Part shown: one piece after another, positions 1 to 64,000 of the stretch
Layout of the letters: each line of letters starts with the position of its first letter
Numbering within the stretch: position 1 is the stretch's first letter
Assembly: GCA_017404145.1 (NCBI GenBank)
Contig: JAFRCW010000040.1
Location: forward strand, 62,001-126,000
Reading direction: 5' to 3'
Length of the DNA stretch: 64,000 nucleotides
Source of the DNA: Ruminococcus sp.
Lineage (GTDB): Bacteria > Bacillota > Clostridia > Oscillospirales > Acutalibacteraceae
Notes under the pieces: model-generated
Databases searched by the model: none
Seen by the model: only the letters and a program-made list of their open reading frames with translations
Told to the model about the DNA's origin: nothing
Program-made: the position numbers and the translations under genes

Positions 1-2
1 AG

Positions 3-578
3 CTGCAGCCCTTCCTGATGGGCATTACGGTTTCCGTTCTGGTCGGTATCGCGCTGACGCTTCCGATCTCTTCGGCGGCGATCTGCGCGGCATTATCGCT
101 CACCGGACTTGCGGGCGGCGCGGCGGTAGCCGGCTGCTGCGCCCAGATGGTCGGTTTTGCAGTGATGTCCTTCAGAGAGAACAAGTGGGGCGGTCTGGTC
201 TCTCAGGGGATCGGCACCTCGATGCTCCAGATGCCCAATATTGTGAAGAATCCGAGGGTATGGATCGCGCCGATCCTGACTTCGGCGATCACCGGACCGG
301 TCGCGACCTGCGTCTTCAAGCTCCAGATGAACGGCGCGCCGATCAACTCCGGTATGGGTACCTGCGGCTTCTGCGGACCCATCGGCGTGATCACCGGATG
401 GCTCAGCCCGTCTGAGGCGGCGCTGACCAACGGCGCTTCGGCGATTTCCCCCTCCGCACTTGACTGGATCGGACTGGTGCTGGTGTGCATCGTCCTCCCC
501 GCGGTCATCACTCCGCTTTTCAACCTGATCTTAAGAAAGATCGGCTGGGTCAAGGACGGCGACTTAAAGCTGGCATAA
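3..578 (+). CDS. PTS EIIC-type membrane permease, 5' truncated
   Basis: C-terminal part of a polytopic membrane protein. The reading frame is open from base 3 (codons for LQPFL precede the first Met at 18), so the start lies outside the window. The sequence is rich in Gly/Ala/Ile hydrophobic segments, with a motif region NSGMGTCGFCGPIGVITGW and a final hydrophobic helix before a basic C-terminus. This matches the PTS EIIC family of the PF13303 type (sugar phosphotransferase membrane subunit, substrate unknown). No EIIA/EIIB partner is visible. The family call rests on pattern recognition, and the substrate cannot be inferred. Confidence 0.72.
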   Translation: MQPFLMGITVSVLVGIALTLPISSAAICAALSLTGLAGGAAVAGCCAQMVGFAVMSFRENKWGGLVSQGIGTSMLQMPNIVKNPRVWIAPILTSAITGPVATCVFKLQMNGAPINSGMGTCGFCGPIGVITGWLSPSEAALTNGASAISPSALDWIGLVLVCIVLPAVITPLFNLILRKIGWVKDGDLKLA

Positions 579-604
579 AAAAGAAACCATTAAACGGTTT
601 CATA

Positions 605-633
605 TTGACAGAATCAAAATTATCTTATATAAT
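605..633 (+). promoter_or_regulatory. Consensus sigma-A promoter for antisense (antitoxin) RNA
   Basis: TTGACA at 605-610 and TATAAT at 628-633 are separated by exactly 17 bp, a perfect consensus vegetative promoter. It points right, into the 3' end of the small minus-strand ORF at 714-782. No plus-strand coding sequence follows, so the product should be a short RNA antisense to the minus-strand transcript. Confidence 0.75.
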
Positions 634-639
634 AAGACT

Positions 640-725
640 ATAGGGAACCGTTTATAGCGGTTAGCCGATTTTTTGGTTATTGATTTTGTAACCGTCCAAT
701 GGCAGTTGGGCGGTTACTTCTTTAT
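640..725 (+). ncRNA. Putative antisense RNA antitoxin of a type I TA module
   Basis: The RNA would start about 7 nt after the TATAAT at 628-633 and end at the hairpin 688-717, which is followed by TTCTTT. It contains 657-665 (GCGGTTAGC) and is complementary to the 3' part of the toxin mRNA, including the last codons of the 22-residue ORF. Such a convergent overlap is typical of Firmicutes type I toxin-antitoxin loci. The ends are predicted, not measured. Confidence 0.6.
688..717. terminator. Bidirectional hairpin shared by toxin mRNA and antisense RNA
   Basis: Twelve-base arms GTAACCGTCCAA and TTGGGCGGTTAC pair (one G-U) around a 6-nt loop. On the plus strand TTCTTT follows, which fits termination of the antisense RNA. 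On the minus strand it begins within the end of the ORF and lies just past its stop codon. Confidence 0.65.
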
Positions 726-782
726 CGAGATTATGTAGCCTGTTGCAATAACAAGAACAAGAATCAAAAGAGCATATTCCAT
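714..782 (-). CDS. 22-residue hydrophobic peptide, probable type I toxin
   Basis: The ORF begins ATG (782-780), ends TAA (716-714) and encodes MEYALLILVLVIATGY followed by IISIKK: one membrane helix with a short basic tail, the build of the small holin-like/Fst-like membrane toxins. A strong AAGGGGG ribosome site at 790-796 sits 7 nt upstream. It is locked in a stem (ACTCCTT 807-801 with AAGGGGGT 796-789, loop TTAT), so translation should be repressed in the full-length RNA. The longer overlapping ORF in this place has no ribosome site. The toxin assignment is inferred from architecture; no experimental homologue is claimed. Confidence 0.68.
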   Translation of the reverse strand: MEYALLILVLVIATGYIISIKK

Positions 783-819
783 AGCTACACCCCCTTATAA
801 AAGGAGTGCTAACCGCCTC

Positions 820-870
820 GACTACCCTGTAGTCTAATGACATTTTAGAATAAATGATCTATAAAAGCAA
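820..870 (-). promoter_or_regulatory. Promoter and 5' hairpin of the toxin mRNA
   Basis: On the minus strand TTGCTT (870-865) and TAAAAT (847-842) are spaced by 17 bp. The transcript would begin just before a 5' hairpin GACTAC-AGG-GTAGTC (834-820), a typical 5'-protecting stem. Next comes GCGGTTAGC (816-808), which is perfectly complementary to the mRNA 3' segment 665-657, allowing 5'-3' closure. Confidence 0.6.
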
Positions 871-901
871 CAAACAAATTTGTAATATTTCCAAAAAACT
901 T

Positions 902-923
902 CGGGAGAGTATCAGCTCTCCCG
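902..923 (-). terminator. Terminator after tcdA
   Basis: CGGGAGAG...CTCTCCCG forms an 8-bp stem. On the minus strand it is followed by AAGTTTTTT, directly after the tcdA stop codon. Confidence 0.75.
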
Positions 924-933
924 ATTTGTGTTT

Positions 934-1659
934 TTATGAAGAGACAAGATCCTTGATGACTTCTCCCGCAAGGATCAGTCCCGCGACTGGGGGAACGAAG
1001 GCGACCGAGCCGGGGGCGGGTCTGCCCGCGACGCTTCCCTTATCCTCATAAGCGTTTTCTTCATCATAGGAGGGGGAAAGCGCTTCTTCCTTCGAATAAA
1101 CCACTTTCAGTTTATCAATTCCGCGCTTTTTCAGCTCTCTGCGCATCACTCTGGCGAGGGGACAGACAGAGGTAGAATAGATATCCGCAACCTCAAAGCG
1201 GGTGGGATCGAGCTTGTTGCCCGCGCCCATCGAAGAGATGATCGGAACGCCCGCTTGGTCTGCTCTTTCGACCAGAGTAAGCTTTGCCGCGACGGTATCG
1301 ATCGCGTCGATGATATAGTCATAGAGGGAAAGATCGAAACGGTCGGCGTTCTCCTTGGTATAGAAGGCGTTATATACCGTCACCGAGCAGGAGGGGTTGA
1401 TATCAAGGATCCGCTCCCTCATCACATCGCATTTATCCTTTCCCAGCGTACTGTGCAGGGCGATGATCTGGCGGTTGATGTTCGAGAGGCTCACGGTATC
1501 GTGATCGATCAGGTCGATCGCGCCGAGTCCCGAACGCGCGAGCGCCTCAGCGGCATATCCGCCTACCCCGCCGACGCCGAATACCGCGACGCGGGCGTTT
1601 TTCAGTTTTTTGATTCCCTCAGCGCCGAGCAGCAGCTGAGTCCGTGAAAATTCGTTCAT
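934..1659 (-). CDS. tcdA: tRNA threonylcarbamoyladenosine dehydratase (TcdA/CsdL, ThiF fold)
   Basis: This is a 241-residue E1-like/ThiF-superfamily protein. It adenylates N6-threonylcarbamoyladenosine in ANN-decoding tRNAs to form the cyclic hydantoin derivative. The N-terminus MNEFSRTQLLLG matches the family, followed by the ATP-binding loop VFGVGGVGGYAAEAL and the LIDHDTVSLSNINRQ region. The Met at 1659 is chosen because family members begin just before FSRTQ; the reading frame itself is open 22 codons further upstream, without a ribosome site. It is followed by a strong terminator, and hydE lies upstream on the same strand. Membership in the E1 fold is noted because an E2-like gene occurs at 49 kb, but TcdA acts on tRNA and needs no ubiquitin-like partner. 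Confidence 0.88.
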   Translation of the reverse strand: MNEFSRTQLLLGAEGIKKLKNARVAVFGVGGVGGYAAEALARSGLGAIDLIDHDTVSLSNINRQIIALHSTLGKDKCDVMRERILDINPSCSVTVYNAFYTKENADRFDLSLYDYIIDAIDTVAAKLTLVERADQAGVPIISSMGAGNKLDPTRFEVADIYSTSVCPLARVMRRELKKRGIDKLKVVYSKEEALSPSYDEENAYEDKGSVAGRPAPGSVAFVPPVAGLILAGEVIKDLVSS

Positions 1660-1738
1660 AGGTTTACCGTTTTCATCAAGAAGGAAAGGCTTTCGTTTCC
1701 GTAAACCTTTCTGTAATACAATCATTATGAATTATGCA

Positions 1739-2782
1739 TTATGAATTATGAATTCTTTTAACGTCTCCTCGGTCGGTCACCGCGCGGTAGCCTGCCAGCT
1801 CTATCCGGCGTTCCAGACAGCCGCGGCACCGGGCGGATTCCTCTCCCGTGCAGATTTTGTCGTCGTAGATCTCATATTTTTTTCTGACGGCAACGGGAGA
1901 GAGGTTGGGCATCACGACGTTCGCGCCCGCCTTAAGTCCCTTTTCGCGTCCCTGCGGGTCTATGGTACCCAGCGCGGTGGTAGAGGGGATCAGCGCATAG
2001 GGGAACAGCAGCCTCAAAATCGCGATCATCCGCAGGGTGAGTTCTACGGTACCGCCTTCGCAGTTTTTGAACGGCGTATCGTGATGAGGGATGAACGGTC
2101 CGATCCCGATCATATCGGGAGACAGCTCCTGTAAGAACCGCAAATCGGCAATAAGACTGTCCGTCGTCTGATACGGCGAGCCCACCATAAAGCCCGAGCC
2201 AACCTGATAGCCGATCTCCTTAAGATCAAAAAGACAACGCTTGCGGTTTTCAAGCAGCATATTGTCGGGATGGAGCTTTTGATAATGCTCCTCGTCCGCG
2301 GTCTCGTGGCGGAGCAGATAGCGGTTTGCGCCCGCTTCATAGAATCGCTCATAGCTCTCTCTGCTTCTTTCTCCGAGAGAAAGCGTGATCGCGCAGTCGG
2401 AAAAACGCCCGCGGATGGCGGAGATGATATCGACCATCCTCTCGTCGGTAAAGTACGGATCCTCGCCGCCCTGCAGGACAAAGGTACGGTATCCCAGAAG
2501 ATAGCCCTCTTCACAGCAGGAGAGGATCTCGTCCTTCGTCAGGCGGTAGCGGCTGACGTTTCGGTTTTCGGCTCTTAAGCCGCAGTAGAGGCAGTCGTTT
2601 TTACAGAAGTTGGTAAATTCGATCAGTCCTCTGAGATACACCGCGTCGCCGTAGCGTTCCCGCCTGACCTTATCCGCCGCTTGGAAGAGTTCTTCGTCAT
2701 ATTTGTTTGTGTTGATCAGCTGTCTGAGCGTTGTATCGGGAAGATCGCGCTGTTCACACAGCTTTGTGATGATATCGGACAT
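1739..2782 (-). CDS. hydE: [FeFe]-hydrogenase H-cluster maturase HydE (radical SAM)
   Basis: A 347-residue radical SAM enzyme. The cluster motif CKNDCLYC (C60, C64, C67) binds the 4Fe-4S/SAM centre, and the neighbouring YLRGLIEFTNF and LQGGEDPYF segments are typical of HydE. HydE acts with HydF and HydG to build the 2Fe subcluster of [FeFe] hydrogenase. C-terminal Cys residues (CTGEESARCRGCLERR) could bind a second cluster, as in many HydE proteins. HydF, HydG and the hydrogenase are not in this window. BioB and PylB are related alternatives, but the order of motifs fits HydE better. Confidence 0.87.
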   Translation of the reverse strand: MSDIITKLCEQRDLPDTTLRQLINTNKYDEELFQAADKVRRERYGDAVYLRGLIEFTNFCKNDCLYCGLRAENRNVSRYRLTKDEILSCCEEGYLLGYRTFVLQGGEDPYFTDERMVDIISAIRGRFSDCAITLSLGERSRESYERFYEAGANRYLLRHETADEEHYQKLHPDNMLLENRKRCLFDLKEIGYQVGSGFMVGSPYQTTDSLIADLRFLQELSPDMIGIGPFIPHHDTPFKNCEGGTVELTLRMIAILRLLFPYALIPSTTALGTIDPQGREKGLKAGANVVMPNLSPVAVRKKYEIYDDKICTGEESARCRGCLERRIELAGYRAVTDRGDVKRIHNS

Positions 2783-2941
2783 AAATATTCACTCCGCTTG
2801 TATCATACATCAAAACAGAAGAAGATACAAGAGCATTTTTGAGCTTGCCCCTCAAATCGACAAATTACAGGTTTTTAACGGCGGGTTTCAAAAAAGTAAT
2901 ATTCTTTAAAGAAAATTAACGAAATTGTGAACGAAAAGGAC

Positions 2942-2971
2942 TTGTATTATCAGATATGATTGTGCTATAAT
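2942..2971 (+). promoter_or_regulatory. Promoter of the dockerin gene at 3003
   Basis: TTGTAT (2942-2947) and TATAAT (2966-2971) with an 18-bp spacer lie about 30 bp before the ribosome site AGGAGG and the ATG at 3003. Confidence 0.5.
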
Positions 2972-3002
2972 GATGATACTAATTAAATTAGGAGGATTTT
3001 CT

Positions 3003-4097
3003 ATGAAAAAGTTTATCAGCATTTTACTTGCGGTATTGCTTCTCGCGTCTGCCGCGGTAGTATCTGCCAACGCTTATTCTGTCTGGGAAGATGTTGTAAA
3101 TGATGACGGCGATATGGTTCCCAACCAGAGCGTGAGCGAAGCGGTTGCGGCTTATGAAGCGTCAACCGGCGAAAAGGTAGAGGTCTTCAGATACTACTTC
3201 CAGATGCCTGACGGCACCAACGGTCCTGTCGGCGCGGACGGCAAAAAGGCTCCCTCATGGATCCATGATGGCATTAACCGTATCAAAGACGATGACGGCA
3301 ATATTACAGCGGAATACTGCGGCATGTATTACTGGGCAACCGGCAGCTATCCCACCCCCAAGGCCTGGGCAGGTTACAAGGCTGAAAAGCTCGAAGGCGT
3401 TCCGAACGTATGGTATGCTGACGTTCCCGGCGCGGTTCTTACCATTATCTGGAACAACGGTGTTGACGGCGGCAACAACCCCACTGATCCCGACGATCCC
3501 GATGATATTTATTTTAAGGCAGCTCAGACCGATAACCTCAAGATCGAATATCTTGATCCCGGTGACGATGATGACTTCCCGGATGGTTTAGGTCAAGAAG
3601 ATGTTCCCGGCGCTTTCGCGAACATGATTTTCATCATCAACCCCGATAAGGTTGACATCAACGAGTATTCTCTGAAGCAGACCTGCGGCGGCAGATGGTA
3701 CTTCTACCTTGGCGACGGCTGCTATGCTGCTACCGCTGACGGCGACTGCTGCAACCCCGACCACTTTGACGAGGCCGGCAACCATGTAGGTTATCAGGAG
3801 CCCACCGAGCCTGCTACCGATGCGCCCACCGAGCCTGCTACCGATGCGCCCACCGAGCCCGGTCCCGCGAAGATCTTAGGCGACGTTGACGGCGACGGCG
3901 TTGTTTCCGTTCTCGACGCTACCAAGATCCAGAAGTTCAAGGCTTCCATCCTTACTGCGGACGATATCGATGTTTCTTTAGAAGTAGCTGACGTTGACGG
4001 CGACGGCGTTGTTTCCGTTATGGACGCTACTCGTATCCAGAAGTTCAAGGCGAAGATCATGAACCTCGACGGTACCACCCCCTACGTAGAAGCATAA
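3003..4097 (+). CDS. Secreted dockerin-bearing protein
   Basis: 364 residues. The start at 3003 has a perfect TTAGGAGG site. Signal peptide MKKFISILLAVLLLASAAVVSANA. A middle region of about 230 residues rich in Trp, Tyr and Asp (for example WYADVPGAVLTIIWNN and GGRWYFYLGDGCY) may be a carbohydrate-binding or peptide-binding beta domain; no family was recognised. A Thr/Pro linker with two PTEPATDA repeats leads to a type I dockerin with two Ca-binding repeats, GDVDGDGVVSVLDATKIQKF and ADVDGDGVVSVMDATRIQKF. Dockerins dock secreted enzymes onto cohesins of a scaffoldin. The same closing motif, LMNMDGS/IMNLDGT, recurs in the dockerin gene at 9830. A hairpin terminator follows. Confidence 0.85.
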   Translation: MKKFISILLAVLLLASAAVVSANAYSVWEDVVNDDGDMVPNQSVSEAVAAYEASTGEKVEVFRYYFQMPDGTNGPVGADGKKAPSWIHDGINRIKDDDGNITAEYCGMYYWATGSYPTPKAWAGYKAEKLEGVPNVWYADVPGAVLTIIWNNGVDGGNNPTDPDDPDDIYFKAAQTDNLKIEYLDPGDDDDFPDGLGQEDVPGAFANMIFIINPDKVDINEYSLKQTCGGRWYFYLGDGCYAATADGDCCNPDHFDEAGNHVGYQEPTEPATDAPTEPATDAPTEPGPAKILGDVDGDGVVSVLDATKIQKFKASILTADDIDVSLEVADVDGDGVVSVMDATRIQKFKAKIMNLDGTTPYVEA

Positions 4098-4110
4098 TCA
4101 CTGAAACGTT

Positions 4111-4140
4111 TAAAGACGCTCGCTGATGCGGGCGTCTTTT
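4111..4140 (+). terminator. Terminator after the dockerin gene
   Basis: AAAGACGCTCGCTGATGCGGGCGTCTTTT: an AAAGACGC/GCGTCTTT stem followed by a short T run. Confidence 0.7.
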
Positions 4141-4200
4141 CAATTAGGAATCAGAAATCAGGAATTAGGAATGATGGGCGGACGCTGTCCGCACCTGATT

Positions 4201-4282
4201 GTAGGGGAAGGTCTTGACCTTCCCGAATGCTGATATTACAATAACATTTCTGCAAGGCGGGAGGGTCAAGACCCTCCCCTAC
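4201..4282. repeat. GTAGGG...CCCTAC palindromic intergenic element, 82 bp
   Basis: The element begins GTAGGGGAAGGTCTTGACC and ends GGTCAAGACCCTCCCCTAC, so its termini are inverted copies. A shorter, AT-richer middle separates them. The same 82-bp length is found at 43824-43905, and related longer elements occur at 18224 and 42424-42863. No ORF. Confidence 0.7.
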
Positions 4283-4325
4283 TGTTGAACTAACAACCGG
4301 CAACAGGGAACAATCATTCCTAATT

Positions 4326-4387
4326 CCTCATTCCTAACTCCTCATTCTTTACGGTTCCTCATTCCTAACTCCTCATTCTTTACGGTT
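4326..4387. repeat. Two perfect 31-bp tandem repeats of the CCTCATTCCTAACT type
   Basis: Positions 4326-4356 and 4357-4387 are identical, and a degenerate third copy starts at 4388 (CCTCAGTCCTGACTCC). The same short word, in the other orientation (AATTAGGAATGAGGAATGAG), occurs at 4141-4172 and in the 3' end of mocA near 57553. The rest of 4141-4440 holds only such repeats. Confidence 0.75.
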
Positions 4388-4522
4388 CCTCAGTCCTGAC
4401 TCCTAATTTAACTTTTTCTTGTATCGGTAACGTCATTTATGTTATACTGTAACCGAACAATCATAAAACTGTCACATAACGCGTATATACTGGTTTTATC
4501 AAACCGGATCGGAGGGAACCCC

Positions 4523-5197
4523 ATGGCAAAATTATTGATCGTAGACGACGAATTCAGGATCAGGGAGCTGATCAAAAAATACGCCGAGTATGAGGGTCAT
4601 AAGGCGGATGAAGCTGAGGACGGCGAACAGGCGGTCCTCAAATGCAAAAACAACACCTATGACCTGATCATCCTTGATATTATGATGCCCAAGATGGACG
4701 GCTTTGAAGCCGCCGCGGCGATCCGCAAGTTCTCCTCCACCCCGATCATTATGCTGTCGGCAAAGGGCGAGGAGTATGACCGGCTCTCGGGCTTTGAGGT
4801 CGGCGTGGACGACTATGTCGTCAAGCCCTTCTCTCCCAAGGAGCTGATGATGCGCGTCGGCGCCGTGCTGCGCCGCGCCGGCAGCTCACAGAATGAGGAG
4901 AATAAGAATCAGTTCGTCTATCAGGGACTGGTGGTGGACTTTTCCGCGCGCGTCGTCACCGTAGACGGCGAGCGGGCGAATATGACCCCGAGGGAATATG
5001 AGCTGCTGTTCTATATGGTGCATAACAAAGGACTGGCGCTCACCCGTGAACAGCTGATCTCCAAGGTGTGGGGCTATGACTTTTTCGGCGACGACCGGAC
5101 GCTCGACACCCATATCAAGCTGCTGAGAAAATCCCTCGGACCGTATGCGGGTCTGATCGTGACTTTGCGCGGCGTAGGCTATCGCTTTGAGGTTTGA
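4523..5197 (+). CDS. OmpR/PhoB-type response regulator
   Basis: 224 residues, starting at ATG 4523 after GGAGGG. The receiver domain (about 1-120) has the acidic pocket DDE at 8-10, phospho-acceptor D52 in LIILDIMMPKMDG, and the conserved Lys in VVKPFSP. The C-terminal winged-helix DNA-binding domain contains LTREQLISKVWGYDFFGDDRTLDTHI. The histidine kinase gene begins 2 nt after its stop codon, so the two are translationally linked. The target genes are unknown, but dockerin/lipoprotein genes surround the pair. Confidence 0.92.
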   Translation: MAKLLIVDDEFRIRELIKKYAEYEGHKADEAEDGEQAVLKCKNNTYDLIILDIMMPKMDGFEAAAAIRKFSSTPIIMLSAKGEEYDRLSGFEVGVDDYVVKPFSPKELMMRVGAVLRRAGSSQNEENKNQFVYQGLVVDFSARVVTVDGERANMTPREYELLFYMVHNKGLALTREQLISKVWGYDFFGDDRTLDTHIKLLRKSLGPYAGLIVTLRGVGYRFEV

Positions 5198-5199
5198 GT

Positions 5200-6792
5200 A
5201 TGGAACAGACTGAGAAAAAGAAAGGGAAGAAAAACGGTAAAAAGCTCTCTTTAAAGGTGACGCTCACCGCGTCTTTCCTGCTGTTTTCGGCGGTACTGAT
5301 CGTGACGCTGTGGATCGTGCAGACGGTGTTTCTCGATTCCTTCTATAAGGCGATCAAGACCTCTCAGGTGCGTTCCTGTGCTCACTCGGTATCCGACAAT
5401 ATCGACGAGGACAGCGTTGACGATCTGATCTTGGATATCGAGGAGCAAAACGCGATGTGTGTTTCCGTCTATCAGACGGATGAGGATTGTCTGACCGCGG
5501 TATACAGAAGCGATAGAATTCGGATTCCCGATTCATTGGTGACTGACGAATACGCTTTAGAGATTTACCGAAAAGCCGTCGACGCAGGCGGGGAGTATTC
5601 CGAAATCACTTTCACGGGGATCAAAAGACATTTTGAACCGAAACAGATGGCTTTTCCCGAGGGCGAGACCGTCTTTGATGATCGGAACAACAACACTCAG
5701 AACAACAACACTCAGAACAACAGTGATCAGAACAATATCATACAAAATAATATAGAGAAAAAGGATGAACCCTCCTTAGAGCGCGAGTCTGTCTCACGGC
5801 TCGCCTACGCGGTCATCAACACTGCGGGTGAGAGCGAACGCCTGATTATTGTCGAGAGCGAGATCACCCCTGTCACCAGCGTAGTGGAGACCCTGCGGTT
5901 CCAGCTGATCATTATGACCGCGGTGCTGGTTGTCATCAGCGTGATCATCGCGCTGTTCACCGCGAGGAGCATCGCAAAGCCCATTTCCGACACCAATGAA
6001 AAGGCGAAAGCGCTCGCAAAGCAAAACTACGACGTTCAGTTCAAAGGAGGACGCTACAAGGAGATCAAGGAGCTCAACGATACCCTGACCTACTCCGCAT
6101 CCGAGCTGAAAAAGGTCGATACCCTGCGTAAGGAGCTCATCAGCAATATCTCCCACGATCTGCGTACCCCGCTGACGATGATCACCGGTTACAGCGAAGT
6201 GATGCGGGATATCCCCGGAGAGATGACGCCGGAGAATATCCAGATCATCATTGACGAGGCGAACCGCCTCAACGCTCTTGTCACCGATCTGCTCGATATC
6301 TCGCGGCTCGAATCGGGTACCGCCGATATCAAAAAAGCGCCATTCTCCCTGACGAGGTGCATCGAGAGCATTTTCTCACGCTATACCAAGCTGATCGAGA
6401 ACGAGGGCTACAGCATCACCTTTGACCACGGGGAAGAGGTTTTTGTCGAAGGCGACGAGCTGAGGATCACGCAGGTAGTTTACAACCTGATCAACAACGC
6501 GATCAACTATGTCGGAGAGGACAAGACCGTCAAGGTGATCCAGACGACTTCGGGCGATCAGGTAAGGATAGACGTCATCGACCACGGCGAGGGAATCCCC
6601 GCGGAGCAGATCCCCTATATCTGGGATCGCTACTACCGCGTCGACAAGGAGCATAAGACCGCGAAGATCGGCACGGGCCTCGGACTTTCCATCGTCAAGA
6701 ACATCCTCAAAGCGCACGACGCTCAGTTCGGCGTAGAGAGCGAGCCGGGCAAAGGCTCCGACTTCTACTTCATTTTAAACAGAATCCAGTGA
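5200..6792 (+). CDS. Sensor histidine kinase with Asn-rich extracytoplasmic segment
   Basis: 530 residues. A basic N-terminus, TM1 (about 20-45), an extracytoplasmic sensor region (46-232), TM2 (233-255), HAMP (256-305), dimerisation/phospho-acceptor domain with H319 in SNISHDLRTPL, and a HATPase domain with NLINNAINY, DHGEGIP and GTGLGLSIV. The sensor contains a low-complexity Asn/Gln tract at about 162-184 (NNNTQNNNTQNN...), unlike anything around it. ATG at 5200 is used; a TTG at 5194 is also in frame. It should phosphorylate the regulator just upstream. Confidence 0.9.
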   Translation: MEQTEKKKGKKNGKKLSLKVTLTASFLLFSAVLIVTLWIVQTVFLDSFYKAIKTSQVRSCAHSVSDNIDEDSVDDLILDIEEQNAMCVSVYQTDEDCLTAVYRSDRIRIPDSLVTDEYALEIYRKAVDAGGEYSEITFTGIKRHFEPKQMAFPEGETVFDDRNNNTQNNNTQNNSDQNNIIQNNIEKKDEPSLERESVSRLAYAVINTAGESERLIIVESEITPVTSVVETLRFQLIIMTAVLVVISVIIALFTARSIAKPISDTNEKAKALAKQNYDVQFKGGRYKEIKELNDTLTYSASELKKVDTLRKELISNISHDLRTPLTMITGYSEVMRDIPGEMTPENIQIIIDEANRLNALVTDLLDISRLESGTADIKKAPFSLTRCIESIFSRYTKLIENEGYSITFDHGEEVFVEGDELRITQVVYNLINNAINYVGEDKTVKVIQTTSGDQVRIDVIDHGEGIPAEQIPYIWDRYYRVDKEHKTAKIGTGLGLSIVKNILKAHDAQFGVESEPGKGSDFYFILNRIQ

Positions 6793-6797
6793 TAACA

Positions 6798-6827
6798 GGC
6801 AGCGGTGTAATAGCCGCTGCCTTTTTC
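6798..6827 (+). terminator. Terminator of the two-component operon
   Basis: GGCAGCGG (6798-6805) and CCGCTGCC (6814-6821) form an 8-bp stem followed by TTTTTC. Confidence 0.85.
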
Positions 6828-6917
6828 GGGAGTACATATATTGTTACGCTTTTGAGGTTGCAAAACATACGGCAAAAGGGTATAATGATATCAACCCATT
6901 CCGAAAGGAGTTTTTTG

Positions 6918-7712
6918 ATGAAAAAGATTTTCGTGATTCTCGCGTTGGTACTGGCGGCGGCAACGCTGCTGTGCGCCTGCTCCAAGCAGACCAAAACAGA
7001 ATCAAGCGCCAAGCACAGCAATCCCGTGGGCGGCGTCAGCCAATCCTCCGGCAATACCGGCAAGCAGACGATCGATCTCACCCCTGAGACAGAAGCGCAG
7101 ACATCCCTGACGCTTTCGGACTGTGTCGGCACCGCGCGAGAAGAACGCTTTAACTATACCGATTCTGTCGGCAACAGCTACGACTTCACCTATCGGATCC
7201 CGAAGTTTTTGTTCTCTTCCTCTGACGCGCAGAGTGTGAATACCGCGATTTCAGACACCTATGCCCCGAATTTTGAAGAGGCTCAGTCGAATATGAAAAA
7301 CGGCTATTCTCAGGGCTGCTATGAGCTTGACTATGAAGCCTATCTGTTCGGCGATATCGTCAGCGCTGCGGTGTGGCAGAAGTATGAGGGCGGTTCCTCA
7401 TTTTGGCGCGTCTATGTTCTCGATACCGCCGGCGCACAGCTGGACAACAAAGGGATCCTCTCCAAGCTCGGGCTGGACTATGACGCGACGATGGATACCC
7501 TGCTCCAACTGACGCAGGAGGATTTCAACAACAGCTACGGCAGCTTCGCGACCGACGCAAACCGTGAGAAAACGCTCAGCCGCGCCAACATCGAGGTCTC
7601 TCCGCTGTATGTCAACGGCGAGGGTAACCTTTGCGCCGTTGTGATGGAGTATGTTGACGTCGGAGGCGGCGAGTTTCCCCATATCATCGAGATGGAAACA
7701 GCAAGAGGCTGA
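6918..7712 (+). CDS. Lipoprotein of unknown function
   Basis: 264 residues; ATG 6918 follows GAAAGGAG. The N-terminus is a lipoprotein signal (MKKIFVILALVLAAATLLCAC), so a lipid-anchored outer-surface protein is expected. A Ser/Thr/Gln-rich spacer (25-55) precedes a folded region with FNYTDSVGNSYDFTYRIPKF and SQGCYELDYEAYLFGDIVSAAV. This pattern resembles the DUF3298/RsiV-like extracellular fold, but the match is weak. It follows the two-component terminator and probably has its own promoter. Confidence 0.75.
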   Translation: MKKIFVILALVLAAATLLCACSKQTKTESSAKHSNPVGGVSQSSGNTGKQTIDLTPETEAQTSLTLSDCVGTAREERFNYTDSVGNSYDFTYRIPKFLFSSSDAQSVNTAISDTYAPNFEEAQSNMKNGYSQGCYELDYEAYLFGDIVSAAVWQKYEGGSSFWRVYVLDTAGAQLDNKGILSKLGLDYDATMDTLLQLTQEDFNNSYGSFATDANREKTLSRANIEVSPLYVNGEGNLCAVVMEYVDVGGGEFPHIIEMETARG

Positions 7713-7760
7713 TCAAAATCAGCCTCAGCGAGATTCGCATTCGCGAGCGATATAACAAAA

Positions 7761-7800
7761 ACCGGCTCTTTACAACTGTGAGTAAGGAGCCGGTCTTTTC
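7761..7800. terminator. Bidirectional terminator between convergent lipoprotein genes
   Basis: ACCGGCTC (7761-7768) pairs with GAGCCGGT (7787-7794). T runs lie on both sides (CTTTTCTT rightward, TTTTTGTT on the minus strand). Confidence 0.8.
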
Positions 7801-8781
7801 TTATTGAAACGAAAAGGTTTCGGTATTAAAGATGTATTCGTTTTCGTCAAAGTCCTGCATATAAAAGCGGTGTTCCCCGTTGGCAGAGAACCGGACGATC
7901 CCCCGAAAGATCGAGAACCGTTCGTCCTGACACACGGGGGCTTCATACCCCTTTTCGTGATAGTCGGCAAAAGGTACTGCCTCCAGCGTTTCCGCCTCAC
8001 GCTCGGCTGCCGTCTTTCCGAAGTGAGCGAGCTTGGAGTAGCTGCCCTCGCTTCTGTCCCACGCGGGATCACAGTAGAAGTATTCTCCGTCATATTCGAA
8101 GAGGTTCCACATATGGCTGTCGCCTCTGGAGTGGATCGTACCGAATACCGAGAAGCAGTCAAGATCATACTGCAGCATCAGAAAGGTGAAAAGATAGGAG
8201 AATCCGTAGCACTTTGTCTCCTTTTGCTTCAGCGCGAGATAGACAGAGTCGCCGGGATAGCGCAGGTGAGAGTCTGTCAGCTCGGTCAGCTCGGTCGCGG
8301 CGTGGTCATAGTCCAGATACTCTGTTACCGCGTAGTAGAGCTTGAGGATCTTGTCGAGACGGGTATCCGTCTCTTCGCTGTCTTTGTTTAAAAGCGTAAG
8401 GATCGTGTCGTCCATCAAAGCGACGATCTCTTCCTGCTGTGCTTCGCTGTAGGCGTAGGAGAGGGAGAAGGAGCCGTCCGCATAGGAGAGATCGCTCAGC
8501 AGGAAGCCGTAGGGGTTTTCTCTGAGCAGTTCCTGATAGAACGCCGCGGTGTTCTCATCACAGGAGAGTCGGATCGAGGGCTCTCTTTTGAGCATACTGT
8601 TGACAAGCTTTTCGTAGTTTTCGTATTCTTTCTCACTCATCGCCGCCTGTTCGTCGGGTTCTGTGACAGCGTGACGGACAGCGGTGAGCGTTCCGTAATA
8701 TTCTGTTTTCGGTTTTTCACAGCCGCACAGCAGAGAGGGGAGCAGGATTGCGGCGATCAGAAGAAAAGCGATTCGTTTCAT
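7801..8781 (-). CDS. Lipoprotein with transglutaminase-like domain
   Basis: 326 residues. Lipoprotein signal MKRIAFLLIAAILLPSLLCGC with the lipobox Cys at 21. The central and C-terminal part has the papain-like transglutaminase triad in order: Cys in ETKCYGFSYLF, His in GDSHMWNLFEYDGEYFYCDP, and Asp in CDPAWD. Such proteins act outside the cell as cysteine proteases, cross-linking enzymes or non-catalytic binders. No ribosome-site problem at 8781. Neighbouring secreted dockerin genes suggest a cell-surface role. The substrate is unknown. Confidence 0.82.
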   Translation of the reverse strand: MKRIAFLLIAAILLPSLLCGCEKPKTEYYGTLTAVRHAVTEPDEQAAMSEKEYENYEKLVNSMLKREPSIRLSCDENTAAFYQELLRENPYGFLLSDLSYADGSFSLSYAYSEAQQEEIVALMDDTILTLLNKDSEETDTRLDKILKLYYAVTEYLDYDHAATELTELTDSHLRYPGDSVYLALKQKETKCYGFSYLFTFLMLQYDLDCFSVFGTIHSRGDSHMWNLFEYDGEYFYCDPAWDRSEGSYSKLAHFGKTAAEREAETLEAVPFADYHEKGYEAPVCQDERFSIFRGIVRFSANGEHRFYMQDFDENEYIFNTETFSFQ

Positions 8782-8796
8782 AGATTTTGGCTGAAA

Positions 8797-8819
8797 AAAA
8801 GCCTCCGGAAGGAGGCTTT
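8797..8819 (-). terminator. Terminator of the cohesin/dockerin gene
   Basis: AAAGCCTCC...GGAGGCTTT hairpin with T/A runs on both sides, located just past the stop at 8838 on the minus strand. Confidence 0.8.
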
Positions 8820-8837
8820 TCGTATTGTTGGGATCTC

Positions 8838-9662
8838 TTATGCCTGTTCAGACGCGAACACCGAAGCGCCGACGTTAAAGTTCGGGATACCGACTACGCT
8901 CGGTGTGTTGCCCGCCAAAAACTTTCTGACGCCCAGCGCGTCTTTCAGGGTCAGCTTTCCGTCAAGATCGGCGTCGGCGTGGGAGAGGGTGTAGGGATCT
9001 GAGGAGCCGGAGCAGATCTTCTGGATCAGGGTAGCGTCCTTGATGGTGACGTTCCAGTCGTCGTCGACATCGCCGATGATGTACTGCGCGGCTTCCAGAG
9101 AAGTGCTGACGCGGGGATTGACAGAGTCGTTGGGAATGCCGTTGTCAAAGATTTTTACGTCCGCAGTGTTGACCATATATTCGATTTCTGTCGAGATCGT
9201 TGCCTCGCCGGGAGCGAGCGCTTTAAAGCGGGCTTTCAGAAGAACACTGTTGTCTTTATCAAGCGCGGCAATACCCTTTGCTTTTGAGAAGTTAAAATAT
9301 ACAAAACCGTCGATCTCGGGGTTGACAACGACTGAGGCGCCCTTATTTGAAACCGTCGGGAGCATATAATCTTCATAATATAATTCAACGTTTCCTTTAT
9401 TATCAACTTCATATTCACCGAACAGGTCAACATCGAGCGCCTCGGGAGTATAACGAAGAGTGCCCTGCGTGTTGACGAGCTTATCGGCGCCGGCGTTGAC
9501 ATATATAGTGTAGAGAACATCCTGACCGACCTTAACGCTGACGGTGTGACCGAAGTCATCCATCACGGTAAGGGTATCTTCGGCGGATGCGGTAAAGGAG
9601 ACGATACAGCAAGCACAAACAACCATAACGATGCAAATCAAAATCGAAAGTAGTTTCTTCAT
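8838..9662 (-). CDS. Secreted protein with cohesin-like domain and C-terminal dockerin
   Basis: 274 residues. Signal peptide MKKLLSILICIVMVVCACCIVSFTASA. Residues about 30-190 form a cohesin-like beta sandwich (VSVKVGQDVLYTIYV, TQGTLRYTPEALDVD, LLKARFKALAPGEATI). The C-terminus is a dockerin-like pair: GDVDDDWNVTIKDATLIQKI and ADADLDGKLTLKDALGVRKF, with somewhat divergent Ca loops. A protein carrying both a cohesin-like and a dockerin module could act as an adaptor scaffold, or the first domain could be a carbohydrate-binding relative of cohesin. AGGTCTCTG-type upstream sequence gives a GGAGG-like site before 9662. Confidence 0.78.
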   Translation of the reverse strand: MKKLLSILICIVMVVCACCIVSFTASAEDTLTVMDDFGHTVSVKVGQDVLYTIYVNAGADKLVNTQGTLRYTPEALDVDLFGEYEVDNKGNVELYYEDYMLPTVSNKGASVVVNPEIDGFVYFNFSKAKGIAALDKDNSVLLKARFKALAPGEATISTEIEYMVNTADVKIFDNGIPNDSVNPRVSTSLEAAQYIIGDVDDDWNVTIKDATLIQKICSGSSDPYTLSHADADLDGKLTLKDALGVRKFLAGNTPSVVGIPNFNVGASVFASEQA

Positions 9663-9829
9663 CAGAGACCTCCGGTAAATAAATATTTCTAAGAGATTCT
9701 TAATCTATTATATTCTACATTAAAAATGACAATTTTGCAAGAGTTTTTTTCATTTTTGAAATATTTTTGAAAGATTCTCCAAAAAGAGGGGCGAAACAGT
9801 ATCGCTTCGCCCTTTCTGTGAAAACAGCA

Positions 9830-11461
9830 TCAGTTCTCCCGATAGGGAACGGAGCCGTCCATATTCATCAATTTCGCCTTGTATTTCTGGATTCTTGTCG
9901 CATCGAGCACGGTGACGACGCCGTCGTGATCCGCATCGGCGGCTTTGAGGTCGATCTTTTCTTCTTCTATCAGAGAAGCCTTATACTTTTGTATGGAGGT
10001 AGCGTCCATTACGGTGATAACCCCGTCAGAGTCCGCGTCGCCCAAAAGGTATTCGGGCTGATAGTCGATATAGTCCTCGGGGGAGGGAACAAAACCCATC
10101 GGCATAAAGCTTTGTATCCCATAACCCGATACGGTGGACTGATGATCCTTATAGAGCCAGTTGCCGTTTGTGTCTTTTATTTCGATCTCACAGCTGACAA
10201 GATCGTATCTGCCTTCGTCGGCGATCACCTCCACGGCTCCTTTAATGAGCGTCATACGCAGTCGGGTCTGGTCGACCTCGTCGTCGGTCGCGCCGTGACC
10301 GATACCGAAGAACGCTTTTGCCGCCGCTTGATCCTTGAGCGTATAGGAAAAATCTACCCTGCCCTCGGAGAAGGTGTAGCTCACATCGTACAGACTGCCG
10401 TATTCCTCGGAAGCGGGAGCGAAATCGATGCCCGAGACCGGATATTCCTTCAGCCCTTCGGCAAGACTGAGACCTTTGCTGTTATAAGTGACAGAGCCGG
10501 CGATCTCTCCGGGTATGGCGGGCAGCCATCCGGTCAGACCGAAAGAAAAAAACTGCCCCTTGAACGTCGGCTGGGAGCCGTACCACAGCTTGAAGTCCCA
10601 GTTGACCTGATCTCTTATTCCCAGATCTTCCAGACAGGTGTAGATCTGATAGGGCAGCAGCCCCAGTTCCTCCGCCTTTTCGTCAAGGATCTCCTGATCG
10701 GACTTGCCCGACTTTCTTGCGTCTTCCAGTTCGTAGAAGAGAAAATTCTTGAAACGTCCCTGAGGCGTGTCGTCAAAAACAGGCAGATCGGGGATATTGA
10801 TTGACAGATCGGATTCTTTGATCGCTTTGACGGCATCGATACGGGAAAGTCCGAGGGATTCGGCGGTTGCAAAGATTTTCAGTTGAATATCCTCATCGCT
10901 GTAGCCGTTGAAGCTGTTGATGTTTTTATTGATATAAGAAACCAGCATATCGTACGCGGGATAGGGAAAGCACTCGCCGTAGACGGTTCCGTTATTGGTG
11001 ATTTCTATGGCGGGACCGTTTATTTTTGGGTCTTGATGTTCCCAGTATACCATATATTCGGTACCGGAAGAAAACCGGCGGACGGTGCTCCCGGTTGCCT
11101 TGATGGTATCTCCTGCGCAGGAGGGATCTATCATCAGCGGATAGGCAGCGGTTTTGTTGTCGGAGTTTTTCATCACGATCCGGCAGGGCGATCCTTCTGT
11201 CATGGAAGAAAAGACCCCGCTCATATCGATCTGCAGAATCGATTCACCTGCGTTTGGCTGAATATAAGTATACATCAGCGCCGGTCCCATCACCTTTTCG
11301 AGTTCATAGTCCGTTACGTCTATGAAAAGGAGCGAGGCGTTTTTCCACCCCAGAGAAGCAAGGTCGACATAGATAAAAGAGTTGTTCTGTGCATTTGCAG
11401 GCAGGATAAGCATCGTTAAAAGCAGAGCAAATGTCAGTATTACGGCTGATATTTTTTTCAT
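9830..11461 (-). CDS. Large secreted dockerin protein
   Basis: 543 residues. The start at 11461 has CGGGAGGA upstream and gives signal peptide MKKISAVILTFALLLTMLILPANA; 40 codons of open frame upstream are discarded. Residues 25-140 hold a first beta-rich domain (FIYVDLASLGWKNASLLFIDV). The middle has a helical stretch with two alternating motifs (SLGLSRIDAVKAIKE and ELGLLPYQIYTCLE). A third region (GSVTYNSKGLSLAEGLKEYPV to VEVIADEGRYDLVSCEIEI) follows. The dockerin repeats are GDADSDGVITVMDATSIQKY and ADADHDGVVTVLDATRIQKY. No catalytic domain was recognised. It lies 61 bp downstream of the anti-sigma gene on the same strand. Confidence 0.82.
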   Translation of the reverse strand: MKKISAVILTFALLLTMLILPANAQNNSFIYVDLASLGWKNASLLFIDVTDYELEKVMGPALMYTYIQPNAGESILQIDMSGVFSSMTEGSPCRIVMKNSDNKTAAYPLMIDPSCAGDTIKATGSTVRRFSSGTEYMVYWEHQDPKINGPAIEITNNGTVYGECFPYPAYDMLVSYINKNINSFNGYSDEDIQLKIFATAESLGLSRIDAVKAIKESDLSINIPDLPVFDDTPQGRFKNFLFYELEDARKSGKSDQEILDEKAEELGLLPYQIYTCLEDLGIRDQVNWDFKLWYGSQPTFKGQFFSFGLTGWLPAIPGEIAGSVTYNSKGLSLAEGLKEYPVSGIDFAPASEEYGSLYDVSYTFSEGRVDFSYTLKDQAAAKAFFGIGHGATDDEVDQTRLRMTLIKGAVEVIADEGRYDLVSCEIEIKDTNGNWLYKDHQSTVSGYGIQSFMPMGFVPSPEDYIDYQPEYLLGDADSDGVITVMDATSIQKYKASLIEEEKIDLKAADADHDGVVTVLDATRIQKYKAKLMNMDGSVPYREN

Positions 11462-11522
11462 TTGGATTCCTCCCGGATTGAATAATTTCATTATAGTACA
11501 AAAGGCGGCAGTAAACAAACTG

Positions 11523-13082
11523 TCATTCAATTTTTGAAATGTTTTCCGTGTCGGAGCGGTTGAGACGGATGAACTCGGCATAGGGATAGAAATGACTCTG
11601 GTGCGTATCGTTAAAGTTCAGCGCTAACGAACTGCCGGAGAGGTAAGCGCTCGTAAAGCTCAGACTGTTGTAGGTCGTCCGGTCAGAATAATCATACTGC
11701 GGATAGACGATCAGCACCGCGGCGCAGTAGTTCTGATAGAATTCGTCCGAGAGCAGATCGCCGCCCCAAAAGCGCAGCTCGTCCGGCGCGTATTTCAGAG
11801 AGCTGTAGTCGGAGATCAGCTCCTCCATCTGCTCCTTGGAATAAACGACCGCCAGCTGTTCATGTGAGGATGAGGTCCAGCTGAGGATATCCACGCTGCC
11901 CAGCTTCTCTGCATAGAGCTTTTCTCCGTCCGTGCTGTCGGAGGATGTTGCGGTTTTTTTGAGCATAGCCGGCGTCTTTGCTTGTGTGGAGGGAGCGTTT
12001 GTATTTGATTCGCCCTGTGTTTCGGCGGGAGAGTTCTGTGAGCTGTCAGGCGCCGGTTCGTTTTGTTCAGAGCCGCTGTCTTCCGGTTCTGCCGGAGCGC
12101 TGTAGGAGGACGAGCCGTTTGACGAGGGGATCGGCAGCGGAGTAGATACCTTGTCCTCCCGATCATCGTCAGAGGCGGAGCCGCTTTTGATTTCTTTGAT
12201 CACACCGCCCGAGTATGCGTCGATCAGACACAGATAGGTGAAGGCGTTTGTTTTGATTTTGATCGTATAGTACAGCCCGTCCTGCGACGCGTCGAGAGAG
12301 TAGAAGAGGCTCAGGATATCCGACAGATCAACGCGGTATTCACGGATAGCAATATCCGCGGCGTTCTCCTGTGTGATCAGGGCGCTCTTGTCCGTCTCGC
12401 CCTCACAGAGGATGTCGGAGAACACCAGAGAATGCGCCTGTGCGATCAGGTTCAGTTCGCCCAGTGTAAGCCGGAGCAGATATTTCATCTCGCAGTCAGT
12501 CTGCGACGCGATCTCGGAGATCAGCTTTGCCTTGGCGCGGCTGATATGATGTTTTTCGGAAAGGGAGAGATATTCTTTCTCTTTGAGCTGTGTGGCAAGC
12601 AGCGCGGGTGTGATACCGGTTTTGTTCAGCGCGGCGCTGAGCGTGTTGACCGTCTCCGTCAAAGAGTCTCCCGTGCAGGATATCATCACGGTATTCTGCT
12701 GCGGAGTCAGCGAGCCTTTTTCTGTCAACAGGGAGGCGATTTTGCCGATCGCATCCTGCAGCGGCAGACCGGTGAAGTCTATGTTCTGCATGACCTGTCT
12801 GCCTCTGGTGGAATCCGCCTTACATAAAAGGATGCGGCCCTCTCGGTCCAGCGACAGCTCCAGTACAAAATCGGATTCTACCGTGACGGTCTCTGCGGGA
12901 CTCGACGCTGTATGGTTGAGGATCGGAGCCAGTACGGCGGAGGCAATCAGTATCAGTACCGCCGCGGCGACAGCCAGCCTGCGGATCGTATAAATACGGG
13001 TGTTTTTCGCGTCGGCGATATACTTCTCGGGAATCTCGCCGATCGCTTCGAGCAGGAGAAGCCCTCGTTTTTTATTCGTCAT
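11523..13082 (-). CDS. RsgI-like transmembrane anti-sigma factor
   Basis: 519 residues. A short cytoplasmic segment (1-33, LLEAIGEIPEKYIADA) of the kind that binds ECF sigma factors, one TM helix at 34-55, then an RsgI-like middle domain (about 68-215: DFVLELSLDREGRILLCK, GLPLQDAIGKI, ISRAKAKLISEI). A Ser/Pro/Gln-rich linker (about 310-385) and an unrecognised C-terminal sensor domain (about 390-519) with many Tyr residues follow. It overlaps the sigma gene by 11 bp. In cellulosome-producing clostridia RsgI proteins sense polysaccharide outside the cell and release a sigma factor; here the C-terminal domain would be the sensor. The fold assignment is by motif only. Confidence 0.78.
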   Translation of the reverse strand: MTNKKRGLLLLEAIGEIPEKYIADAKNTRIYTIRRLAVAAAVLILIASAVLAPILNHTASSPAETVTVESDFVLELSLDREGRILLCKADSTRGRQVMQNIDFTGLPLQDAIGKIASLLTEKGSLTPQQNTVMISCTGDSLTETVNTLSAALNKTGITPALLATQLKEKEYLSLSEKHHISRAKAKLISEIASQTDCEMKYLLRLTLGELNLIAQAHSLVFSDILCEGETDKSALITQENAADIAIREYRVDLSDILSLFYSLDASQDGLYYTIKIKTNAFTYLCLIDAYSGGVIKEIKSGSASDDDREDKVSTPLPIPSSNGSSSYSAPAEPEDSGSEQNEPAPDSSQNSPAETQGESNTNAPSTQAKTPAMLKKTATSSDSTDGEKLYAEKLGSVDILSWTSSSHEQLAVVYSKEQMEELISDYSSLKYAPDELRFWGGDLLSDEFYQNYCAAVLIVYPQYDYSDRTTYNSLSFTSAYLSGSSLALNFNDTHQSHFYPYAEFIRLNRSDTENISKIE

Positions 13083-13638
13083 GGAAGAATCCCTCCTTGA
13101 TCAAAAACAGGCGAAGCTGTTCGCGGGTCTTTTCCAGAGAGCGGTAGACCCTGCTGCGGGAGAACTTGAACTCCTTGACGATGTCGTCTACGGTATCGAG
13201 ATAGAAGTAGCGGCAGACGAAGATCCTCCGGTCGGTGGCTCTGAGCGTTTCTACGAACCTCTCGATCAGTTCGCCCAGTTCCTTTGCTTCTATATCCTCG
13301 CTGACCGAGCTTCTGTCGGGAATACATTCGTTCAGCTCATCCAGCGCGAGCGCGGTCGCTTCGGGATATCGCTTTTTCGCTTTGTGATATCTAAGCCTGT
13401 TCATGCTCAGCCTCCTTGTGATCTTGCCTAAAAAAGCAGAAAGAATCTCAGGCCTGTGGGGCGGGATCGACTCCCAGGCTTCGACATAGGTATCGTTGAC
13501 GGCTTCTTCGCTGTCTTCGACAGAGTTCAGGATATGATAGGCTATCTGATAGCAGTAGCCTCCGTACTTTGACTGTGTTTCTTCCACGGCGCGCTCATCA
13601 CGGGAGAAATACAGCTCTATGATCTTTTTATCATCCAC
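13072..13638 (-). CDS. ECF-type RNA polymerase sigma factor
   Basis: 188 residues. Region 2 contains YQIAYHILNSVEDSEEAVNDTYVEAWESIPPH and region 4 contains TDRRIFVCRYFYLDTVDDIVKEF followed by a helix-turn-helix FSRSRVYRSLEKTREQL. The gene precedes and overlaps the RsgI-like anti-sigma gene, the standard arrangement of an ECF sigma/anti-sigma operon. Flanking dockerin genes on the same strand (9830, 13804) are the likely regulon. The C-terminus ends KEGFFHDE. Confidence 0.9.
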   Translation of the reverse strand: MDDKKIIELYFSRDERAVEETQSKYGGYCYQIAYHILNSVEDSEEAVNDTYVEAWESIPPHRPEILSAFLGKITRRLSMNRLRYHKAKKRYPEATALALDELNECIPDRSSVSEDIEAKELGELIERFVETLRATDRRIFVCRYFYLDTVDDIVKEFKFSRSRVYRSLEKTREQLRLFLIKEGFFHDE

Positions 13639-13760
13639 AATTTTGTTCCTTATCTTTCGTTAAGTTTTCCTTTTGATTTTCCCTTTCACCTATATAGTAA
13701 CGAAAAATCAAAAAAATTCCCGCTTTTTTCAAAAATTATTTAAAAACTTTCAAAAGAAAA

Positions 13761-13785
13761 GCAGACGCGGGTTTACCGCGTCTGC
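13761..13785 (-). terminator. Terminator of the CotH-dockerin gene
   Basis: GCAGACGCGG/CCGCGTCTGC perfect 10-bp stem followed on the minus strand by TTTTCTTTT. Confidence 0.88.
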
Positions 13786-13803
13786 CGAGCAATAAATTTA
13801 GGA

Positions 13804-16800
13804 TCAGAGAATGGGGATCAGGCTTGCGAGCCACTTCTGGATGCGGGTCGCGTCGAGTACGGTGACATAGCCGTCTCCGTCGGTATCGGCGAGTTTCATC
13901 TGCAGCTCGTTCAGAGTCAGGAGAGAAGCGAGATTCTTCTGGATCGCGGTCGCGTCGATCACGGAGACAACGCCGTCGAGGTCGACGTCGCCTTTCTTAT
14001 ATTCCTGCTCTCCCGATTTTTTGCCTTTGACGACAATGTAGTTGAGCGCCAGCTCGCCGCCGGAGGGCTTCTCGGAGACGTCGCCGCCGGAGACGGTCGT
14101 GGTAGACGTCGGGGTGAGCTTCAGATAGAGTGTATCCGCCTTGAGGTTTTTGGGCAGCGCGACATTGTCAAAGTACGCGGTGAGCACCTTTCTGTTTGCC
14201 GCAGTGACGGTCGCGACCGCGCCGTCTAAAGCGGTAAAGCTCTCGCCGTCTGTCGAATAGGAGAGCTGCCACGAGGCGGGACAGCGGTTAGAGCCCGCGA
14301 GATAAGCCGTAAAGCTGAATTCCTCATAGTCCTTTGCGGGAACGGTGAAGAGCAGATACGGAGAGCCCCACAGGTTCTTGGAGCCTGCCGCCATGATCGG
14401 TACCGTCGCCGTACCGGTGACGCCGTATTCGGGCGCGCTCCATTCTAATGCCCTTGCTTTTTCGCCGTCTACCGAAAGCGTGAGCGTACCGCTGCCGGTC
14501 GTCGCCTGATAGCCGTCGTCGGCGTTGCCGTATTCGGTGAGCTTGTCGCCTTCTGTCTTGCCGTCGGAATCAAAGACCCACGCCGCGATCGCTCCGTTGA
14601 GGTCAACATCAACGGGAGGCTCGGTAGGCGCTTCGGTAGGCGCATCGGTGGGCGCTTCGGTAGCGGGCTCTGTAGGAGGTTCGGACGGTGTATAATTCGA
14701 GATATACTGCGAGGAGATCCACGCCGCTCTGGAGTTGAGCCAGTCGATCATATAGTCATACTGACCGTCAAAGGTGTACTGGTCATAGTTGGTGGCGTTT
14801 TTGTCGGCGGCAACGCTGACGCCCGTTACCTGATGATACTGATTATAGGTATAGGTCGCGGTGATTTTCTTTAGAGAGGAGTGGTCGGCGATCCAGCTGG
14901 TATTGGTGACCAGCTCCCAGATGTCGTAGTTCATATCCGCGGAGCCTCTGAGATAATCGCTGTAGACGTCAGAGGAGTAGAGGTAGGGGCTTTCGTCATC
15001 GGTACCGTTGAGCTTTTCGATCGCGGGGAGGAAGTCCTCGAACCATACGCGATAGACTTCGTTCATTACAACGGACTGCTTCGCTGCCGTGGCGAGGAAA
15101 TTCGGACCCGAGTAGCCGCCCTTGAGGGTAGAGAACCATCCCGAGGGCAGGGTATAGTCGTTGACGCCCATTCTTCTGAGGTCACTCGCTACGCCGTTGG
15201 CGTTGCCCAGAGAGTTGTCATAGTCCCATACCGGAGAGGCGAAGAATTTGTAGCTGCCGTTTTGATCGGGCTTATAGACAAAGAAGAACGAGCCTGCGCC
15301 GGAGTCCCAGTTTTTGCCCAGCTCATTGATGAGATAGACCTTTGCCAGAGAATTGATGTCGATATAGTCGTCGAGGTCTTCGGCATTAGAAGTCAGCTTA
15401 GACCACATTGTGTTGTATTTGTTCTTGACATAGCCGCGCACATACGGCAGGTTGGGATCGTCTGACGCCGGTTCGGGAGCTTTGAGAGTCAGTCTTGCGT
15501 CGGAATTGGTCGTGAAAGAGATATCGTCCTCGGAGGGAGAGGGGTCGATCTCGATGACGAAGGAATAATTTTCCTTGGTTTTTCCTGTATCGGGATCGAC
15601 ATAATCATCGGGATCTACGTCACTGATCAAAGCGTTCTTGCCCGCTTCGATCTTCTGGCACATCTGGTAGGAGCCCCAGTAGACGCCGTTGACATAGAAG
15701 TCGATAAAGCGGGAGTCGGAGGCGTAGGGGACGTCCACCTGATCCGCCATATCAAAGAGGATGCGGTTTCTCGCCAGCGCCGCGTCTTGGAAGTTGGAGA
15801 CAAGGGAGAACTTCTTGGTCTTGGGCATACCCGCGACCGATACTGCGGATTGGAAGGTGACGTTAAAGCCCTTCTTGTCGGCGTTCCACGAGGTGTTGCC
15901 TCTGCCCTTGATCTTTTTGATGTCGCTGACAGTGACCGCGCCGTTGTGATCGGAAAACGCGCCGGTCGCCGCAGCGGAGTTTTCCTTGGAGTCGGTCAGA
16001 TAGGTCATCAGATCCTTGCCGTCAAAGGACGCGGGATTGTTGATAAAGAGCGCCGCTTCTGCGGTAGAGAACTTGAAAGTCAGGTTAGCGGTTGAGGAGC
16101 CGACAGAGGCGGTATAGTTTCGTCCCGCCTGCGGCTTGAACTTGGCGGTACCCATCGAGGGAATAACGAGGTTCTCAATAGTGACTGCTGCGGAGAAGGT
16201 GTTATAGAGCGTGATCTCGTCGCCTTCCTTAACGGAGGACGGGAGGAAGAAGGTATAGCCCGAGGAGGAGGGACCGTCGGCTTCGATCCACGACTCCGTG
16301 TTGAGATCGCCTGTACCCGCGAACGCGTAGAGGCTGTCCTGCTTTGCCGAGCTGAACGCGAAGGAGCCTACGGTCAGGGTCTTGATATCGGAAGCGGCGC
16401 CGAGGACTTTGCCGTTGTTATCGGTAGCGGTAACCACACCGAAGAAGGTATAAGAGCCGTCTGCTGCGGGTGTGAAAGAGGCGGTGGCGGTTTTGCTCAG
16501 TTCGGTGGTGCCGTTTTGAATCGAATAAGCGATGTTCGCGCCCTGCGCCGGAGTATCGAGCGTCAGGGTGATATCGACGGCTTCGCCCGCTTCAACCTTA
16601 TCCTTGCTGAGGGAGAGCGTCGCCTTGAGGTCAAGATCGTATTTTATGGAGAGAAAGCCGGAGTTTTCCCAGTCGGTGACGACCGCGACGTTTGTGCCTT
16701 TTCTGTAGTTCTCATAGGTGACGGCGACGGAGCTGTTCCAGAGCTTTTCCGCGTTGCCGCGCCAGAAGCGCATCACGGTCTTGCCCGCGTCGGCGTCGGT

Positions 16801-17097
16801 GACGGTATATTTGTAGAGCGTGTTGTTCTCTACGGTCTCGACGCCGGTTTTGGGGTCGTATTTGGTCTTATCCGCGTCGGCGATCACAATCGACTGATTA
16901 TTGTTGTCCGCGCGGGAGTATTCGGTGAAGTTGACGTACAGGGTGCTGTTCTGCGCCCAAGTGGACGGATTGGAGATTTGCAGATAGATGACGTCGCCTG
17001 CGGCAAAGCCGTCCGCGGCGGACGCCGAGATCCCGCCGGCGAATACCGCCGAGAGGATCATCAAAAGCGCGAGGGAAAGGGAAAGAGCCTTTTTCAT
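13804..17097 (-). CDS. Secreted CotH-kinase protein with dockerin
   Basis: 1097 residues. ATG 17097 follows AGGAGG. Signal peptide MKKALSLSLALLMILSAVFAGGISASA. N-terminal beta domains (30-350) include an Ig-like/CBM-type stretch. A CotH-type protein kinase-like domain spans about 360-760, with KIKGRGNTSWNADKKGF, ARNRILFDMADQV, VNGVYWGSYQMCQKIE and SPVWDYDNSLGN. A PTEPATEAPTDAP linker, a galactose-binding-like domain (about 850-1015) and a dockerin (GDVDLDGVVSVIDATAIQKN / ADTDGDGYVTVLDATRIQKW) follow. CotH domains phosphorylate proteins in spore coats and are frequent in cellulosomal proteins, where their target is unknown. Confidence 0.88.
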   Translation of the reverse strand: MKKALSLSLALLMILSAVFAGGISASAADGFAAGDVIYLQISNPSTWAQNSTLYVNFTEYSRADNNNQSIVIADADKTKYDPKTGVETVENNTLYKYTVTDADAGKTVMRFWRGNAEKLWNSSVAVTYENYRKGTNVAVVTDWENSGFLSIKYDLDLKATLSLSKDKVEAGEAVDITLTLDTPAQGANIAYSIQNGTTELSKTATASFTPAADGSYTFFGVVTATDNNGKVLGAASDIKTLTVGSFAFSSAKQDSLYAFAGTGDLNTESWIEADGPSSSGYTFFLPSSVKEGDEITLYNTFSAAVTIENLVIPSMGTAKFKPQAGRNYTASVGSSTANLTFKFSTAEAALFINNPASFDGKDLMTYLTDSKENSAAATGAFSDHNGAVTVSDIKKIKGRGNTSWNADKKGFNVTFQSAVSVAGMPKTKKFSLVSNFQDAALARNRILFDMADQVDVPYASDSRFIDFYVNGVYWGSYQMCQKIEAGKNALISDVDPDDYVDPDTGKTKENYSFVIEIDPSPSEDDISFTTNSDARLTLKAPEPASDDPNLPYVRGYVKNKYNTMWSKLTSNAEDLDDYIDINSLAKVYLINELGKNWDSGAGSFFFVYKPDQNGSYKFFASPVWDYDNSLGNANGVASDLRRMGVNDYTLPSGWFSTLKGGYSGPNFLATAAKQSVVMNEVYRVWFEDFLPAIEKLNGTDDESPYLYSSDVYSDYLRGSADMNYDIWELVTNTSWIADHSSLKKITATYTYNQYHQVTGVSVAADKNATNYDQYTFDGQYDYMIDWLNSRAAWISSQYISNYTPSEPPTEPATEAPTDAPTEAPTEPPVDVDLNGAIAAWVFDSDGKTEGDKLTEYGNADDGYQATTGSGTLTLSVDGEKARALEWSAPEYGVTGTATVPIMAAGSKNLWGSPYLLFTVPAKDYEEFSFTAYLAGSNRCPASWQLSYSTDGESFTALDGAVATVTAANRKVLTAYFDNVALPKNLKADTLYLKLTPTSTTTVSGGDVSEKPSGGELALNYIVVKGKKSGEQEYKKGDVDLDGVVSVIDATAIQKNLASLLTLNELQMKLADTDGDGYVTVLDATRIQKWLASLIPIL

Positions 17098-17257
17098 AGG
17101 GGGTGCCTCCTTGTTTCCGAATTCTAATATATTTTATCAAATATATTTATTCACTTTATATTGTACTGGAAACAGAGGCTTTTATCTAGTGGATAATATA
17201 GCCAAATTTGGACAACTCTTTTTGGTAAAAAAAACGAGAAAAAATTTTCAAAAACTT

Positions 17258-17273
17258 CGAACAAACATTTGCG
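17258..17273. promoter_or_regulatory. Candidate LexA (SOS) box overlapping the lexA -35
   Basis: CGAACAAACATTTGCG partly matches the Gram-positive SOS box CGAAC-N4-GTTCG (first half perfect, second half degenerate). It overlaps the -35 of the lexA promoter, as expected for autorepression. Confidence 0.4.
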
Positions 17274-17297
17274 TTTTTGAAAAAGATGTGTTATAAT
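17269..17297 (+). promoter_or_regulatory. lexA promoter
   Basis: TTGCGT (17269-17274), 17-bp spacer, TATAAT (17292-17297), about 60 bp before the lexA ribosome site. Confidence 0.6.
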
Positions 17298-17364
17298 AGA
17301 TTCAAACCATAGTCGACAGGTGAAAAACCGCCGTTATCACTACATTTTTCGGGAGGAATCCGCT

Positions 17365-17973
17365 ATGAGACCGATGTCAAAAAGCCAGAAGAAAATTTAT
17401 GATTTTATCGTTGACTGTACCAACCGCGGCAGGGTGCCGTCTATCAGAGAGCTGTGCGCCGCCACGGGGCTGAGCTCCACTTCTACCGTTGCCTATCACC
17501 TCAAGGCGCTCGAGGAGCGCGGGCTGATCGAGAGAGAAGAAGGCCTCAACCGCTGTATCCGCGTCAAGAATGACCGTCCGACCGCCAAGGTGCCGCTCTT
17601 AGGCCGCGTGACCGCGGGTCAGCCGATCCTCGCGGTGGAAGAGATCGAGGAGTATATCCCCGTTCCCGAGGATTTGAAGAAGGGCAGAGAGCTGTTTGCC
17701 CTGCGCGTGATGGGCGAGAGTATGATAAACGCCGGTATCTTTGACGGCGACATCATCGTCGTCAACCGTACCCCTTCCGCGTCCAACGGCGAGATCGTTG
17801 TCGCGATGGTGCCGGACGAGGCGTCGGGTGAAATGAGCGCGACCGTTAAGCGTTTTTATAAGGAGGACGGCCACATCCGCCTCCAGCCCGAGAACGACGC
17901 GTTTGAGCCGATCATCGTCGACGAGGCGATCCTGCTCGGCAAGGTCGTCACTCTGATCCGCAATTATGAATAA
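17365..17973 (+). CDS. lexA: SOS repressor LexA
   Basis: 202 residues. The start at 17365 follows CGGGAGG. N-terminal winged helix-turn-helix (SIRELCAATGLSSTSTVAYHLKALEERG). The autocleavage site Ala84-Gly85 lies in VTAGQPI, and the Ser/Lys catalytic pair is S119 in VMGESMINAG and K162 in ATVKRF. LexA represses DNA-damage genes and cleaves itself when RecA filaments form. It has its own promoter with a candidate SOS box, and it is transcribed away from the dockerin block. Confidence 0.95.
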   Translation: MRPMSKSQKKIYDFIVDCTNRGRVPSIRELCAATGLSSTSTVAYHLKALEERGLIEREEGLNRCIRVKNDRPTAKVPLLGRVTAGQPILAVEEIEEYIPVPEDLKKGRELFALRVMGESMINAGIFDGDIIVVNRTPSASNGEIVVAMVPDEASGEMSATVKRFYKEDGHIRLQPENDAFEPIIVDEAILLGKVVTLIRNYE

Positions 17974-18020
17974 CGGAAAATACCGTCTTTTCAAATTGTT
18001 TAACGTCCGTTAATAGTCAG

Positions 18021-18051
18021 TTAACAAATATCGTTTTGTTTGCGTTATAAT
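18021..18051 (+). promoter_or_regulatory. Promoter of candidate small RNA
   Basis: TATAAT at 18046-18051 preceded by TTAACA at 18021-18026 (19-bp spacer, longer than ideal). It lies downstream of lexA, and no start codon with a ribosome site follows before the terminator. Confidence 0.45.
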
Positions 18052-18057
18052 AAAGAC

Positions 18058-18197
18058 GTACTCAACAAGAACCGCAACTTGAAGAGTATTGTTCTACCCT
18101 CCTCGATCGGGTTATTCGAACCCGACATTGTAACCCTCATTTTATTTGGATTTATCCCCAAGAAGAAACGCCGCATCCCCTGCGGCGTTATCTTTTT
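18058..18197 (+). ncRNA. Candidate structured small RNA (about 140 nt)
   Basis: Three helices in order. First, TACTC-AA-CAAG/CTTG-AA-GAGTA (18059-18088), with a symmetric AA/AA internal loop. Second, TCGGGTT-ATTCG-AACCCGA (18107-18125). Third, a terminator AACGCCGCA/TGCGGCGTT (18167-18189) followed by ATCTTTTTG. The single-stranded linker contains CCCTCCTC (18097-18104), which is complementary to ribosome-binding sites. There is no ATG with a ribosome site inside. The class is unknown; it does not show the long bulged rod of 6S RNA. Confidence 0.5.
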
Positions 18198-18223
18198 GTG
18201 TTGCAGCCGTGTTATATAGAATC

Positions 18224-18373
18224 GTAGGGCAAGGCGCCCTCGACTTGCCGGTCGCAGCAGCGTTTTGATCATATCGGATGTTCTCAAAAAGGAGTGGGAT
18301 TTTACCGGCATCTCCTGTAACCGATAGGAATATTATATCAACGTTTCGGCAAGTCGAGGGCGCCTTGCCCTAC
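18224..18373. repeat. 150-bp palindromic element with 27-bp perfect inverted termini
   Basis: The left end starts GTAGGGCAAGGCGCCCTCGA, and the right end (18347-18373) is its exact reverse complement over 27 bp. The interior is non-coding. A second copy of exactly the same length lies at 42642-42791, with identical termini and a diverged centre. This looks like a non-autonomous (MITE-like) element; no clear target duplication is visible. Confidence 0.8.
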
Positions 18374-18411
18374 AATTTTATCAGTGGTCCCCTACAATTA
18401 ATGACGACAAA

Positions 18412-18440
18412 AAAACCGACCCATCAGGATCGGTTTCTTT
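18412..18440. terminator. Terminator after the SGNH lipoprotein gene
   Basis: AAACCGA...ATCGGTTT stem with A/T runs on both sides. On the minus strand it follows the stop at 18458. Confidence 0.75.
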
Positions 18441-18457
18441 TTGCCTTTTTTGCGGTA

Positions 18458-19234
18458 TTATACGTTTTCTTTCAGATAGTCAGCCCACATATTGCAGGCG
18501 GTGTCGGTGAAGTGGATGCCCATACCCTCCGAGTCGGAGCAGTATTCGTTTTTGAGATAGCCCTTTTCGTCTTGGAATAATGAGTACAGGTCAAGGTACA
18601 TATAGCCGTTTTCTTCACAAAAGCCTTTCAGCAGCTTGTCGAACTCACGGATCGTCTCGTTGTTGAGATCGCCGATCTCACAGCCCTCGGCGATAGGGGT
18701 GGTGGATTCGATATAGATGGAGACATCGGGGGTGAGCGCGAGGATATTATCGGTCAGCTCCTTGGCGGCTTGAAGCGCGCCCTCTGCGCCGTAGACGCCG
18801 ACGTCGTTCATACCGAGCATAATGAACACTTTTGACGCGCCGGATTTCTTGGCGCATTCTTCGGTGAGGGTAGTCTCGCCGTCATAGACGGGATGTACCG
18901 CGTTCTCGTCGTCGATATCCCACAGGGCGTTGTTGTAGGAGAGGCTGCCCGCGCAGAAGAACTGCGCCTTGGAAAGCGCCTCGGGATGCTCCTCACAGTA
19001 GTAGGAGAGCTTTAAGGTGATGCTGTCGCCGACGATGACCGCGTCGTCAAACCACGACGCTTCCACGGGACCCTGCTTCTCTACGATTCGCTTGCCCGAA
19101 GCGGTAGTAGCATAAACGGACGCCTCGGTCTCTGTCGGCGCGGCGGCAGGCGCCTCTTTCTTCTGTCCGCAGGCGGTAAATACAAATGCCGCGCACAGCA
19201 GAAGCGCGATCAATATATATAGTTTCTTCATCAT
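18458..19234 (-). CDS. SGNH/GDSL-family lipoprotein hydrolase
   Basis: 258 residues. Lipoprotein signal MMKKLYILIALLLCAAFVFTAC, then a spacer of about 35 residues. SGNH blocks in order: IVGDSIT (nucleophile Ser), an LSYNNALWD region, MLGMNDVG (Gly/Asn oxyanion residues), and the C-terminal DSEGMGIHFT, which provides the Asp-His pair. These are extracellular esterases or acetylhydrolases acting on glycans or lipids; the substrate is not predictable. It is a monocistronic gene ended by a terminator. Confidence 0.86.
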   Translation of the reverse strand: MMKKLYILIALLLCAAFVFTACGQKKEAPAAAPTETEASVYATTASGKRIVEKQGPVEASWFDDAVIVGDSITLKLSYYCEEHPEALSKAQFFCAGSLSYNNALWDIDDENAVHPVYDGETTLTEECAKKSGASKVFIMLGMNDVGVYGAEGALQAAKELTDNILALTPDVSIYIESTTPIAEGCEIGDLNNETIREFDKLLKGFCEENGYMYLDLYSLFQDEKGYLKNEYCSDSEGMGIHFTDTACNMWADYLKENV

Positions 19235-19389
19235 AAATAACTCCGTAAAAATGTATTTGCAAAAGTATTATATATCAGATTGTCCGAGACTGCAACCTCC
19301 GCGGACAATTATTTACAAACTATTTATTTTTCCGTATTCGAACAAAATCCCCGAAAGCGGGATGTTTTCATTATTTTTGACAGAAAAAC

Positions 19390-19425
19390 GCCTCTTACGA
19401 AAACCTTTTCCGCAAGAGGCACAGT
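19390..19425 (-). terminator. Terminator of spoVT
   Basis: GCCTCTT (19390-19396) pairs with AAGAGGC (19414-19420). On the minus strand the hairpin is followed by GTTTTTC. Confidence 0.7.
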
Positions 19426-19433
19426 CGCTTTTT

Positions 19434-19976
19434 TTATTCTTCCATCTGTTTTCCGAGGAACGCGGCGGCAGACTGGGCGAGCTTGAGCTCGGTTTCGGTC
19501 GGAGTCTGTACGCGGTCGCCTTTGAGCATCACCACCGCGCCGGTGACGTCGCCCGCGGCGATGATGGGATAGATGATCGCGGCGGCGTGGTTAAGACCCT
19601 CTACCGGCTGTACCTCGTCTACGGAGCTTGCGTGCGCGCTGTAGGAGCGTCGGTTCTCCATATAGTTCTCCAGCGTCGAGGTCACCCTGCGCTCGAGATA
19701 CTCGCGCTTGCTCACTCCCGCAGCGGCGATCACATGATCGCGGTCGCAGACTAAGGTCGGCATCGCGCTGACGCGCGCCAGCACATCCGCGTACTGCGCG
19801 GCGAATACGCTCAGCTCTCCGACGGGAGAATACTTCTTGAAGATCACTTCGCCGTCCGTCGCCGTATAAATCTCCAACGGGTCACCCTCGCGGATACGCA
19901 GGGTTCTTCTGATCTCCTTGGGGATGACGACCCTTCCCAGATCGTCAATTCTTCTGACAATTCCTGTTGCTTTCAT
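19434..19976 (-). CDS. spoVT: Stage V sporulation regulator SpoVT
   Basis: 180 residues. The start at 19976 follows AAAGGAG. The N-terminal AbrB-type swapped-hairpin DNA-binding domain (MKATGIVRRIDDLGRVVIPKEIRRTLRIREGD) is followed by a GAF-like domain (about 55-175). SpoVT modulates forespore sigma-G genes and is confined to endospore-forming lineages, so its presence supports a sporulation-competent ancestry. The protein ends GKQMEE. AbrB itself lacks the long C-terminal domain, so SpoVT is the better call. Confidence 0.9.
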   Translation of the reverse strand: MKATGIVRRIDDLGRVVIPKEIRRTLRIREGDPLEIYTATDGEVIFKKYSPVGELSVFAAQYADVLARVSAMPTLVCDRDHVIAAAGVSKREYLERRVTSTLENYMENRRSYSAHASSVDEVQPVEGLNHAAAIIYPIIAAGDVTGAVVMLKGDRVQTPTETELKLAQSAAAFLGKQMEE

Positions 19977-20117
19977 ATCTGAACTCCTTTGATTTACAAT
20001 TTCTTGCAAAGCTAGTGTTTGCAGTCGGACAGATATCATACAGATATTGTGATGGAATTATTTGTTATCAGATCAAATCGGTATTTATCTGAATCATAAT
20101 GAAAAGATAATCAGGGA

Positions 20118-20291
20118 TTATGATTTTATGTTTTCGCATATCGCGCGCTGTGTCGCGATAGTTGCCAGCGTGTCGCCTAATTGTACCAGTACCGCGGCTA
20201 AAAGAGCCAGTTCATCGTCGCTGAGCTTGCATGCGACGGCGTTTGCGGCGGCAGTGATTGATGCGGTCAGTTCACAAGGATTCATTTTCAT
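20118..20291 (-). CDS. Small conserved protein (DUF6774-like)
   Basis: 57 residues starting MKMNPCELTASITAAANAVA. The GGAAAGG site lies just upstream of 20291, and a second in-frame Met at 20285 is possible. The central part, KLSDDELALLAAVLVQLGDTLATI, strongly recalls the short DUF6774 proteins of gut Firmicutes. Their function is unknown. The protein is Ala-rich and probably helical, without a signal peptide. The gene stands alone between spoVT and the symporter gene. Confidence 0.7.
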   Translation of the reverse strand: MKMNPCELTASITAAANAVACKLSDDELALLAAVLVQLGDTLATIATQRAICENIKS

Positions 20292-20372
20292 CGTTCCTTT
20301 CCTACTACATACTATGTCGCAGCACACAAAAAGACAGTCACTCCCATATTATATATTCTTTCATATTCAAAG

Positions 20373-20406
20373 AAAAAGGAACCGTCAATGCGAACGGTTC
20401 CTTTTT
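20373..20406. terminator. Terminator after the Ala/Gly symporter gene
   Basis: AAAAAGGAACCGT...ACGGTTCCTTTTT: a 13-base inverted repeat with flanking A/T runs, just past the stop at 20419 on the minus strand. Confidence 0.88.
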
Positions 20407-20418
20407 GGATGATTTTGT

Positions 20419-21849
20419 CTATTTTGTTTGATGCGTTTTGAGTCTTTTCACATAAGAGGAAGTCTCTTTGGAGACGATTCCCGAAAGGGCAATCAGCGCG
20501 ACAAGATTAGGCAGCGCCATCAGCGCGTTGAAGATGTCGGCGATCCCCCATACCGCCGATACGGTGAGATACGGACCGATCAGCACTGCGGCGATGTATA
20601 CCCACCTGAAAACCGCTGTCAGCGTCTTGCTGCCGCCGGAAAGATATTCCAGGCATTTTTCAAAATAGTAGTTCCAACCGAGAATGGTGGTGAAGGCGAA
20701 GAAGATCAGACAGATCATCAGCACTGCGGAGGAAAATCCCTCATTGAACGGCAGCCCCGCCTTCCACGCATAGGAGGTGATCTCTACGCCCTCGAGCTTT
20801 GCGCCGGTCACCTGAGGATTCCACGCGCCGGTGATGACGATGGAAAGCCCGGTCATCGTGCAGATCACGATGGTGTCGATAAAGGTGCCGGTCATCGTGA
20901 CCAAGCCCTGTCTGGCGGGTTCATTCGTCTGAGCGGCTGCGGCGGCGATCGGGGCGGAGCCCAAGCCCGCTTCGTTGGAAAAGATGCCTCTGCCGATACC
21001 CTTCTGCATCGCTGTTTTAAGCGTCAGTCCGAGAATCGCGCCGCCGACAGCTCTGACGTCAAACGCTGAGCGGAAGATCAGCGCGAACGCCGCGGGGATC
21101 TGTGTGACGTTGCAGGCTAAGATGATCACCACAAACACGATGTAGGTGATCGCCATAAAAGGAACGACGATCTCACTGACTTTGGCGATCCGCTTGATCC
21201 CGCCGATGATGACCAGCGCCGCGCAGAGAGTTACGATCGCGCCGACAATCACCAATGTATAGGTATAGTGATTTTCTCCGACAGAGAACAGAATATGCGA
21301 TTTTTCGGGATCAAAAACGTTCTGCGCCGCAGAGGTGATCCCGTGGATCTGGGTGATAGTGCCGATGCCCAAGAGTCCCGCGCCGACGCCGAAGAAGGCG
21401 AAGAGCTTTGCGAGCCATTTGAACTTCTTGCCCATACCGTTTTCGATATAATAGAACGGACCGCCCAAGAAGTGACCGCCGCCCTTGTCGACACGGTATT
21501 TGATCGCGAGCAGTCCCTCGGCGTATTTGGTCGCCATCCCGAAGAACGCGGCGATCAGCATCCACAACAGCGCGCCCGGACCTCCGGCGGAGATCGCGGT
21601 GGCGACGCCGACAATATTGCCGGTGCCGATGGTGGCGGAGAGCGCGGTGCATAACGCGCCGAAGGAGGAGATCTCTCCCTTGCCGCCTTCCTCGTTCTTC
21701 ACCATAAATTTCAGCGCCTTGGGCAGATGGAACACCTGAACAAGCCCCGTGCGGAATGTCAGATACACCCCCGTCGCGAGGATCAGTATGATCAGCGGCC
21801 AGCCCCATATGTAATTGTCTATTGCGGTAACAACAGAATCAAAGGTCAT
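20419..21849 (-). CDS. Alanine/glycine:cation symporter (AgcS family)
   Basis: 476 residues with about 10-11 hydrophobic segments. AgcS signatures include GGPGALLWMLIAAFFGMATKYAEG, FSNEAGLGSAPIAAAAA and GTGNIVGVATAI. The family imports alanine or glycine with Na+ or H+. The full family length is present (MTFDSVVTAIDNYIWGWPL to the C-terminus). Upstream on the minus strand a TATAAT-like box near 21953 may be its promoter; no glycine riboswitch was seen there. Confidence 0.92.
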   Translation of the reverse strand: MTFDSVVTAIDNYIWGWPLIILILATGVYLTFRTGLVQVFHLPKALKFMVKNEEGGKGEISSFGALCTALSATIGTGNIVGVATAISAGGPGALLWMLIAAFFGMATKYAEGLLAIKYRVDKGGGHFLGGPFYYIENGMGKKFKWLAKLFAFFGVGAGLLGIGTITQIHGITSAAQNVFDPEKSHILFSVGENHYTYTLVIVGAIVTLCAALVIIGGIKRIAKVSEIVVPFMAITYIVFVVIILACNVTQIPAAFALIFRSAFDVRAVGGAILGLTLKTAMQKGIGRGIFSNEAGLGSAPIAAAAAQTNEPARQGLVTMTGTFIDTIVICTMTGLSIVITGAWNPQVTGAKLEGVEITSYAWKAGLPFNEGFSSAVLMICLIFFAFTTILGWNYYFEKCLEYLSGGSKTLTAVFRWVYIAAVLIGPYLTVSAVWGIADIFNALMALPNLVALIALSGIVSKETSSYVKRLKTHQTK

Positions 21850-22027
21850 AGTTCATTATCCTTGCGGTTGTTCAAAGCTCTTGGTTTGTGATGGTTTATA
21901 TTATCTCCTTCGTCAGAGAAACCGAAGCGTCATTCTATGTAATAATTATACCATAAAAAGCTGACGGCGGCAACAACTATTCCCAAAGGAGAAAGAAACG
22001 CTTATCGAAATACTGTATAAAATTTTA

Positions 22028-22056
22028 TTGCGTTCTTTTTTGAACTATGATACAAT
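22028..22056 (+). promoter_or_regulatory. lepA promoter
   Basis: TTGCGT (22028-22033), 17-bp spacer, TACAAT (22051-22056), 30 bp before the lepA start. Confidence 0.65.
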
Positions 22057-22086
22057 AAACTGAAATCTAATGTTCAGGTGAGAACT

Positions 22087-23898
22087 ATGCCTTTTTCTCA
22101 GGATAAAATACGCAATTTCAGCATTGTCGCGCATATCGACCACGGCAAGAGTACCCTTGCCGACCGTATCCTGGAGCTGACTGATTCTGTCGCTAAGCGC
22201 GATATGGAGGATCAGCTTCTCGATGATATGGAGCTTGAGCGCGAGCGCGGCATCACGATCAAAAGCCACGCCGTTACCTTGGAATACAAAGCCGACGACG
22301 GCGAGACCTATCTCTTCAACCTGATCGACACCCCGGGGCACGTGGACTTTAACTATGAAGTCAGCCGTTCTCTCGCCGCCTGCGAGGGAGCGATCCTCGT
22401 CGTAGACGCGTCGCAGGGGATCGAAGCGCAGACCTTGGCGAATACCTATCTCGCGATCGACGCGGGACTTGAGGTTGTGCCGGTCATCAACAAGATCGAT
22501 CTGCCCTCCGCGGAGCCGCAGAGGGTAATCACTGAGATCGAGGACATCATCGGTATCCCCGCCGAGGACGCGCCGCAGGTTTCCGCCAAGGCGGGTATCA
22601 ACATCCGCGCGGTGCTCGAAAAAGTCGTTTCCGATATTCCCGCCCCCGAGGGCGATATCAATGCTCCCCTCAGGGCGATGATTTTTGACTCGATTTATGA
22701 CTCCTACAAGGGCGTTATCATTTATGTCAGACTGAAAGAAGGTCAGATCCATGTCGGCGACGAGTTCAAGCTGATGGCGACGGGTTCTACCTTCAATGTG
22801 GTGGAGTGCGGCTATATGCGCGCGACTTCCTTAGAGCCGAAAGAGGGCTTATATGCCGGCGAGGTCGGTTATATCACCGCGTCGATCAAGAGTCTTTCCG
22901 ACGCGCAGGTGGGCGACACCGTTACCCTGACGAAGGATCCCGCTAAAATGCCGCTTCCGGGCTACCGTGCGGTACAGAGTATGGTGTTCTGCGGCATCTA
23001 TCCCGTCGACGGCGCGCGATACGGCGACCTCAGAGACGCTCTGGAGAAATTAAAGCTCAACGACGCTTCGCTTTCCTTTGAGCCGGAGACCTCGGTAGCG
23101 TTAGGCTTCGGCTATCGCTGCGGTTTCCTCGGACTTTTGCATATGGAGATCATTCAGGAGCGCTTGGAAAGAGAATATAATCTCGATCTGATCACCACCG
23201 CGCCCTCTGTTAACTACCGGATCACCCTGACCTCCGGTGAAGTGCAGATGATCTCGAACCCGACGAACTTCCCCGATCCCGGCAGTATCGCCGAAGCGGA
23301 AGAGCCCGTCACCGACGCGCATATCTATTCTCCCGCGGACTATGTCGGCAACATCATGGAGCTGTGTCAGGATCGCAGAGGCTCCTTCATCGGGATGGAC
23401 TATATCGACGCAGATCGTGTGGATATCCACTATGAGCTGCCGCTCGCGGAGATCATCTACGACTTCTTCGACACGCTCAAATCCCGCACCAGAGGCTACG
23501 CGTCCTTCGACTATGAGTTTAAGGAGTACCGTCCCTCCAAGCTCGTCAAGCTCGATATTATGCTTAACGGCGAGGTGGTGGACGCGCTGTCCTTTATTAT
23601 CCATTCGGACAAAGCATATCCCAGAGCGCGCAAGATGGCGGAGAAGCTCAAGGAGAACATCCCGCGTCAGCTCTTCGAAGTACCGATCCAAGCCTGTATC
23701 GGCGGCAAGATCATCGCCCGAGAGACCGTCAAAGCGATGCGCAAGGACGTTCTTGCCAAGTGCTACGGCGGCGACATCACCAGAAAGAAAAAGCTGCTTG
23801 AGAAGCAGAAGGAAGGCAAGAAGCGTATGCGTCAGCTCGGTACCGTAGAGGTTCCGCAGGAGGCGTTTATGGCGGTGCTCAAGCTCGATACCGACTGA
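22087..23898 (+). CDS. lepA: Elongation factor 4 (LepA)
   Basis: 603 residues; ATG 22087 after CAGGTGAG. The G domain has [10 protein letters not shown] (G1), DTPGHVDF (G3) and NKIDL (G4). It is followed by domain II, EF-G-like domains III and V ([38 protein letters not shown]) and the LepA-specific C-terminal domain ([35 protein letters not shown]). It is a ribosome-associated GTPase affecting translation initiation and back-translocation. Monocistronic with its own terminator. Confidence 0.97.
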
Positions 23899-23922
23899 TA
23901 TCTTATCGTATCGGCAGAGAAG

Positions 23923-23953
23923 CAGAAGGTTCATCTGAGCCTTCTGTTTTTTA
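23923..23953 (+). terminator. lepA terminator
   Basis: CAGAAGG/CCTTCTG stem (23923-23929 with 23940-23946) followed by TTTTTTA. Confidence 0.82.
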
Positions 23954-24084
23954 CTTTATAGGAAACTGTTCGTTTTCTGTAAAGGTAAAAAAATTATCTT
24001 CATTTTACGTCAAAAAACAGGTGACAAACATCACAAGGCGTGCTAGAATGAGAACAACTATAAAAAGAACGGATCGGTGTACCT

Positions 24085-24621
24085 GTGCTGAATGAAGTTT
24101 TTCATGACGTCTATGTTTCCAATATCCTGGCAGTGATCATCGCCATGCCGATTCTGCTTGCGGTATGGTCGGTTTTGAGCGTGCTTTTCAAAGAGAAAAC
24201 GACGTGGATATGTGTGATCGCTGTTGCGATCAGTATCGTACTGATTATTTACATTACCGTTTTTTCGAGAGGAGAATCGGAGCCCGGTCTGGATCTGATC
24301 CCGTTTTCCTCATTTGTCAGAGCGCGGACGCAGCCCCATATGTACCGCTCGATGCTGATGAACGTATTCTTGTTTTTCCCTTTAGGTCTTTTTCTTCCTT
24401 ATCTCATAGAGGGCGGGATCAAAAGGCGTATTCTGCTGACGGTATCGTGGGGATTATTGCTGTCGGTGACGGTGGAATTGATCCAGCTGATCTTTTCTAT
24501 CGGCTTATGCGAGACGGACGATGTGATCTGCAACACGCTCGGCGCGGCGCTGGGGAGTCTGGCATATCCTTTATCCGTTTTATGGACAAAACGGAAGAAC
24601 AAAACAGACAAATCAAAATGA
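24085..24621 (+). CDS. VanZ-family membrane protein
   Basis: 178 residues from a GTG start after GGATCGG. Four to five membrane segments with VanZ-family landmarks: LIPFSSF after the second helix, MNVFLFFPLGLFLPY, and the C-terminal SVTVELIQLIF...CETDDVICNTLGAALG. VanZ of Enterococcus gives low-level teicoplanin resistance; most homologues are uncharacterised envelope proteins. Its own terminator separates it from the fnl operon. Confidence 0.85.
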   Translation: MLNEVFHDVYVSNILAVIIAMPILLAVWSVLSVLFKEKTTWICVIAVAISIVLIIYITVFSRGESEPGLDLIPFSSFVRARTQPHMYRSMLMNVFLFFPLGLFLPYLIEGGIKRRILLTVSWGLLLSVTVELIQLIFSIGLCETDDVICNTLGAALGSLAYPLSVLWTKRKNKTDKSK

Positions 24622-24651
24622 GCCTTTCGGAGGATACCGAGAGGCTTTTTC
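24622..24651 (+). terminator. Terminator after vanZ-like gene
   Basis: GCCTTTCGG / CCGAGAGGC stem (one G-U) followed by TTTTT. Confidence 0.75.
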
Positions 24652-24682
24652 TGTATGTCATTGTGTTGATGCCGAAAATAGT

Positions 24683-24711
24683 TTGACACAGCCTTGACAA
24701 AGTAATATAAT
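24683..24711 (+). promoter_or_regulatory. Consensus promoter of the UDP-FucNAc operon
   Basis: TTGACA (24683-24688), 17-bp spacer, TATAAT (24706-24711): a perfect sigma-A promoter. The transcript would lead into the fnlA ATG at 24748 with ribosome site AAAGGTG. Confidence 0.75.
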
Positions 24712-24747
24712 GACAATGATAATCTATTTGATGAAAAGGTGAGAAAT

Positions 24748-25779
24748 ATGTCGTCGTTTTCAGGAGCAACTTTGATGATTACCGGCGGGACGGGTTCGTT
24801 CGGCAATACCGTCCTCAAGCATTTTTTGACCGGCGATATCGGTGAGATCCGTATCTTCTCGCGTGATGAAAAGAAACAGGACGATATGCGTCATGATCTG
24901 CAGGCTCGCTTTCCCGCGTACGCCGACAAGGTGAAGTTCTTTATCGGCGACGTCCGCAACGCGCGATCCGTCAAGGACGCGATGTGGGGCGTGGACTATA
25001 TCTTCCACGCGGCGGCGCTGAAACAGGTGCCGTCCTGCGAGTTCTTCCCGATGGAAGCGGTCCGCACCAATGTGGAGGGCACCGATAATGTACTGCACGC
25101 TGCGATCGACTGCGGCGTCAAGCGCGTGGTCTGTCTCTCTACCGATAAGGCGGCTTATCCGATCAACGCGATGGGGATTTCCAAGGCGATGATGGAGCAT
25201 GTCGTTTCCGCCAACGCCCGCGTAGCGGCGGAGCGCGGCGGCGCCGTGATCTGCTGTACGCGTTACGGCAACGTGATGTGCAGCCGCGGATCGGTGATCC
25301 CGCTGTTCATCGACCAGATCAAGTCGGGCAGTCCGATCACGATCACCAATCCCGATATGACCCGATTTTTGATGAATCTCGACGAGGCGGTCGATCTCGT
25401 GAAGTTCGCTTTTGAACACGCGAATCCCGGCGATCTCTTTATCTAGAAGGCTGACGCGTCCACCATCGGCGTGCTGGCGCAGGCGGTGCAGAAGCTCTTC
25501 GGCGATACCGGCACTCAGATCATCGGTACCCGCCACGGGGAGAAGCTGTATGAGACTCTGATGACCCGCGAGGAGCGTCTGCGCTCTGAAGATATGGGCG
25601 ACTACTTCCGCGTAGCGGCGGACAACCGCGATCTTAACTATGATCAATTCGTCGTCAAGGGACAGGTCGAAACCGAAGCGGAGGATTCCTACACCAGCCA
25701 CAATACCCGGCTGCTGGATGTGGACGCCACCGTTGAGAAGATCCTGACGACCGATTATGTGAAAGAAGCTTTGAGGTAA
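24748..25779 (+). pseudogene. fnlA: UDP-GlcNAc 4,6-dehydratase/5-epimerase (FnlA/CapE), split by in-frame TAG
   Basis: The reading frame is continuous for 344 codons except for TAG at 25444-25446 (codon 233). The N-terminal part is a complete Rossmann half: ITGGTGSFGN, the SDR active site with Met in place of Tyr (NAMGISKAMME), and CTRYGNVMCSRGSVIPLF. After the stop the frame continues with the conserved KADASTIGVLAQAVQKLFG and GTRHGEKLYETLMTREE. Homologues have Gln (CAG) at this place (LFIQKADA), so a single C-to-T change would explain the stop. FnlA makes the first intermediate of UDP-N-acetyl-L-fucosamine. Unless there is readthrough or a sequence error, the enzyme is inactive, yet downstream genes are intact. 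Confidence 0.85.
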
Positions 25780-25782
25780 ACC

Positions 25783-26958
25783 ATGAGTGATTTTTCAACT
25801 GTAAAATGGAAGGATAACGGCAAACTGAAACTGATGATCATTGTTGGCACCCGTCCGGAGATCATCCGGCTTTCGGCGGTGATCACAAAGGCGAGAACAT
25901 ATTTTGATACGCTTCTCGTCCATACGGGACAGAACTACGACTATACGCTTAACGGCATCTTTTTCAAAGACTTGGCATTGGAGGATCCCGACGTCTATCT
26001 TGACGCAGTCGGAAAAGACCTCGGCGAAACGATGGGTAATATCATCGCGAAGTCCTATCAGCTGATGTCTGAGCTTCAGCCCGACGCCGTACTGGTGCTC
26101 GGCGATACCAACTCCTGCCTCTCCGTCATCGGTGCGAAGCGCCTGCATATCCCGATCTTCCATATGGAGGCGGGCAACCGCTGCAAGGACGAGTGTCTCC
26201 CCGAAGAGACCAACCGCCGCATCGTGGACATTATCTCCGACGTCAACTTGGCTTACAGCGAGCACGCGCGCCGGTATCTCGCCGACTGCGGGCTTCCGAA
26301 GGAGCGCACCTATGTGACCGGCTCTCCGATGGCGGAGGTACTGCGCAATAATCTCACCCAGATCGAAAGCTCCGGTATTCACGAAAGACTCGGGCTGGAA
26401 AAAGGTAAGTATATCCTGCTCTCCGCTCACCGTGAGGAGAATATAGACACCGAAAAGAACTTTCTCAGCCTGTTCACCGCCATCAATAAAATGGCTCAAA
26501 AATACGATATGCCGATCCTGTACTCCTGTCATCCGCGCTCGAAGAAGCGTTTGGAAGAGAGCGGATTTGTCCTCGACAGCCGCGTGATCCGGCACGAGCC
26601 GTTGGGATTCCACGACTACAACTGCCTGCAGATGAACGCCTTCGCGGTGGTGTCTGACAGCGGTACCCTGCCCGAGGAGAGCAGCTTTTTCACAAGTATC
26701 GGCAAGCCGTTTCCGGCGGTGTGTATCAGAACGTCTACCGAGCGTCCCGAGGCGCTGGACAAGGCGTGTTTCATCCTCGCCGGTATTGATGAAAAGAGCC
26801 TCCTGCAGGCGGTGGATACCGCAGTGGAGATGAACAAAAACGGCGGCGTCGGTATCCCCGTTCCCGATTATACCGATGAGAACGTCAGCGATAAAGTCAT
26901 CAAGATCATCCAGTCTTACACCGGCGTAGTCAACAAAATGGTGTGGAGAAAAAGCTGA
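25783..26958 (+). CDS. fnlC: UDP-N-acetylglucosamine 2-epimerase family, FnlC/CapG type
   Basis: 391 residues, starting 3 bp after the fnlA stop codon. Motifs of the non-hydrolysing 2-epimerase family are in order: IVGTRPEIIRLSAVI, LLVHTGQNYDYTL, LVLGDTNSCL, FHMEAGNRCKDECLPEETNRR, LLSAHREENID and DSGTLPEESSFF. The AGNRC...PEE form is typical of FnlC/CapG, which converts UDP-N-acetyl-L-pneumosamine to UDP-N-acetyl-L-fucosamine. It is the last enzyme of the pathway begun by FnlA. The capsule or surface polysaccharide is not otherwise encoded here. Confidence 0.88.
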   Translation: MSDFSTVKWKDNGKLKLMIIVGTRPEIIRLSAVITKARTYFDTLLVHTGQNYDYTLNGIFFKDLALEDPDVYLDAVGKDLGETMGNIIAKSYQLMSELQPDAVLVLGDTNSCLSVIGAKRLHIPIFHMEAGNRCKDECLPEETNRRIVDIISDVNLAYSEHARRYLADCGLPKERTYVTGSPMAEVLRNNLTQIESSGIHERLGLEKGKYILLSAHREENIDTEKNFLSLFTAINKMAQKYDMPILYSCHPRSKKRLEESGFVLDSRVIRHEPLGFHDYNCLQMNAFAVVSDSGTLPEESSFFTSIGKPFPAVCIRTSTERPEALDKACFILAGIDEKSLLQAVDTAVEMNKNGGVGIPVPDYTDENVSDKVIKIIQSYTGVVNKMVWRKS

Positions 26959-26960
26959 CA

Positions 26961-28094
26961 ATGGTACAAAATAAGAATGCGGAAATGATAACGACAAATA
27001 ATTATATCGAAAGAGACGCGACCGATATCATCAAGGGCGTTGCTCTTGTTTTTATGTTCATTCATCATTTCTTTACGATTCCCGGGTATTATATTGACGG
27101 AATATCCTATCCGTATCTGGAAGATTTCTCTCGTATCTTTTCGGAACCCTTTAAGATCTGTGTGCCGATCTTCGCTTTTTTAACAGGCTATTTTTATGTT
27201 TTTACTAAGAAAAAGAATTTGAAATATTCCCTGAAGAAAGGGACAGATGTTTGGCTCACCTATTTTTGTTTCTTCCTGCTTCTTCTGATACCCGCTGTGG
27301 CTCTTGGCTGCTGGGATGCTTCCGTGAAGAACTTTCTTTTAGAAGCGTTTGCCATATACCGCCCGACGATGAAGTTTTGCTGGTATGTATATTTTTATAT
27401 CATTGCCATTTTACTGCTTCCGCTGTACCATCTGGGCGCCAAAAAGCATATTTTGATTGCCGCCGCGTTGGGTTTGGCGCTGCCTGTCTGCGTGACTGCA
27501 GTATTAACGGATCGTGTGGGTTTTCTGAGTGAGAATCTGGTAAAGATGCTTTTTGATATCCTGCAATGGTTCCCGTGTGTTGCGGTCGGGTATATTGTCG
27601 CTCAGTATGAATTGTTTGAAAAATGGTTCGACTTTTTATTCAAGCGGCATATCAAAGTCAAAGGTATTCGTATCGCGATATATGTGATCCTGATGGGTGT
27701 TGCGTTTATGGGAAGATACTTCATCCCTTCGGTTTGCTTTAACATCTCGATTTTTACCGTCAGCTTCTCTTGGGATTTTCTGCTGGTTCCGTTTTTCGTA
27801 TACGGTTTGCTGAATCTTTACTACGCTATCCCGTGGAAAAAGATATTGCTGCCGCTGTCGGTGATCGGCAAGTACTCGCTTGGGATGTGGTTTTTCCACA
27901 GTATCTTTTTTAACTCCTGTAAGGAATATACCCAACCGATCCTGTATTTTCCTAAGAATCCGATATTGGTGTTACTGTGGGGCTTGCTGATTTGTTTTGG
28001 GATATCGTTTGCTGTGACAAAAGCGATTGCTCCGCTGCTGAAACTGAAAAACAGATTATTGTTCAGGGATAAAAAATCTTTTTCGGAGAGATAA
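26961..28094 (+). CDS. Membrane acyltransferase (acyltransferase 3-like)
   Basis: 377 residues from ATG 26961, 2 nt after the fnlC stop codon. A GTG start at 26943, overlapping fnlC, is the alternative. About ten hydrophobic segments. The N-terminal DIIKGVALVFMFIHHFF has the D...K...F.HHF pattern of the acyltransferase-3/OafA superfamily, and FCWYVYFYIIAILLLPLY and GKYSLGMWFFHSIFF also fit. Such proteins O-acetylate surface polysaccharides. Its position between fnlC and fnlB suggests that it modifies the same glycan. Codon use is more AT-rich than in the flanking epimerase genes, a hint of separate acquisition. Confidence 0.75.
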   Translation: MVQNKNAEMITTNNYIERDATDIIKGVALVFMFIHHFFTIPGYYIDGISYPYLEDFSRIFSEPFKICVPIFAFLTGYFYVFTKKKNLKYSLKKGTDVWLTYFCFFLLLLIPAVALGCWDASVKNFLLEAFAIYRPTMKFCWYVYFYIIAILLLPLYHLGAKKHILIAAALGLALPVCVTAVLTDRVGFLSENLVKMLFDILQWFPCVAVGYIVAQYELFEKWFDFLFKRHIKVKGIRIAIYVILMGVAFMGRYFIPSVCFNISIFTVSFSWDFLLVPFFVYGLLNLYYAIPWKKILLPLSVIGKYSLGMWFFHSIFFNSCKEYTQPILYFPKNPILVLLWGLLICFGISFAVTKAIAPLLKLKNRLLFRDKKSFSER

Positions 28095-28095
28095 T

Positions 28096-29292
28096 ATGAA
28101 TATTTTTGTCACCGGCGCAAAGGGTATGGTCGGACAGGCGCTTGTTGCGAATCTGAAGAATCTTCGCGACGGAAAGAACCGTACCCGTCCCGCGCTGAAG
28201 ATCGATGAGATCTATGAATATGATATTGACTCTACTGAGGCAGAGCTTGACGAATACTGTCGGAAGGCGGATTTTGTATTCAATCTTGCCGGCGTGAACC
28301 GTCCGAAGGATAACGCCGAGTTTATGCAGGGTAATTTCGGCTTCGGCTCAAAACTGCTCGACATGCTGAAACAATACGGCAATAAAGCTCCCGTGATGCT
28401 GTCTTCGTCGATTCAGGCGACGCTGATCGGCCGTTACGGTGAGTCGGATTACGGCAAAAGCAAATTAGCGGGAGAAGAGCTGTTTTTTCAATACGGTGAA
28501 GAAAACGGCGTCAAGGTCGCGGTGTACCGTTTCCCGAACCTGATGGGTCACAGCCGTCCCAATTATAACAGCGCGGTTTCGACTTTTTGCAACGCGGTGG
28601 CGAACGATTTGCCTTTCACTGTAAACGATCGTAACGCAACTGTAGAATTGCTCTACATAGACGACCTTGTAGAGGCGATGTTTGATTTGCTCGAGGGCAA
28701 GGAAAAGCGCTGTGAGTATGACGGACTTTCTCCCATAGAAAAAGCCGACGGACGCTACTGCTATGTTCCTCTGACCTATAAGGTAACGCTCGGGGAGATC
28801 GTCGATTTGCTCGAACAGTTCAAGGCACAGCATTCCACGCTGATTGTGCCGCCGATACCCGACGGCAGCTTTGCGAAGAAGCTCTACAGTTTATATCTGA
28901 GTTATTTGCCGGCTTCGGATTTCAAATTCCCGCTTAAGATGAACTGCGACGACCGCGGTTCGTTTACGGAATTGTTAAAGACTTCCGATCACGGTCAGTT
29001 TTCCGTCAATATCTCTAAGCCCGGGATCACCAAGGGTCAGCACTGGCACAACTCTAAGTGGGAGTTTTTCATCGTCGTATCGGGCAAAGCTCTGATCGAA
29101 GAGCGCAATATCTACACGAACGAGAAGGTCAGCTTTGAGGTCAGCGGTGAAAAAATAGAAGCCGTTCATATGATTCCCGGCTGGACGCATAACATCATCA
29201 ACCTCAGCGACACCGAGAACCTCGTCACCCTGATGTGGGCGAACGAGCAGTTCGACCCCTCTCATCCGGACACGTTCTATGAACCGGTGTAA
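28096..29292 (+). CDS. fnlB: UDP-2-acetamido-2,6-dideoxy-hexulose reductase (FnlB/CapF)
   Basis: 398 residues; GGAGAG site 5 nt upstream. The N-terminal SDR domain (1-250) has FVTGAKGMVGQAL and a YGKSK active site (ESDYGKSKLAGEEL). The C-terminal cupin domain (about 270-398) has the metal-site pattern GITKGQHWHNSKWEFF and the later MIPGWTHNIINL. This two-domain layout is diagnostic of CapF/FnlB, which epimerises C3 and then reduces C4 with NADPH. A bidirectional terminator ends the operon. Confidence 0.92.
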   Translation: MNIFVTGAKGMVGQALVANLKNLRDGKNRTRPALKIDEIYEYDIDSTEAELDEYCRKADFVFNLAGVNRPKDNAEFMQGNFGFGSKLLDMLKQYGNKAPVMLSSSIQATLIGRYGESDYGKSKLAGEELFFQYGEENGVKVAVYRFPNLMGHSRPNYNSAVSTFCNAVANDLPFTVNDRNATVELLYIDDLVEAMFDLLEGKEKRCEYDGLSPIEKADGRYCYVPLTYKVTLGEIVDLLEQFKAQHSTLIVPPIPDGSFAKKLYSLYLSYLPASDFKFPLKMNCDDRGSFTELLKTSDHGQFSVNISKPGITKGQHWHNSKWEFFIVVSGKALIEERNIYTNEKVSFEVSGEKIEAVHMIPGWTHNIINLSDTENLVTLMWANEQFDPSHPDTFYEPV

Positions 29293-29312
29293 TGATCCTA
29301 ATATATAGAAAG

Positions 29313-29350
29313 AAACACTCTGTTGAATTCGTTTCAACAGAGTGTTTTTG
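29313..29350. terminator. Bidirectional terminator between fnlB and mutY
   Basis: AACACTCTGTTGAA and TTCAACAGAGTGTT form a 14-bp perfect stem. TTTTT follows on the plus strand; on the minus strand it lies near the mutY stop codon. Confidence 0.88.
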
Positions 29351-29351
29351 G

Positions 29352-30383
29352 TTATTTCAGCAGTTTTAAAAAAGCGGTCGGCAGGGGGTAGTCGCTGCGA
29401 AGTTCTTCTTCGGTGACCCATATGAAGCGGTTGTTTTCGGAGGTTGTGCTGACACGGTATCCTTTCATATACCAGTCGATATGAGTGAAAATGTGCTTTG
29501 CGTCTTTGATAAAAGTAATGTTGTCCGCATCGAGATCCCATTCCTTCATTTTTTTATGAAGTGATTTTTCACTGTGAAACCCCTCAATGTTCGGCAGCTG
29601 GTACATCCCCGGGAGCAAGCCTTTATCGGGACGCTTCTCTATGGCGACGCGGTTATCACGAGAGCGGATGAAGAACACGGACTTGTTCTCTTTTTTTCGC
29701 TTCACTTTTTTGATCCGTACGGGAAGTTCTTCGGTGAGATGTTCCCGATATGCGGCGCAGTATTCACGGATAGGACAGTTCTCGCAGGATGGCGCACCGT
29801 TCGGCAGACAGACGGTCTCTCCCAGCTCCATCAGCGCTTCGTTGAACGCTCCCGCTTGATCGGGCATGATCTCCAGCAATTCGGAAAATACCCTTTTTTT
29901 GGTTTCGGGGAGAAGGACGTTTTCTCTGTTTTTCCTGATGCGGGCGATCACGCGCAGGACATTTCCGTCTACCGCGGGGACTTTTTCATCAAAACAGATC
30001 GACGCGATCGCCGCCGCGGTGTAGTCGCCGATCCCGCTGAGTTTTCTGAGCTGATCGAAGGATTTGGGAAAGACGCCGCCGTATTCGGTCATGATAGTGA
30101 TCGCCGCTTTTTTGAGATTCCTCGCGCGGCTGTAGTAGCCGAGCCCCTCCCAGAGCTTTAACAGCGCGTCGTCGTTGATCTCGCTCAGGCTTTTGACGTC
30201 GGGGAGCGCTGTGATAAAGCGGGCATAGTAGCTCTTGACCGCTTCAATTCTAGTCTGCTGGAGCATAATCTCCGAGATCCAGACGCGATAAGGATCTCGC
30301 CCCTCCCGCCACGGCAGGGGTCTTTTGTTCTCTTCAAACCACTGTATCAGCGGTTTGGTGATTGCTTTCAGTGATTGTGACAT
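29352..30383 (-). CDS. mutY: A/G-specific adenine glycosylase MutY
   Basis: 343 residues; Met at 30383 (GGAG six nt upstream), with 30386 an alternative. The helix-hairpin-helix glycosylase domain has PLPWREGRDPYRVWISEIMLQQT, LPKSF...KLSGIGDYTAAAIASI, and catalytic VPAVDGNVLRV. The 4Fe-4S loop follows (C-X6-C-X2-C-X5-C type: CENCPIREYC, plus the preceding Cys). The C-terminal NUDIX-like domain (about 220-343) recognises 8-oxoG. MutY removes adenine mispaired with 8-oxoguanine. Confidence 0.94.
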   Translation of the reverse strand: MSQSLKAITKPLIQWFEENKRPLPWREGRDPYRVWISEIMLQQTRIEAVKSYYARFITALPDVKSLSEINDDALLKLWEGLGYYSRARNLKKAAITIMTEYGGVFPKSFDQLRKLSGIGDYTAAAIASICFDEKVPAVDGNVLRVIARIRKNRENVLLPETKKRVFSELLEIMPDQAGAFNEALMELGETVCLPNGAPSCENCPIREYCAAYREHLTEELPVRIKKVKRKKENKSVFFIRSRDNRVAIEKRPDKGLLPGMYQLPNIEGFHSEKSLHKKMKEWDLDADNITFIKDAKHIFTHIDWYMKGYRVSTTSENNRFIWVTEEELRSDYPLPTAFLKLLK

Positions 30384-30674
30384 CATATTCTCCGTCAAAT
30401 TTTCTGTGTCTATTATACCAGATATGACAGGATTTGCAAAGAAAATGCAAAGAAACCCTTGCTTTTCCAAATAAAATTGTTATTTTTTGTATAATTCTTT
30501 TATCGTATTGCATTTTTATTTTTCATATGTTATTTTAAAATAGAATAGGTAGATATAGCCTCTGTTACAAACACAACATATTGCTGTCCTTATAGGATGA
30601 CAGACAGAAAGACACAATATGCTATTTGTTATCGGAGCGGGATATCCGGAATACTTTCCTTAGGAGGGAATTGT

Positions 30675-33600
30675 ATGATAAAAAAATGGTTAGGAAGAAT
30701 CTTATCAGTCACATTGGTGATATGCCTCTTGGCTGCATTTGTTCCGATGACGGTATTCGCGGAGGAACCGGAACTGGATTCCAAAAATTACGCGATCAAG
30801 AGATCTACATTTATAGGCTTTTGGTGGGTAAAGGACGCAAACACGAGACTTCTGTCCTACGCGACCACTCCGTCAAAGCCCGGTACGACCTCTAATTTTC
30901 TTCAGACGCTTACATGTTCCATTAATACGGACTATAACAACGGATATATCAACCAAACTGACTTTTTCAAGATCCAGAATAAAAAGATGTCATCCAATCT
31001 GGCGCTGTCCTTCGATTATACGATCCATATCGGTTCGAACGGCGGCTCTATCACCTTTGACGGAACTTCCGTGACAGAATCGGGCACCTATATCCTCGGT
31101 TCGACTACAGAGTTTGTGCGCGTTGACATCACCTCCGGTGCGGAGGAAGGCGCCACGACATGGATCGAGATGTCCAACTTCCAGTATGTCGACCCTAACA
31201 CCTCCATCTCCGTTACCGTGAACGGCTCTGCCGGGGGCAGAGTCAGGACCTCTGACGGCTATGTTGCTGACGGCGAGACGATTGCGCTGTCAACGACGCT
31301 GGCGCAGGGCGCCCAGATTCAGCCGTTCCCCGCTGACGGTTACGAATTCTTCGGCTTTGTAGACGCCAACCATAACAAGATAACGGTCGACGATACATGG
31401 ATGTATTATCCTACCAAAGACGTGACTGTTTCCCCGGTTTTCGCGAGACCCGGGATCGATCCCGTGTTCTCTGTCGGCGGCAAGCTCTTTACCGACTTGG
31501 GCGATGCCGCTGCGCAGGGCGGCGTGGTGATTCCGCTGCAGGATTGTACCGTTCCGGCTGGCAGCTATACCATTCCGAGCGGGACGACGCTGCTCGTTCC
31601 CAACGACAGCAGCAACACGGTATACACCACTCAGCCTCAGATCGTCAACGAGATTGACGCGCCTTCCGCTTACAGAAAGCTCACCTTAGCGTCGGGCGCT
31701 GTGTTGAATTTTGAGTCCGGCTCAGCTTTAAGCGTCGGCGGCAAGCTCTTCTCCGCGAACGCCGGAAAGAGCTGCTCTGTGACGAATACCTACGGTCAGG
31801 TGATCGTTTCAAACGGCGCTTTGATGAATTTTGCATCGGGCACCAACCTCTACGCGTGGGGCTTTGTCACATCCAAAGCCGGTGAAGCTAAAACAGATGA
31901 CGCCAAGATCCATCTGTATTCCGGCGCGACGGTCTATGAGGACTTTCAGATCTGCGACTTCCCCGGCGGTACTCATACGCTGAATCTGATGCAGGCGAGC
32001 AATGTGTTTTTCCCGCTGTCCCAGTATTATATCCAGAACGTCGAGTGCCGGATGCAGATCGACGCCGGCGCGAAAGAGGAGATATACGGCGCTCTTTACG
32101 CGCTTTCTATGAACAACTTCGCGTCTATGATTTTTATCGGTCCCGAAGAAGGTTCTCTGTTCAAACTGACCGACGGCTATATTGTAAAGTACTATGACGA
32201 GACCGAGGATAAGGTAAAATGCGATATTTACGGCGACGCTACGATCTCTCCCGTTCAGGTTACCATCGCGGGCAAGTCGATCGATACTACCCTCCGGCAG
32301 ATGCCGATCAACAATATCGGCGTCAACGTCAAGAGCGGAACGCTTGCTACCGATCAGGCGATCTTACTTCTTCCCGACTCTTACATTAATATTGACGAAG
32401 GGGCGACCTTTGATATCCGCAACGACGTCTACCTGGTCGACGCCGCGGACTGGATCGGCGGAAAGCACGTCTACCCGTCCAGCAACCTGCGTCCGCTGGT
32501 TTATTCCGCGACGCTTGCCGATAACGGTATCAACGGCGGTAAGAGCCCGAGAGAGCAGAAGGGCGGAGAAGGCTCTATGGACAGCGCGGTGCTCGACGTT
32601 AACGGCACTGTCAATATTGAGGCGAACGGTACGCTGGTCACCACCGGCTCCGGCGCTCAGATCATTTCCACCGAAGGAACCGCGACGATCGTAAACAATA
32701 GTGAGAAGACGGTCAGCGCGCTGGTGCTGGCAACTTTCGGCAGCGAAGTAACCTGTTCCGCTGATACGGAGATCAAGGCAAACGTCCTGCGCAACGAGGA
32801 CGGTACCACCATCCGCGGCGGCTCCGACGACACCTACACCTATGACGCGGAAACCGGAAAATGGATCACCAAGGGCTTTGTCTATTTTGACGATTTCACC
32901 TTATCCCTCGACGGAAACATCTGTACTGTTCTCAGATATGAGATTCCGGAAGAAACCGATATCGCCGATTATACGATCACGATAAACGACGTTGAAGGTA
33001 CTTTCATCGAGTCGGGCAGCTCCTACAAGGTGCTCTATCCCGTGAAGATCGCGGAGATCACCGATACCCTGACCGCAAAGCTCTATTATAACGGCACGCT
33101 CAAATCTACGGATGAAGTAATCCCCGCGGCATACGGCAGAAAGCTCGATCCCAATTTTATCGCTAACCCGACAGCGCTTGTCGACGAAGAAGATTCCTAT
33201 TATCTTACCGGTACCTTCAGCGGAGATTCCTGCTGGACGGTCGATACGATCAGACCCGAGTATCTCTTTGAGCTGAACATTGAGAATCCGGATGACAACG
33301 AATATATGCTCACCGGTATCCCTCTTGCCAAAGGCGATGAGATCAAGGCGGCGAAGTATCAGGGCGGTTCACTGACCAACTGGTATCCCGACAATCAGCC
33401 AAACTACACGATCACCGAGACAGGCGTTTATAATATCTATCTCAGACCCGATGGAAACGGTAATCAGGATTGGTACTGGACCTGCATCTATGTCGAGCAG
33501 GTGACAGACGAAAATACCATCAAGAGTCATCTGATCGATCCTCTGGTCCAGACTACGCTGAACCTTGGCAATCAGGCGCAGCTGCAGTGGAACCACAGCA

Positions 33601-34100
33601 CCGATAACCCGGCATATACCTCCGACTATATTCTGGAGCATCCGACATTCGGCGCGGTAGATTCCGCCGCGATCCTTGACAAGCTGGGACGTCAGCAGGC
33701 TTTGACGGTTGATGAAGACGTTTTTGCCTCGTACGGTCTGAAGTATGCGGGCAGCACGCTGGTGCTCAACGACAACACCAAGATCAAGCACTACTTCACC
33801 ATTACAAACCAGACGCTGTATAATCAGTATAAGGACAGCTTCACCTTCGACGGTCAGGCTGTCACCGCCAAGACTCACGACGGTAACGAGTTTTATTTCG
33901 AAGTCGGCGGTATCGCGGCGGTAGACCTTGATAACCAGTATGTTCTGGCAAATACCAAAGGTGAAGCGAGCCTTTCCTATGCTGCTCTCGACTACGCTGT
34001 AAAAGTGATTAATCGGAACAAAGAGAATGAAGCGCAGCTCAGGAATCTGATGTACGCTTTATACTGGTACAACGTCTATGCGGACGCGTACTGGGCATAA
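30675..34100 (+). CDS. Very large secreted surface protein
   Basis: 1141 residues; start at 30675 after TTAGGAGGG. Signal peptide MIKKWLGRILSVTLVICLLAAFVPMTVFA. Near 170-255 there is a bacterial-repeat (InlB/Flg_new-like) domain: SVTVNGSAGGRVRTSDGYVADG and PADGYEFFGFVDANHNKI. The remainder is beta-rich with recurring SVGGKLF segments (twice) and Gly/Asn/Ser-rich strands, suggesting a beta-helix or repetitive stalk. No LPXTG or membrane anchor is seen at the C-terminus, which ends YALYWYNVYADAYWA. Function unknown. It opens the surface-protein locus and is followed after 14 bp by a 58-residue ORF. Confidence 0.82.
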   Translation: MIKKWLGRILSVTLVICLLAAFVPMTVFAEEPELDSKNYAIKRSTFIGFWWVKDANTRLLSYATTPSKPGTTSNFLQTLTCSINTDYNNGYINQTDFFKIQNKKMSSNLALSFDYTIHIGSNGGSITFDGTSVTESGTYILGSTTEFVRVDITSGAEEGATTWIEMSNFQYVDPNTSISVTVNGSAGGRVRTSDGYVADGETIALSTTLAQGAQIQPFPADGYEFFGFVDANHNKITVDDTWMYYPTKDVTVSPVFARPGIDPVFSVGGKLFTDLGDAAAQGGVVIPLQDCTVPAGSYTIPSGTTLLVPNDSSNTVYTTQPQIVNEIDAPSAYRKLTLASGAVLNFESGSALSVGGKLFSANAGKSCSVTNTYGQVIVSNGALMNFASGTNLYAWGFVTSKAGEAKTDDAKIHLYSGATVYEDFQICDFPGGTHTLNLMQASNVFFPLSQYYIQNVECRMQIDAGAKEEIYGALYALSMNNFASMIFIGPEEGSLFKLTDGYIVKYYDETEDKVKCDIYGDATISPVQVTIAGKSIDTTLRQMPINNIGVNVKSGTLATDQAILLLPDSYINIDEGATFDIRNDVYLVDAADWIGGKHVYPSSNLRPLVYSATLADNGINGGKSPREQKGGEGSMDSAVLDVNGTVNIEANGTLVTTGSGAQIISTEGTATIVNNSEKTVSALVLATFGSEVTCSADTEIKANVLRNEDGTTIRGGSDDTYTYDAETGKWITKGFVYFDDFTLSLDGNICTVLRYEIPEETDIADYTITINDVEGTFIESGSSYKVLYPVKIAEITDTLTAKLYYNGTLKSTDEVIPAAYGRKLDPNFIANPTALVDEEDSYYLTGTFSGDSCWTVDTIRPEYLFELNIENPDDNEYMLTGIPLAKGDEIKAAKYQGGSLTNWYPDNQPNYTITETGVYNIYLRPDGNGNQDWYWTCIYVEQVTDENTIKSHLIDPLVQTTLNLGNQAQLQWNHSTDNPAYTSDYILEHPTFGAVDSAAILDKLGRQQALTVDEDVFASYGLKYAGSTLVLNDNTKIKHYFTITNQTLYNQYKDSFTFDGQAVTAKTHDGNEFYFEVGGIAAVDLDNQYVLANTKGEASLSYAALDYAVKVINRNKENEAQLRNLMYALYWYNVYADAYWA

Positions 34101-34114
34101 CAGGAGGAAGATAT

Positions 34115-34291
34115 ATGAAGAAACATTATACAGAGCCTGCGTTTGAGCTGACGCGGCTCACGCTTAAAGATGTAATTCTCTATTCTAATATCACTCCTAC
34201 AGAAGCTTACGAGACGCCCAGAGCGATCAGAAAAGCGATGGAGGAAGAGCTGGAGAACAACGGAGATCTCGTTGAAGATCCCATCGAATAA
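34115..34291 (+). CDS. 58-residue leader-like peptide downstream of the surface protein
   Basis: ATG 34115 follows AGGAGG. The peptide starts MKKHYTEPAFELTRLTLKDV and continues ILYSNITP, with an acidic C-terminal half (EEELENNGDLVEDPIE). The pattern Y..P..E...L...DV(I)..S recurs in many very short Firmicutes proteins that look like RiPP precursors or peptide tags; no maturase is encoded nearby. Probably co-transcribed with the large surface protein. Function unknown. Confidence 0.62.
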   Translation: MKKHYTEPAFELTRLTLKDVILYSNITPTEAYETPRAIRKAMEEELENNGDLVEDPIE

Positions 34292-34312
34292 GAAAAACAT
34301 CCAGATAAGAAG

Positions 34313-34355
34313 CCACCCGCGGCGCTATACAGCCGCGGGTGGTATGTTATATTTT
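34313..34355 (+). terminator. Hairpin after the 58-residue ORF
   Basis: CCACCCGCGGC and GCCGCGGGTGG form an 11-bp stem; the following stretch (TATGTTATATTTT) is T-rich but interrupted, so termination may be partial. Confidence 0.6.
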
Positions 34356-34589
34356 GATATTTCGGCACGATTTGAGAAAAAGATGAATGAAATGATAAAA
34401 ACCGCCGCTCAAAAGATAAACGATTGACGACAAAACGCAGTATAACGCATAATCGGTCCTTTTTTCAAACATCCGAAAAAGTTTGCATTTTTATGTGTTT
34501 TTGGTATTTGCTACCATTTTTTTGAGCGTTGCTTTGTTCATAATCACTAAAACTGTTTACAAAAAATTCATCTTTTTATGCGAAAACGG
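34356..34589. other. AT-rich intergenic stretch without recognisable gene
   Basis: No ORF with a ribosome site, no strong repeat and no clear RNA fold. Several T/A-rich promoter-like words are present, but none matches consensus well. Confidence 0.5.
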
Positions 34590-34618
34590 TTGACTTTCTT
34601 TAGGGGCTATATTATAAT
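34590..34618 (+). promoter_or_regulatory. Promoter of the sipW/matrix operon
   Basis: TTGACT (34590-34595), 17-bp spacer, TATAAT (34613-34618). It leaves a leader of about 100 nt before the signal peptidase ATG at 34729 (GAAAGGG site). Confidence 0.65.
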
Positions 34619-34728
34619 AATAGAGAATAGAAAATAGGTGGATTGTCCCCAAAAGTGTTTTCTGTTCATTTACTGAAGCGCCCGGATGTATAATTTGGGT
34701 ATTTTGCCAGAAAGGGATTCATCGTATC

Positions 34729-35589
34729 ATGAGTGAAAAAACAAAAGTCAAAGAAAAAAACTCCGCAGGGTACAAGGTGTTTACCGTATTGGGAATTGTG
34801 CTGTGCGTGATTTTGGTTCCCATTTTGATCATAAATGTTACGATGATTATTCAGGGATATGTCAATCCCGAGAAGGTCCCGTCATTCGGCGGCTATTCTC
34901 CGCTGATCGTTCTTTCTCCTTCTATGGAAGATACGATCATGAAAGGCGATCTGGTAATCGTCAAATCCGCTCAGCCTGATGAAGTGGAAGACGGAGATAT
35001 CATTTCTTTCTTTGATCCCGATTCCACCGGTACCGCTGTTTTGACGCATAGATGCATCGAGGTGGTTAACGAAAACGGTGTTATTTCCTTTAAGACAAAA
35101 GGTGATAACAACGATTCTGCCGATCCGACGCCGGCTCCCGCCGAGAATCTGGTCGGTAAGTACATCACGCGGATTCCGTTTGCCGGTTCTGTTGCGATGT
35201 GGCTGCAGACCACTCCCGGTCTGATCGTATGCGTTGCGGTTCCGATCGTTCTTTTGGTGGCGTATGATTTGATTATGAAGAAGAGATACGACAAGACCAA
35301 GAAGAAGGACACCGACGATCTGCTCAAAGAGCTGGAAGAGCTCCGCGCGCTGCAGGCGCAGCAGGAACAGGCTCCTCAGGCGGCTGCTGTTCAGCCGCAG
35401 GCTGCCGTACCTCAGACAGCTCCCGCTGCACAGCCGGTTCAGGCTCCGGCAGAATCTCCCGCTCCCGCGGCTCAGCCCGCACAGGCTCCCGTTCCGCAGG
35501 CAACTCCGGCTCCCAAACCCGCGTCGGTTCCCAGAGATCTTTCCGATATCGACGCCTTGATCAATGAGATTGAGAACGAAGACAAATAA
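34729..35589 (+). CDS. sipW: SipW-type signal peptidase I (first copy)
   Basis: 286 residues. N-terminal TM helix (16-42), catalytic Ser65 in VLSPSMEDTI, and His107 in VLTHRCIEV where bacterial SPases would have Lys: the Ser-His (ER/SipW) type. Box GDNNDSADP is conserved, and a second TM helix lies at about 163-185. It cleaves the signal peptides of dedicated matrix proteins such as the one at 35793. The long cytosolic tail (about 190-286) is Ala/Pro/Gln-rich and ends DLSDIDALINEIENEDK, a motif shared with the second SipW at 38547. Confidence 0.9.
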   Translation: MSEKTKVKEKNSAGYKVFTVLGIVLCVILVPILIINVTMIIQGYVNPEKVPSFGGYSPLIVLSPSMEDTIMKGDLVIVKSAQPDEVEDGDIISFFDPDSTGTAVLTHRCIEVVNENGVISFKTKGDNNDSADPTPAPAENLVGKYITRIPFAGSVAMWLQTTPGLIVCVAVPIVLLVAYDLIMKKRYDKTKKKDTDDLLKELEELRALQAQQEQAPQAAAVQPQAAVPQTAPAAQPVQAPAESPAPAAQPAQAPVPQATPAPKPASVPRDLSDIDALINEIENEDK

Positions 35590-35633
35590 GTTTTCACTCT
35601 GCGCTCTGCACTCTGCACTGTGCACTAAAAAAG

Positions 35634-35780
35634 ATTATTCTTCCCTCGGAAGCCACGCTGAGGGTGAATATAAAATGCCGCGGCATTCTCCGCGAATGGG
35701 CAGAGATGCCCGGTAAATATTTCCCTCGGAATAAAGGGAAGAATCACAACGCCTACTGGTATAGGCAAATTTATGAAAGG
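35634..35780 (+). promoter_or_regulatory. Structured 5' leader of the matrix-protein gene
   Basis: At least four helices can be drawn: CCCTCGG/CTGAGGG (35644-35666), CGCGG/CCGCG (near 35682-35696), GGGCA-GAGA-TGCCC with a GNRA loop, and TTCCCT/AGGGAA. In addition, ATTCTTCCCT at the start can pair with AGGGAAGAAT near 35738. The last hairpin GCCTA/TAGGC lies close to the ribosome site. No known riboswitch class was recognised. Confidence 0.45.
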
Positions 35781-35792
35781 AGTTTTTCCACT

Positions 35793-36581
35793 ATGAAGAA
35801 AAACAAAATTATGAGAATTGCTTCCGTTCTTCTGATCGTTACTCTTCTCTCCACCTGCGCCATTTCCGGCACTTTTGCTAAGTATGTGACCACCGGCGAA
35901 GCCGAAGGCACTGCTCGTGTAGCAAAATGGGGCATCGTTGTAACCGTTGACGGCGACCTCGCTGCCAAAGAGTACAAGGCTGACGACACCACCTACAATC
36001 CCGTTGGCGGTCCCAACGCTTCTGCCGGCCTTTCCGTTAAGGCTAACGAAGTTGTTGTAGCTCCCGGCACCGGCTCCAAGCTCGTAAATGGCGAATGGAC
36101 AAACTGCATTGAGGCTTCCATCGAAGGTAAGCCTGAGGTTGCTACCCGTTTCGCGCTCTACATGACCGCTGATGACTTCACTGAGATCTGCCTGCCCGCC
36201 GGTACCTACACCGACGAGAACGGTGATGATTTCACTGTTGCTGAGGACTATTATCCTGTTAAGCTGACCCTCACCGTTGAGCGTGACGGCAGACAGGTAG
36301 GCCCCTTCACCGGTACTGCTCAGGACATCCTCGACGCTCTTGATGCAATCGGCGGCAATGATAACCTCACTGCTGACTTTGCTCCCGGCGTAAACTGCAA
36401 CGCTACCTTTAGACTGACTTGGGAATGGCCCTTCGAAGGCGCGCGCGACGGCTTCACCGCTGAAGAGATCGACAAGATGGACACCTATCTCGGAAACGCG
36501 ATCGCTGGTGTTGTTGACGATACCGGTGTTACCACCATCGAGTCCTTCGGATGCACCGCTTCCGCGACCCAGATCGACTAA
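35793..36581 (+). CDS. SipW-cognate secreted matrix-type protein (TasA/camelysin-like)
   Basis: 262 residues; start at 35793 after GAAAGGAG. The N-terminus MKKNKIMRIASVLLIVTLLS continues into TCAISGTFAKYVTTGEAEGTA, the SipW-type signal peptide found on TasA and camelysin, which are cleaved by SipW peptidases. The mature part is beta-rich and acidic, contains TWEWPFEG and MDTYLGNAIAG, and ends SATQID. TasA relatives polymerise into biofilm fibres; that role is inferred. Low Cys content and many Thr/Ala suit a fibre subunit. Confidence 0.82.
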   Translation: MKKNKIMRIASVLLIVTLLSTCAISGTFAKYVTTGEAEGTARVAKWGIVVTVDGDLAAKEYKADDTTYNPVGGPNASAGLSVKANEVVVAPGTGSKLVNGEWTNCIEASIEGKPEVATRFALYMTADDFTEICLPAGTYTDENGDDFTVAEDYYPVKLTLTVERDGRQVGPFTGTAQDILDALDAIGGNDNLTADFAPGVNCNATFRLTWEWPFEGARDGFTAEEIDKMDTYLGNAIAGVVDDTGVTTIESFGCTASATQID

Positions 36582-36662
36582 TTTACTGCTATAGTAAATT
36601 ACATCTGATATTTCAGGATTAGCTTGTGATAAGCTCAGTGCTGAAATTTAAAACTTAAATCC

Positions 36663-36709
36663 CATTCATTTATCGGCGGCGTGTCGTGGCCGCGCCGCCG
36701 ACGTGAATG
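36663..36709 (+). promoter_or_regulatory. Strong intra-operon stem-loop
   Basis: CATTCA...CGGCGGCG pairs with CGCCGCCG...TGAATG. There is no T run after it, so it may act as a processing or stability element that sets apart expression of the abundant subunit gene from the downstream anchor gene. Confidence 0.5.
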
Positions 36710-36797
36710 ACTTTTGCGAGGACCAAGCTTTTGATTTTCGCAAAAATAATTCACTGGTTAGGAAATTTTGCAGACTTATTGATTTATGGAGGCTCAA

Positions 36798-38540
36798 ATG
36801 AAAGATTACGCTTCTCTGAGAAAGAAAAGAACAACGCGTACGATCGGCATTCTGCTCGTGGTGCTTCTCATCATCGAGGTTTGTTCGCTGACCGTACTGT
36901 TCAGCCGTGTCGCAAATTACACAACCGGAGGTAATTATTATCAAATTTCTCTGACTGAAGGCGGCGATATGTCTAAGCTTGTGGTATTGGACGCTGCTCA
37001 GAGCGGCTTTATTGAGCCCGACCGCGTTGCGGATCCCGAGACAGAGTTTTTTGAGGACGGCGACGTTTATAACGACTACGATTTCGGCTATCTCGCTACC
37101 GACGAGAACGGCGTAGAGTATAACGATAACGAAGTGATCAACTGGACTTCTTCATCGGTTTGGACCACCGATACCGACGTAGAAATTTTCCACCTTTCCT
37201 ATAACGAAACGGGTGAAGTTACCGTCAAGTCAGAGAACGAGGATAAGGTCTTTGCTCCCGGCACCGGCGATATCTATGACTTTTCTTTGATGAACAACGG
37301 CGACCAGTCGCTCAAATATCTTGTCTATCTCGAATCCTGGGCAGGAGACGAGAACGATCCCACCATCCCGCTGACCGCGAATTTCTACGGCGGCAACGTT
37401 TCTGCGACTGAAAAAGCGAACTGGGAACATATTCTGAACCTTACCGGTAAGGGAGACCTCGGCGGTCTCGCTCCCGGCGCCAAGACCGATTATCACATCG
37501 GCTGGGAATGGCCCTTTGAATACGGCAACGGCGACACGGATCTTTCTTCCGCTGACGCCTATGATACGATGCTCGGCAATTTAGCGGCGTTTGAGAAGGA
37601 TCTTTTCATCACCGTCCGCATCAAGACGGTCGCGTGGATCGATCTGGAGCCGACCGAGCCTTCGACAGAAGTTACCGAGCCTCCGACAGAAGTTACCGAA
37701 CCTCCGACAGAGGTCACAGAGCCTCCGACAGAGGTCACAGAGCCTCCGACAGAGGTCACCGAGCCTCCGACAGAGGTCACCGAGCCTCCGACAGAGGTTA
37801 CAGAACCTCCGACAGAGCCGACCGAGCCCGCTGTCGATTACTGGTATGTTTATACCTCCACCGAGGGCGAAGGCACCGCGGACGCAACGCCCGACAAGGT
37901 TGAGCAGACATCCGACGACACCTTTACGCTCCACGCGGAGCCCGCTGAAGGATGGAAGTTTGATCACTGGGAGATCGAAGACGGTGATTCCTATGATATC
38001 ATCAGCGGCTCTCTGACCGATCCCGATCTGGAGCTTCTGCCTTATTCCGATATCCACGCGAAGGCGGTCTTCGTTCCCGATTCGACTGACGCGGAGGATT
38101 ACTGGTACATCTACGCCGATGTGAAAGACGGCGAAGGTACCGCGACAAGAGATCCCGAGAGAGTTCCTCAGGACAGTGACGATACAGCTACATTAGTTGC
38201 GACCCCCGCCGACGGATATGAGTTTGTCGGCTGGGAGTTTGACGACGGGGATGTATATGATATTTTAGACGGCGGCAAGCTGACCGACGCTACTTTGAAG
38301 ATCAAGCCCGGTTCCGATATCCACGCTCATGCGATCTTTAAGCCGAAGGCGACACAGCCCGCGACGGCAGCGCCTGCCTCTGAGCCCGCTACATCTGCTC
38401 CCGCTACTACACCCTCTACTACCCCTAAGACGGGTGATACGACCCATATGCTTTTATGGCTCATTATCTCCGGTCTCGCGTTTATCGGATTGGTAGCGCT
38501 GGTAGTTGTTTACATTCGTTTGAGAAAAAAAGAAAGCTGA
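36798..38540 (+). CDS. Wall-anchored matrix protein with PTEVTEP repeats
   Basis: 580 residues. ATG 36798 is preferred over 36786 because ATGGAGG at 36787-36792 is its ribosome site. A SipW-like N-terminus with TM (RTIGILLVVLLIIEVCSLTVLF) and the GWEWPFEYG / YDTMLGNLAAF module shared with the 35793 protein. A linker of seven-residue repeats EVTEPPT (8 copies, 37665-37820) follows. Then two bacterial-repeat domains, each starting DYWY(V/I)Y and closing SDIHA(K/H)A(V/I)F. The C-terminus is an LPXTG-like sorting region (TPKTGDTT, TM helix, RLRKKES). It probably anchors the fibre to the wall. Confidence 0.84.
   Translation: MKDYASLRKKRTTRTIGILLVVLLIIEVCSLTVLFSRVANYTTGGNYYQISLTEGGDMSKLVVLDAAQSGFIEPDRVADPETEFFEDGDVYNDYDFGYLATDENGVEYNDNEVINWTSSSVWTTDTDVEIFHLSYNETGEVTVKSENEDKVFAPGTGDIYDFSLMNNGDQSLKYLVYLESWAGDENDPTIPLTANFYGGNVSATEKANWEHILNLTGKGDLGGLAPGAKTDYHIGWEWPFEYGNGDTDLSSADAYDTMLGNLAAFEKDLFITVRIKTVAWIDLEPTEPSTEVTEPPTEVTEPPTEVTEPPTEVTEPPTEVTEPPTEVTEPPTEVTEPPTEPTEPAVDYWYVYTSTEGEGTADATPDKVEQTSDDTFTLHAEPAEGWKFDHWEIEDGDSYDIISGSLTDPDLELLPYSDIHAKAVFVPDSTDAEDYWYIYADVKDGEGTATRDPERVPQDSDDTATLVATPADGYEFVGWEFDDGDVYDILDGGKLTDATLKIKPGSDIHAHAIFKPKATQPATAAPASEPATSAPATTPSTTPKTGDTTHMLLWLIISGLAFIGLVALVVVYIRLRKKES
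37665..37820 (+). repeat. 21-bp tandem repeats inside the wall-protein gene
   Basis: About seven to eight copies of GAGCCTCCGACAGAGGTCAC-type units encode EPPTEVT. They differ at third positions (GTTACC, GTCACA, GTCACC), showing expansion followed by drift. Copy number probably varies between strains. Confidence 0.8.
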
Positions 38541-38546
38541 TTTGCC

Positions 38547-39356
38547 ATGAAGCAGAAGACTGAAAAGAAAAAGTTCAGAGTCGGCGCCGCGATCTTCAGA
38601 ATCATTCTGATTCTTGTTGCGGGTCTGACAGTCGGCTTGGCGGTCTTCTCCTTCAACGCCAACCGCATCGGCGGCAACCAGCTGCCTATGCCGTTCGGCT
38701 ACGGCGCTTCGGTTGTTCTCTCCGGCTCAATGGAGCCTGCCCTTCAGGTGAATGACCTCGTGATTGTCAAAGCGCAGGAGGATTATTCCGAGGGTGATGT
38801 GGTAGTATATCAAAACGGCAATACGCTGATTATTCATAGAGTTGTCAAGAAGGACGGCGAGGAATTTGTCACCCGCGGCGACGCGAACAACGCCGACGAC
38901 GATCCGATCAGGCTCTCCGATATCAAGGGAATCATGATTTTCAGAGTTCCTTTTATTGGCTTGATCTTCAAGTGGCTCAAGACCCTCCCCGGTACCCTGA
39001 TCGTACTGGGACTCGCGATATTTCTTTTATATCGCTCCCGCCGCAAGGAGAAGGAGAAGGATTCCGAGCAGCTCGACGAGATCGTCGAGGAGATCCGCCG
39101 CCTGCAGGCTTTGCAGCAGAGTACGGCGCAACCCCAACCTATCGAACAGCCCGCTGTAGGGAACGATGCTCCCATCGTGCCGCAAAAGGAAGCAACGGAC
39201 ACTGTAGGGAATGATGCCCCCATCGTCCCGCAGAATGAAACAACGGCTGAAAACGCGGAAAACGATGTCCCCATCGTGCCTCAAAACGAGACACCATCAA
39301 CCCCTGACGACTTCTCCGATATCGACGCCCTGATCAGCGAAATAGAAAACGATTAA
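38547..39356 (+). CDS. sipW: SipW-type signal peptidase I (second copy)
   Basis: 269 residues, starting 6 bp after the wall-protein stop codon. TM helix (13-36), Ser61 in VVLSGSMEPAL, His97 in TLIIHRVV, box RGDANNADDDPI, and a second TM helix (about 147-168): again the Ser-His SipW type. The tail contains three GNDAPIVPQ/ENDVPIVPQ repeats and ends DDFSDIDALISEIEND, like the first SipW. The two enzymes are otherwise only distantly similar, so each may serve its own substrate (this one the proteins at 39433 and 40007). Confidence 0.88.
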   Translation: MKQKTEKKKFRVGAAIFRIILILVAGLTVGLAVFSFNANRIGGNQLPMPFGYGASVVLSGSMEPALQVNDLVIVKAQEDYSEGDVVVYQNGNTLIIHRVVKKDGEEFVTRGDANNADDDPIRLSDIKGIMIFRVPFIGLIFKWLKTLPGTLIVLGLAIFLLYRSRRKEKEKDSEQLDEIVEEIRRLQALQQSTAQPQPIEQPAVGNDAPIVPQKEATDTVGNDAPIVPQNETTAENAENDVPIVPQNETPSTPDDFSDIDALISEIEND

Positions 39357-39432
39357 TACACTCTGTGTTGAAATAAGGAAATATCTAATTTCGCGGAATA
39401 TTCCGCGGCAACCATTTGAAAGGAGCTGGAAC

Positions 39433-39993
39433 ATGAAAAGGAATCATTTGCTTGGCATAGTCGCGCGCACCGCGTGCGTACTCCTATGCTTGGTTCTGTT
39501 CTCCGCGCATCTGTGCTCGGGAATGTTCGCCCGATATAATACAGAAGGAGAGGCGACCGGCTCTGCAAACGTCGCGGCGTTGAATGTGAATGTGACTCAG
39601 GAAGAGGCGTTGAGTATTGCAGATTCCGGTGCATCGACTTTTTCGTTTAAAGTAAATAACGAATCTGAGGTTGCAGTTTCTTATGGTGTTGTGATCAAGT
39701 TTAAGGCTTCTTCAACCGCGTTACTCGATACATATGGCAGTGATGCTTTTTCCAAAGTAATAAGGGACGTGAAGCTTGGTGATGACATTGTCGGTACAGT
39801 AAGCGATAATGGGATGACCTATACATTCAGCAATTTGGGTTATTTGGAACCCGGCGATTCTTCTGACGCTTATAACTTGAGTTATGTGATTCACGTAATT
39901 GCAAAAAATAATGGCGAGATATCACCCAATTTTCAGACCAACGCGTATGGTTTGAGCTTTGACGTATACGCCAAAGCGACTCAGATTGATTAA
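39433..39993 (+). CDS. Second SipW-cognate small matrix-type protein
   Basis: 186 residues; AAAGGAG site. Signal region MKRNHLLGIVARTACVLLCL... followed by SGMFARYNTEGEATGSANVA, the FA(K/R)Y.T.GEA.G.A.VA cleavage region shared with the 35793 protein. The mature domain is a single beta sandwich of about 150 residues (FSFKVNNESEVAVSYGVVIKF, YLEPGDSSDAYNLSYVIHV) ending AKATQID. It is a camelysin/TasA-like subunit by layout; its assembly role is inferred. Confidence 0.78.
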   Translation: MKRNHLLGIVARTACVLLCLVLFSAHLCSGMFARYNTEGEATGSANVAALNVNVTQEEALSIADSGASTFSFKVNNESEVAVSYGVVIKFKASSTALLDTYGSDAFSKVIRDVKLGDDIVGTVSDNGMTYTFSNLGYLEPGDSSDAYNLSYVIHVIAKNNGEISPNFQTNAYGLSFDVYAKATQID

Positions 39994-40006
39994 GGAGGGA
40001 AGAACC

Positions 40007-42301
40007 ATGAAATTGATTAATTTACCTCCTGAGAAGAAAGCAAGATTCAGCAAGTGGCGCCTTGTGATTTCTTGTGTATTGGTTGCTACTTTGCTCGTTT
40101 CGACAAGCATTGGTCTCGGTTTTTCAAAATTTAACAGTTTATCAGGCCCTCTTAATTCCGGCACGTTTGTAACCTATGGTTTGCAGGCAAAAGGGTTTGA
40201 AAATGCCTCCAGCGGTAATAAGATGATTGTTTATGAAAGAGTAGCCGGGGAAGATACTGTTATCCCGGTTCTTGACGGCAACATCAAGATTACCATTCCG
40301 AAAACTGCAAGAGGCACAAATATAGAGAAAGCAGACTATATTGCTGTTGTATATCCGGGCAGTGCTCCCTCATATGAAGTCAATTATAGTTCGCCGTTTG
40401 CAGGAAACGCCTATTTTCAGTATAAGTATTACGATAGTTTCTCTGTTTATGGGTTCTCTTATTCAAACAATACAGGAAGATTGTTGGGAGCTATTACAGA
40501 CAGCACAAATTCGATGTCGATTGAGTTTAATGTTGGCAAAGATTTCATTCCGATCAGCGTGAATTCCGGCTATACTTATGATGAGGACGACGGTGCGATC
40601 AAGTATGAGAACATCTACAGATTCTCCGGAAGATTAGCTACATTTGACGTCCGTTACCGTAAAGCTACTTGGGAGGATTTTGCTGACACAAGTTGGTATA
40701 ACACCTCCGATACATCCTTTACTATTGAAACCGCAGAGGAGCTCGCCGGTCTTGCCGCTATCGTAAACGGTACCGCGGACGGGATCGATCAGGACAGCTT
40801 TGCGGGCAAGAACATCACTCTCGGCGACGATATCTCTCTGTATACCGACGAGGATCGCCTCGACGGAAACGGAAAAGAAAAGAGACCGTGGGTACCGATC
40901 GGATCCTTTGAAGCTCCGTTCAGTGGAAACTTTGACGGCGCCGGATATACCATCAGCGGTTTGAATATCCCTGAGTATATATCTCAGGATGCCGATAAGG
41001 ATAATACATCCGGTCTGTTCGGTATGGTCAAGGGCGCAGGTTCTTCTGTCAGTATCTCGAACGTTACGCTGGAGGATGTGAACCTCTCCGCTCATCTTGG
41101 CTTATATACCGAAGCCGATTCCGGTCAGTCTATGGGCGCGTTAGCCGGATACTGTGAGAATTGCAGCATTTCCGATGTTCATGTTGATCAACTGACAGTT
41201 AACCGTAAAGCAAAGTATATTGGCGGCATTATCGGTCGCGGAGACGCGATGGGAAGTATTTCCGATTGCACAGTTGAAGGCGCGGTATTTGATCTGGAGG
41301 ATTGCAACAATATCGGCGGTATTGTCGGTATCCATTACGGCAACGGCGCAGATGTTAATATCAGCAATTGCTATGTATCGGCACAATTCGGCGGTTCGTA
41401 TGCATCCGCCGGCGGTATTGTCGGATTCGGCAACGGCGGCGCTGTCGGCGTTGAGAACTGCTACTTTACCGGCAGCTTTGATCCGGAAGAGGATGACTCC
41501 TTCAACGGCGGTATCCTCGGTATCGGCTTCAGCGGCGTGGATAATGATTATATCATCAACAATTGCTATGCGAATTGTGACGCTGACCTGATCGGTCACG
41601 GATACTTTGGATATACAGCATATACCGGTGAGGAAACAATCGACTATTGTCTTGCAAACTACGGCAATAATCTTGTAGTAGTCAACTCCTCTTGGAGCGG
41701 CGATAATGATTCCTTTACTTGGGAGTCCTACGCGACTGATGCAGGATATGACGGCTATTCTCACACTGTATATAAGTCGGATGACTATTGCTATCCCGAT
41801 TCTGCTCCCTCCATCTATTGGACGATCACAACCGAGTCTGAGGATGAGGATAAGGGTACTGCTTCCAACGATGCGACTGACGACAAGATCGTCAAGGAGA
41901 ACGACCACACCGTCACCCTCAACGCGACTCCCGAGTCCGGCTATGAGTTTGACGAGTGGGTGATCGAGGGCGACTACTCCCTCGTGGGCGACAGCAAGCT
42001 TACCGACGCGAGCTGTGTGATCAAGCCCTCTGGCAACATCACCGCGACCGCGAAGTTCAAGGAGATATCAGCGGCAGACTCCTATACCGTTACGGTTGCG
42101 TCAAATGACGACACAATGGGCACGGTATCCGGCGGCGGAACAGTGAATGACGGCGATTCCGTCACCGTTACCGCGGCAGCGGAGTCCGGATATGATTTCC
42201 TTCGTTGGGAAATTGACGGAGAAGAAAAGTCGACAGAAGCGGTGTACACCTTTACACCCGACGGCGATGTTACCATTACAGCAATATTTGTTGCGAATTG
42301 A
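40007..42301 (+). CDS. GLUG-repeat surface protein with SipW-like signal
   Basis: 764 residues; start at 40007 after AAGGAGGG, 13 bp after the 39433 gene. N-terminal membrane/signal helix (KWRLVISCVLVATLLVSTSIGLGFSKF) in the same style. A unique domain (40-225) is followed by GLUG-type repeats (about 255-520) with GLFGMVKGAG, GALAGYCEN, GGIIGRGD, GGIVGIHYG and GGIVGFGNGG, as in bacterial adhesins and beta-helix proteins. Two C-terminal bacterial-repeat domains (about 610-764: YEFDEWVIEGDYSLVGDSKLTD, YDFLRWEIDGEEKSTEAVYTF) follow. No sorting signal. A terminator follows, closing the matrix locus. Confidence 0.82.
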   Translation: MKLINLPPEKKARFSKWRLVISCVLVATLLVSTSIGLGFSKFNSLSGPLNSGTFVTYGLQAKGFENASSGNKMIVYERVAGEDTVIPVLDGNIKITIPKTARGTNIEKADYIAVVYPGSAPSYEVNYSSPFAGNAYFQYKYYDSFSVYGFSYSNNTGRLLGAITDSTNSMSIEFNVGKDFIPISVNSGYTYDEDDGAIKYENIYRFSGRLATFDVRYRKATWEDFADTSWYNTSDTSFTIETAEELAGLAAIVNGTADGIDQDSFAGKNITLGDDISLYTDEDRLDGNGKEKRPWVPIGSFEAPFSGNFDGAGYTISGLNIPEYISQDADKDNTSGLFGMVKGAGSSVSISNVTLEDVNLSAHLGLYTEADSGQSMGALAGYCENCSISDVHVDQLTVNRKAKYIGGIIGRGDAMGSISDCTVEGAVFDLEDCNNIGGIVGIHYGNGADVNISNCYVSAQFGGSYASAGGIVGFGNGGAVGVENCYFTGSFDPEEDDSFNGGILGIGFSGVDNDYIINNCYANCDADLIGHGYFGYTAYTGEETIDYCLANYGNNLVVVNSSWSGDNDSFTWESYATDAGYDGYSHTVYKSDDYCYPDSAPSIYWTITTESEDEDKGTASNDATDDKIVKENDHTVTLNATPESGYEFDEWVIEGDYSLVGDSKLTDASCVIKPSGNITATAKFKEISAADSYTVTVASNDDTMGTVSGGGTVNDGDSVTVTAAAESGYDFLRWEIDGEEKSTEAVYTFTPDGDVTITAIFVAN

Positions 42302-42332
42302 GTAAATTTCTGATAATTGATTCAAATGGACA

Positions 42333-42359
42333 AATCCCCTCCTTGTGAGGGGATTTTTG
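42333..42359 (+). terminator. Terminator of the matrix locus
   Basis: AATCCCCT / AGGGGATT stem followed by TTTTGT. Confidence 0.85.
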
Positions 42360-42423
42360 TTGTGTATAAACCGTTTGGAACGGTCTTGACCGTTTCGCTT
42401 CGCACCGGCGTTGAAATTATACC

Positions 42424-42563
42424 GTAGGGTGGGGGACAAGCTCGAGCCGAAACGTTGCTAATATCACAATGTTTTAATGCGAAGCAAAGCAAACGTCACA
42501 TATGCTTCGCAAATGACATTGATTTGGCAAATGGCTCTCGGCGGGAGCAAGCCCCCGCCCTAC
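42424..42563. repeat. 140-bp GTAGGG palindromic element
   Basis: Begins GTAGGGTGGGGG and ends CCCCCGCCCTAC, with an inner inverted pair GAGCCGA / TGGCTC. The centre contains GCGAAGC-type direct words. Non-coding. Confidence 0.65.
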
Positions 42564-42590
42564 AACCCACCGCGACGTTGCTTTATCACC

Positions 42591-42863
42591 GTAGGGAAGG
42601 GTCTTGACCGTTGTGCAACGCAGAAGCGATGATGTGATACCGTAGGGCAAGGCGCCCTCGACTTGCCGGTCGCAGTAACGTTTTTGATGATATCAAATGT
42701 TTCATACAGGAGCAGGTTTTTACCCACAGCGTCTATAACCGATGTGTCGTTAATACCATCGTTTCGGCAAGTCGAGGGCGCCTTGCCCTACGGCAGATGG
42801 TTGCACGCAGCCGAAAAGGTCATCTTATTTCAATGTCAGGGACGGTCAAGACCGTTCCCCTAC
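42591..42863. repeat. Composite GTAGGG element carrying a nested copy
   Basis: The outer ends are GTAGGGAAGGGTCTTGACCG and CGGTCAAGACCGTTCCCCTAC (imperfect inverted repeat). Removing the 150-bp inner element at 42642-42791 leaves a 123-bp outer element, so the inner one appears to have inserted into it. Confidence 0.65.
42642..42791. repeat. Second copy of the 150-bp element with 27-bp termini
   Basis: Identical 27-bp inverted termini and identical total length to 18224-18373; the interior is recognisably related (GTCGCAG, AACCGAT, CGTTTCGG retained) but diverged. Non-coding. Confidence 0.8.
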
Positions 42864-42991
42864 AGTAATGGATAGACCCACCCAACGGTCATTCAACAAT
42901 AATCCATAATCATAATTCTTTAACGATATTGACTTCCAAATCGCGAACACGTATAATGAACATAACACACAAAATATAGGGATGTGACACA

Positions 42992-43822
42992 ATGAGCTAT
43001 GCGGATATGGTATTTATCGAGAACTGCAGGGATATTATCGAAAACGGTTTTTCCGACGAGAATTTTGACGTAAGACCCCACTGGGAGGACGGCGCGCCCG
43101 CCCATACCATCAAGAAATTCGGCGTGGTCAACCGCTATGATCTTAGTAAAGAATTCCCCATTATGACGCTGAGGAAGGTCTATTTCAAGAGCTCTATTGA
43201 CGAGCTTCTTTGGATATGGCAGAAGAAGTCGAACGACATCCACGAGCTGAAAAGCCACATCTGGGACAGTTGGGCGGACGAGAACGGCTCCATCGGCAAG
43301 GCGTACGGCTATCAGCTCGGCGTCAAGCACAAATACGCCGAGGGCGAGTTCGACCAGGTGGACCGTATGCTTTATGATCTGAAGAACAATCCGACTTCCC
43401 GCCGCATTATGTCGAATATCTTCAACCACCACGATCTCTTTGAGATGGGACTGTATCCCTGCGCCTATAGCGTGACGCTGAATGTGACAGGAAATAAGCT
43501 CAATATGATCCTCAACCAGCGCTCGCAGGATATGCTGGTAGCGAACAACTGGAACGTCTGCCAGTACGCGATCCTCCTGCATATGTTCGCGCAGGTATCC
43601 GGCTTCGAGGTCGGCGAGCTGGTTCACGTGATTGCCGACGCGCATATCTATGACCGCCATATCGACGCGGTCAAACGTATTATTGAATTAGAACCCTATG
43701 AAGCGCCGAAGCTCTGGGTCAATCCCGAGAAGAAAGACTTCTACGACTTCACCGTCGACGACTTCAAGCTGATCGACTACCAATTCCACGAGTTCAACGA
43801 GAAGATACCCGTAGCGATATAA
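42992..43822 (+). CDS. thyA: Thymidylate synthase
   Basis: 276 residues; start at 42992 (GGGATGTG upstream). It methylates dUMP with methylene-tetrahydrofolate. Family landmarks include MTLRKVYFKSSIDELLW, GSIGKAYGYQL, catalytic Cys in GLYPCAYSVTLNV, NQRSQDMLVANNWNVCQYA, and HVIADAHIYDRHIDAV with the dUMP-binding His/Tyr. The usual QRSCD is QRSQD here, and VANNWN replaces the common GLPFN, placing it in a divergent ThyA branch. The DHFR gene follows, with only a degenerate palindromic element between them, a classical folate pair. Confidence 0.93.
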   Translation: MSYADMVFIENCRDIIENGFSDENFDVRPHWEDGAPAHTIKKFGVVNRYDLSKEFPIMTLRKVYFKSSIDELLWIWQKKSNDIHELKSHIWDSWADENGSIGKAYGYQLGVKHKYAEGEFDQVDRMLYDLKNNPTSRRIMSNIFNHHDLFEMGLYPCAYSVTLNVTGNKLNMILNQRSQDMLVANNWNVCQYAILLHMFAQVSGFEVGELVHVIADAHIYDRHIDAVKRIIELEPYEAPKLWVNPEKKDFYDFTVDDFKLIDYQFHEFNEKIPVAI

Positions 43823-43823
43823 C

Positions 43824-43905
43824 GTAGGGGAGGGTCTTGATCCTCCCGGTACATTGATACCGGCGTATTGTTTTCATAGGCGGAACGGGCATGACCCTCC
43901 TCTGC
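43824..43905. repeat. Degenerate 82-bp GTAGGG element between thyA and folA
   Basis: Starts GTAGGGGAGGGTCTTGATCC and ends GGGCATGACCCTCCTCTGC. It is of equal length to the element at 4201-4282, but its right end is mutated. It lies inside the thyA-folA transcription unit. Confidence 0.6.
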
Positions 43906-43924
43906 ATTGAAAGGACAAAACATA

Positions 43925-44836
43925 ATGAAACTGATCGTAGCAGTTGATGAAAACTGGGGCATCGGCAAAAAGGGCGACCTTTTAAAGTCGATCCCCGACG
44001 ATATGAAATTTTTCCGCGAAACCACCAAAAGAGCGATCCTTGTCATGGGCTACAACACCCTGCTGTCCTTCCCCGGCAGCAAGCCCCTCCCCGGCAGGCT
44101 CAACATTGTGCTTGCCGATATCCCCGAGCTGCAGATCCCGGGCGTGGTGGTCTGCAACACGATGGATCAGCTGCTCTCGCTGCTCGAGAACTTCTGCTCG
44201 GACGACGTCTATGTGATCGGCGGCGGGATGATGTACCGCCAGCTGCTGCCCTACTGCGATACCGCGCTGATCACCAAGATGCGCTTTTCGGGCGACGCGG
44301 ACACCTTTATCCCGAACCTTGACGAGCTGCCCGAATGGAGCGTCAAGTCAGAGTCCGAGATAATGGATTATGAAGGGTTGAAGTTCTCTTTTGTAGAGTA
44401 CCGTAATTCCTCCCCCAATGCGCTTGCTTTCCGTTCTTTTGACAAGGATATCACAGAAGTGTTTGCCTCCAAAAAGGAGATCGAGTTCAATTATATCGAT
44501 TGCAAAGGAAGCTACCGGTCTGACTTGCGTGACCTGCTCGAACGATACTTCTATCCGATCAGAGACGGCGTAGCGCCGACGGACGTCCGTTTTTTCCTGA
44601 TGACAAGTACAAAAGAGGAGAAGAGCTCCTTCGGTCAACTCCTGTATTTCAAGCGCCTGACAGCGAGCGAAGCGGATTTTCAGAAGCTGAATGACCGCTA
44701 TCGGGACGAAGATGACTGCACCGGCAGAGCGTGTCCGGTTCGCGTCAAAAAGTCCGAGCTTGACGAATTTATCACATTCATCAATAAAGCTGCCTTTGAA
44801 GACGTCACAGCAAAATTCAAGGCAGATAAACCATAA
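43925..44836 (+). CDS. folA: Dihydrofolate reductase with unusual C-terminal extension
   Basis: 303 residues from ATG 43925 (AAAGGAC). Residues 1-160 are a full DHFR: VAVDENWGIGKKGDLLKSIPDDMKFFRETT, MGYNTLLSFPGSKPLPGR, VYVIGGGMMYRQLLPYCD, FSFVEYRN. It reduces dihydrofolate released by ThyA. Residues 161-303 form an extra domain (FNYIDCKGSYRSDLRDLLERYFYPIRDG, VRFFLMTSTKEEKSSFGQLLYFKRL) not part of normal DHFR (about 160 residues). The extension carries no recognised motif and could be a regulatory or partner-binding domain. Confidence 0.9.
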   Translation: MKLIVAVDENWGIGKKGDLLKSIPDDMKFFRETTKRAILVMGYNTLLSFPGSKPLPGRLNIVLADIPELQIPGVVVCNTMDQLLSLLENFCSDDVYVIGGGMMYRQLLPYCDTALITKMRFSGDADTFIPNLDELPEWSVKSESEIMDYEGLKFSFVEYRNSSPNALAFRSFDKDITEVFASKKEIEFNYIDCKGSYRSDLRDLLERYFYPIRDGVAPTDVRFFLMTSTKEEKSSFGQLLYFKRLTASEADFQKLNDRYRDEDDCTGRACPVRVKKSELDEFITFINKAAFEDVTAKFKADKP

Positions 44837-44865
44837 TTACAACTAACACAGAAAGGGGCTTTACT

Positions 44866-45234
44866 ATGAAATTTTACATCTGCGAGCATTGCGGCAACAT
44901 CATCGCAATGGTAAAGGAATCCGGCGTTCCGGTCATGTGCTGCGGTCAGAAGATGACGCTGATCGAGGCGGGCGTTACCGACGCCGCTGTTGAGAAGCAT
45001 GTTCCCGCCTATGAGGTGAAGGACGGTATCGTCAGCGTTGCTGTCGGCTCTGTCGCTCATCCGATGACGGACGCGCACTACATCGAGTGGATCGCGCTTC
45101 AGACAAACAAAGGTAACCAGCGTAAGACGCTCACTCCCTCAGACGAACCCAAGGCTTGTTTCGCTTTGTGCGAGGGAGAAGAGGTCAAGGCTGTCTACGC
45201 CTACTGCAATCTTCACAGCCTCTGGAAGGCATAA
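44866..45234 (+). CDS. dfx: Desulfoferrodoxin (superoxide reductase)
   Basis: 122 residues; GAAAGGGG site. The N-terminal desulforedoxin domain has Cys ligands CEHC (6, 9) and CC (25, 26). The C-terminal superoxide reductase centre II has His ligands in EKHVPAY and HPMTDAHYIEW and the final CNLHSLW (Cys and His). It reduces superoxide to peroxide without making oxygen, using electrons from rubredoxin-like proteins. Its pairing with rubrerythrin 41 bp downstream gives a two-step oxygen defence typical of anaerobes. Confidence 0.94.
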   Translation: MKFYICEHCGNIIAMVKESGVPVMCCGQKMTLIEAGVTDAAVEKHVPAYEVKDGIVSVAVGSVAHPMTDAHYIEWIALQTNKGNQRKTLTPSDEPKACFALCEGEEVKAVYAYCNLHSLWKA

Positions 45235-45275
45235 ACACACAGTAAACGGTTATACTGGTATAAAGGAGAGATATT

Positions 45276-45815
45276 ATGGCTAACAAATATGCAGGAACAC
45301 AGACCGAGAAAAACCTGCTTGCCGCCTTCGCGGGCGAGTCGCAGGCGAGAAACAAATACACCTACTTCGCGTCCAAGGCTAAGAAGGAAGGCTTTGAGCA
45401 GATCGCCGCGCTGTTCCTCAAGACCGCTGATAACGAGAAGGAACACGCCAAGCTCTGGTTCAAGGAGCTCGAGGGAATCGGCTCCACCGCCGAAAACCTT
45501 GCTGCCGCTGCGGACGGAGAGAACTACGAATGGACAGATATGTATGAGGGCTTTGCCAAGACCGCCGAGGAAGAAGGCTTTCCGGAGCTTGCCGCAAGAT
45601 TCCGTCTGGTCGCCGAGATCGAGAAGCACCACGAGGAGCGCTACCGCGCCCTGCTCCACAACATCGAGACCGCCAAGGTGTTCGAGAAGAGCGAGGTCAA
45701 GGTGTGGGAGTGCCGCAACTGCGGTCACATCGTTGTCGGTACCAATGCGCCTCAGGTCTGCCCGACCTGCAACCATCCGCAGAGCTTTTTTGAGATCCAC
45801 GCGGAAAACTATTGA
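45276..45815 (+). CDS. rbr: Rubrerythrin
   Basis: 179 residues; AAAGGAG site. The N-terminal four-helix di-iron domain has ligand motifs [24 protein letters not shown] and [10 protein letters not shown]. The C-terminal rubredoxin domain has WECRNCGH...CPTCNHP. It reduces hydrogen peroxide in anaerobes. Probably co-transcribed with dfx. A hairpin terminator follows and overlaps the end of the convergent gene. Confidence 0.95.
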
Positions 45816-45830
45816 TATAAAGCGTAAAGA

Positions 45831-45858
45831 AAAGCTGAGCATCATGCTCAGCTTTTTT
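45831..45858. terminator. Terminator shared by rbr and the convergent cohesin-like gene
   Basis: AAAGCTGAGCAT/ATGCTCAGCTTT stem with TTTTTT on the plus strand. It covers the last codons of the minus-strand gene ending at 45848. Confidence 0.82.
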
Positions 45859-46624
45859 CGTTGTTATCGGGAGATTCTGTTTTGTCGTTATCATTATTTT
45901 CGGTTACATCGGTATTTTCAACGTCGGGTTTTCTGCGGCAGCGTTTTCCGATCAGGATCCCGAGGAAGAGCATCGCCGCCGAAAGAAGAACAAAGCCTGC
46001 CGTGATCAGGATTTTTTGAATAACGGGATAGTACGGATCGTGAAAATCCAAGAGCTCCTTTGACACGCTTTCGTCCGGGGTGCTTTTGCTGTCGGAGAGG
46101 GAGCGTGCGCCCGATTCGCTCAATGAGGACGACGCCTTCGGCGAGGCAGCCGTCTGATAAGAAGCGTTGTTTCCGACAGAGAGCTTCAGCGTGACCGATT
46201 TATCAATGTCGATGTGTTCTTCGCCGGACGCCGCAGCGGATACGGGAGAGAAGAGGACGGCGCTTTCGCCGTTTTGCAGCGCCTTGAATTTGCATATAAA
46301 GAGAGCGCCGCTTTTTGCTGTGGCAGAAGCGTAGATCAGGGATACGCCCTTGTCGGTTTTTCGGTATCTGACCGTTCCGTCTGAGCTGTCGGCTTTGACG
46401 CTTGCGTAATCGATCATCTTCGTGTCATAGGAGATATCCAGTTGAACGGCGCACACGGGAACACCACAGGAAAGGGTAACGTCAAAGGTCTTGCCCGCTT
46501 TCAGCATTCCGCTGACGTCCAGAGATAAAGATGCGTCTTTTGCAAAGGCGGAAACCGTGAACAAAAAGGAGAACAAGAGAAAAGGAAGGAATACACAGAG
46601 AACTTTCAGGATTCTGTTTTTCAA
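45848..46624 (-). CDS. Membrane-anchored cohesin-like protein
   Basis: 258 residues. Signal peptide MKNRILKVLCVFLPFLLFSFLFTVSAFA. One cohesin-like domain (about 29-155: LSLDVSGMLKAGKTFDVTLS, AVQLDISYDTKMIDYASV, GALFICKFKALQNGESAV), a Ser-rich linker (155-190), one TM helix (about 207-230: ILITAGFVLLSAAMLFLGIL) and a charged Asp/Asn/Glu cytosolic tail. A surface-anchored cohesin could hold dockerin-bearing proteins from the 3-17 kb block; binding is unproven. It overlaps the MATE gene start-to-stop by 4 bp (ATGA). Confidence 0.76.
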   Translation of the reverse strand: MKNRILKVLCVFLPFLLFSFLFTVSAFAKDASLSLDVSGMLKAGKTFDVTLSCGVPVCAVQLDISYDTKMIDYASVKADSSDGTVRYRKTDKGVSLIYASATAKSGALFICKFKALQNGESAVLFSPVSAAASGEEHIDIDKSVTLKLSVGNNASYQTAASPKASSSLSESGARSLSDSKSTPDESVSKELLDFHDPYYPVIQKILITAGFVLLSAAMLFLGILIGKRCRRKPDVENTDVTENNDNDKTESPDNNEKS

Positions 46625-48021
46625 TCGCTCACTTCCTTACTCCCGTTTTCGGCGAATTCCTGTGTAAGGTTGGTGATCCAGATCCCCTTGCGGATCATGA
46701 TTGCGCCGATGATGATTTTGATGACGTCCACCGCCTGCACGATCGCGTAAACAGCGAGGATCGGCAAATCGGTCAGCATACAGAGGATCACAGCAAGCGG
46801 AACCGTCACGACCCATGAGAACACACTGTCAAAAGCAAAGGTCACCAGCGTTTTGCCGCCCGAGCGCAGGGTGAAGTAGAGCGAGTTGAGGATCCCCTGC
46901 ACCGGGAAGAACAGCGCCGTGATGATGATGAACTCGGTCGCGAGCTGACGTACTGCATCAGTGGTATCATACAGCTGCGGGAACACGCCCGACAGCGCGA
47001 TCAGGATAGCGGTCAGTCCGACGCACAGCAGCGCTGTGAACCATGTGAGGGTGAAGGACTCTTTCTTAGCTCTGTCGTATTCTTCCGCGCCGAGCGACTG
47101 TCCGACCAGAATACCGACCGAATAGCCTAAGGCGACAAATACGACGTTGAGCAGATTACACAGCACGTTGGAGATATTGATGCCCGCGACGACCTCCAGC
47201 CCGCGGGTGGAATAGCACTGGGTCAGCACGGCGATCCCTGCCGCCCAGAGGAATTCGTTGATGAAGATCGGGATGGTTTTGGTGATTATCTTGCGAGAGA
47301 TTTCCGCCGGGATCTTCAGTGTGCGCCACAGTCCTTCGATGAACGGATGGCGTTTTCTGCGCGCATATGCCCAGATCACCAGCACGCCCATCTCCAGATA
47401 CCGCGCGATGACCGTTGCGATCGCCGCGCCTCTGACGCCCAGTCTCGGAAAACCCAGACTGCCGTAGATCAACAGCCAGTTGAACAGGATATCGGCGGTG
47501 ACGGAGACGATCCCCGCCGCCATCGGCTTGACGGAATCGCCCGTTTCGCGCAGAGAGCTCGAATAGATCTGGGTGACCGCCAGCGCGGGCAGCCCCAGCA
47601 GCATAATGTGCAGATAGTCCTTCGCGTGGCTCAGCGTCAGCGCAGCGTCAATCTCTGCGCTTTCGCCGTGCAGATAGAGATGGATGAGCCGGTTCTCGCC
47701 GAGCAGCAAGATGGCGATTCCCGCTGCGGTACAAACGATCGCGATGATCGCTTTCATACGCGTAGAGGCGCGCACGCCCTCGGTGTTGCCCTGCCCGTAG
47801 AACTGGGCGGTATAGATGCCGGGTCCGGACATTCCTCCGAACAGAGCCAGCGTAAAGACAAACAGAAGCTGACCGACGATAGATACCGCGGTCATCGCTT
47901 CGGTGCCTAAGCTGCCGACCATAATATGATCCACCAAGCCGACGGCGTTGGTGATACCGTTCTGGATCATTATCGGGATCGCGAGCAGCAGCGCGCGTTT
48001 TAATACATTTCGGCGGTCCAT
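46621..48021 (-). CDS. MATE-family multidrug/cation antiporter
   Basis: 466 residues with 12 predicted membrane helices in two halves. The first half starts LLAIPIMIQNGITNAVGLVDHIMVGSLGTEAMTAVSIVGQ and the second EFLWAAGIAVLTQCYSTRGLEVVAGINI, the usual MATE pseudo-symmetry. It probably exports organic cations with Na+ or H+. Upstream sequence contains AAAGGAGGCGG as ribosome site. The cohesin-like gene follows in the same operon. Confidence 0.9.
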   Translation of the reverse strand: MDRRNVLKRALLLAIPIMIQNGITNAVGLVDHIMVGSLGTEAMTAVSIVGQLLFVFTLALFGGMSGPGIYTAQFYGQGNTEGVRASTRMKAIIAIVCTAAGIAILLLGENRLIHLYLHGESAEIDAALTLSHAKDYLHIMLLGLPALAVTQIYSSSLRETGDSVKPMAAGIVSVTADILFNWLLIYGSLGFPRLGVRGAAIATVIARYLEMGVLVIWAYARRKRHPFIEGLWRTLKIPAEISRKIITKTIPIFINEFLWAAGIAVLTQCYSTRGLEVVAGINISNVLCNLLNVVFVALGYSVGILVGQSLGAEEYDRAKKESFTLTWFTALLCVGLTAILIALSGVFPQLYDTTDAVRQLATEFIIITALFFPVQGILNSLYFTLRSGGKTLVTFAFDSVFSWVVTVPLAVILCMLTDLPILAVYAIVQAVDVIKIIIGAIMIRKGIWITNLTQEFAENGSKEVSD

Positions 48022-48143
48022 TCTGCCGCCTCCTTTCTTTATCCGATCATTTATCAGCTGTTCAAAATGAAAGGATGCAAAAGGAGTTTGTCGCTAACGT
48101 CGCGAGCTGTCAAACGATCCGATTTTGATCGTCCTTTCAGGTC

Positions 48144-48869
48144 TTACAGCTCCGGCTTGAAAGCAGGCATCAGCTGTAATTTGAACAGATTTTTTTGATG
48201 TTTGGAGTCGATGAGTTCCTTACTGACGGGATTATCGATCTCGCCGGTACGGATATAGCGGTCGAGTTCCGCATAGGTAAAGCCGAGGTTATCCTCGTCG
48301 GTTTTGCCGCACAGTCCGTCGGAAGGGACTTTGTCGACCAGCTCTGCGGGAAGTCCGAGGAGTCTTCCGATCTGCTTGACCTCATCTACCGTCAGATAGG
48401 AGCAGGGGCTGAAATCTCCGACACTGTCGCCGTAGCGGGTGGAATAACCGACCCAGTCTTCCGAGAGGTTGCAGGTGTTGGCGACTCTGCCGTTATGACT
48501 TTGCGATACCGCATAGAGGGTCGCCATACGGATGCGCGGCGGCAGGTTCTGTCTGCTCTGCTCGCTCATCTCAAAGGGCAGATTCTTGACAAGACCGTCA
48601 TATGCGTCCTTGATGTTGACGATATAATGCTTGATACCGAGAGTATCCACCAAAAGCAGCGCTTTGTCGATATCCGCCTGCTCGCCGTTAGGCATCAATA
48701 CGCCGATGACGCGGTCTTTTCCCAGCGCTTCTGCGCACAAGGCGGCAACGATGGAGCTGTCCTTGCCGCCGGAGATCCCGACCACGGCGCTGTAGCCCTT
48801 TCCGTTTTCTTCAAAGAAATCGCGTATCCACTGGACACATTCGTTTTTGACTTTTTCCGCGTTAAACAT
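48144..48869 (-). CDS. nadE: NH3-dependent NAD+ synthetase
   Basis: 241 residues; start at 48869 after GAGAGG. The PP-loop is SGGKDSSIVAALCAEALG. The adenylate-binding region includes NTCNLSEDWVGYSTRYGDSVGDF and the C-terminal SDGLCGKTDEDNLGFTYAELD. No glutaminase domain, so ammonia is the nitrogen donor. It converts deamido-NAD to NAD. It is divergent from the E2-like gene, with 161 bp between the starts. Confidence 0.93.
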   Translation of the reverse strand: MFNAEKVKNECVQWIRDFFEENGKGYSAVVGISGGKDSSIVAALCAEALGKDRVIGVLMPNGEQADIDKALLLVDTLGIKHYIVNIKDAYDGLVKNLPFEMSEQSRQNLPPRIRMATLYAVSQSHNGRVANTCNLSEDWVGYSTRYGDSVGDFSPCSYLTVDEVKQIGRLLGLPAELVDKVPSDGLCGKTDEDNLGFTYAELDRYIRTGEIDNPVSKELIDSKHQKNLFKLQLMPAFKPEL

Positions 48870-48970
48870 ATCGGTACCTCTCTTCATTTTGATTGACGCT
48901 TCTATCATAACACCATTTCTGCCGTAATACAATATGGCAATACGACAAATTTAGCCGCGCTGTCGGTTTG

Positions 48971-48999
48971 TTGACAACTAAGCAGCGGCGTGTTATATT
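48971..48999 (+). promoter_or_regulatory. Promoter of the E2-like gene (twin 1)
   Basis: TTGACA (48971-48976), 17-bp spacer, TATATT (48994-48999). The block TTGACAACT...TGTTATATTGTAG...AAAACA is shared with 49630-49658. Confidence 0.7.
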
Positions 49000-49030
49000 G
49001 TAGCGGGAAAACACAAAAGGAGTGAACGTT

Positions 49031-49606
49031 ATGCCGACCAAAAGAGAAGAACGCTTGGCACAGGATTATGATGAAATGATGAAGATTCAGGATCGACCGT
49101 ATCTCTCATGGGTCGCGACAAAAGGAGAGCTTCCCTGCGCGGAGGAATATCTTCTGACCGTCAGGCTCAGGACCTATGCGCTTTGTGCGAAAGACGGCAG
49201 ATATACCGTCGGCGCTGTGCGTCGGTGTACAATCAGGGTAACGCTGTGGGATTCTTATCCCGCTGTCGCTCCGAACATCAAGATGCTCAGTATCCCTCCG
49301 GTGTTTCATCCCAACTGGTATTCGAAAGGCACCTACTGTCCCTTAGAGCCGTGGCGTCCGGAGGATTCGCTGAAAGACTACATCAAGCAGATGATCCTCA
49401 CGCTCCTGTATGAGCCGTCTCTGATCGAGACCGCTGCTCCGGCAAACTACAAAGCGCTGGAGTGGTATAATAAGAATCGGGATAATGATGCGCTGTTCCC
49501 CTGCGACAGGATCGAGCTCAGCGAAAATGATCCGCAGGAGCTTGCCGCCTTAGAAAAAGCCGCCGCGACCTTTGAGGAGATCGTTGACAGCCGGGCGTTC
49601 GGATAG
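49031..49606 (+). CDS. Bacterial ubiquitin-conjugating enzyme (E2/UBC)-like protein
   Basis: 191 residues; ATG 49031 lies 8 nt after AAAGGAG. The UBC core spans about residues 5-150. The signature order is that of eukaryotic E2s: a beta meander with TIRVTLWDSYPAVAPNIKM, then PPVFHPN (H93-P94-N95), then the candidate catalytic Cys103 in SKGTYCPLEPW. The Asn-to-Cys distance of 8 residues equals that in classical E2 enzymes. Helical DYIKQMILTLLYEP and ETAAPANYKALEWY follow, matching the E2 helix with the A..Y end. A 40-residue helical tail (161-191) is extra. No E1-, ubiquitin- or deubiquitinase-like gene adjoins it. Its substrate and partner are unknown. The stop codon is TAG. Confidence 0.85.
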   Translation: MPTKREERLAQDYDEMMKIQDRPYLSWVATKGELPCAEEYLLTVRLRTYALCAKDGRYTVGAVRRCTIRVTLWDSYPAVAPNIKMLSIPPVFHPNWYSKGTYCPLEPWRPEDSLKDYIKQMILTLLYEPSLIETAAPANYKALEWYNKNRDNDALFPCDRIELSENDPQELAALEKAAATFEEIVDSRAFG

Positions 49607-49629
49607 GTAAAAATTATACTCCCGGTATA

Positions 49630-49658
49630 TTGACAACTGATTTTTCCTGTGTTATATT
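49630..49658 (+). promoter_or_regulatory. Promoter of the small ORF (twin 2)
   Basis: TTGACA (49630-49635), 17-bp spacer, TATATT (49653-49658), with the same flanking words as the E2-like gene promoter. Confidence 0.7.
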
Positions 49659-49706
49659 GTAGGCAAGAAAACAGAGAGGCACATACCTTTCGGAAAGGAA
49701 ATTCAA

Positions 49707-49841
49707 ATGTTCAACATTCGTTTTGTTAACACCGTAATCGAATATCTGCATCTGGGTATGCTCCGCGATTATCGCGAGGGTTCTGGTTCCTTATGCTCAT
49801 ATGAGATCGGTAAAACAAAATGGTTGGACGTGTCTGATTGA
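49707..49841 (+). CDS. 44-residue ORF downstream of the E2-like gene
   Basis: ATG 49707 follows GGAAAGGAA. Sequence starts MFNIRFVNTVIEYLHLGMLR and ends TKWLDVSD. No family was recognised and no Gly-Gly end is present, so it is not a ubiquitin-like modifier. It is followed after 29 bp by a terminator hairpin whose loop repeats the palindrome CTCATATGAG found in the ORF, so it could be a regulatory leader rather than a functional protein. Confidence 0.5.
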   Translation: MFNIRFVNTVIEYLHLGMLRDYREGSGSLCSYEIGKTKWLDVSD

Positions 49842-49870
49842 CCGAAAATTCTGCGTATTGTAAATGACAA

Positions 49871-49905
49871 CCGCTTGCCTCTCATATGAGACAAGCGGTA
49901 TTTTT
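49871..49905 (+). terminator. Terminator/possible attenuator before the XRE gene
   Basis: CCGCTTG (49871-49877) pairs with CAAGCGG (49892-49898), with the palindrome TCTCATATGAGA inside the loop and TATTTTTG after. The same CTCATATGAG occurs at 49796-49805 and could pair with the loop copy at 49881-49890. Confidence 0.7.
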
Positions 49906-49956
49906 GTGTTCATTTATAAGCGGCAACAGACAATTTGAATTTCGGAGGTGAAAGGA

Positions 49957-50184
49957 ATGACCCGCTTACCTGTGATCAATATGGCTGCAACCGGTCAGAA
50001 TATCACGCGCTTGCGAAAACAAGCCGGCTTGACAGTGACCGCCTTGCAGCAGATCTTTGGTTTTGCAACGCCGCAGGCGATCTACAAGTGGCAGCGCGGC
50101 GCCGCCTTGCCCACGATTGACAACTTAGTCATCTTGGCGGCGGTATTCAATACCACGATCAACAATATTTTAGTCATTACATAA
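49957..50184 (+). CDS. Small XRE-family helix-turn-helix regulator
   Basis: 75 residues; ATG 49957 after CGGAGGTGAAAGG. The HTH spans about residues 12-68: NITRLRKQAGLTVTALQQIFGFATPQAIYKWQRGAALPTIDNLVILAAVF. It is nothing but the DNA-binding domain, as in many Firmicutes accessory loci. It sits between the E2-like/small-ORF genes and the tRNA array and is the obvious candidate to bind the twin promoters, though this is inference. Confidence 0.82.
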   Translation: MTRLPVINMAATGQNITRLRKQAGLTVTALQQIFGFATPQAIYKWQRGAALPTIDNLVILAAVFNTTINNILVIT

Positions 50185-50188
50185 AGTG

Positions 50189-50218
50189 CCGGAACTGCCG
50201 AAGGATCGGTAGTTCCGG
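50189..50218. other. Perfect-type stem-loop between XRE gene and tRNA array
   Basis: CCGGAACTGCCG pairs with CGGTAGTTCCGG (one G-U). It lacks a T run on the plus strand, so it is unlikely to terminate rightward transcription; a processing site is possible. Confidence 0.5.
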
Positions 50219-50224
50219 AAAAAC

Positions 50225-50299
50225 ACGGGGTTAGTGTAGTGGAAGCACGATAGACAGAAAGAGCTATAAGGACAGGTTCGAATCCTGTACCCGGTACCA
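50225..50299 (+). tRNA. Degenerate tRNA-like sequence with encoded CCA, anticodon unclear
   Basis: The acceptor arms ACGGGGT/ACCCGGT pair at 6 of 7 positions. The D arm is GTGT...GCAC and the T arm ACAGG-TTCGAAT-CCTGT is intact. A plus CCA closes it. The anticodon arm (ATAGACAGAAAGAGCTAT) is one nucleotide too long, and no position gives U33 with a normal 7-nt loop. Probably a tRNA pseudogene or tRNA mimic. Confidence 0.55.
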
Positions 50300-50306
50300 T
50301 CAACAC

Positions 50307-50383
50307 GGCTCGGTAATTCAAAAGAGCAGAATACCTGACTGTCTATCAGGAGGTTGCGGGTTCAAGTCCCGTCCGAGCCGCCA
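50307..50383 (+). tRNA. tRNA-Asp (GTC)
   Basis: GGCTCGG/CCGAGCC acceptor, G73, CCA encoded. Anticodon stem CCTGA/TCAGG with loop CTGTCTA (anticodon 50341-50343). The D loop (ATTC-AAAAGAGCA-GAAT) lacks the usual GG pair. Its 3' end (from 50371) is duplicated at 50575. Confidence 0.85.
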
Positions 50384-50427
50384 TATCAATCAAAAAACGA
50401 TATACAAGCGGAATCGGACGGGATTTG
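50371..50427 (+). repeat. 57-bp direct repeat, copy 1 (includes tRNA-Asp 3' end)
   Basis: Begins GTCCGAGCCGCCATATC inside tRNA-Asp and ends GGACGGGATTTG. It is identical to 50575-50631. Confidence 0.85.
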
Positions 50428-50574
50428 AAGGCGACCGTGCCAAGGCTCAAGCGTGCGAAGAGCCGCAGGTAAAAATGATTCGGCGAATCATTTTTAGGGA
50501 GAGCGCAGAAGTCACTTTTCGAATCTGACCTTGGCAACAAGCGAGGTAGTTTTTATCCAACAAATAAAGACAAC
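50428..50574. other. 147-bp segment between the 57-bp repeats
   Basis: No gene. It contains a hairpin AAAAATGATT-CGGCG-AATCATTTTT (50471-50495). The segment may be the remnant of a small insertion or of a larger excised element at the tRNA-Asp end. Confidence 0.5.
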
Positions 50575-50631
50575 GTCCGAGCCGCCATATCAATCAAAAA
50601 ACGATATACAAGCGGAATCGGACGGGATTTG
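50575..50631 (+). repeat. 57-bp direct repeat, copy 2 (duplicated tRNA-Asp end)
   Basis: Exact copy of 50371-50427, displaced by 204 bp. Only the last 13 nt of the tRNA (with CCA) are present, as at attachment sites of tRNA-targeting elements. Confidence 0.85.
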
Positions 50632-50667
50632 TTTGGTGGACCCCGAAATATTATAAAAAAATAAAAT

Positions 50668-50741
50668 GGGTCGTTGGTGTAGTGGAAGCACGGTAGTTTG
50701 TGGCACTATCAGCGCAAGTTCGATTCTTGCACTTCCCTCCA
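50668..50741 (+). tRNA. tRNA-His-like (anticodon GTG)
   Basis: Anticodon stem GTAGT/ACTAT with loop TTGTGGC, anticodon GTG; T arm GCAAG-TTCGATT-CTTGC; CCA at 50739-50741. The acceptor stem GGGTCGT/ACTTCCC has two mismatches, and neither G-1 nor C73, the main histidine identity elements, is encoded (T at both). Possibly not charged normally. Confidence 0.65.
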
Positions 50742-50748
50742 AATGAAT

Positions 50749-50824
50749 GCTGCGATGATGGAATGGCATACATATACGGCTAAGAACCGTAGTTCTGAGA
50801 GTTCAAATCTCTCTCGCAGCACCA
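50749..50824 (+). tRNA. tRNA with Leu anticodon (AAG) but class I fold
   Basis: Perfect acceptor GCTGCGA/TCGCAGC, A73, CCA. D arm ATG/CAT with GG in the loop; anticodon stem TACGG/CCGTA with loop CTAAGAA (anticodon 50782-50784). T arm GAGAG/CTCTC. The variable loop is only 5 nt (50792-50796), whereas bacterial tRNA-Leu has a long variable arm. Confidence 0.75.
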
Positions 50825-50829
50825 AATAT

Positions 50830-50901
50830 GGCCCCTTGGTCAAGCGGTTAAGACATCAGATTTTCAATCTGGGATCGTGGGTTCAACTCCCGCAGGGGCT
50901 A
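50830..50901 (+). tRNA. tRNA-Glu (TTC)
   Basis: GGCCCCT/AGGGGCT acceptor, A73, no encoded CCA. Anticodon stem TCAGA/TCTGG with loop TTTTCAA. Body matches ordinary Firmicutes tRNA-Glu (TTGGTCAAGCGGTTAAGACA). Confidence 0.85.
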
Positions 50902-50909
50902 CTACTATG

Positions 50910-50998
50910 GGTAGGTAGAAGCGTAATTGGAAGCGCCGCGGACTGTAACTCCGTCGCCCGTTTGGGTCTTGCCGGTTCAAGTCCAGCCCTGCCTACCA
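50910..50998 (+). tRNA. tRNA-Tyr (GTA)
   Basis: GGTAGGT/GCCTACC acceptor, A73, no encoded CCA. Anticodon stem GCGGA/TCCGT, loop CTGTAAC. Long variable arm CCCGTTTGGG as expected for Tyr. One T-stem mismatch (GCCGG/CCAGC). Confidence 0.8.
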
Positions 50999-51001
50999 TA
51001 T

Positions 51002-51073
51002 GGCTCCTTAGTCAAACGGTTACGACGTCGGATTCTCAATCCGAAGATGTGAGTTCAACTCTCGCAGGAGTCA
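51002..51073 (+). tRNA. tRNA-Glu (CTC)
   Basis: GGCTCCT/AGGAGTC acceptor, A73, no encoded CCA. Anticodon stem TCGGA/TCCGA with loop TTCTCAA. It reads GAG only; a second Glu isoacceptor in the same array. Confidence 0.82.
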
Positions 51074-51079
51074 TCATAC

Positions 51080-51153
51080 GACTCGGTAGTTCAATTAGGC
51101 AGAACGCCTGATCGCCTGTCAGGAGGTTGCGGGTTCAACTCCCGTCCGGGTCT
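51080..51153 (+). tRNA. Asp-like tRNA body with GCC (Gly) anticodon
   Basis: Acceptor GACTCGG/CCGGGTC; D and T arms as in tRNA-Asp. Perfect stem CCTGA/TCAGG (51107-51111 with 51119-51123) encloses loop TCGCCTG, giving anticodon GCC with C instead of U at position 33. Position 73 is T and no CCA is encoded. Charging and decoding are both doubtful. Confidence 0.65.
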
Positions 51154-51163
51154 TTCTATCAAG

Positions 51164-51205
51164 ACCATACCGTTGATACAATGTCGATGGTATGGTTTTT
51201 CTCTT
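51164..51205 (+). terminator. Terminator of the tRNA array
   Basis: ACCATACC (51164-51171) pairs with GGTATGGT (51189-51196), then TTTTTCTCTTT. Confidence 0.85.
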
Positions 51206-51410
51206 TCCTCTTGCTGTCAGGCTAAGCCAACCATAAACGCGTGCACGCCCATCTATGCGTTTTGTATACAGCTGCTTCGGTGTTTTGGTGACAATCTTGT
51301 ATTAACCCTTGCGAAGCATTTATGGATTTGCTATACTTTGCATATTGTATGAATGACTTTCAAGCTGTACACGGAAATCCCGAACGATAGGAAAAGGGGA
51401 TCATACCTTT

Positions 51411-52295
51411 ATGCTGAATTTTCAACCGATAGAAATTGATAAAATACCGCTCTACAAGCAATATTACGACTACAAAAGCGCGCTCGGATGCGAGTATAAC
51501 TTCGTCAGCGGCTATTTGTGGAGTAAAGAGTATCTATTGCGCGTTGCGCTTTATGACGATACGCTGATCAAGGCGTATTTCCGCGATGACAAAACCATCT
51601 GGGGCTACTGCCTTCCCTCGGGAAAAAATGTGAAGGGCGCGGTGGAAGCGGCGCTTGGCGACGCCCGGGACAGGGGACAGGAGCCGATGTTCGGCTATCT
51701 GTCGAAAAGTGAAAAAGAAAAGCTGGAGGAGATGTTCCCCTCACAGTATGTTTTTGAGAGGTCTTATGATACGCAGGACTACATCTATCTTTCCGAAGAT
51801 CTTGCAGGACTTGAGGGCAAGCGTTTTCACGCAAAGCGCAATCACATTTCGCACTTTTTCCGTGAATACCCGGATGCATACGCTGCTCCGCTGAACGACG
51901 GAAATCTGTCCGACGCCCTGCGCGTGATGGAGCTGTGGTGTAAGGAAAACGATCTTGATCCCGAAAAATACGGCGAGTACGCCGTGTTCTGCGATGCACT
52001 GGAGCACTATCAACAGCTTCAGATGCGCGGCGCGGTGCTCTACGCCGACGGCAAGCCGGTCGCTATGACGCTCGGCAGTGAGATATCGAGTCTGTGTTTT
52101 GATATTAACTTTGAAAAAGCCCTGCGTGAATACAGCGGCAGCTACGCGGTGATCAACAACGAGTTTGCCAAGACGCTGACCGCCTACAAATATATCAACA
52201 GGGAAGAGGACCTCGGGATCGAAGGACTTCGCAAGTCGAAGCTTTCGTATTATCCTGCTATCATCTATGACAGATTTGAGGCAAAACCGAAATGA
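51411..52295 (+). CDS. DUF2156 protein (GNAT-fold, lysyltransferase-like)
   Basis: 294 residues. The DUF2156 pattern is visible: NFQPIEIDKIPLYKQYY, CEYNFVSGYLW, KGKRFHAKRNHISHFFREYP-type segment (RFHAKRNHISHF), VINNEFAKTL and INREEDLGIEGLRKSKLSYYPA near the end. The fold is a tandem GNAT as in MprF C-terminal domains, which transfer aminoacyl groups from tRNA to lipids, but here there is no membrane part. The true substrate is unknown. It overlaps the next gene by 4 bp (ATGA), so both are one operon. It lies just downstream of the tRNA array. Confidence 0.86.
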   Translation: MLNFQPIEIDKIPLYKQYYDYKSALGCEYNFVSGYLWSKEYLLRVALYDDTLIKAYFRDDKTIWGYCLPSGKNVKGAVEAALGDARDRGQEPMFGYLSKSEKEKLEEMFPSQYVFERSYDTQDYIYLSEDLAGLEGKRFHAKRNHISHFFREYPDAYAAPLNDGNLSDALRVMELWCKENDLDPEKYGEYAVFCDALEHYQQLQMRGAVLYADGKPVAMTLGSEISSLCFDINFEKALREYSGSYAVINNEFAKTLTAYKYINREEDLGIEGLRKSKLSYYPAIIYDRFEAKPK

Positions 52296-53092
52296 CTGTT
52301 TACCGAACTCATACCGACCGCGACCTTCCTCAGTTGAAAAAGATATGGCTCTCCTGCTTTGAGGAGAAAGAAGAAGCGGCAGAATTGTTTTTTGAAAGGA
52401 ACAAAGGATCTTTTCATGCTTATGTCTGTGAGGAGGACGGCGGACTCGTTTCTGCGCTGTATCTGATCGACTGTATATTGAACGGCGAAAAAGCCCATTA
52501 CCTTTGCGGCGCGGCGACCCTGCCGGAATACCGCGGACGCGGGAGCATGTCGGCGCTGATCGCGTACGCCTTGGATGACGCGAAACGCCGCGGCGACTGT
52601 TTTTCACTGCTGTTTCCCGCGAGCGATTCACTGTACGGGTTTTATGCGAAATACGCCTATCAGCCCTCCTGTGCGGTCAAAAGCGCGGAGCTTGATACCG
52701 ATACCGAGAGAAAGCAGCGCGTCGGTTTTCCCGATCTGCATACATTACAGACGGAATACGCCGACAAGAATTCGCTTTTCTGGGATGACGGCTTTATCCG
52801 CTTTGCCGCCGATTATTACGGCTGTTACGGCGCAAAGACCGCGCAGAGCGCAGACGCCTTCGCGATCTTTCAGCCCGACGGCGATTTTGCCGAAGTGTAT
52901 TATGCGCTCTACAGCGATATAGAAGCGCTGAAAGCCTTGCTCGCGGATCAGGGTGTCAAGCGTTTTCGCCTGATGACCGCGGCGGATGATCCGCTGTTGA
53001 AAGGCAAGATCACAAAGCCGTTCGGGATGATCCTTCCGCTCTGCGGCGGTCGGGCTCCCGAGAATGTATTCATAGGAATCACACTGCAATAG
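52292..53092 (+). CDS. GNAT-family N-acetyltransferase (Eis-like)
   Basis: 266 residues. The acetyl-CoA-binding motif is in LCGAATLPEYRGRGSMSALIAYALDDAKRRG, with the R-G-x-G-x loop. A further C-terminal region (about 135-266) with FAIFQPDGDFAEVYYALYS resembles the second half of Eis-type enzymes. Target unknown. Translationally coupled to the DUF2156 gene. It ends with TAG. Confidence 0.86.
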   Translation: MTVYRTHTDRDLPQLKKIWLSCFEEKEEAAELFFERNKGSFHAYVCEEDGGLVSALYLIDCILNGEKAHYLCGAATLPEYRGRGSMSALIAYALDDAKRRGDCFSLLFPASDSLYGFYAKYAYQPSCAVKSAELDTDTERKQRVGFPDLHTLQTEYADKNSLFWDDGFIRFAADYYGCYGAKTAQSADAFAIFQPDGDFAEVYYALYSDIEALKALLADQGVKRFRLMTAADDPLLKGKITKPFGMILPLCGGRAPENVFIGITLQ

Positions 53093-53130
53093 AAATACCA
53101 TCAGGATGAAAAACCCTGATGGTATTTTTT
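53093..53130. terminator. Bidirectional terminator between GNAT and xdhC genes
   Basis: AAATACCATCAGG/CCTGATGGTATTT 13-bp stem with TTTTTT on the plus strand. Confidence 0.85.
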
Positions 53131-53160
53131 GTCAAGCAGTTAAAAAATATGATAGCAAAA

Positions 53161-53655
53161 TCAAAAATCGATTTCTTTGCCCAGCCGGCGGTACATGGTC
53201 TTTTTGACCGCCCGGAAAATATTTTCATAGCCCGTACAGCGGCACAGATGACCAGAGAGGAGTTTTCTCAACTCGTCGTCGGAATAAAGCTTATTTGCTT
53301 CTAAGATCTCTTCTGCCGTCATAATAAAGCCCGGGGTGCAGAAGCCGCACTGGATCGCCGTCTCATCGATGAACGCCTGCTGGATATCCGAGAGCTCTCC
53401 GTTGGGACCCGCTAAGCCCTCCAGCGTCAGGATATGCTTTCCCTCTGCCCATACCGCAAGATAGATGCAGGAGTTGAACGCCTCGCCGTCGATCAGCACG
53501 TTGCACGCGCCGCATTCGCCGACCTCACAGCCTTTTTTGACGGAGGTCAGATGATACTCGTTTCTTAGCATATCGGTCAAAGACGCGCGAACGTCGACCG
53601 ACCTCTCAACGTCCTTGCCGTTGATGTTGCAGTGAATCACTTTATATTGACTCAT
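53161..53655 (-). CDS. xdhC: Xanthine dehydrogenase-type 2Fe-2S subunit
   Basis: 164 residues. Plant-type 2Fe-2S cluster CEVGECGAC...C (residues about 43-64) and the second, helical cluster CGFCTPG...CRCTGY. It delivers electrons from the Mo centre to the FAD subunit. It overlaps xdhB by 4 bp (TCA/ATGAG region), so the order xdhA-xdhB-xdhC is one operon. Confidence 0.92.
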   Translation of the reverse strand: MSQYKVIHCNINGKDVERSVDVRASLTDMLRNEYHLTSVKKGCEVGECGACNVLIDGEAFNSCIYLAVWAEGKHILTLEGLAGPNGELSDIQQAFIDETAIQCGFCTPGFIMTAEEILEANKLYSDDELRKLLSGHLCRCTGYENIFRAVKKTMYRRLGKEIDF

Positions 53656-54542
53656 TCGAGTTCACCTCCGGCTTTTTTGATCGATTCAAAGAGGCAGCGT
53701 TTAGCCATTTCTACCGCGATATGCAGTCTAAAGTCGCGGCTTGCTCTCCACGAGTTGCGCGGGTTGATATCATTTAAGACAGCCAACGAAAACTTATCCA
53801 AAAGGTCTTTGGAAATTTCGCTGCCGTTCGCGACTGCCTCCGCGCTCGGGGCGCGCATCGGAACGGGTCCGGCTACGCCGTAAGCGATCCGGCACCGCTT
53901 TATCGTCTTTTTGTCCTCGCTGAGACGGACATTGACAGAGCAGCCCAGAGACGCGATCTCCATCGCGTTGCGCAGACCGTACTTAATATAATGTCCGCAA
54001 GTATTCTCGTAGCTTTCTTTGGGGATCAGGATCGCGGTCTGGATCTCGCCTTCATCCGCTCGGATATCGACCACGCCCGCTTTGATATAGAAGTCCTTGA
54101 TCGGGATGCGTCTGACGCCGTTTTTGCCGGTCAGCTCCACGATCGCCTCCCACGCGTGCAGGGTCGAAGCAGAATCCGCCGAGGTGACGCCGTTACAGGT
54201 GTTGCCGCCGATGGTGCCGATGTTACGGATCTGAGGAGATCCGACCTGATCGACCGCCTCGCCTAAGACGTTGATATATTGCCGGATGATCGGGTCGCGG
54301 GTAATATGTGAAAAGCTCGTAAGTGACCCGATGCGGATGTTCTCATCCTCGTCGATGCTGACGCCGCGCATCTCATCGATCATATAGATAGAGATCAGCT
54401 CTTTTCCGGCGCGTCTGCCCTCGCGCATCTGTACCAGCACATCCGATCCGCCCGCGATGATTTGTGCCTCGGGATGATCCAAGCGAAGCTGTATAGCATG
54501 CTGTACGCTTTCGGCTTCATACAGCGCTTTCATATCATACAT
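53652..54542 (-). CDS. xdhB: Xanthine dehydrogenase-type FAD subunit
   Basis: 296 residues. PCMH-type FAD domain: QIIAGGSDVLVQMREG, QVGSPQIRNIGTIGGNTCNGVTSADS (FAD loop), and a C-terminal CO-dehydrogenase flavoprotein domain (YGVAGPVPMRAPSAE...). It passes electrons to NAD+. Six bp downstream of xdhA. Confidence 0.92.
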   Translation of the reverse strand: MYDMKALYEAESVQHAIQLRLDHPEAQIIAGGSDVLVQMREGRRAGKELISIYMIDEMRGVSIDEDENIRIGSLTSFSHITRDPIIRQYINVLGEAVDQVGSPQIRNIGTIGGNTCNGVTSADSASTLHAWEAIVELTGKNGVRRIPIKDFYIKAGVVDIRADEGEIQTAILIPKESYENTCGHYIKYGLRNAMEIASLGCSVNVRLSEDKKTIKRCRIAYGVAGPVPMRAPSAEAVANGSEISKDLLDKFSLAVLNDINPRNSWRASRDFRLHIAVEMAKRCLFESIKKAGGELE

Positions 54543-54548
54543 AGATCG

Positions 54549-56858
54549 TTACTCCTCCTTCCACGGGTCGTTGATCAGTCCGGCTTTGCTGAATTCTGCG
54601 AACAGCACATGCGGATTGATCGGATTTCGGTTGATGGCGACGCCTGTCGCGTTGAAGATTGCGTTGCGGATCGCAGGAGCTCCCGAGCATGCCGGCGGCT
54701 CTCCTAAAGCCTTGGTGCCGAACGGAGAGGTCGGCTCGGGATTCTCGATGAAGTACGCCTCGAGGTTCGGATGATCCATAAACGTCGAGAGCTTATAGTC
54801 CAGCAGATTGTTGTTCAGCGGTCTGCCGGTTTTTTCGTCAAAGATCAGCTGTTCGCTCAGTCCGTAACCGATCGCCATGGACATACCGCCGTGTACCTGC
54901 GCTTCGGCGAGAGCGGGGTTGATCAGACTGCCGCAGTCGTGTACGTTGACGATCCTGACCACTTTTGTTTTACACATTTCGATATCGACCTCAACTTCCG
55001 CAAAGGTACAGCCGAAGGAATAGGCGTTGTTGCGGATGGTAAAGGTGGATTCGGCGGTGAGATGCTCGCTGTGGACAGGGTTGTACTGGGCGGTCATCGC
55101 AAGTTCCTTCAGACTCATCAGCGTCTGACCGTCGTCTTTTCTGATGATGTTGCCGTCCTTGATATCCATCTCGGATTCTGCCCGATCGATAGTTTCGGCG
55201 GCGTATTTCAGGATCTTTTCTTTTAAAAGTCCTGCGGTCTGTTGGATTGAGAAGCCGGCGACATATGTCTGGCGGGACGCGTATGCGCCGAGACCCGTGG
55301 GCGTGATATCGGTATCCTGACAGGATACGACGTGAACGTCCTTATAGCTCTTCAGTCCCAAAGCCTCAGCGGTCATCTGGGCGTATACCGTGTCGGCGCC
55401 CTGACCGATTTCCGTCTCGCCGCACTGCATCGTGACCGTGCCGTCAAGATTGAGGAGCATCCGGTTGGACGAGGTCTCGAGCGAGATGGGGTATACCGCA
55501 GTGTTGTACCAGAACGTCGCCAGTCCGATACCGCGGCGGATGGGTCCGCTCTCATTCGCGTATTCTTTCATCTTGCGCTCATAATCAATGATCTCGGCGC
55601 CCTTTTTCATACACGTTCTGAAGGAGTCGAAATAATTGACGTTGCCCGTGAAATCATCCCTGTAGCCGTCGGGCATGATGTTCAGACGTCTGAATGCCAT
55701 CGGGTCCATTCCTACGGCATGGGCGCAGTCGTCAATATTAGATTCGTCCGCAAAGGACGCCTGCGGCATACCGTAGCCGCGCATCGCGCCCGCGGCGGGT
55801 TTGTTGGTGAAGACCGTATAGCTGTCGCACTCCATATGAGGACAGGGATAATGCTGATGGAAGGATCCCATCGCTTTCGCGACGATCGAATGTCCGTGGG
55901 AGGCGTAGGCGCCCTGATTGGAGAAGAGCTCCACCTTTCTTGCGGCGATCACACCGTCTTTTCTCAGCCACGAGACAATATGAAAACGAATCGCGTGGCG
56001 CACGCGGTTGGAGACGAAGGTCTCTTCTCTGGAACAGTCGATCCTCACACAGCGTCCGCCCACCTGAGTGGAGCACCACGCGCACAGCGGCTCATACAGC
56101 GCGTCCTGCTTATTGCCGAATCCGCCGCCGATATACGGCTTGATAATGCGGATATCTCCCCACGGTCTGCCGAGCGCCTGACCGACGATGCGGCGGACGA
56201 TATGCGGGATCTGGGTGGATGACACTACGGTGATACGGCCGTTTTCCTCATAGGCGAAACAGCCGTGGTTTTCGATATGACAGTGCTGAACGGTAGGGGT
56301 CTCATACCAGCCCTCCACCTTGATCAGCCCTTCTTCTTGGATGGCGCTTTGGTAGTCGCCGATTCGGGTTTGGGTATGTTTTAATATATTATGAGGATAC
56401 TCTCCGTGCAGCTGCGGCGCGCCGTCCTCCATCGCCTTTTGGACGTCAAGGACAAAGGGCAGTTCTTCATATTCGACCGTAAGCGCACGCACGCCCTGCA
56501 TCGCGGAGACTTCGTTATCCGCGATCACTACGGCGATATCGTCGCCCCAGTAGCGGACATGGGTGTTAAGCAGTTTTCTGTCCGCTACGTCCTGATGTCC
56601 CGGATCCATCGACCACGGATGTCCCGCGGTAGGAAAAGGGATGTCCGGTACGTCAAAGCAGGTCAGCACCTTGACGACGCCGGGGATCTGAAGCGCCTTT
56701 TGCGTATCGATCGACTTGACGATCGCGTGCGCTTTCTCGGCGTGCTTGATGCGCACAAAGAGTGCATCCGCAGGCATACGGTCTTCGTAGTACTTCGTTC
56801 TGCCTGAGGCCTTGTCGTAGCCGTCTACTCTTGCTTCGCTTTTTCCGACTTTATTCAT
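54549..56858 (-). CDS. xdhA: Xanthine dehydrogenase-type molybdopterin subunit
   Basis: 769 residues (Met 56858, AAGGAGGG 7 nt upstream; 56861 is possible). Aldehyde-oxidase/XDH a/b hammerhead domain (KASGRTKYYEDRMPADALFVRIKHAEKAHA), then the Mo-binding domains: GGGFGNKQD, AGAMRGYGMPQ, QCGETEIGQGADTVYAQ, and the C-terminal SPFGTKALGEPP with the active-site Glu (GEPP). The substrate may be xanthine, hypoxanthine or another N-heterocycle; sequence alone does not decide. This is the head of the three-gene operon. Confidence 0.92.
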   Translation of the reverse strand: MNKVGKSEARVDGYDKASGRTKYYEDRMPADALFVRIKHAEKAHAIVKSIDTQKALQIPGVVKVLTCFDVPDIPFPTAGHPWSMDPGHQDVADRKLLNTHVRYWGDDIAVVIADNEVSAMQGVRALTVEYEELPFVLDVQKAMEDGAPQLHGEYPHNILKHTQTRIGDYQSAIQEEGLIKVEGWYETPTVQHCHIENHGCFAYEENGRITVVSSTQIPHIVRRIVGQALGRPWGDIRIIKPYIGGGFGNKQDALYEPLCAWCSTQVGGRCVRIDCSREETFVSNRVRHAIRFHIVSWLRKDGVIAARKVELFSNQGAYASHGHSIVAKAMGSFHQHYPCPHMECDSYTVFTNKPAAGAMRGYGMPQASFADESNIDDCAHAVGMDPMAFRRLNIMPDGYRDDFTGNVNYFDSFRTCMKKGAEIIDYERKMKEYANESGPIRRGIGLATFWYNTAVYPISLETSSNRMLLNLDGTVTMQCGETEIGQGADTVYAQMTAEALGLKSYKDVHVVSCQDTDITPTGLGAYASRQTYVAGFSIQQTAGLLKEKILKYAAETIDRAESEMDIKDGNIIRKDDGQTLMSLKELAMTAQYNPVHSEHLTAESTFTIRNNAYSFGCTFAEVEVDIEMCKTKVVRIVNVHDCGSLINPALAEAQVHGGMSMAIGYGLSEQLIFDEKTGRPLNNNLLDYKLSTFMDHPNLEAYFIENPEPTSPFGTKALGEPPACSGAPAIRNAIFNATGVAINRNPINPHVLFAEFSKAGLINDPWKEE

Positions 56859-56965
56859 CATTACCCCTCCTTAGAGCAGGATAATATGGATTGTTCTGGG
56901 ATCAACCCCGTCTTGACACAGGGTTGATGATTCTGTAAAATAATGGATAACAAGGATGTGATGAT

Positions 56966-57583
56966 GTGAAAAATTCTGATCAAATCCCGATTGGCTGTGT
57001 GATCCTTGCCGCAGGCAATTCGACCCGTTTCGGCAGAAATAAACTATTCACCGAAATCAACGGAAAAACCATGATAGTGCGCGCCTTTGCTTCTGTTCCC
57101 GCAGAAAAGCTGCGCGGCGTTGTTGTCGTCACACAGTATGAGGACGTCCGAAGGCTCGCCGAGAGCTTCGGCTTTTTCTCTATCGTCAACTCTCATCCCG
57201 AATGGGGTCTCAGCCACAGCGTCAGGCTCGGGACCGAGGCGCTGAAAGATCAGTGCGGGGGGATCCTCTATCAGGTCGCAGACCAGCCTTGGCTGAAGCG
57301 TGAAAGCGTCTGTGGAATGCTGGATGTGTTTTGTGAGCATCCCGACAGCATCGTCGCTATGAGCAGCAACGGGAAAAGAGGCAATCCCTGTATCTTCCCG
57401 AAAGCGTTCTTTGACGAACTGTGCGCTTTGTCAGGCGACAAAGGCGGCAGAGCTGTGATCGAACACCACGAGGATCGACTGCTCCTGTTTGAAGTCTCCG
57501 CAGAAGAACTTGCGGATATCGATACGCCGGAGGATATAGACAATATCAATGAGGAATTAGGAATGAGGAATGAGGAATCATAA
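56966..57583 (+). CDS. mocA: Molybdenum cofactor cytidylyltransferase-like protein (MocA)
   Basis: 205 residues. Nucleotidyltransferase motif VILAAGNSTRFGRNKLF, then DQPWLKRESVCGM, GKRGNPCIFPKAFFDEL, and GGRAVIEHHEDRLL...DIDTPEDI. The MocA/TIGR03310 group attaches CMP to molybdopterin for XDH-type enzymes and belongs to the selenium-dependent hydroxylase gene set. It is divergent from xdhA and convergent to the fused dehydrogenase. The last 11 residues are encoded by an intergenic-type repeat (AATTAGGAATGAGGAATGAGG), so the natural end was probably earlier. Confidence 0.87.
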   Translation: MKNSDQIPIGCVILAAGNSTRFGRNKLFTEINGKTMIVRAFASVPAEKLRGVVVVTQYEDVRRLAESFGFFSIVNSHPEWGLSHSVRLGTEALKDQCGGILYQVADQPWLKRESVCGMLDVFCEHPDSIVAMSSNGKRGNPCIFPKAFFDELCALSGDKGGRAVIEHHEDRLLLFEVSAEELADIDTPEDIDNINEELGMRNEES

Positions 57584-57617
57584 GATTTCTCGGCAAGCTC
57601 CCTTATTTTGGGAGCTT

Positions 57618-60203
57618 TTATTTTTTCCTTGCATAGGGCGTGTTCTGAAGCGGGAGCGAAAAACGCCGCTGTCCGTCCAGCTGATAATATGCTTCTGCGA
57701 TCGCGGGCGCGGTGGGGATCGAGGTGATCTCTCCGATACCGATCGCGCCGTTCGCAAGATCGAGTCCGGGCTTTTCTACCACGATCGCTTTGATCTGGGG
57801 CGGGATCTGATTCGCCTTGAATAATCCGAGGGTACCGTATTTTGCGGTCGGCTTGCAGTTGTCGTCGATCGGATACTGTTCCGTCAGCGCAAAGCCCATC
57901 GACATCACCATGCCGCCCTCGATCTGTCCTTCGCAGGACAAGGGATTGACCGCCTTGCCGACGTCGTGAGCGGCGATCAGCTTCTTGATCTTTCCCGATT
58001 CTTTATCCAAAATACACATCTGGGTCGCGTAGCCATACGCTACATGGGAGACGGGGTTCGGTACATCCGCGCCGAGCGGGTCGGTCTTGGCAAGATACTC
58101 TCCGTAAAATTCTTGACCGATCAGATCAGAAAGTGTTTTTCCTTTGAGCGCTTCAACCAGCTTTTCGCAGGCTCTTCTGCATGCCTCGCCGGTGATCAGC
58201 GTCTGGCGCGAGCCGGAGGTATCGCCCGAGTCGGGAGCGATCCATGTGTTACTTCTCTCATATACGATATCGTCGGGGGAGAGCCCAGCGTTAGTGACGA
58301 CCATCTGGGTCAGCACGGTACCGAGTCCTTGTCCGATACACGAAGCGCCCGAATAGATATGCACCTTCGCGTCATTTTCGACAATCAGCTTCACTCTGCC
58401 CCAGTCGGGCAGACCTACGCCGACGCCCGCGTTTTTCATCGCGCAGGCAAGACCGACCGGATCGCCGTTCTTGACGGCTTCGTCATAATAAGGCTTGATC
58501 GCCTCTAATGTTTCTACCAAGCCGGTTTCCGCTCCTACGATCTGACCGTTCGGCAAAACACCCCCGGGACGGATCGCGTTGCGGTATCGGATCTCCCATG
58601 GGGAGATACCGACAAGCTCCGCCATCTCGTTCAAGAGCGATTCTGTGGCAAAACAGGTCTGGGTCACGCCGAAGCCTCGAAAAGCTCCGGCAGGGGGATT
58701 GTTGGTATAATAGGCGCGACCTTCTATCTCAAAATTCTCATAAGCATAAGGTCCTGCCGCATGGGTACAAGCGCGCTCTAAAACAGGACCGCCCAAGGAT
58801 GCGAACGCGCCGGTGTCGGAGATAACGCTCGCCTTGACGCCCTGTATGATCCCGTTCTCATCACAGCCCATGGTGAAATCCATCTTAAACGGATGACGCT
58901 TCGGATGGATCAGGATCGACTCGCTTCTGGTGAGCTTGACCTTGACGGGAACTCTCGCGACATACGCGATCAAAGCGGCGTGGTGCTGGACGGACATATC
59001 TTCTTTTCCGCCGAAGCCGCCGCCGACAAGCTGGTTCTCCACTAAACAATGGTCATAGTCCACGCCGAGCATCTGGGCGCATTCGTGCAGGGTGGTGTGA
59101 GCGCTCTGATCGGAGGTCAGCAGCTTGACGCCGCCGTTCTCAAGCGGGATCGCGACGCAGCATTCCGGCTCTAAGAACGCGTGCTCCGTCCACGGCGTTT
59201 CAAAATGATGCGTCAAAACATATTTGGAATTTTTGATCGCGCCGTCGGCGTCGCCGCGGGACACGTGCTTATATGCCTGTATATTGTTCTCGTCGGTCTC
59301 AAAAACCAGAGGCGCGTTCTTTCTCGCCGCTTCTTCGGGATTATGAACGGCTTCTAAGACTTCATACTCGACCTTGACGAGCTTTTTTGCCTGTTCCAGC
59401 GTTTCTCTGTCTTTCGCGCACACCAAGGCGACTGAGTCGCCCAGATAATGGGTGATCTCCCCGACGGGGATCAGGGTAGGCTGATCCTTCTTGATGTGAC
59501 CGACATAGTTCTTGCCCGGGATATCCTTTGCGGTGAGCACACACACAACGCCGGGCAGGCTTTCCGCCTCTTGTGTATCGATCGACAGCACACGGGCGCG
59601 CGGATACCGACTGCGCACGGCGCTGCCGTAGCACATACCGTCCACATAGATATCGTCGGGATATTTACCGTAACCCTGTACCTTCTCCGCGACGTCAATA
59701 CGCAGTGAGCGGGAACCCACGGAATAATCGCTGTCATCCGACGGGATCTTCTTCTCTCTGATCACCTCGGCGGCAAGAAGAATACCGTCGATGATCTTCA
59801 CATAGCCGGTACAGCGGCAGATGTTGTTTCTGATGGCGTAGGCGGCTTCTTCTCTTGTGGGGTCGGGATTGACGTCAATCAGCGATTTTGCCGCCATGAC
59901 CATGCCGGGGATACAAAAGCCGCACTGAACCGCTCCGGCTTTTCCGAAAGCGTAGGTATACGCTTCCTTCTCAAATTCAGAGAGTCCTTCTACGGTGATG
60001 ACAGACTTGCCCTCCATCTTATCTGTCTGAGGGATACACGCCTTCGTCAGTTTTCCGTCAACCAGAACATGGCAGGTGCCGCACGCGCCCTCGCTGCAAC
60101 CGTCTTTAACGCTTGTCAGATGCAGTTCATCGCGCAGATATCTTATCAACTTTTGGTTCTTTTCCACCGTAACGGTTTTTCCGTTGACCGAAAATGTTGC
60201 CAT
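57618..60203 (-). CDS. Selenium-dependent xanthine dehydrogenase-type enzyme, fused Fe-S and Mo domains
   Basis: 861 residues in one chain. The 2Fe-2S domains occupy 1-160 (CSEGACGTC...C; CGFCIPG...CRCTGY), and a Mo-hydroxylase domain covers about 170-861 (RIDVAEKVQGYGKYPDDIY, GGGFGGKEDMSVQ, AGAFRGFGVTQ, SCIGQGLGTVLTQ, GAIGIGEITS). No FAD domain. This fusion and its neighbours (yedF, yedE, selD, yqeB, yqeC, mocA) match the selenium-dependent molybdenum hydroxylase family (TIGR03311), which uses a labile Se atom at Mo rather than selenocysteine. Substrate: purine or a related heterocycle, not determined. Confidence 0.88.
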   Translation of the reverse strand: MATFSVNGKTVTVEKNQKLIRYLRDELHLTSVKDGCSEGACGTCHVLVDGKLTKACIPQTDKMEGKSVITVEGLSEFEKEAYTYAFGKAGAVQCGFCIPGMVMAAKSLIDVNPDPTREEAAYAIRNNICRCTGYVKIIDGILLAAEVIREKKIPSDDSDYSVGSRSLRIDVAEKVQGYGKYPDDIYVDGMCYGSAVRSRYPRARVLSIDTQEAESLPGVVCVLTAKDIPGKNYVGHIKKDQPTLIPVGEITHYLGDSVALVCAKDRETLEQAKKLVKVEYEVLEAVHNPEEAARKNAPLVFETDENNIQAYKHVSRGDADGAIKNSKYVLTHHFETPWTEHAFLEPECCVAIPLENGGVKLLTSDQSAHTTLHECAQMLGVDYDHCLVENQLVGGGFGGKEDMSVQHHAALIAYVARVPVKVKLTRSESILIHPKRHPFKMDFTMGCDENGIIQGVKASVISDTGAFASLGGPVLERACTHAAGPYAYENFEIEGRAYYTNNPPAGAFRGFGVTQTCFATESLLNEMAELVGISPWEIRYRNAIRPGGVLPNGQIVGAETGLVETLEAIKPYYDEAVKNGDPVGLACAMKNAGVGVGLPDWGRVKLIVENDAKVHIYSGASCIGQGLGTVLTQMVVTNAGLSPDDIVYERSNTWIAPDSGDTSGSRQTLITGEACRRACEKLVEALKGKTLSDLIGQEFYGEYLAKTDPLGADVPNPVSHVAYGYATQMCILDKESGKIKKLIAAHDVGKAVNPLSCEGQIEGGMVMSMGFALTEQYPIDDNCKPTAKYGTLGLFKANQIPPQIKAIVVEKPGLDLANGAIGIGEITSIPTAPAIAEAYYQLDGQRRFSLPLQNTPYARKK

Positions 60204-60330
60204 AAAGCGATACCCTTTCTGCGTACTTACAAGTGATATACTTACTCATAATTATTGTATCATACGATAACAAAATAATCAATTGGAAATCAGAAATATC
60301 TCGTTATTCTTTCCGATGAATAACAATCAA

Positions 60331-60372
60331 AAAAGTCCGCCGATCAACCTGCGCTGACCGGCGGACTTTCGT
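60331..60372 (-). terminator. Terminator of the yqeC-yqeB-selD-yedE-yedF run
   Basis: AAAGTCCGCCG(ATCA)...(TGAC)CGGCGGACTTT hairpin. On the minus strand TTTTTTG follows, directly downstream of yedF. Confidence 0.85.
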
Positions 60373-60381
60373 ATTTCTTTC

Positions 60382-60591
60382 TTATTTCTGCTTTTTAAGA
60401 GTAAGCTCAAATTCTCCGTCTTTTTTTGTCACTTCAACTTCATATTTCTTGGAATTGGCGAAGCGTGTGATATTCTCCACGCAGACCATACTGTCCACCT
60501 GAACCTTCAGCTCATCGGGAGATGATTTTTTGACTTCATTCTGTACCATGACCACCGGCATGGGACAGCTCAATCCTCTGGCGTCGATCAT
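60382..60591 (-). CDS. yedF: TusA/SirA-like sulfur/selenium carrier (YedF)
   Basis: 69 residues. TusA-family CPxP motif in DARGLSCPMPVVMVQNEV, a Cys that can carry sulfur or selenium as persulfide/perselenide. It overlaps yedE by 4 bp (ATGA). In selenium-dependent hydroxylase loci YedF is expected to deliver Se to SelD or to the Mo enzyme; that function is inferred from neighbourhood. Confidence 0.88.
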   Translation of the reverse strand: MIDARGLSCPMPVVMVQNEVKKSSPDELKVQVDSMVCVENITRFANSKKYEVEVTKKDGEFELTLKKQK

Positions 60592-61700
60592 ACTTCTGCG
60601 CCCTCCTTCTTTTTCTTTTTCAAAACGTTGACAATAGATATCAGGAGCAATACGGCAAAGCCGATACCCACCGCGATCTTGCCCGCTAAGGCGATTCCGC
60701 CTGCGGAGTAGCTGCCGTCATCGGCAAGCTTTGCCGCCGATCCGGCAAGACCGAAGTTGTGCGCGAACGCCGCGCCGACAACCATACCGAGCACGGTAAC
60801 TGCCGAGTCGCCGTTGCCTTCACCGGCTAAGATCAGCTGTCTTAAAGGGCATCCGCCTAAGAGCACGCTGCCCCAGCCGACAAGAACCATACCCAAGAGA
60901 TTCCACAGCTGACTTGCGTGCGCGATCGGCTGGAGATAGGTTGAAAAGCCTTTGAAGTTGCCGAGGATAAGATTGCCGAGAAATACGGTGACAAAGATCG
61001 CGCCGAAACCGATGATCAGGTTAAAATCCCGGAACATAATCGCGTCGCGCATACCGCCGACCATACAAAGACGCGACTTCTGCGCGAGCGCGCCGACAGC
61101 GATCGCGATCACAAGCGACAGAATCAGCGGCGCGTGCTTGGAGCCCGGACCCTCTTCGGAGAACATAAAAATGGTAGGGACCGCGAGAAGCAGTACCAGC
61201 AAGCCGATCATCAGACCGGGCATCGCCATTCCCTCCGTCAGGGTAACCGGATGGTTGCGCTTGAGTGTAAAGCCTTTTTTGATGAAGAAAATGCCGATCA
61301 GAATACCGATCGCAAAACCCGCAAGACCGACAAACGCGTTCAGATCGCCGCCGCCCATACGAATGACCATTCTCAGCGGACATCCGAGGAACACCAGCGC
61401 GCCGATCATCACAAAAGCGCCGATAATGAAACGGGTCGCGGGAGAAGAACCTGCTTTTGCCTTGAACTCCCCGGTGGCGACCGCCATAATGGTTGAACCC
61501 AGTATCAGACCGATGATCTCGGGGCGGACATACTGGACAACAGACGCTGAGTGCAGTTTGGTCGCTCCTGCGATATCGCGCAGAAAGCACGCGATACAAA
61601 AACCCATGTTGGCGGGGTTGCCGAACGCCGTCAGCGCCAGCGCGGCAATACCGACCGCAACGCCGGTAATGATCACCCACAGGTTGATTTTTTTCGTCAT
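60588..61700 (-). CDS. yedE: Selenium/sulfur transport membrane protein YedE
   Basis: 370 residues from Met 61700 (GAAAGGAAG); 33 upstream open codons are discarded. About nine to ten TM helices with YeeE/YedE signatures: MGFCIACFLRDI, FLGCPLRMVIRMGGGDLN, KSRLCMVGGMRDAIMFRD and LLGGCPLRQLILAGEGN; conserved Cys residues line the pore. It imports thiosulfate- or selenium-type anions. It is the companion of YedF in many selenium-utilising bacteria. Confidence 0.9.
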   Translation of the reverse strand: MTKKINLWVIITGVAVGIAALALTAFGNPANMGFCIACFLRDIAGATKLHSASVVQYVRPEIIGLILGSTIMAVATGEFKAKAGSSPATRFIIGAFVMIGALVFLGCPLRMVIRMGGGDLNAFVGLAGFAIGILIGIFFIKKGFTLKRNHPVTLTEGMAMPGLMIGLLVLLLAVPTIFMFSEEGPGSKHAPLILSLVIAIAVGALAQKSRLCMVGGMRDAIMFRDFNLIIGFGAIFVTVFLGNLILGNFKGFSTYLQPIAHASQLWNLLGMVLVGWGSVLLGGCPLRQLILAGEGNGDSAVTVLGMVVGAAFAHNFGLAGSAAKLADDGSYSAGGIALAGKIAVGIGFAVLLLISIVNVLKKKKKEGAEV

Positions 61701-61820
61701 AATTTTCTTCCTTTCCAATCTTGTTTCCGTGAAAGACGGTCTGAAACACCGTCTCATATTACCGTTATATATTTTAAAGTATAACGGTATATTTGTCAAT
61801 ACTGTTTTATCGGTATCAGC

Positions 61821-62858
61821 TTAATGCAGATAGATGCGCTTACCGCCGCTGTATTTTTTGACGGTTCCGATCTTTTGAGCGGAGGGAACAGTCCCTTTCA
61901 GCTCCTCATATAAGCTGTCCGCGTCGTCGGGATGAACGGCGATCAGCAAGCCGCCCGACGTCTGGGGGTCATAGAGCATATCCTGTTTCGCGAGCTCTAC
62001 CTCGCCGGGATCGACATACGCCTCGGCAAAATTCCGGTTGCGGTACATCCCCTCGGGCAGAATCCCGATCCGCGCGAATTCCAGCGCCTCGGGGATCAGA
62101 TCAATCGCGTCCGTGTCGATGTGGATCTCCGCATCGCTGCCCTGCGCCATCTCACAGGCGTGCCCCAGCAGTGCAAAGCCTGTAACGTCCGTACAGGCGT
62201 GCACGCGGTATTTGACCATCGCGTCCCGCGCGGATTTGTTCAGTGTTGTCATCAGTCCGACGGCGTATGCCATTGTCTCCTGAGACACCAGATCGGCTTT
62301 TGCCGCTGTCGTTAAGATTCCGATGCCGAGAGGTTTTGTCAGAAACAGCACATCGCCCTCTTTGGCGCCGCTGTTGGTCAGCACCCTGTCGGGATGGACG
62401 AAGCCCGTGACGGCAAGACCGTATTTCGGCTCGTCGTCGAGAATACTGTGTCCGCCCGTGATGATCGCTCCCGCTTCATACGCCTTCTCATAGCCGCCGC
62501 GCAGGATCTGATGCACCGCTTCCTTCGGAAGATCCTTTGGCACCGCCATGATATTCAGCGCCAGCTTCGGCTCGCCGCCCATCGCGTAAACGTCCGACAG
62601 CGCGTTGGTCGCGGCGATCGCGCCGAAGGTATAGGGATCGTCGGCGATCGGCGGGAAGAAATCCACCGTCTGCACCAGCGCGAGGTCGTCAGTCACTTTG
62701 TAGACGCTTGCGTCGTCGCTTTTGTCGAACCCTACCAGAAGATTCGGGTCGGATCGCACCTTTAGACCGTCCAGCAATTTTGCCAGTACGCCCGCGCCGA
62801 CTTTTGCGCCACAGCCTGCGCAGTTCGCGAGCTTCGTGAGTTTGATTTGATCACTCAT
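61821..62858 (-). CDS. selD: Selenide, water dikinase (SelD)
   Basis: 345 residues. The active-site region ANCAGCGAKVG has the Cys and Lys that correspond to Cys17 and Lys20 of the E. coli enzyme, here as Cys, not Sec. ATP-binding motifs: DDASVYKVTDDLALVQTVDFF, GGHSILDDEPKYGLAVTGFVHPD, DVTGFALLGHACEM. It makes selenophosphate from selenide and ATP. No selA or selB is in the window. The start overlaps the yqeB stop (TGATG). Confidence 0.95.
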   Translation of the reverse strand: MSDQIKLTKLANCAGCGAKVGAGVLAKLLDGLKVRSDPNLLVGFDKSDDASVYKVTDDLALVQTVDFFPPIADDPYTFGAIAATNALSDVYAMGGEPKLALNIMAVPKDLPKEAVHQILRGGYEKAYEAGAIITGGHSILDDEPKYGLAVTGFVHPDRVLTNSGAKEGDVLFLTKPLGIGILTTAAKADLVSQETMAYAVGLMTTLNKSARDAMVKYRVHACTDVTGFALLGHACEMAQGSDAEIHIDTDAIDLIPEALEFARIGILPEGMYRNRNFAEAYVDPGEVELAKQDMLYDPQTSGGLLIAVHPDDADSLYEELKGTVPSAQKIGTVKKYSGGKRIYLH

Positions 62859-63655
62859 CAGAAATCACCTTTTACCGTATATAAATGGAGTATCGCCTCC
62901 AGAACGCCTCCCGCGACGGAGAGCGCTTTGTCGGATACCGTATCGCAGTATTCTCTTTTTCCTCTCGGGTCGACGTCGCCGGCTTTCATCCCCTCATGGG
63001 TTTTTGTGCCGTCTGCCAGCAGCCCGCGCAGTACGCCGCCAATGGTGCATATCATCGGTTTGTCGCCGACATATCCGACGATATCGCCGGCAGCGACCTC
63101 ATCGCCTATTTGATGTGTTCCTCTGAAAACTCCGTCGGCAGGCGCTCTGAGGACGCGTTCTCCGGCAAAACCGCCGATTCGTCCCGGGATGTTCGTATTT
63201 GACAGCGCGCTGCCGTCATAAATCACACGACCTAAGGTGTGACCTCTCATGGTCTCTACTACAGCGTGGCAGTCGACGCCGGCTTCAAAGCCCGGTCCCA
63301 CGCCGATCACGATCGGAGCGTCGGTGATCTTCGTGCCGAGGTTGCGCTTCGCGAGGATCGCATCCACCAGAATATCGGGTTTCAGCTCAGAGAAACAGCG
63401 GCATTCGGGATCTACAAAAACCGGCAGGATATTTCTTTTGAGCAGTTCTTTCATATGGGTGATGTTCTCGGCTTTCTGAGCGCTGACGTCCTCCACATCT
63501 GTCCTGCCGTTGATCACTGCTTCGGCAAAGGATACCGTGCGTCTGATACAGGTCGGATGTTCGATATCGGTCATCACAACGTCAAAACCGCTGTGCCACA
63601 GCCGCAGAGCAACACCGCTCGCGAGATCCCCCGCGCCCCGAATCAACACAAACAT
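62858..63655 (-). CDS. yqeB: Selenium-dependent molybdenum hydroxylase accessory protein YqeB
   Basis: 265 residues. N-terminal nucleotide-binding-like motif IRGAGDLASGVALRLWHSGF, then IEHPTCIRRTVSFAEAV, and the family-typical middle ILAKRNLGTKITDAPIVIGVGPGFEAGVDCHAVVETMRGH. This is the EF2563/YqeB family (TIGR03309), found with SelD and selenium-type Mo hydroxylases, presumably in maturation of the Se-containing cofactor. It overlaps yqeC by 13 bp. Confidence 0.9.
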   Translation of the reverse strand: MFVLIRGAGDLASGVALRLWHSGFDVVMTDIEHPTCIRRTVSFAEAVINGRTDVEDVSAQKAENITHMKELLKRNILPVFVDPECRCFSELKPDILVDAILAKRNLGTKITDAPIVIGVGPGFEAGVDCHAVVETMRGHTLGRVIYDGSALSNTNIPGRIGGFAGERVLRAPADGVFRGTHQIGDEVAAGDIVGYVGDKPMICTIGGVLRGLLADGTKTHEGMKAGDVDPRGKREYCDTVSDKALSVAGGVLEAILHLYTVKGDF

Positions 63656-64000
63656 AGATATTCCTCCCTTCTCAGACTTCCTGCCGCAACAGGCAGATCA
63701 AGCAAATTTGCAAGCTCTTGCGCATATGCTTTTGTTTGCTCGTCTTCCACTTTATTGATGTATAAACAGTCTTCCAACCGTTCTTTTTCTATCACTCGTT
63801 TTACTGTTTCGGGCGTCACAACGGATTGGATATCAACACCTGCGATCTGAGCAAACAGCTCGGGTCTGTGACAAGTTTCACAGATCGGCTGTCCGAACGC
63901 ATCCGCGCCGATTACCAGCACGGTCTTGTCCGTTCCTTTCGGAATCACCGGCTCATACGCGGTGTGAGCTTTGAGGGGCAATCCGTGAGCGCCGTCCGCC
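63643..64000 (-). CDS. yqeC: Selenium-cofactor protein YqeC, 5' truncated by window end
   Basis: The frame is open to the end of the window. Reading inward from 63999 it encodes ADGAHGLPLKAHTAYEPVIP, the conserved EADG...PLK...EPVIP segment of YqeC (TIGR03172), so the apparent TTG start at 63981 is internal. C-terminal region: GADAFGQPICETCHRPELFAQIAG. YqeC is another accessory factor of selenium-dependent molybdenum hydroxylases. The N-terminal P-loop part lies outside. Confidence 0.86.
   Translation of the reverse strand, partial: ADGAHGLPLKAHTAYEPVIPKGTDKTVLVIGADAFGQPICETCHRPELFAQIAGVDIQSVVTPETVKRVIEKERLEDCLYINKVEDEQTKAYAQELANLLDLPVAAGSLRREEYLCLC

What the first reader, a model, noticed from the sequence alone, without database searches (positions are those of the whole stretch)
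48971..49606. Orphan bacterial E2 (ubiquitin-conjugating)-like enzyme
The 191-residue protein keeps the E2 layout: YP...P strand, HPN at 93-95, Cys103 exactly eight residues after Asn, then the Leu-rich helix and the A..Y end. Known bacterial E2-like proteins sit in operons with E1, modifier and protease genes (for example CBASS Cap2-type and Bil-type systems). This one has its own promoter and no such partner adjacent, so its modifier, E1 and target are open. It could belong to an undescribed conjugation or non-catalytic system.
Basis: partly seen in the sequence, partly recalled or inferred. Interest (0 to 1): 0.85.

Follow-up and report, generated by a model that had tools for sequence, protein, structure and literature searches.

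The report
Retired E2 enzyme kept without partners
A Ruminococcus-related bacterium carries a lone protein with the fold of a ubiquitin-conjugating (E2) enzyme, but its relatives often lack the catalytic cysteine and the genome has no detected partner genes, so it is probably a former conjugation enzyme now used for something else.

Summary
In detail: window 49031-49606 (+) encodes a 191-aa protein with HPN at 93-95 and Cys103, its own promoter and no partner gene nearby. AlphaFold2 (pLDDT 91, pTM 0.85) gives a UBC fold; PDB matches are E2 enzymes (Z about 13). The genome (100% complete) shows no dedicated E1 (only two TcdA-type ThiF proteins), no JAB and no YukD-like modifier.

What changes is the reading. 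Across 29 stand-alone members from one genus, 45 of 190 columns are invariant, yet Cys103 is Ser in 7 and Asn95 is replaced in 17. The Ser codons fall in two classes (AGY, TCG), so the cysteine was probably lost at least twice. No cysteine is invariant. The gene is under purifying selection (dN/dS 0.08-0.23 in close pairs) and nearly universal in one subclade.

Divergent relatives that keep the cysteine sit in E1/Ubl/E2/JAB operons: one genome of the same genus (plus a second, Cys-less E2-like gene), one of another genus, and a Crinalium plasmid.

Best explanation: a bacterial operon E2 that lost its cascade and was kept as a largely non-catalytic UBC-fold binding protein, as eukaryotic UEVs are. 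Ligand and function are inferred. The window's own copy keeps Cys and Asn, so activity there is not excluded.

The parts
48971..48999 (+). sigma-70-like promoter TTGACA-17-TATATT with TG before the second hexamer
   Evidence: consensus scan, 11 of 12; consensus match only
49015..49022 (+). ribosome binding site AAAAGGAG
   Evidence: read from the sequence
49031..49606 (+). stand-alone UBC-fold (E2-like) protein, 191 aa
   Evidence: Pfam PF00179, PDB sequence matches, AF2 model and fold search, 30 of 161 genomes of the genus carry it, dN/dS 0.08-0.23 in close pairs
49307..49315 (+). HPN motif (residues 93-95); Asn95 is not conserved in the family
49337..49339 (+). Cys103 codon TGT, the E2 catalytic position; Ser in 7 of 29 stand-alone members

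Best explanation
The protein is a former bacterial E2. It descends from the E2 of an E1 / YukD-like ubiquitin-like modifier / E2 / JAB operon, lost that cascade in the ancestor of one subclade of this genus, and was kept as a stand-alone UBC-fold protein. The likely mechanism is binding, not thioester transfer: the conserved face around the old active site (HPxWYSKGxY, invariant W96, Y97, S98, Y102) and the conserved PAN.KA..W / FPSD / LTEN tail recognise a protein or peptide, as UEV and RWD domains do in eukaryotes. Shown: fold, loss of strict Cys and Asn conservation, purifying selection, no detected E1/JAB/YukD in a genome rated 100% complete, homology to operon E2s that keep Cys. Inferred: direction of evolution, loss of activity, binding function. 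The ligand is unknown.
For: UBC fold. Among 29 stand-alone rows 45 columns are invariant but Cys103 ranks 77th and Asn95 157th of 190, and no Cys is invariant. Ser codons AGY and TCG both occur, and the tree needs about 4 changes (bootstrap 3-5). dN/dS 0.08-0.23 for close pairs, 0.21 for a Ser-Ser pair. No dedicated E1 in 160 of 161 genomes of the genus, no JAB or YukD in the own genome. The E2s that sit in operons keep the Cys: G528/L063, G460/L111, Crinalium plasmid NC_019754.1. The G528 operon also has a Cys-less E2-like gene at L063 6130-6780, so loss of the Cys in this lineage has a parallel. Carriers form one subclade.
Against: 22 of 29 stand-alone members, the window's included, still have the Cys, and the window copy has the full HPN-C. 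Only small residues (Cys, Ser) are allowed there, which a pure scaffold need not require. Only three operon-borne E2s were compared. The rooting is uncertain (L063 rows are long branches), so an independent origin from a different operon is possible. A modifier or E1 of an unrecognised family would be missed.
Confidence: 0.6

Rival explanations
1. It is a working E2 that uses a house-keeping ThiF-family protein (TcdA) as E1 and a small modifier encoded elsewhere; Cys-to-Ser members are decayed or use an oxyester.
For: Window copy keeps H93, P94, N95 and C103; two TcdA-like proteins are in the genome, one 47 kb away in the window.
Against: TcdA-type proteins occur with or without the E2 and the second copy in G000 groups with E2-minus genomes. 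Ser members are under the same purifying selection. No YukD-like modifier or JAB. ThiS/MoaD and ubiquitin families were not searched genome-wide.
Confidence: 0.15
2. It is an E2-fold protein exapted to a new enzymatic or ligand-binding job with no link to ubiquitin-like proteins, using the invariant W96-Y97-S98-K99-G100-x-Y102 patch.
For: That patch is more conserved than the Cys it surrounds; no modifier is detected.
Against: No independent evidence of a ligand; tail motifs are shared with operon E2s, so much of the conservation may be inherited.
Confidence: 0.15
3. It works with the neighbouring zinc-dependent phospholipase-C-like protein (PF00882), a gene within 2.5 kb in 16 of the 29 loci of related genomes.
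For: Proximity in several arrangements and co-occurrence: 23 of 27 carriers of that gene carry the E2.
Against: The E2-bearing genomes are essentially one subclade, so co-occurrence is expected without any link; orientation differs, and in the window's genome it lies on another contig (C34).
Confidence: 0.05

Closest known systems
E2 of bacterial E1-Ubl-E2-JAB operons (of the general kind predicted by Iyer, Burroughs and Aravind 2006, PMC1779556; examples here G528/L063, G460/L111, Crinalium plasmid NC_019754.1)
   Same: UBC fold, RL..DY start, HPN...C site, APAN..A..W.N....LFP tail
   Different: No operon partners; Cys and Asn of the site not conserved among stand-alone members
Eukaryotic UEV / RWD proteins (Mms2, Tsg101) and the Cys-less bacterial E2/RWD-like domains of polyUbl operons (PMC1779556, Table 1 row 6e)
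   Same: UBC fold retained while the catalytic Cys is lost or optional
   Different: Those act beside an active ubiquitin-like system; here no E1, YukD-like Ubl or JAB was detected. Most members still keep Cys.
SUMO E2 Ubc9
   Same: Best single-sequence PDB match (E=2e-6); Z about 13, 25% identity
   Different: Eukaryotic enzyme; lacks the bacterial tail motif; no SUMO system here
CBASS Cap2 and Bil systems
   Same: E1/E2 chemistry in bacteria
   Different: No PADLOC model matches the window protein

Membership tests
UBC-fold superfamily (Pfam UQ_con) | sequence profile match above the curated cut-off | tested here: met
   29 bits vs 27; 26 of 31 members match at E<=0.01
UBC-fold superfamily (Pfam UQ_con) | UBC fold | tested here: met
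   AF2 pLDDT 91, pTM 0.85; Foldseek prob 1.00, VIA Z 13-14 to E2s
catalytically active E2 | catalytic Cys conserved among orthologues | tested here: not met
   Ser in 7 of 29, two codon classes; present in the window copy
catalytically active E2 | HPN asparagine conserved | tested here: not met
   Asn in 12 of 29, otherwise D, A, C, G, E; present in the window copy
catalytically active E2 | cognate E1 in the genome | tested here: not met
   only TcdA-like ThiF proteins in G000; dedicated E1 only in G528 of 161 genomes
catalytically active E2 | ubiquitin-like modifier in the genome | tested here: inconclusive
   no YukD-like Ubl; ThiS/MoaD, ubiquitin and unknown beta-grasp proteins not searched
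catalytically active E2 | thioester formation on Cys | not testable with these tools
   needs biochemistry
E1-Ubl-E2-JAB operon E2 | adjacent E1, Ubl and JAB genes | tested here: not met
E1-Ubl-E2-JAB operon E2 | sequence homology to the operon E2s | tested here: met
   45% to the L063 E2; profile and BLASTP matches to the Crinalium and G460 E2s
UEV-like non-catalytic E2 variant | UBC fold without catalytic Cys | tested here: inconclusive
   true for 7 of 29 members, not for the window copy
UEV-like non-catalytic E2 variant | binds a ubiquitin-like protein or partners an active E2 | not testable with these tools
   needs biochemistry; no second UQ_con in the own genome
CBASS Cap2 / Bil | match to the defence-system profiles | tested here: not met
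   no PADLOC family at E<=0.01

The most novel reading that the evidence does not exclude
The window's copy, which keeps HPN and Cys103, is still an active E2 in a cascade made of a TcdA-family E1 and a modifier of an unrecognised family, with no operon, in a bacterium thought to have no ubiquitin-like system.
Probability: 0.12. Interest if true: 0.85.

Novelty: new variant of a known kind. Interest (0 to 1): 0.5.

Why it matters
Bacterial E2s are described as parts of operons, including operons with Cys-less E2-like domains. A UBC-fold protein kept under selection across a bacterial subclade, with no detected E1, modifier or protease and with an optional catalytic cysteine, would be a bacterial counterpart of UEVs outside any conjugation system. 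It shows how the fold can outlive the cascade and gives a small, testable case of what it does on its own.

Tried and rejected
Pseudogene or decaying remnant: rejected, dN/dS 0.08-0.23 in close pairs and 45 invariant columns. Phage or plasmid cargo: no relatives of the E2 in viral contigs, plasmids or PHROGs; carriers form one subclade. Recent gain from a eukaryote: the tail motif shared with bacterial operon E2s speaks against it, not formally tested by a tree. PF00882 partner: co-occurrence explained by clade membership. Small ORF downstream (49707-49838, 44 aa) as modifier: not found in any other locus. Defence system: no PADLOC match for the E2. Dedicated E1 from weak hits: the third ThiF hit in G000 is a malic-enzyme-like protein. 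Searches at family and order level found no close orthologue outside the genus; only the distant G460 E2.

Full report
Observation. The window at 49031-49606 (+) encodes a 191-residue protein starting at ATG 49031 with an AAAGGAG site and a TTGACA-17-TATATT promoter at 48971. Pfam UQ_con matches above its cut-off and the best single-sequence PDB match is Ubc9. A model from a 31-row alignment has pLDDT 91 and pTM 0.85. Its PDB matches are E2 enzymes, with VIA Z of 13-14 over 126-138 residues. The fold is UBC.

Surroundings. The window lies in a genome of 2.54 Mb rated 100% complete. A close relative of the protein is in an uncultured Ruminococcus MAG, so the genus is Ruminococcus-like; the genome itself is unnamed. 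The genome has a single UQ_con protein. Its ThiF hits are two TcdA-like proteins and a malic-enzyme-like one. Prok-JAB and YukD are absent, and the YukD-like modifier of a related operon has no match in it.

Distribution. 30 of 161 genomes of the genus carry the protein; samples of the rest of the family and of the order had no close orthologue. A tree of the TcdA protein, which 20 carrier rows and 58 others gave, places nearly all carriers in one subclade; the two non-carriers inside it are G063 and G023. It is a single-gene tree with many open forks. The gene is thus close to a core gene of one subclade, not a scattered element. Relatives are mostly single genes with their own promoter-like sites; a few follow another gene closely.

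The active site. In the first 17-row alignment, and then in 29 stand-alone rows, Cys103 is Ser in 7 and Asn95 is Asn in only 12. In the same set 45 columns are invariant, among them P94, W96, Y97, S98 and Y102; none is a Cys. Cys103 has 76 columns more conserved than it and Asn95 has 156. The seven Ser codons are TCG in three and AGC or AGT in four. These two classes are not one step apart, which together with the tree (4 changes of the Ser label, bootstrap range 3-5) points to more than one loss. Close pairs have dN/dS of 0.08-0.23, including 0.21 for two Ser members, so the Ser forms are not decaying.

Origin. One genome of the same genus, G528, has two divergent homologues on a 12.4-kb contig that also carries ribosomal genes. 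In order on the minus strand are an E2 with Cys (45% identical to the window protein over 156 residues), a YukD-like Ubl of 80 aa, a JAB protein, a zinc protein, a ThiF E1, small membrane and zinc proteins, a Cys-less E2-like protein, a ClpB-like AAA protein, an ATP-grasp protein and a transglutaminase-like protein. In the genus only G528 has that E1 and, with a weak exception, that Ubl. A second operon in another genus, G460, has an E1 end, an E2 with Cys, a probable JAB by its HTHPN motif, a transglutaminase-like protein, PP2C and a Ser/Thr kinase. A cyanobacterial plasmid carries ThiF, two 82-85 aa proteins, E2 and Mov34/MPN. The stand-alone family profile matches both the Crinalium and the G460 E2 and shares their A.AN..A..W.N....LFP tail. 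This supports descent from such an operon E2; the direction of change is inferred.

Mechanism. The best reading is that the cascade was lost and the UBC fold was kept as a binding module, with the face around the former active site and the C-terminal motif doing the recognition. Fold, loss of strict Cys/Asn, selection and the missing partners are shown or follow directly. The binding role and its ligand are inferred. The window's own copy retains Cys and Asn, so activity there cannot be excluded by sequence.

Comparison. Cys-less E2-like domains in bacteria are known from operons with tandem Ubls (PMC1779556), and UEVs and RWD domains are known in eukaryotes (own knowledge). What differs here is the absence of the rest of the cascade and the mixture of Cys and Ser within one orthologous family. 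It is therefore a new variant of a known kind.

Limits. Most compared genomes are MAGs with gaps and some contamination. Only three operon E2s were compared. ThiS/MoaD, ubiquitin and unknown beta-grasp modifiers were not searched for in the own genome. The literature search covered open-access papers only and found no paper on this family.

Noticed in passing
window 49630-49838: A second TTGACA-17-TATATT promoter sharing TTGACAACT and GTGTTATATTGTAG with the E2 promoter lies just after the E2 stop, before a 44-aa ORF (49707-49838) with no relative in the fetched loci.
   Followed up: partly
L063 1913-12030: A same-genus genome (G528) carries a full E1 / YukD-like Ubl / E2 / JAB operon with a second Cys-less E2-like protein, a ClpB-like AAA protein, an ATP-grasp protein and a transglutaminase-like protein.
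   Followed up: partly
L111 1-8405: Genome G460 has an E1-E2-JAB-like operon joined to a transglutaminase-like protein, PP2C and a Ser/Thr kinase.
   Followed up: no
window 937-1635: TcdA-like ThiF protein; the genome has a second copy on contig C9 which groups with other species' extra copies in the tree.
   Followed up: partly
window 50225-51153: Cluster of seven tRNA genes; the first has an odd four-base anticodon call (gaaa).
   Followed up: no
window 43907-44836: Dihydrofolate-reductase-like N-terminal part followed by an extension of about 150 residues of unknown kind (read).
   Followed up: no
L036 10498-11250 and relatives: PF00882-like zinc-dependent phospholipase C protein near the E2 in 16 related loci, clade-restricted in the same way.
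   Followed up: partly

Follow-up and report, generated by a model that had tools for sequence, protein, structure and literature searches.

A putative leader-peptide attenuator heads an array of extra tRNA-like genes in gut Clostridia

Why should a bacterium that already carries ordinary tRNA genes keep a second, densely packed set of them, several of which depart from the usual rules of tRNA structure? The question is raised by a stretch of 64,000 nucleotides (the window) that is part of a 2.54-Mb draft genome of Ruminococcus sp. (G000:C26:62001-126000) and that holds eight tRNA-like units on its + strand. The original prediction for this locus was that such arrays are often mobile and might act as decoys for tRNA-cleaving toxins or as non-translational RNAs. 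Here, we propose instead that the array is controlled by a leader-peptide attenuator, which senses the depletion of particular tRNAs and turns on altered replacements for them, together with the RNA ligase RtcB where that is present. On the sequence evidence described below, we give this reading a probability of about 0.75.

The array as an extra set of tRNA genes

All eight units (50225-51153) were recovered with the Rfam model RF00005, in agreement with the original count, and seven of them were called by ARAGORN. As also predicted, a single strong terminator (51161-51199, + strand; −22.8 kcal/mol, z −5.9) closes the array. The irregularities described for individual units could be seen on the sequence. 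Unit 1 (50225-50299; 43.4 bits) has a His-like 5′ half and an over-long anticodon loop, for which ARAGORN reports a 4-nt anticodon (‘gaaa’); tRNA-Asp(GUC) (50307-50383) has U37 and no GG in its D-loop; the tRNA-His(GUG)-like unit (50668-50741) lacks G-1, has U73 (T73 in the DNA) in place of C73 and is mismatched at acceptor pairs 4-69 and 5-68; tRNA-Leu(AAG) (50749-50824) has a short variable arm; and the last unit (51080-51153) has a Gly anticodon, GCC, in an Asp-like body with C33 and U73, to which U37 can be added. The remaining units are tRNA-Glu(UUC) (50830-50902; loop UUUUCAA, with A38), tRNA-Glu(CUC) (51001-51075; A38) and a tRNA-Tyr(GUA)-like unit (50913-50995), which is barely above the Rfam threshold (29.2 versus 29 bits) and was missed by default ARAGORN; the other seven were found by both programs. 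CCA is encoded in five of the eight units, the two Glu units and the Gly unit being without it. Between the Asp and His units lies an insertion of 284 nt (50384-50667): a 58-nt direct repeat that carries a 16-nt antisense copy of the 3′ half of the Asp tRNA and a repeated core.

Comparison with the chromosomal tRNAs showed that this dense operon is redundant with the housekeeping set. Elsewhere in the genome, tRNAs for His, Leu (five), Tyr and Phe occur, as do Glu-UUC and Gly-GCC, and a chromosomal Asp tRNA is represented by its 3′ half at the edge of a contig; since these kinds of tRNA are found there too, the array is an extra set and not their only source. Rfam scores were 29-63 bits for the array units and 44-72 bits for the genome's remaining 37 tRNAs. 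Several of the non-canonical features are real, but not all of them indicate degeneration: the short Leu arm and the His 4-69 mispair are also found in relatives and are thus features of the lineage rather than of decay. Unit 1 and the His unit may not be chargeable.

The upstream region and its recurrence

Ahead of the first gene of the operon, on the same strand, stand a promoter, a translatable short ORF and an intrinsic terminator. The promoter is sigma-70-like (TTGACA-17-TATATT, 49630-49658) and matches the consensus at 11 of 12 positions, a consensus match only. A Shine-Dalgarno-like GGAAAGGA (49692-49699) precedes a leader ORF of 44 codons, MFNIRFVNTVIEYLHLGMLRDYREGSGSLCSYEIGKTKWLDVSD (49707-49841), which is followed by the putative attenuator terminator (49870-49905), consisting of a stem at 49870-49899, then A and TTTTT (−17.6 kcal/mol, z −6.6). 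One terminator scan reported the palindrome at 49870-49905 on the − strand only. The first gene encodes an HTH_3 (Xre-like) protein (49957-50184), of 75 aa from ATG 49957 or 78 aa from GTG 49948, which probably adds a second layer of regulation to the operon, at its promoter. No T-box leader was found, tRNA being the only Rfam family over threshold in the window. Within the leader, residues 8-29 (49728-49793) make up the control-codon segment used in the codon-match tests, with codons for Glu, Tyr, Leu (CUN), His and Asp plus three GGT Gly codons, all of which would be read by tRNAs of the array. These control codons, related to the product of the operon, lie upstream of segment 2 (49798-49814), the candidate antiterminator strand, which is predicted to pair with the 5′ arm of the terminator.

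To see how often this arrangement recurs, a four-sequence alignment of the HTH protein was searched against GTDB contigs, and the best 80 of at least 569 relatives were kept. Among these best 80, ARAGORN found at least one tRNA beside the HTH gene at 61 loci, at least two at 53 and at least three at 44; a leader ORF was present at 68, and RtcB lay within 1.5 kb upstream at 22. At 19 of the 80 loci ARAGORN found no tRNA, and in 17 of these over 2 kb of contig follows the HTH gene. The hosts are mostly Lachnospiraceae, Ruminococcus, Oscillospiraceae and unclassified Clostridia, many of them from animal guts; one cultured Lachnospiraceae carrier is Acetatifactor muris DSM 23669 (locus L126). A terminator of the same make, with a consensus near ACCGCTTATCTTGTATGAGGTAGGCGGTATTTT, precedes HTH-array or RtcB-HTH-array at 73 of 92 loci, and a leader ORF after a GAAAGG signal accompanies it in 67 of the 73; nine further leaders were added manually where the pattern search had failed. 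Leader families include MATVNFAANGFAYYLHSEHYEALFSKEKEQSLVKMRSCKVRKRRKTV in Lachnospiraceae and MITVRFTLSCKEHKELQSSFDYLDRLFVRSYKAKKHGYVIS at locus L098. The congeneric genomes G105 and G112 have HTH proteins 75-76% identical and arrays of Glu and Ser tRNAs, that of G112 also having Asp and Ile-UAU tRNAs. HTH loci of other kinds, examined for comparison (L034-L061, n = 28), had no array and a lone tRNA in three cases. Across loci, the most frequent array members are Glu and Ser(AGY), and the proposed over-representation of Tyr, His and Asp, the GUN group, must be widened accordingly.

When ORFs around the loci were clustered, only HTH (89 loci) and RtcB (26 loci) occurred at a fixed place across lineages. 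RtcB was present in 7 of 12 array genomes tested and absent from the genome of the window, so repair would not be part of this copy; G112, too, has an array and no RtcB. In the first similar record, the unannotated faecal contig MT839421, the order is RtcB-HTH-tRNAs. Other candidate associations were rejected. The E2-like neighbour (49022-49606; Pfam UQ_con), beside whose homologues a search for similar arrays had been suggested, is not a conserved neighbour: it has a homologue in 11 of 60 congeneric genomes (its own not counted), and none of 10 homologue loci with listed tRNAs has an array, a lone Trp tRNA being present at one. The downstream LPG_synthase_C gene (51411-52295) is not among the families recurring at a fixed place. 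A phage origin was considered as well: the viral collection yielded 10 contigs with HTH relatives, only two of them with tRNAs nearby, and the 80 relatives come from bacterial assemblies, so the view of these arrays as mobile gained little. PADLOC reported no defence system, save a weak match to the HTH gene.

Codon matching and antiterminator pairing

If the leader senses the tRNAs encoded behind it, its codons should follow the array from locus to locus. Codons were scored as readable when tRNAs of the array could read them under simple wobble rules. The mean fraction readable by the own array was 0.287 for leaders versus 0.084 for the HTH genes of the same loci, and the leader was higher in 57 of 61 loci; this whole-leader test used low-threshold ARAGORN, which adds doubtful units. 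Swapping arrays between loci lowered the leader match (p = 1.5e-4; 21 representatives with <65% leader identity). The box, within-lineage and codon-profile counts relied on default ARAGORN, supplemented by the window's Tyr unit from Rfam; anticodon calls ‘aga’ and ‘agg’ (Lys-like units with inserts) and loci with fewer than three or fewer than four tRNAs, or without a leader, were dropped from the counts. In 17 representatives (<85% identity), 103 of the 110 codon boxes served by an array were found in the control segment of its own leader, and of the 281 boxes that the array lacked, 124 were nonetheless present in the leader (stratified permutation, p ≤ 5e-5). Permutation within lineages (four Oscillospiraceae-type and eight Ruminococcus-type loci) gave p = 1.4e-4, or p = 5.6e-4 with the whole leader. 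The leader motif and the segment were defined after the leaders had been viewed, and the whole-leader tests are independent of both; the six segment settings tried in the box test and the two in the within-lineage test all pointed in the same direction.

Single loci illustrate the match and its exceptions. Trp, Asn and Met occur in both the leader segment and the array of L104, where Cys is in neither, and the reverse holds for L098, where leader segment and array share Cys and lack Trp, Asn and Met. In the window, the three GGT codons of the leader match the Gly-GCC tRNA with its Asp-like body and U73; this rebuilt tRNA, taken with its matching codons, points to decoding tRNAs. Ile-UAU occurs in five arrays, and AUA in the leaders of four of them, although leader AUA is also found with 14 of 38 arrays without Ile-UAU. 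The exceptions are L159, which has Ile-UAU in its array and no AUA in its leader, and L162, which has Ser(GCU) in its array and no AGY codon in its segment.

The position of the readable codons follows the geometry of the leader. Over 42 loci, the readable fraction reached 0.58-0.61 in the stretch 7-18 codons ahead of the antiterminator motif; farther upstream, at 25-36 codons from the motif, it was 0.03, and behind the motif it was 0.21-0.26. The 3′ part of the leader paired better with the 5′ arm of its own terminator than with swapped ones (−13.8 versus −11.7 kcal/mol, p = 5e-5; 28 representatives). Terminator arms, as a positive control, showed the same preference for own over swapped partners, and the 5′ part of the leader, as a negative control, showed none (p = 0.78). 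An antiterminator using the terminator 5′ arm is thus indicated by the swap test; the shuffle test alone is weak, the pairing of segment 2 with the terminator not differing significantly from what dinucleotide-shuffled leaders give (mean z −0.46; z below −2 in 12 of 75). Judged from these comparisons of sequence, the antiterminator partners co-vary between loci.

These results bear on a more ordinary explanation, in which a constitutive tRNA cluster supplements codon usage, the short ORF is an ordinary small gene, the HTH protein is a repressor and the match reflects a codon bias shared by leader and array. Arrays dense in tRNAs are indeed reported from Firmicutes, phages and plasmids (PMC5966550, PMC6409571), and at one locus of the present set, L003, an array of 21 tRNAs lies on a plasmid. 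Shared bias should, however, extend to the HTH genes of the same loci, whose codons are far less array-readable; nor would it predict that swapped arrays fit worse even inside lineages, or that the match is concentrated before the antiterminator. A constitutive cluster would also not be expected to have a terminator between its promoter and the array. We therefore consider this explanation improbable.

It is also conceivable that the attenuator is real in the family and that the copy in the window is a decaying remnant, its genome being without RtcB, its array interrupted by the insertion and one of its units broken; the low scores of unit 1 and the Tyr unit would fit such a history. Against this, its leader, antiterminator and terminator remain whole, recent adaptation is suggested by the locus-specific Gly-GCC with U73 and its matching GGT codons, and the absence of RtcB is shared with the array of the congeneric G112. 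Decay of this copy is, in our view, rather doubtful.

Altered anticodon loops and the proposed switch

Anticodon loops were compared as distinct sequences, the chromosomal tRNAs being taken from the own genome and its relatives. The loops of array Asp, Glu, Phe, Met and Gly tRNAs differ from those of their chromosomal isoacceptors, and in the first four the altered positions are 37/38, a change absent from the chromosomal copies examined. The chromosomal Asp loop was CTGTCAC in 16 of 16 sequences, and none of 10 array Asp loops was canonical (CTGTCTA in eight, CTGTCGA in two). Likewise, chromosomal Glu(UUC) had the loop CTTTCAC, with C38, in 20 of 20, whereas A38 was found in 29 of 29 array Glu(UUC) and 35 of 36 array Glu(CUC) tRNAs. 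A37 of Phe was present in 10 of 10 chromosomal and absent from 5 of 5 array sequences, and four of five array Met loops were TTCATAA. In array-bearing genomes (L260-L281 left out), the listed chromosomal Glu and Asp copies were canonical; the A38 exceptions there belong to the arrays of L145 (= L244) and L083 (= L259) and to a Gln-Glu locus, L249, in the genome of L145. Array His, Tyr, Lys, Gln, Cys, Asn and Ser loops are mostly as in the chromosome; with seven amino-acid kinds mostly unchanged, altered loops are not general.

On this basis, the operon may work as follows. Transcription would begin at the promoter, and the short leader peptide would be translated, its middle consisting largely of codons for the tRNAs encoded downstream. 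With all tRNAs available, the ribosome would reach the end of the leader and mask segment 2, the terminator would fold and transcription would stop. When one tRNA is scarce, the ribosome would stall upstream, leaving segment 2 to pair with the terminator 5′ arm, and RNA polymerase would go on to transcribe the HTH gene, the array and, in relatives, RtcB. Scarcity would most likely arise from cleavage by an anticodon nuclease or toxin, and possibly from a lack of charging. The array would then provide replacement tRNAs, several of which may escape the nuclease through their altered loops, and RtcB, where present, would re-seal those that had been cut.

The nature of the trigger separates this proposal from an amino-acid starvation attenuator, which would sense uncharged tRNA for many amino acids and use the array to boost tRNA supply. 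The architecture is that of the trp and his type, and stalling on uncharged or on cut tRNA would look alike in sequence. A limited supply of amino acids would also throw this switch. Downstream, however, no gene for biosynthesis recurs, the linked enzyme is an RNA ligase, and altered anticodon loops would not be expected for simple relief of starvation. The linkage to RtcB and the altered loops therefore favor tRNA damage over amino-acid limitation as the trigger, and we regard starvation as an unlikely signal.

A link to tRNA-cleaving toxins, as originally suggested, is thus plausible, given the altered loops, the RtcB neighbours and a leader that would sense shortage, but decoys or sponges are not the best reading of it. 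The degenerate units of the window (unit 1 and His) and the units with inserts or without CCA would suit baits or non-translational RNAs. In contrast, the array anticodons follow the leader codons locus by locus, as would be expected of decoding tRNAs and not of RNAs without a role in translation; many array units elsewhere score high on a cloverleaf model built from 28 chromosomal tRNAs; and loops unlike the chromosomal ones would make poor baits. We find this possibility quite unlikely.

In trp and his attenuators, a promoter, a short ORF with control codons, and the antiterminator and terminator pairs precede the structural genes. The clostridial operon has the same order of elements before its output genes, but it would deliver tRNAs (and RtcB) in place of biosynthetic enzymes, and its control codons, spread over many amino acids, correspond to the anticodons of the tRNAs encoded behind the leader. 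The nearest known relative in biology is the trn operon of Anabaena PCC 7120, which is silent in normal growth, is induced by translational stress and is controlled, together with rtcB, by TrcR, a ribbon-helix-helix repressor acting at promoters (PMC10272220). Both are dense tRNA operons beside a housekeeping set and linked to rtcB (here in relatives); the clostridial operon, however, is headed by an attenuator leader and an HTH_3 gene as its local regulator, and the words ‘leader’, ‘attenuat’ and ‘terminator’ do not occur in the text of PMC10272220. The Rtc RNA-repair operon is likewise reported to link the RtcB ligase to tRNA damage, its transcriptional activator RtcR, which has a CARF domain, being tied to damaged tRNA (PMC7790460); in the clostridial case, sensing is proposed to occur through translation of the leader. 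Phage tRNAs with anticodon-loop changes have been proposed to evade host tRNases (PMC10264068), and they share with the array the character of spare tRNAs with an altered loop; the clostridial ones, unlike these, are found in bacterial assemblies with their own sensor, and their resistance is one that we infer. In the literature searched on tRNA arrays, RtcB, leader peptides and attenuation, we found no description of the clostridial unit, although it may have been mentioned elsewhere. The unit would join leader-peptide attenuation to a stress tRNA operon, both of which are separately known.

More broadly, gut Clostridia may possess a sense-and-replace system against tRNA-cutting enzymes, in which the leader is the test strip, the array a cleavage-resistant set and RtcB the enzyme that re-ligates, and in which leader codons and anticodons co-evolve and record the tRNAs under attack; to this wider picture we give even odds. 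If true, a leader that mirrors its tRNAs makes tRNA supply self-sensing. This would plainly explain the noncanonical tRNA arrays of gut bacteria, would offer a natural test of whether a changed anticodon loop protects spare tRNAs from nucleases and would allow the tRNAs under attack to be predicted from sequence.

Repeated element behind tRNA genes

Within the array, the tRNA-Asp(GUC) unit is followed by a 284-nt insertion (window 50384-50667), the site of a repeated element that is also found in the loci L301-L304, L019, L028, L085, L087, and L090, directly after tRNA genes. The element opens with the T-arm and acceptor of the preceding tRNA itself, in antisense. Next come the core, GGCGA..GTGC, and a hairpin flanked by AAAAA and TTTTT, and the element closes with an end resembling GAGAGCGC. 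At six of the seven listed places, the antisense tRNA copy matched at 14 to 16 of 16 nucleotides, and at the seventh, L182, at 12 of 16. In the window's own genome, 10 matches to the element were found, a count that includes the element itself and one internal hairpin match, and chromosomal tRNAs precede at least five of them. When compared against Rfam, no known family fits the element.

Protein-coding neighbors of the arrays

Upstream of the array (window 49022-49606) lies an E2-like gene of the UQ_con type that carries an HPN..C motif. It was found in 11 of 60 congeneric genomes, shows no tie to the array, and was rejected as an array partner. A DUF2828/DUF7788 (vWA-type) gene adjoins some arrays (L159, L088, L114, and L291:3871-5373), the last on a contig of a viral collection that also carries 17 tRNAs, the small HTH gene, and a terminator. 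The DUF2828/DUF7788 protein resembles the Ro60/TROVE proteins of RNA repair.

Leu-rich and insert-bearing tRNAs

The array of L145 (L145:5354-6112) holds four Leu tRNAs of the short-variable-arm body (UAG, CAG, GAG, and CAG) and one further Leu tRNA; CUN Leu codons are abundant in its leader, matching these tRNAs. In Lachnospiraceae loci, a Lys tRNA sits between the terminator and the HTH gene, and in some strains carries inserts of ~20 nt, either in the T-arm or before the anticodon stem (L113:317-412, L119:4867-4960, L106:4835-4925, and L156:453-548). In L001, RtcB and the HTH gene are followed by a tRNA-like unit with a ~50-nt insertion in the anticodon loop (L001:2207-2330), which is possibly an intron-like tRNA adjoining an RNA ligase gene.
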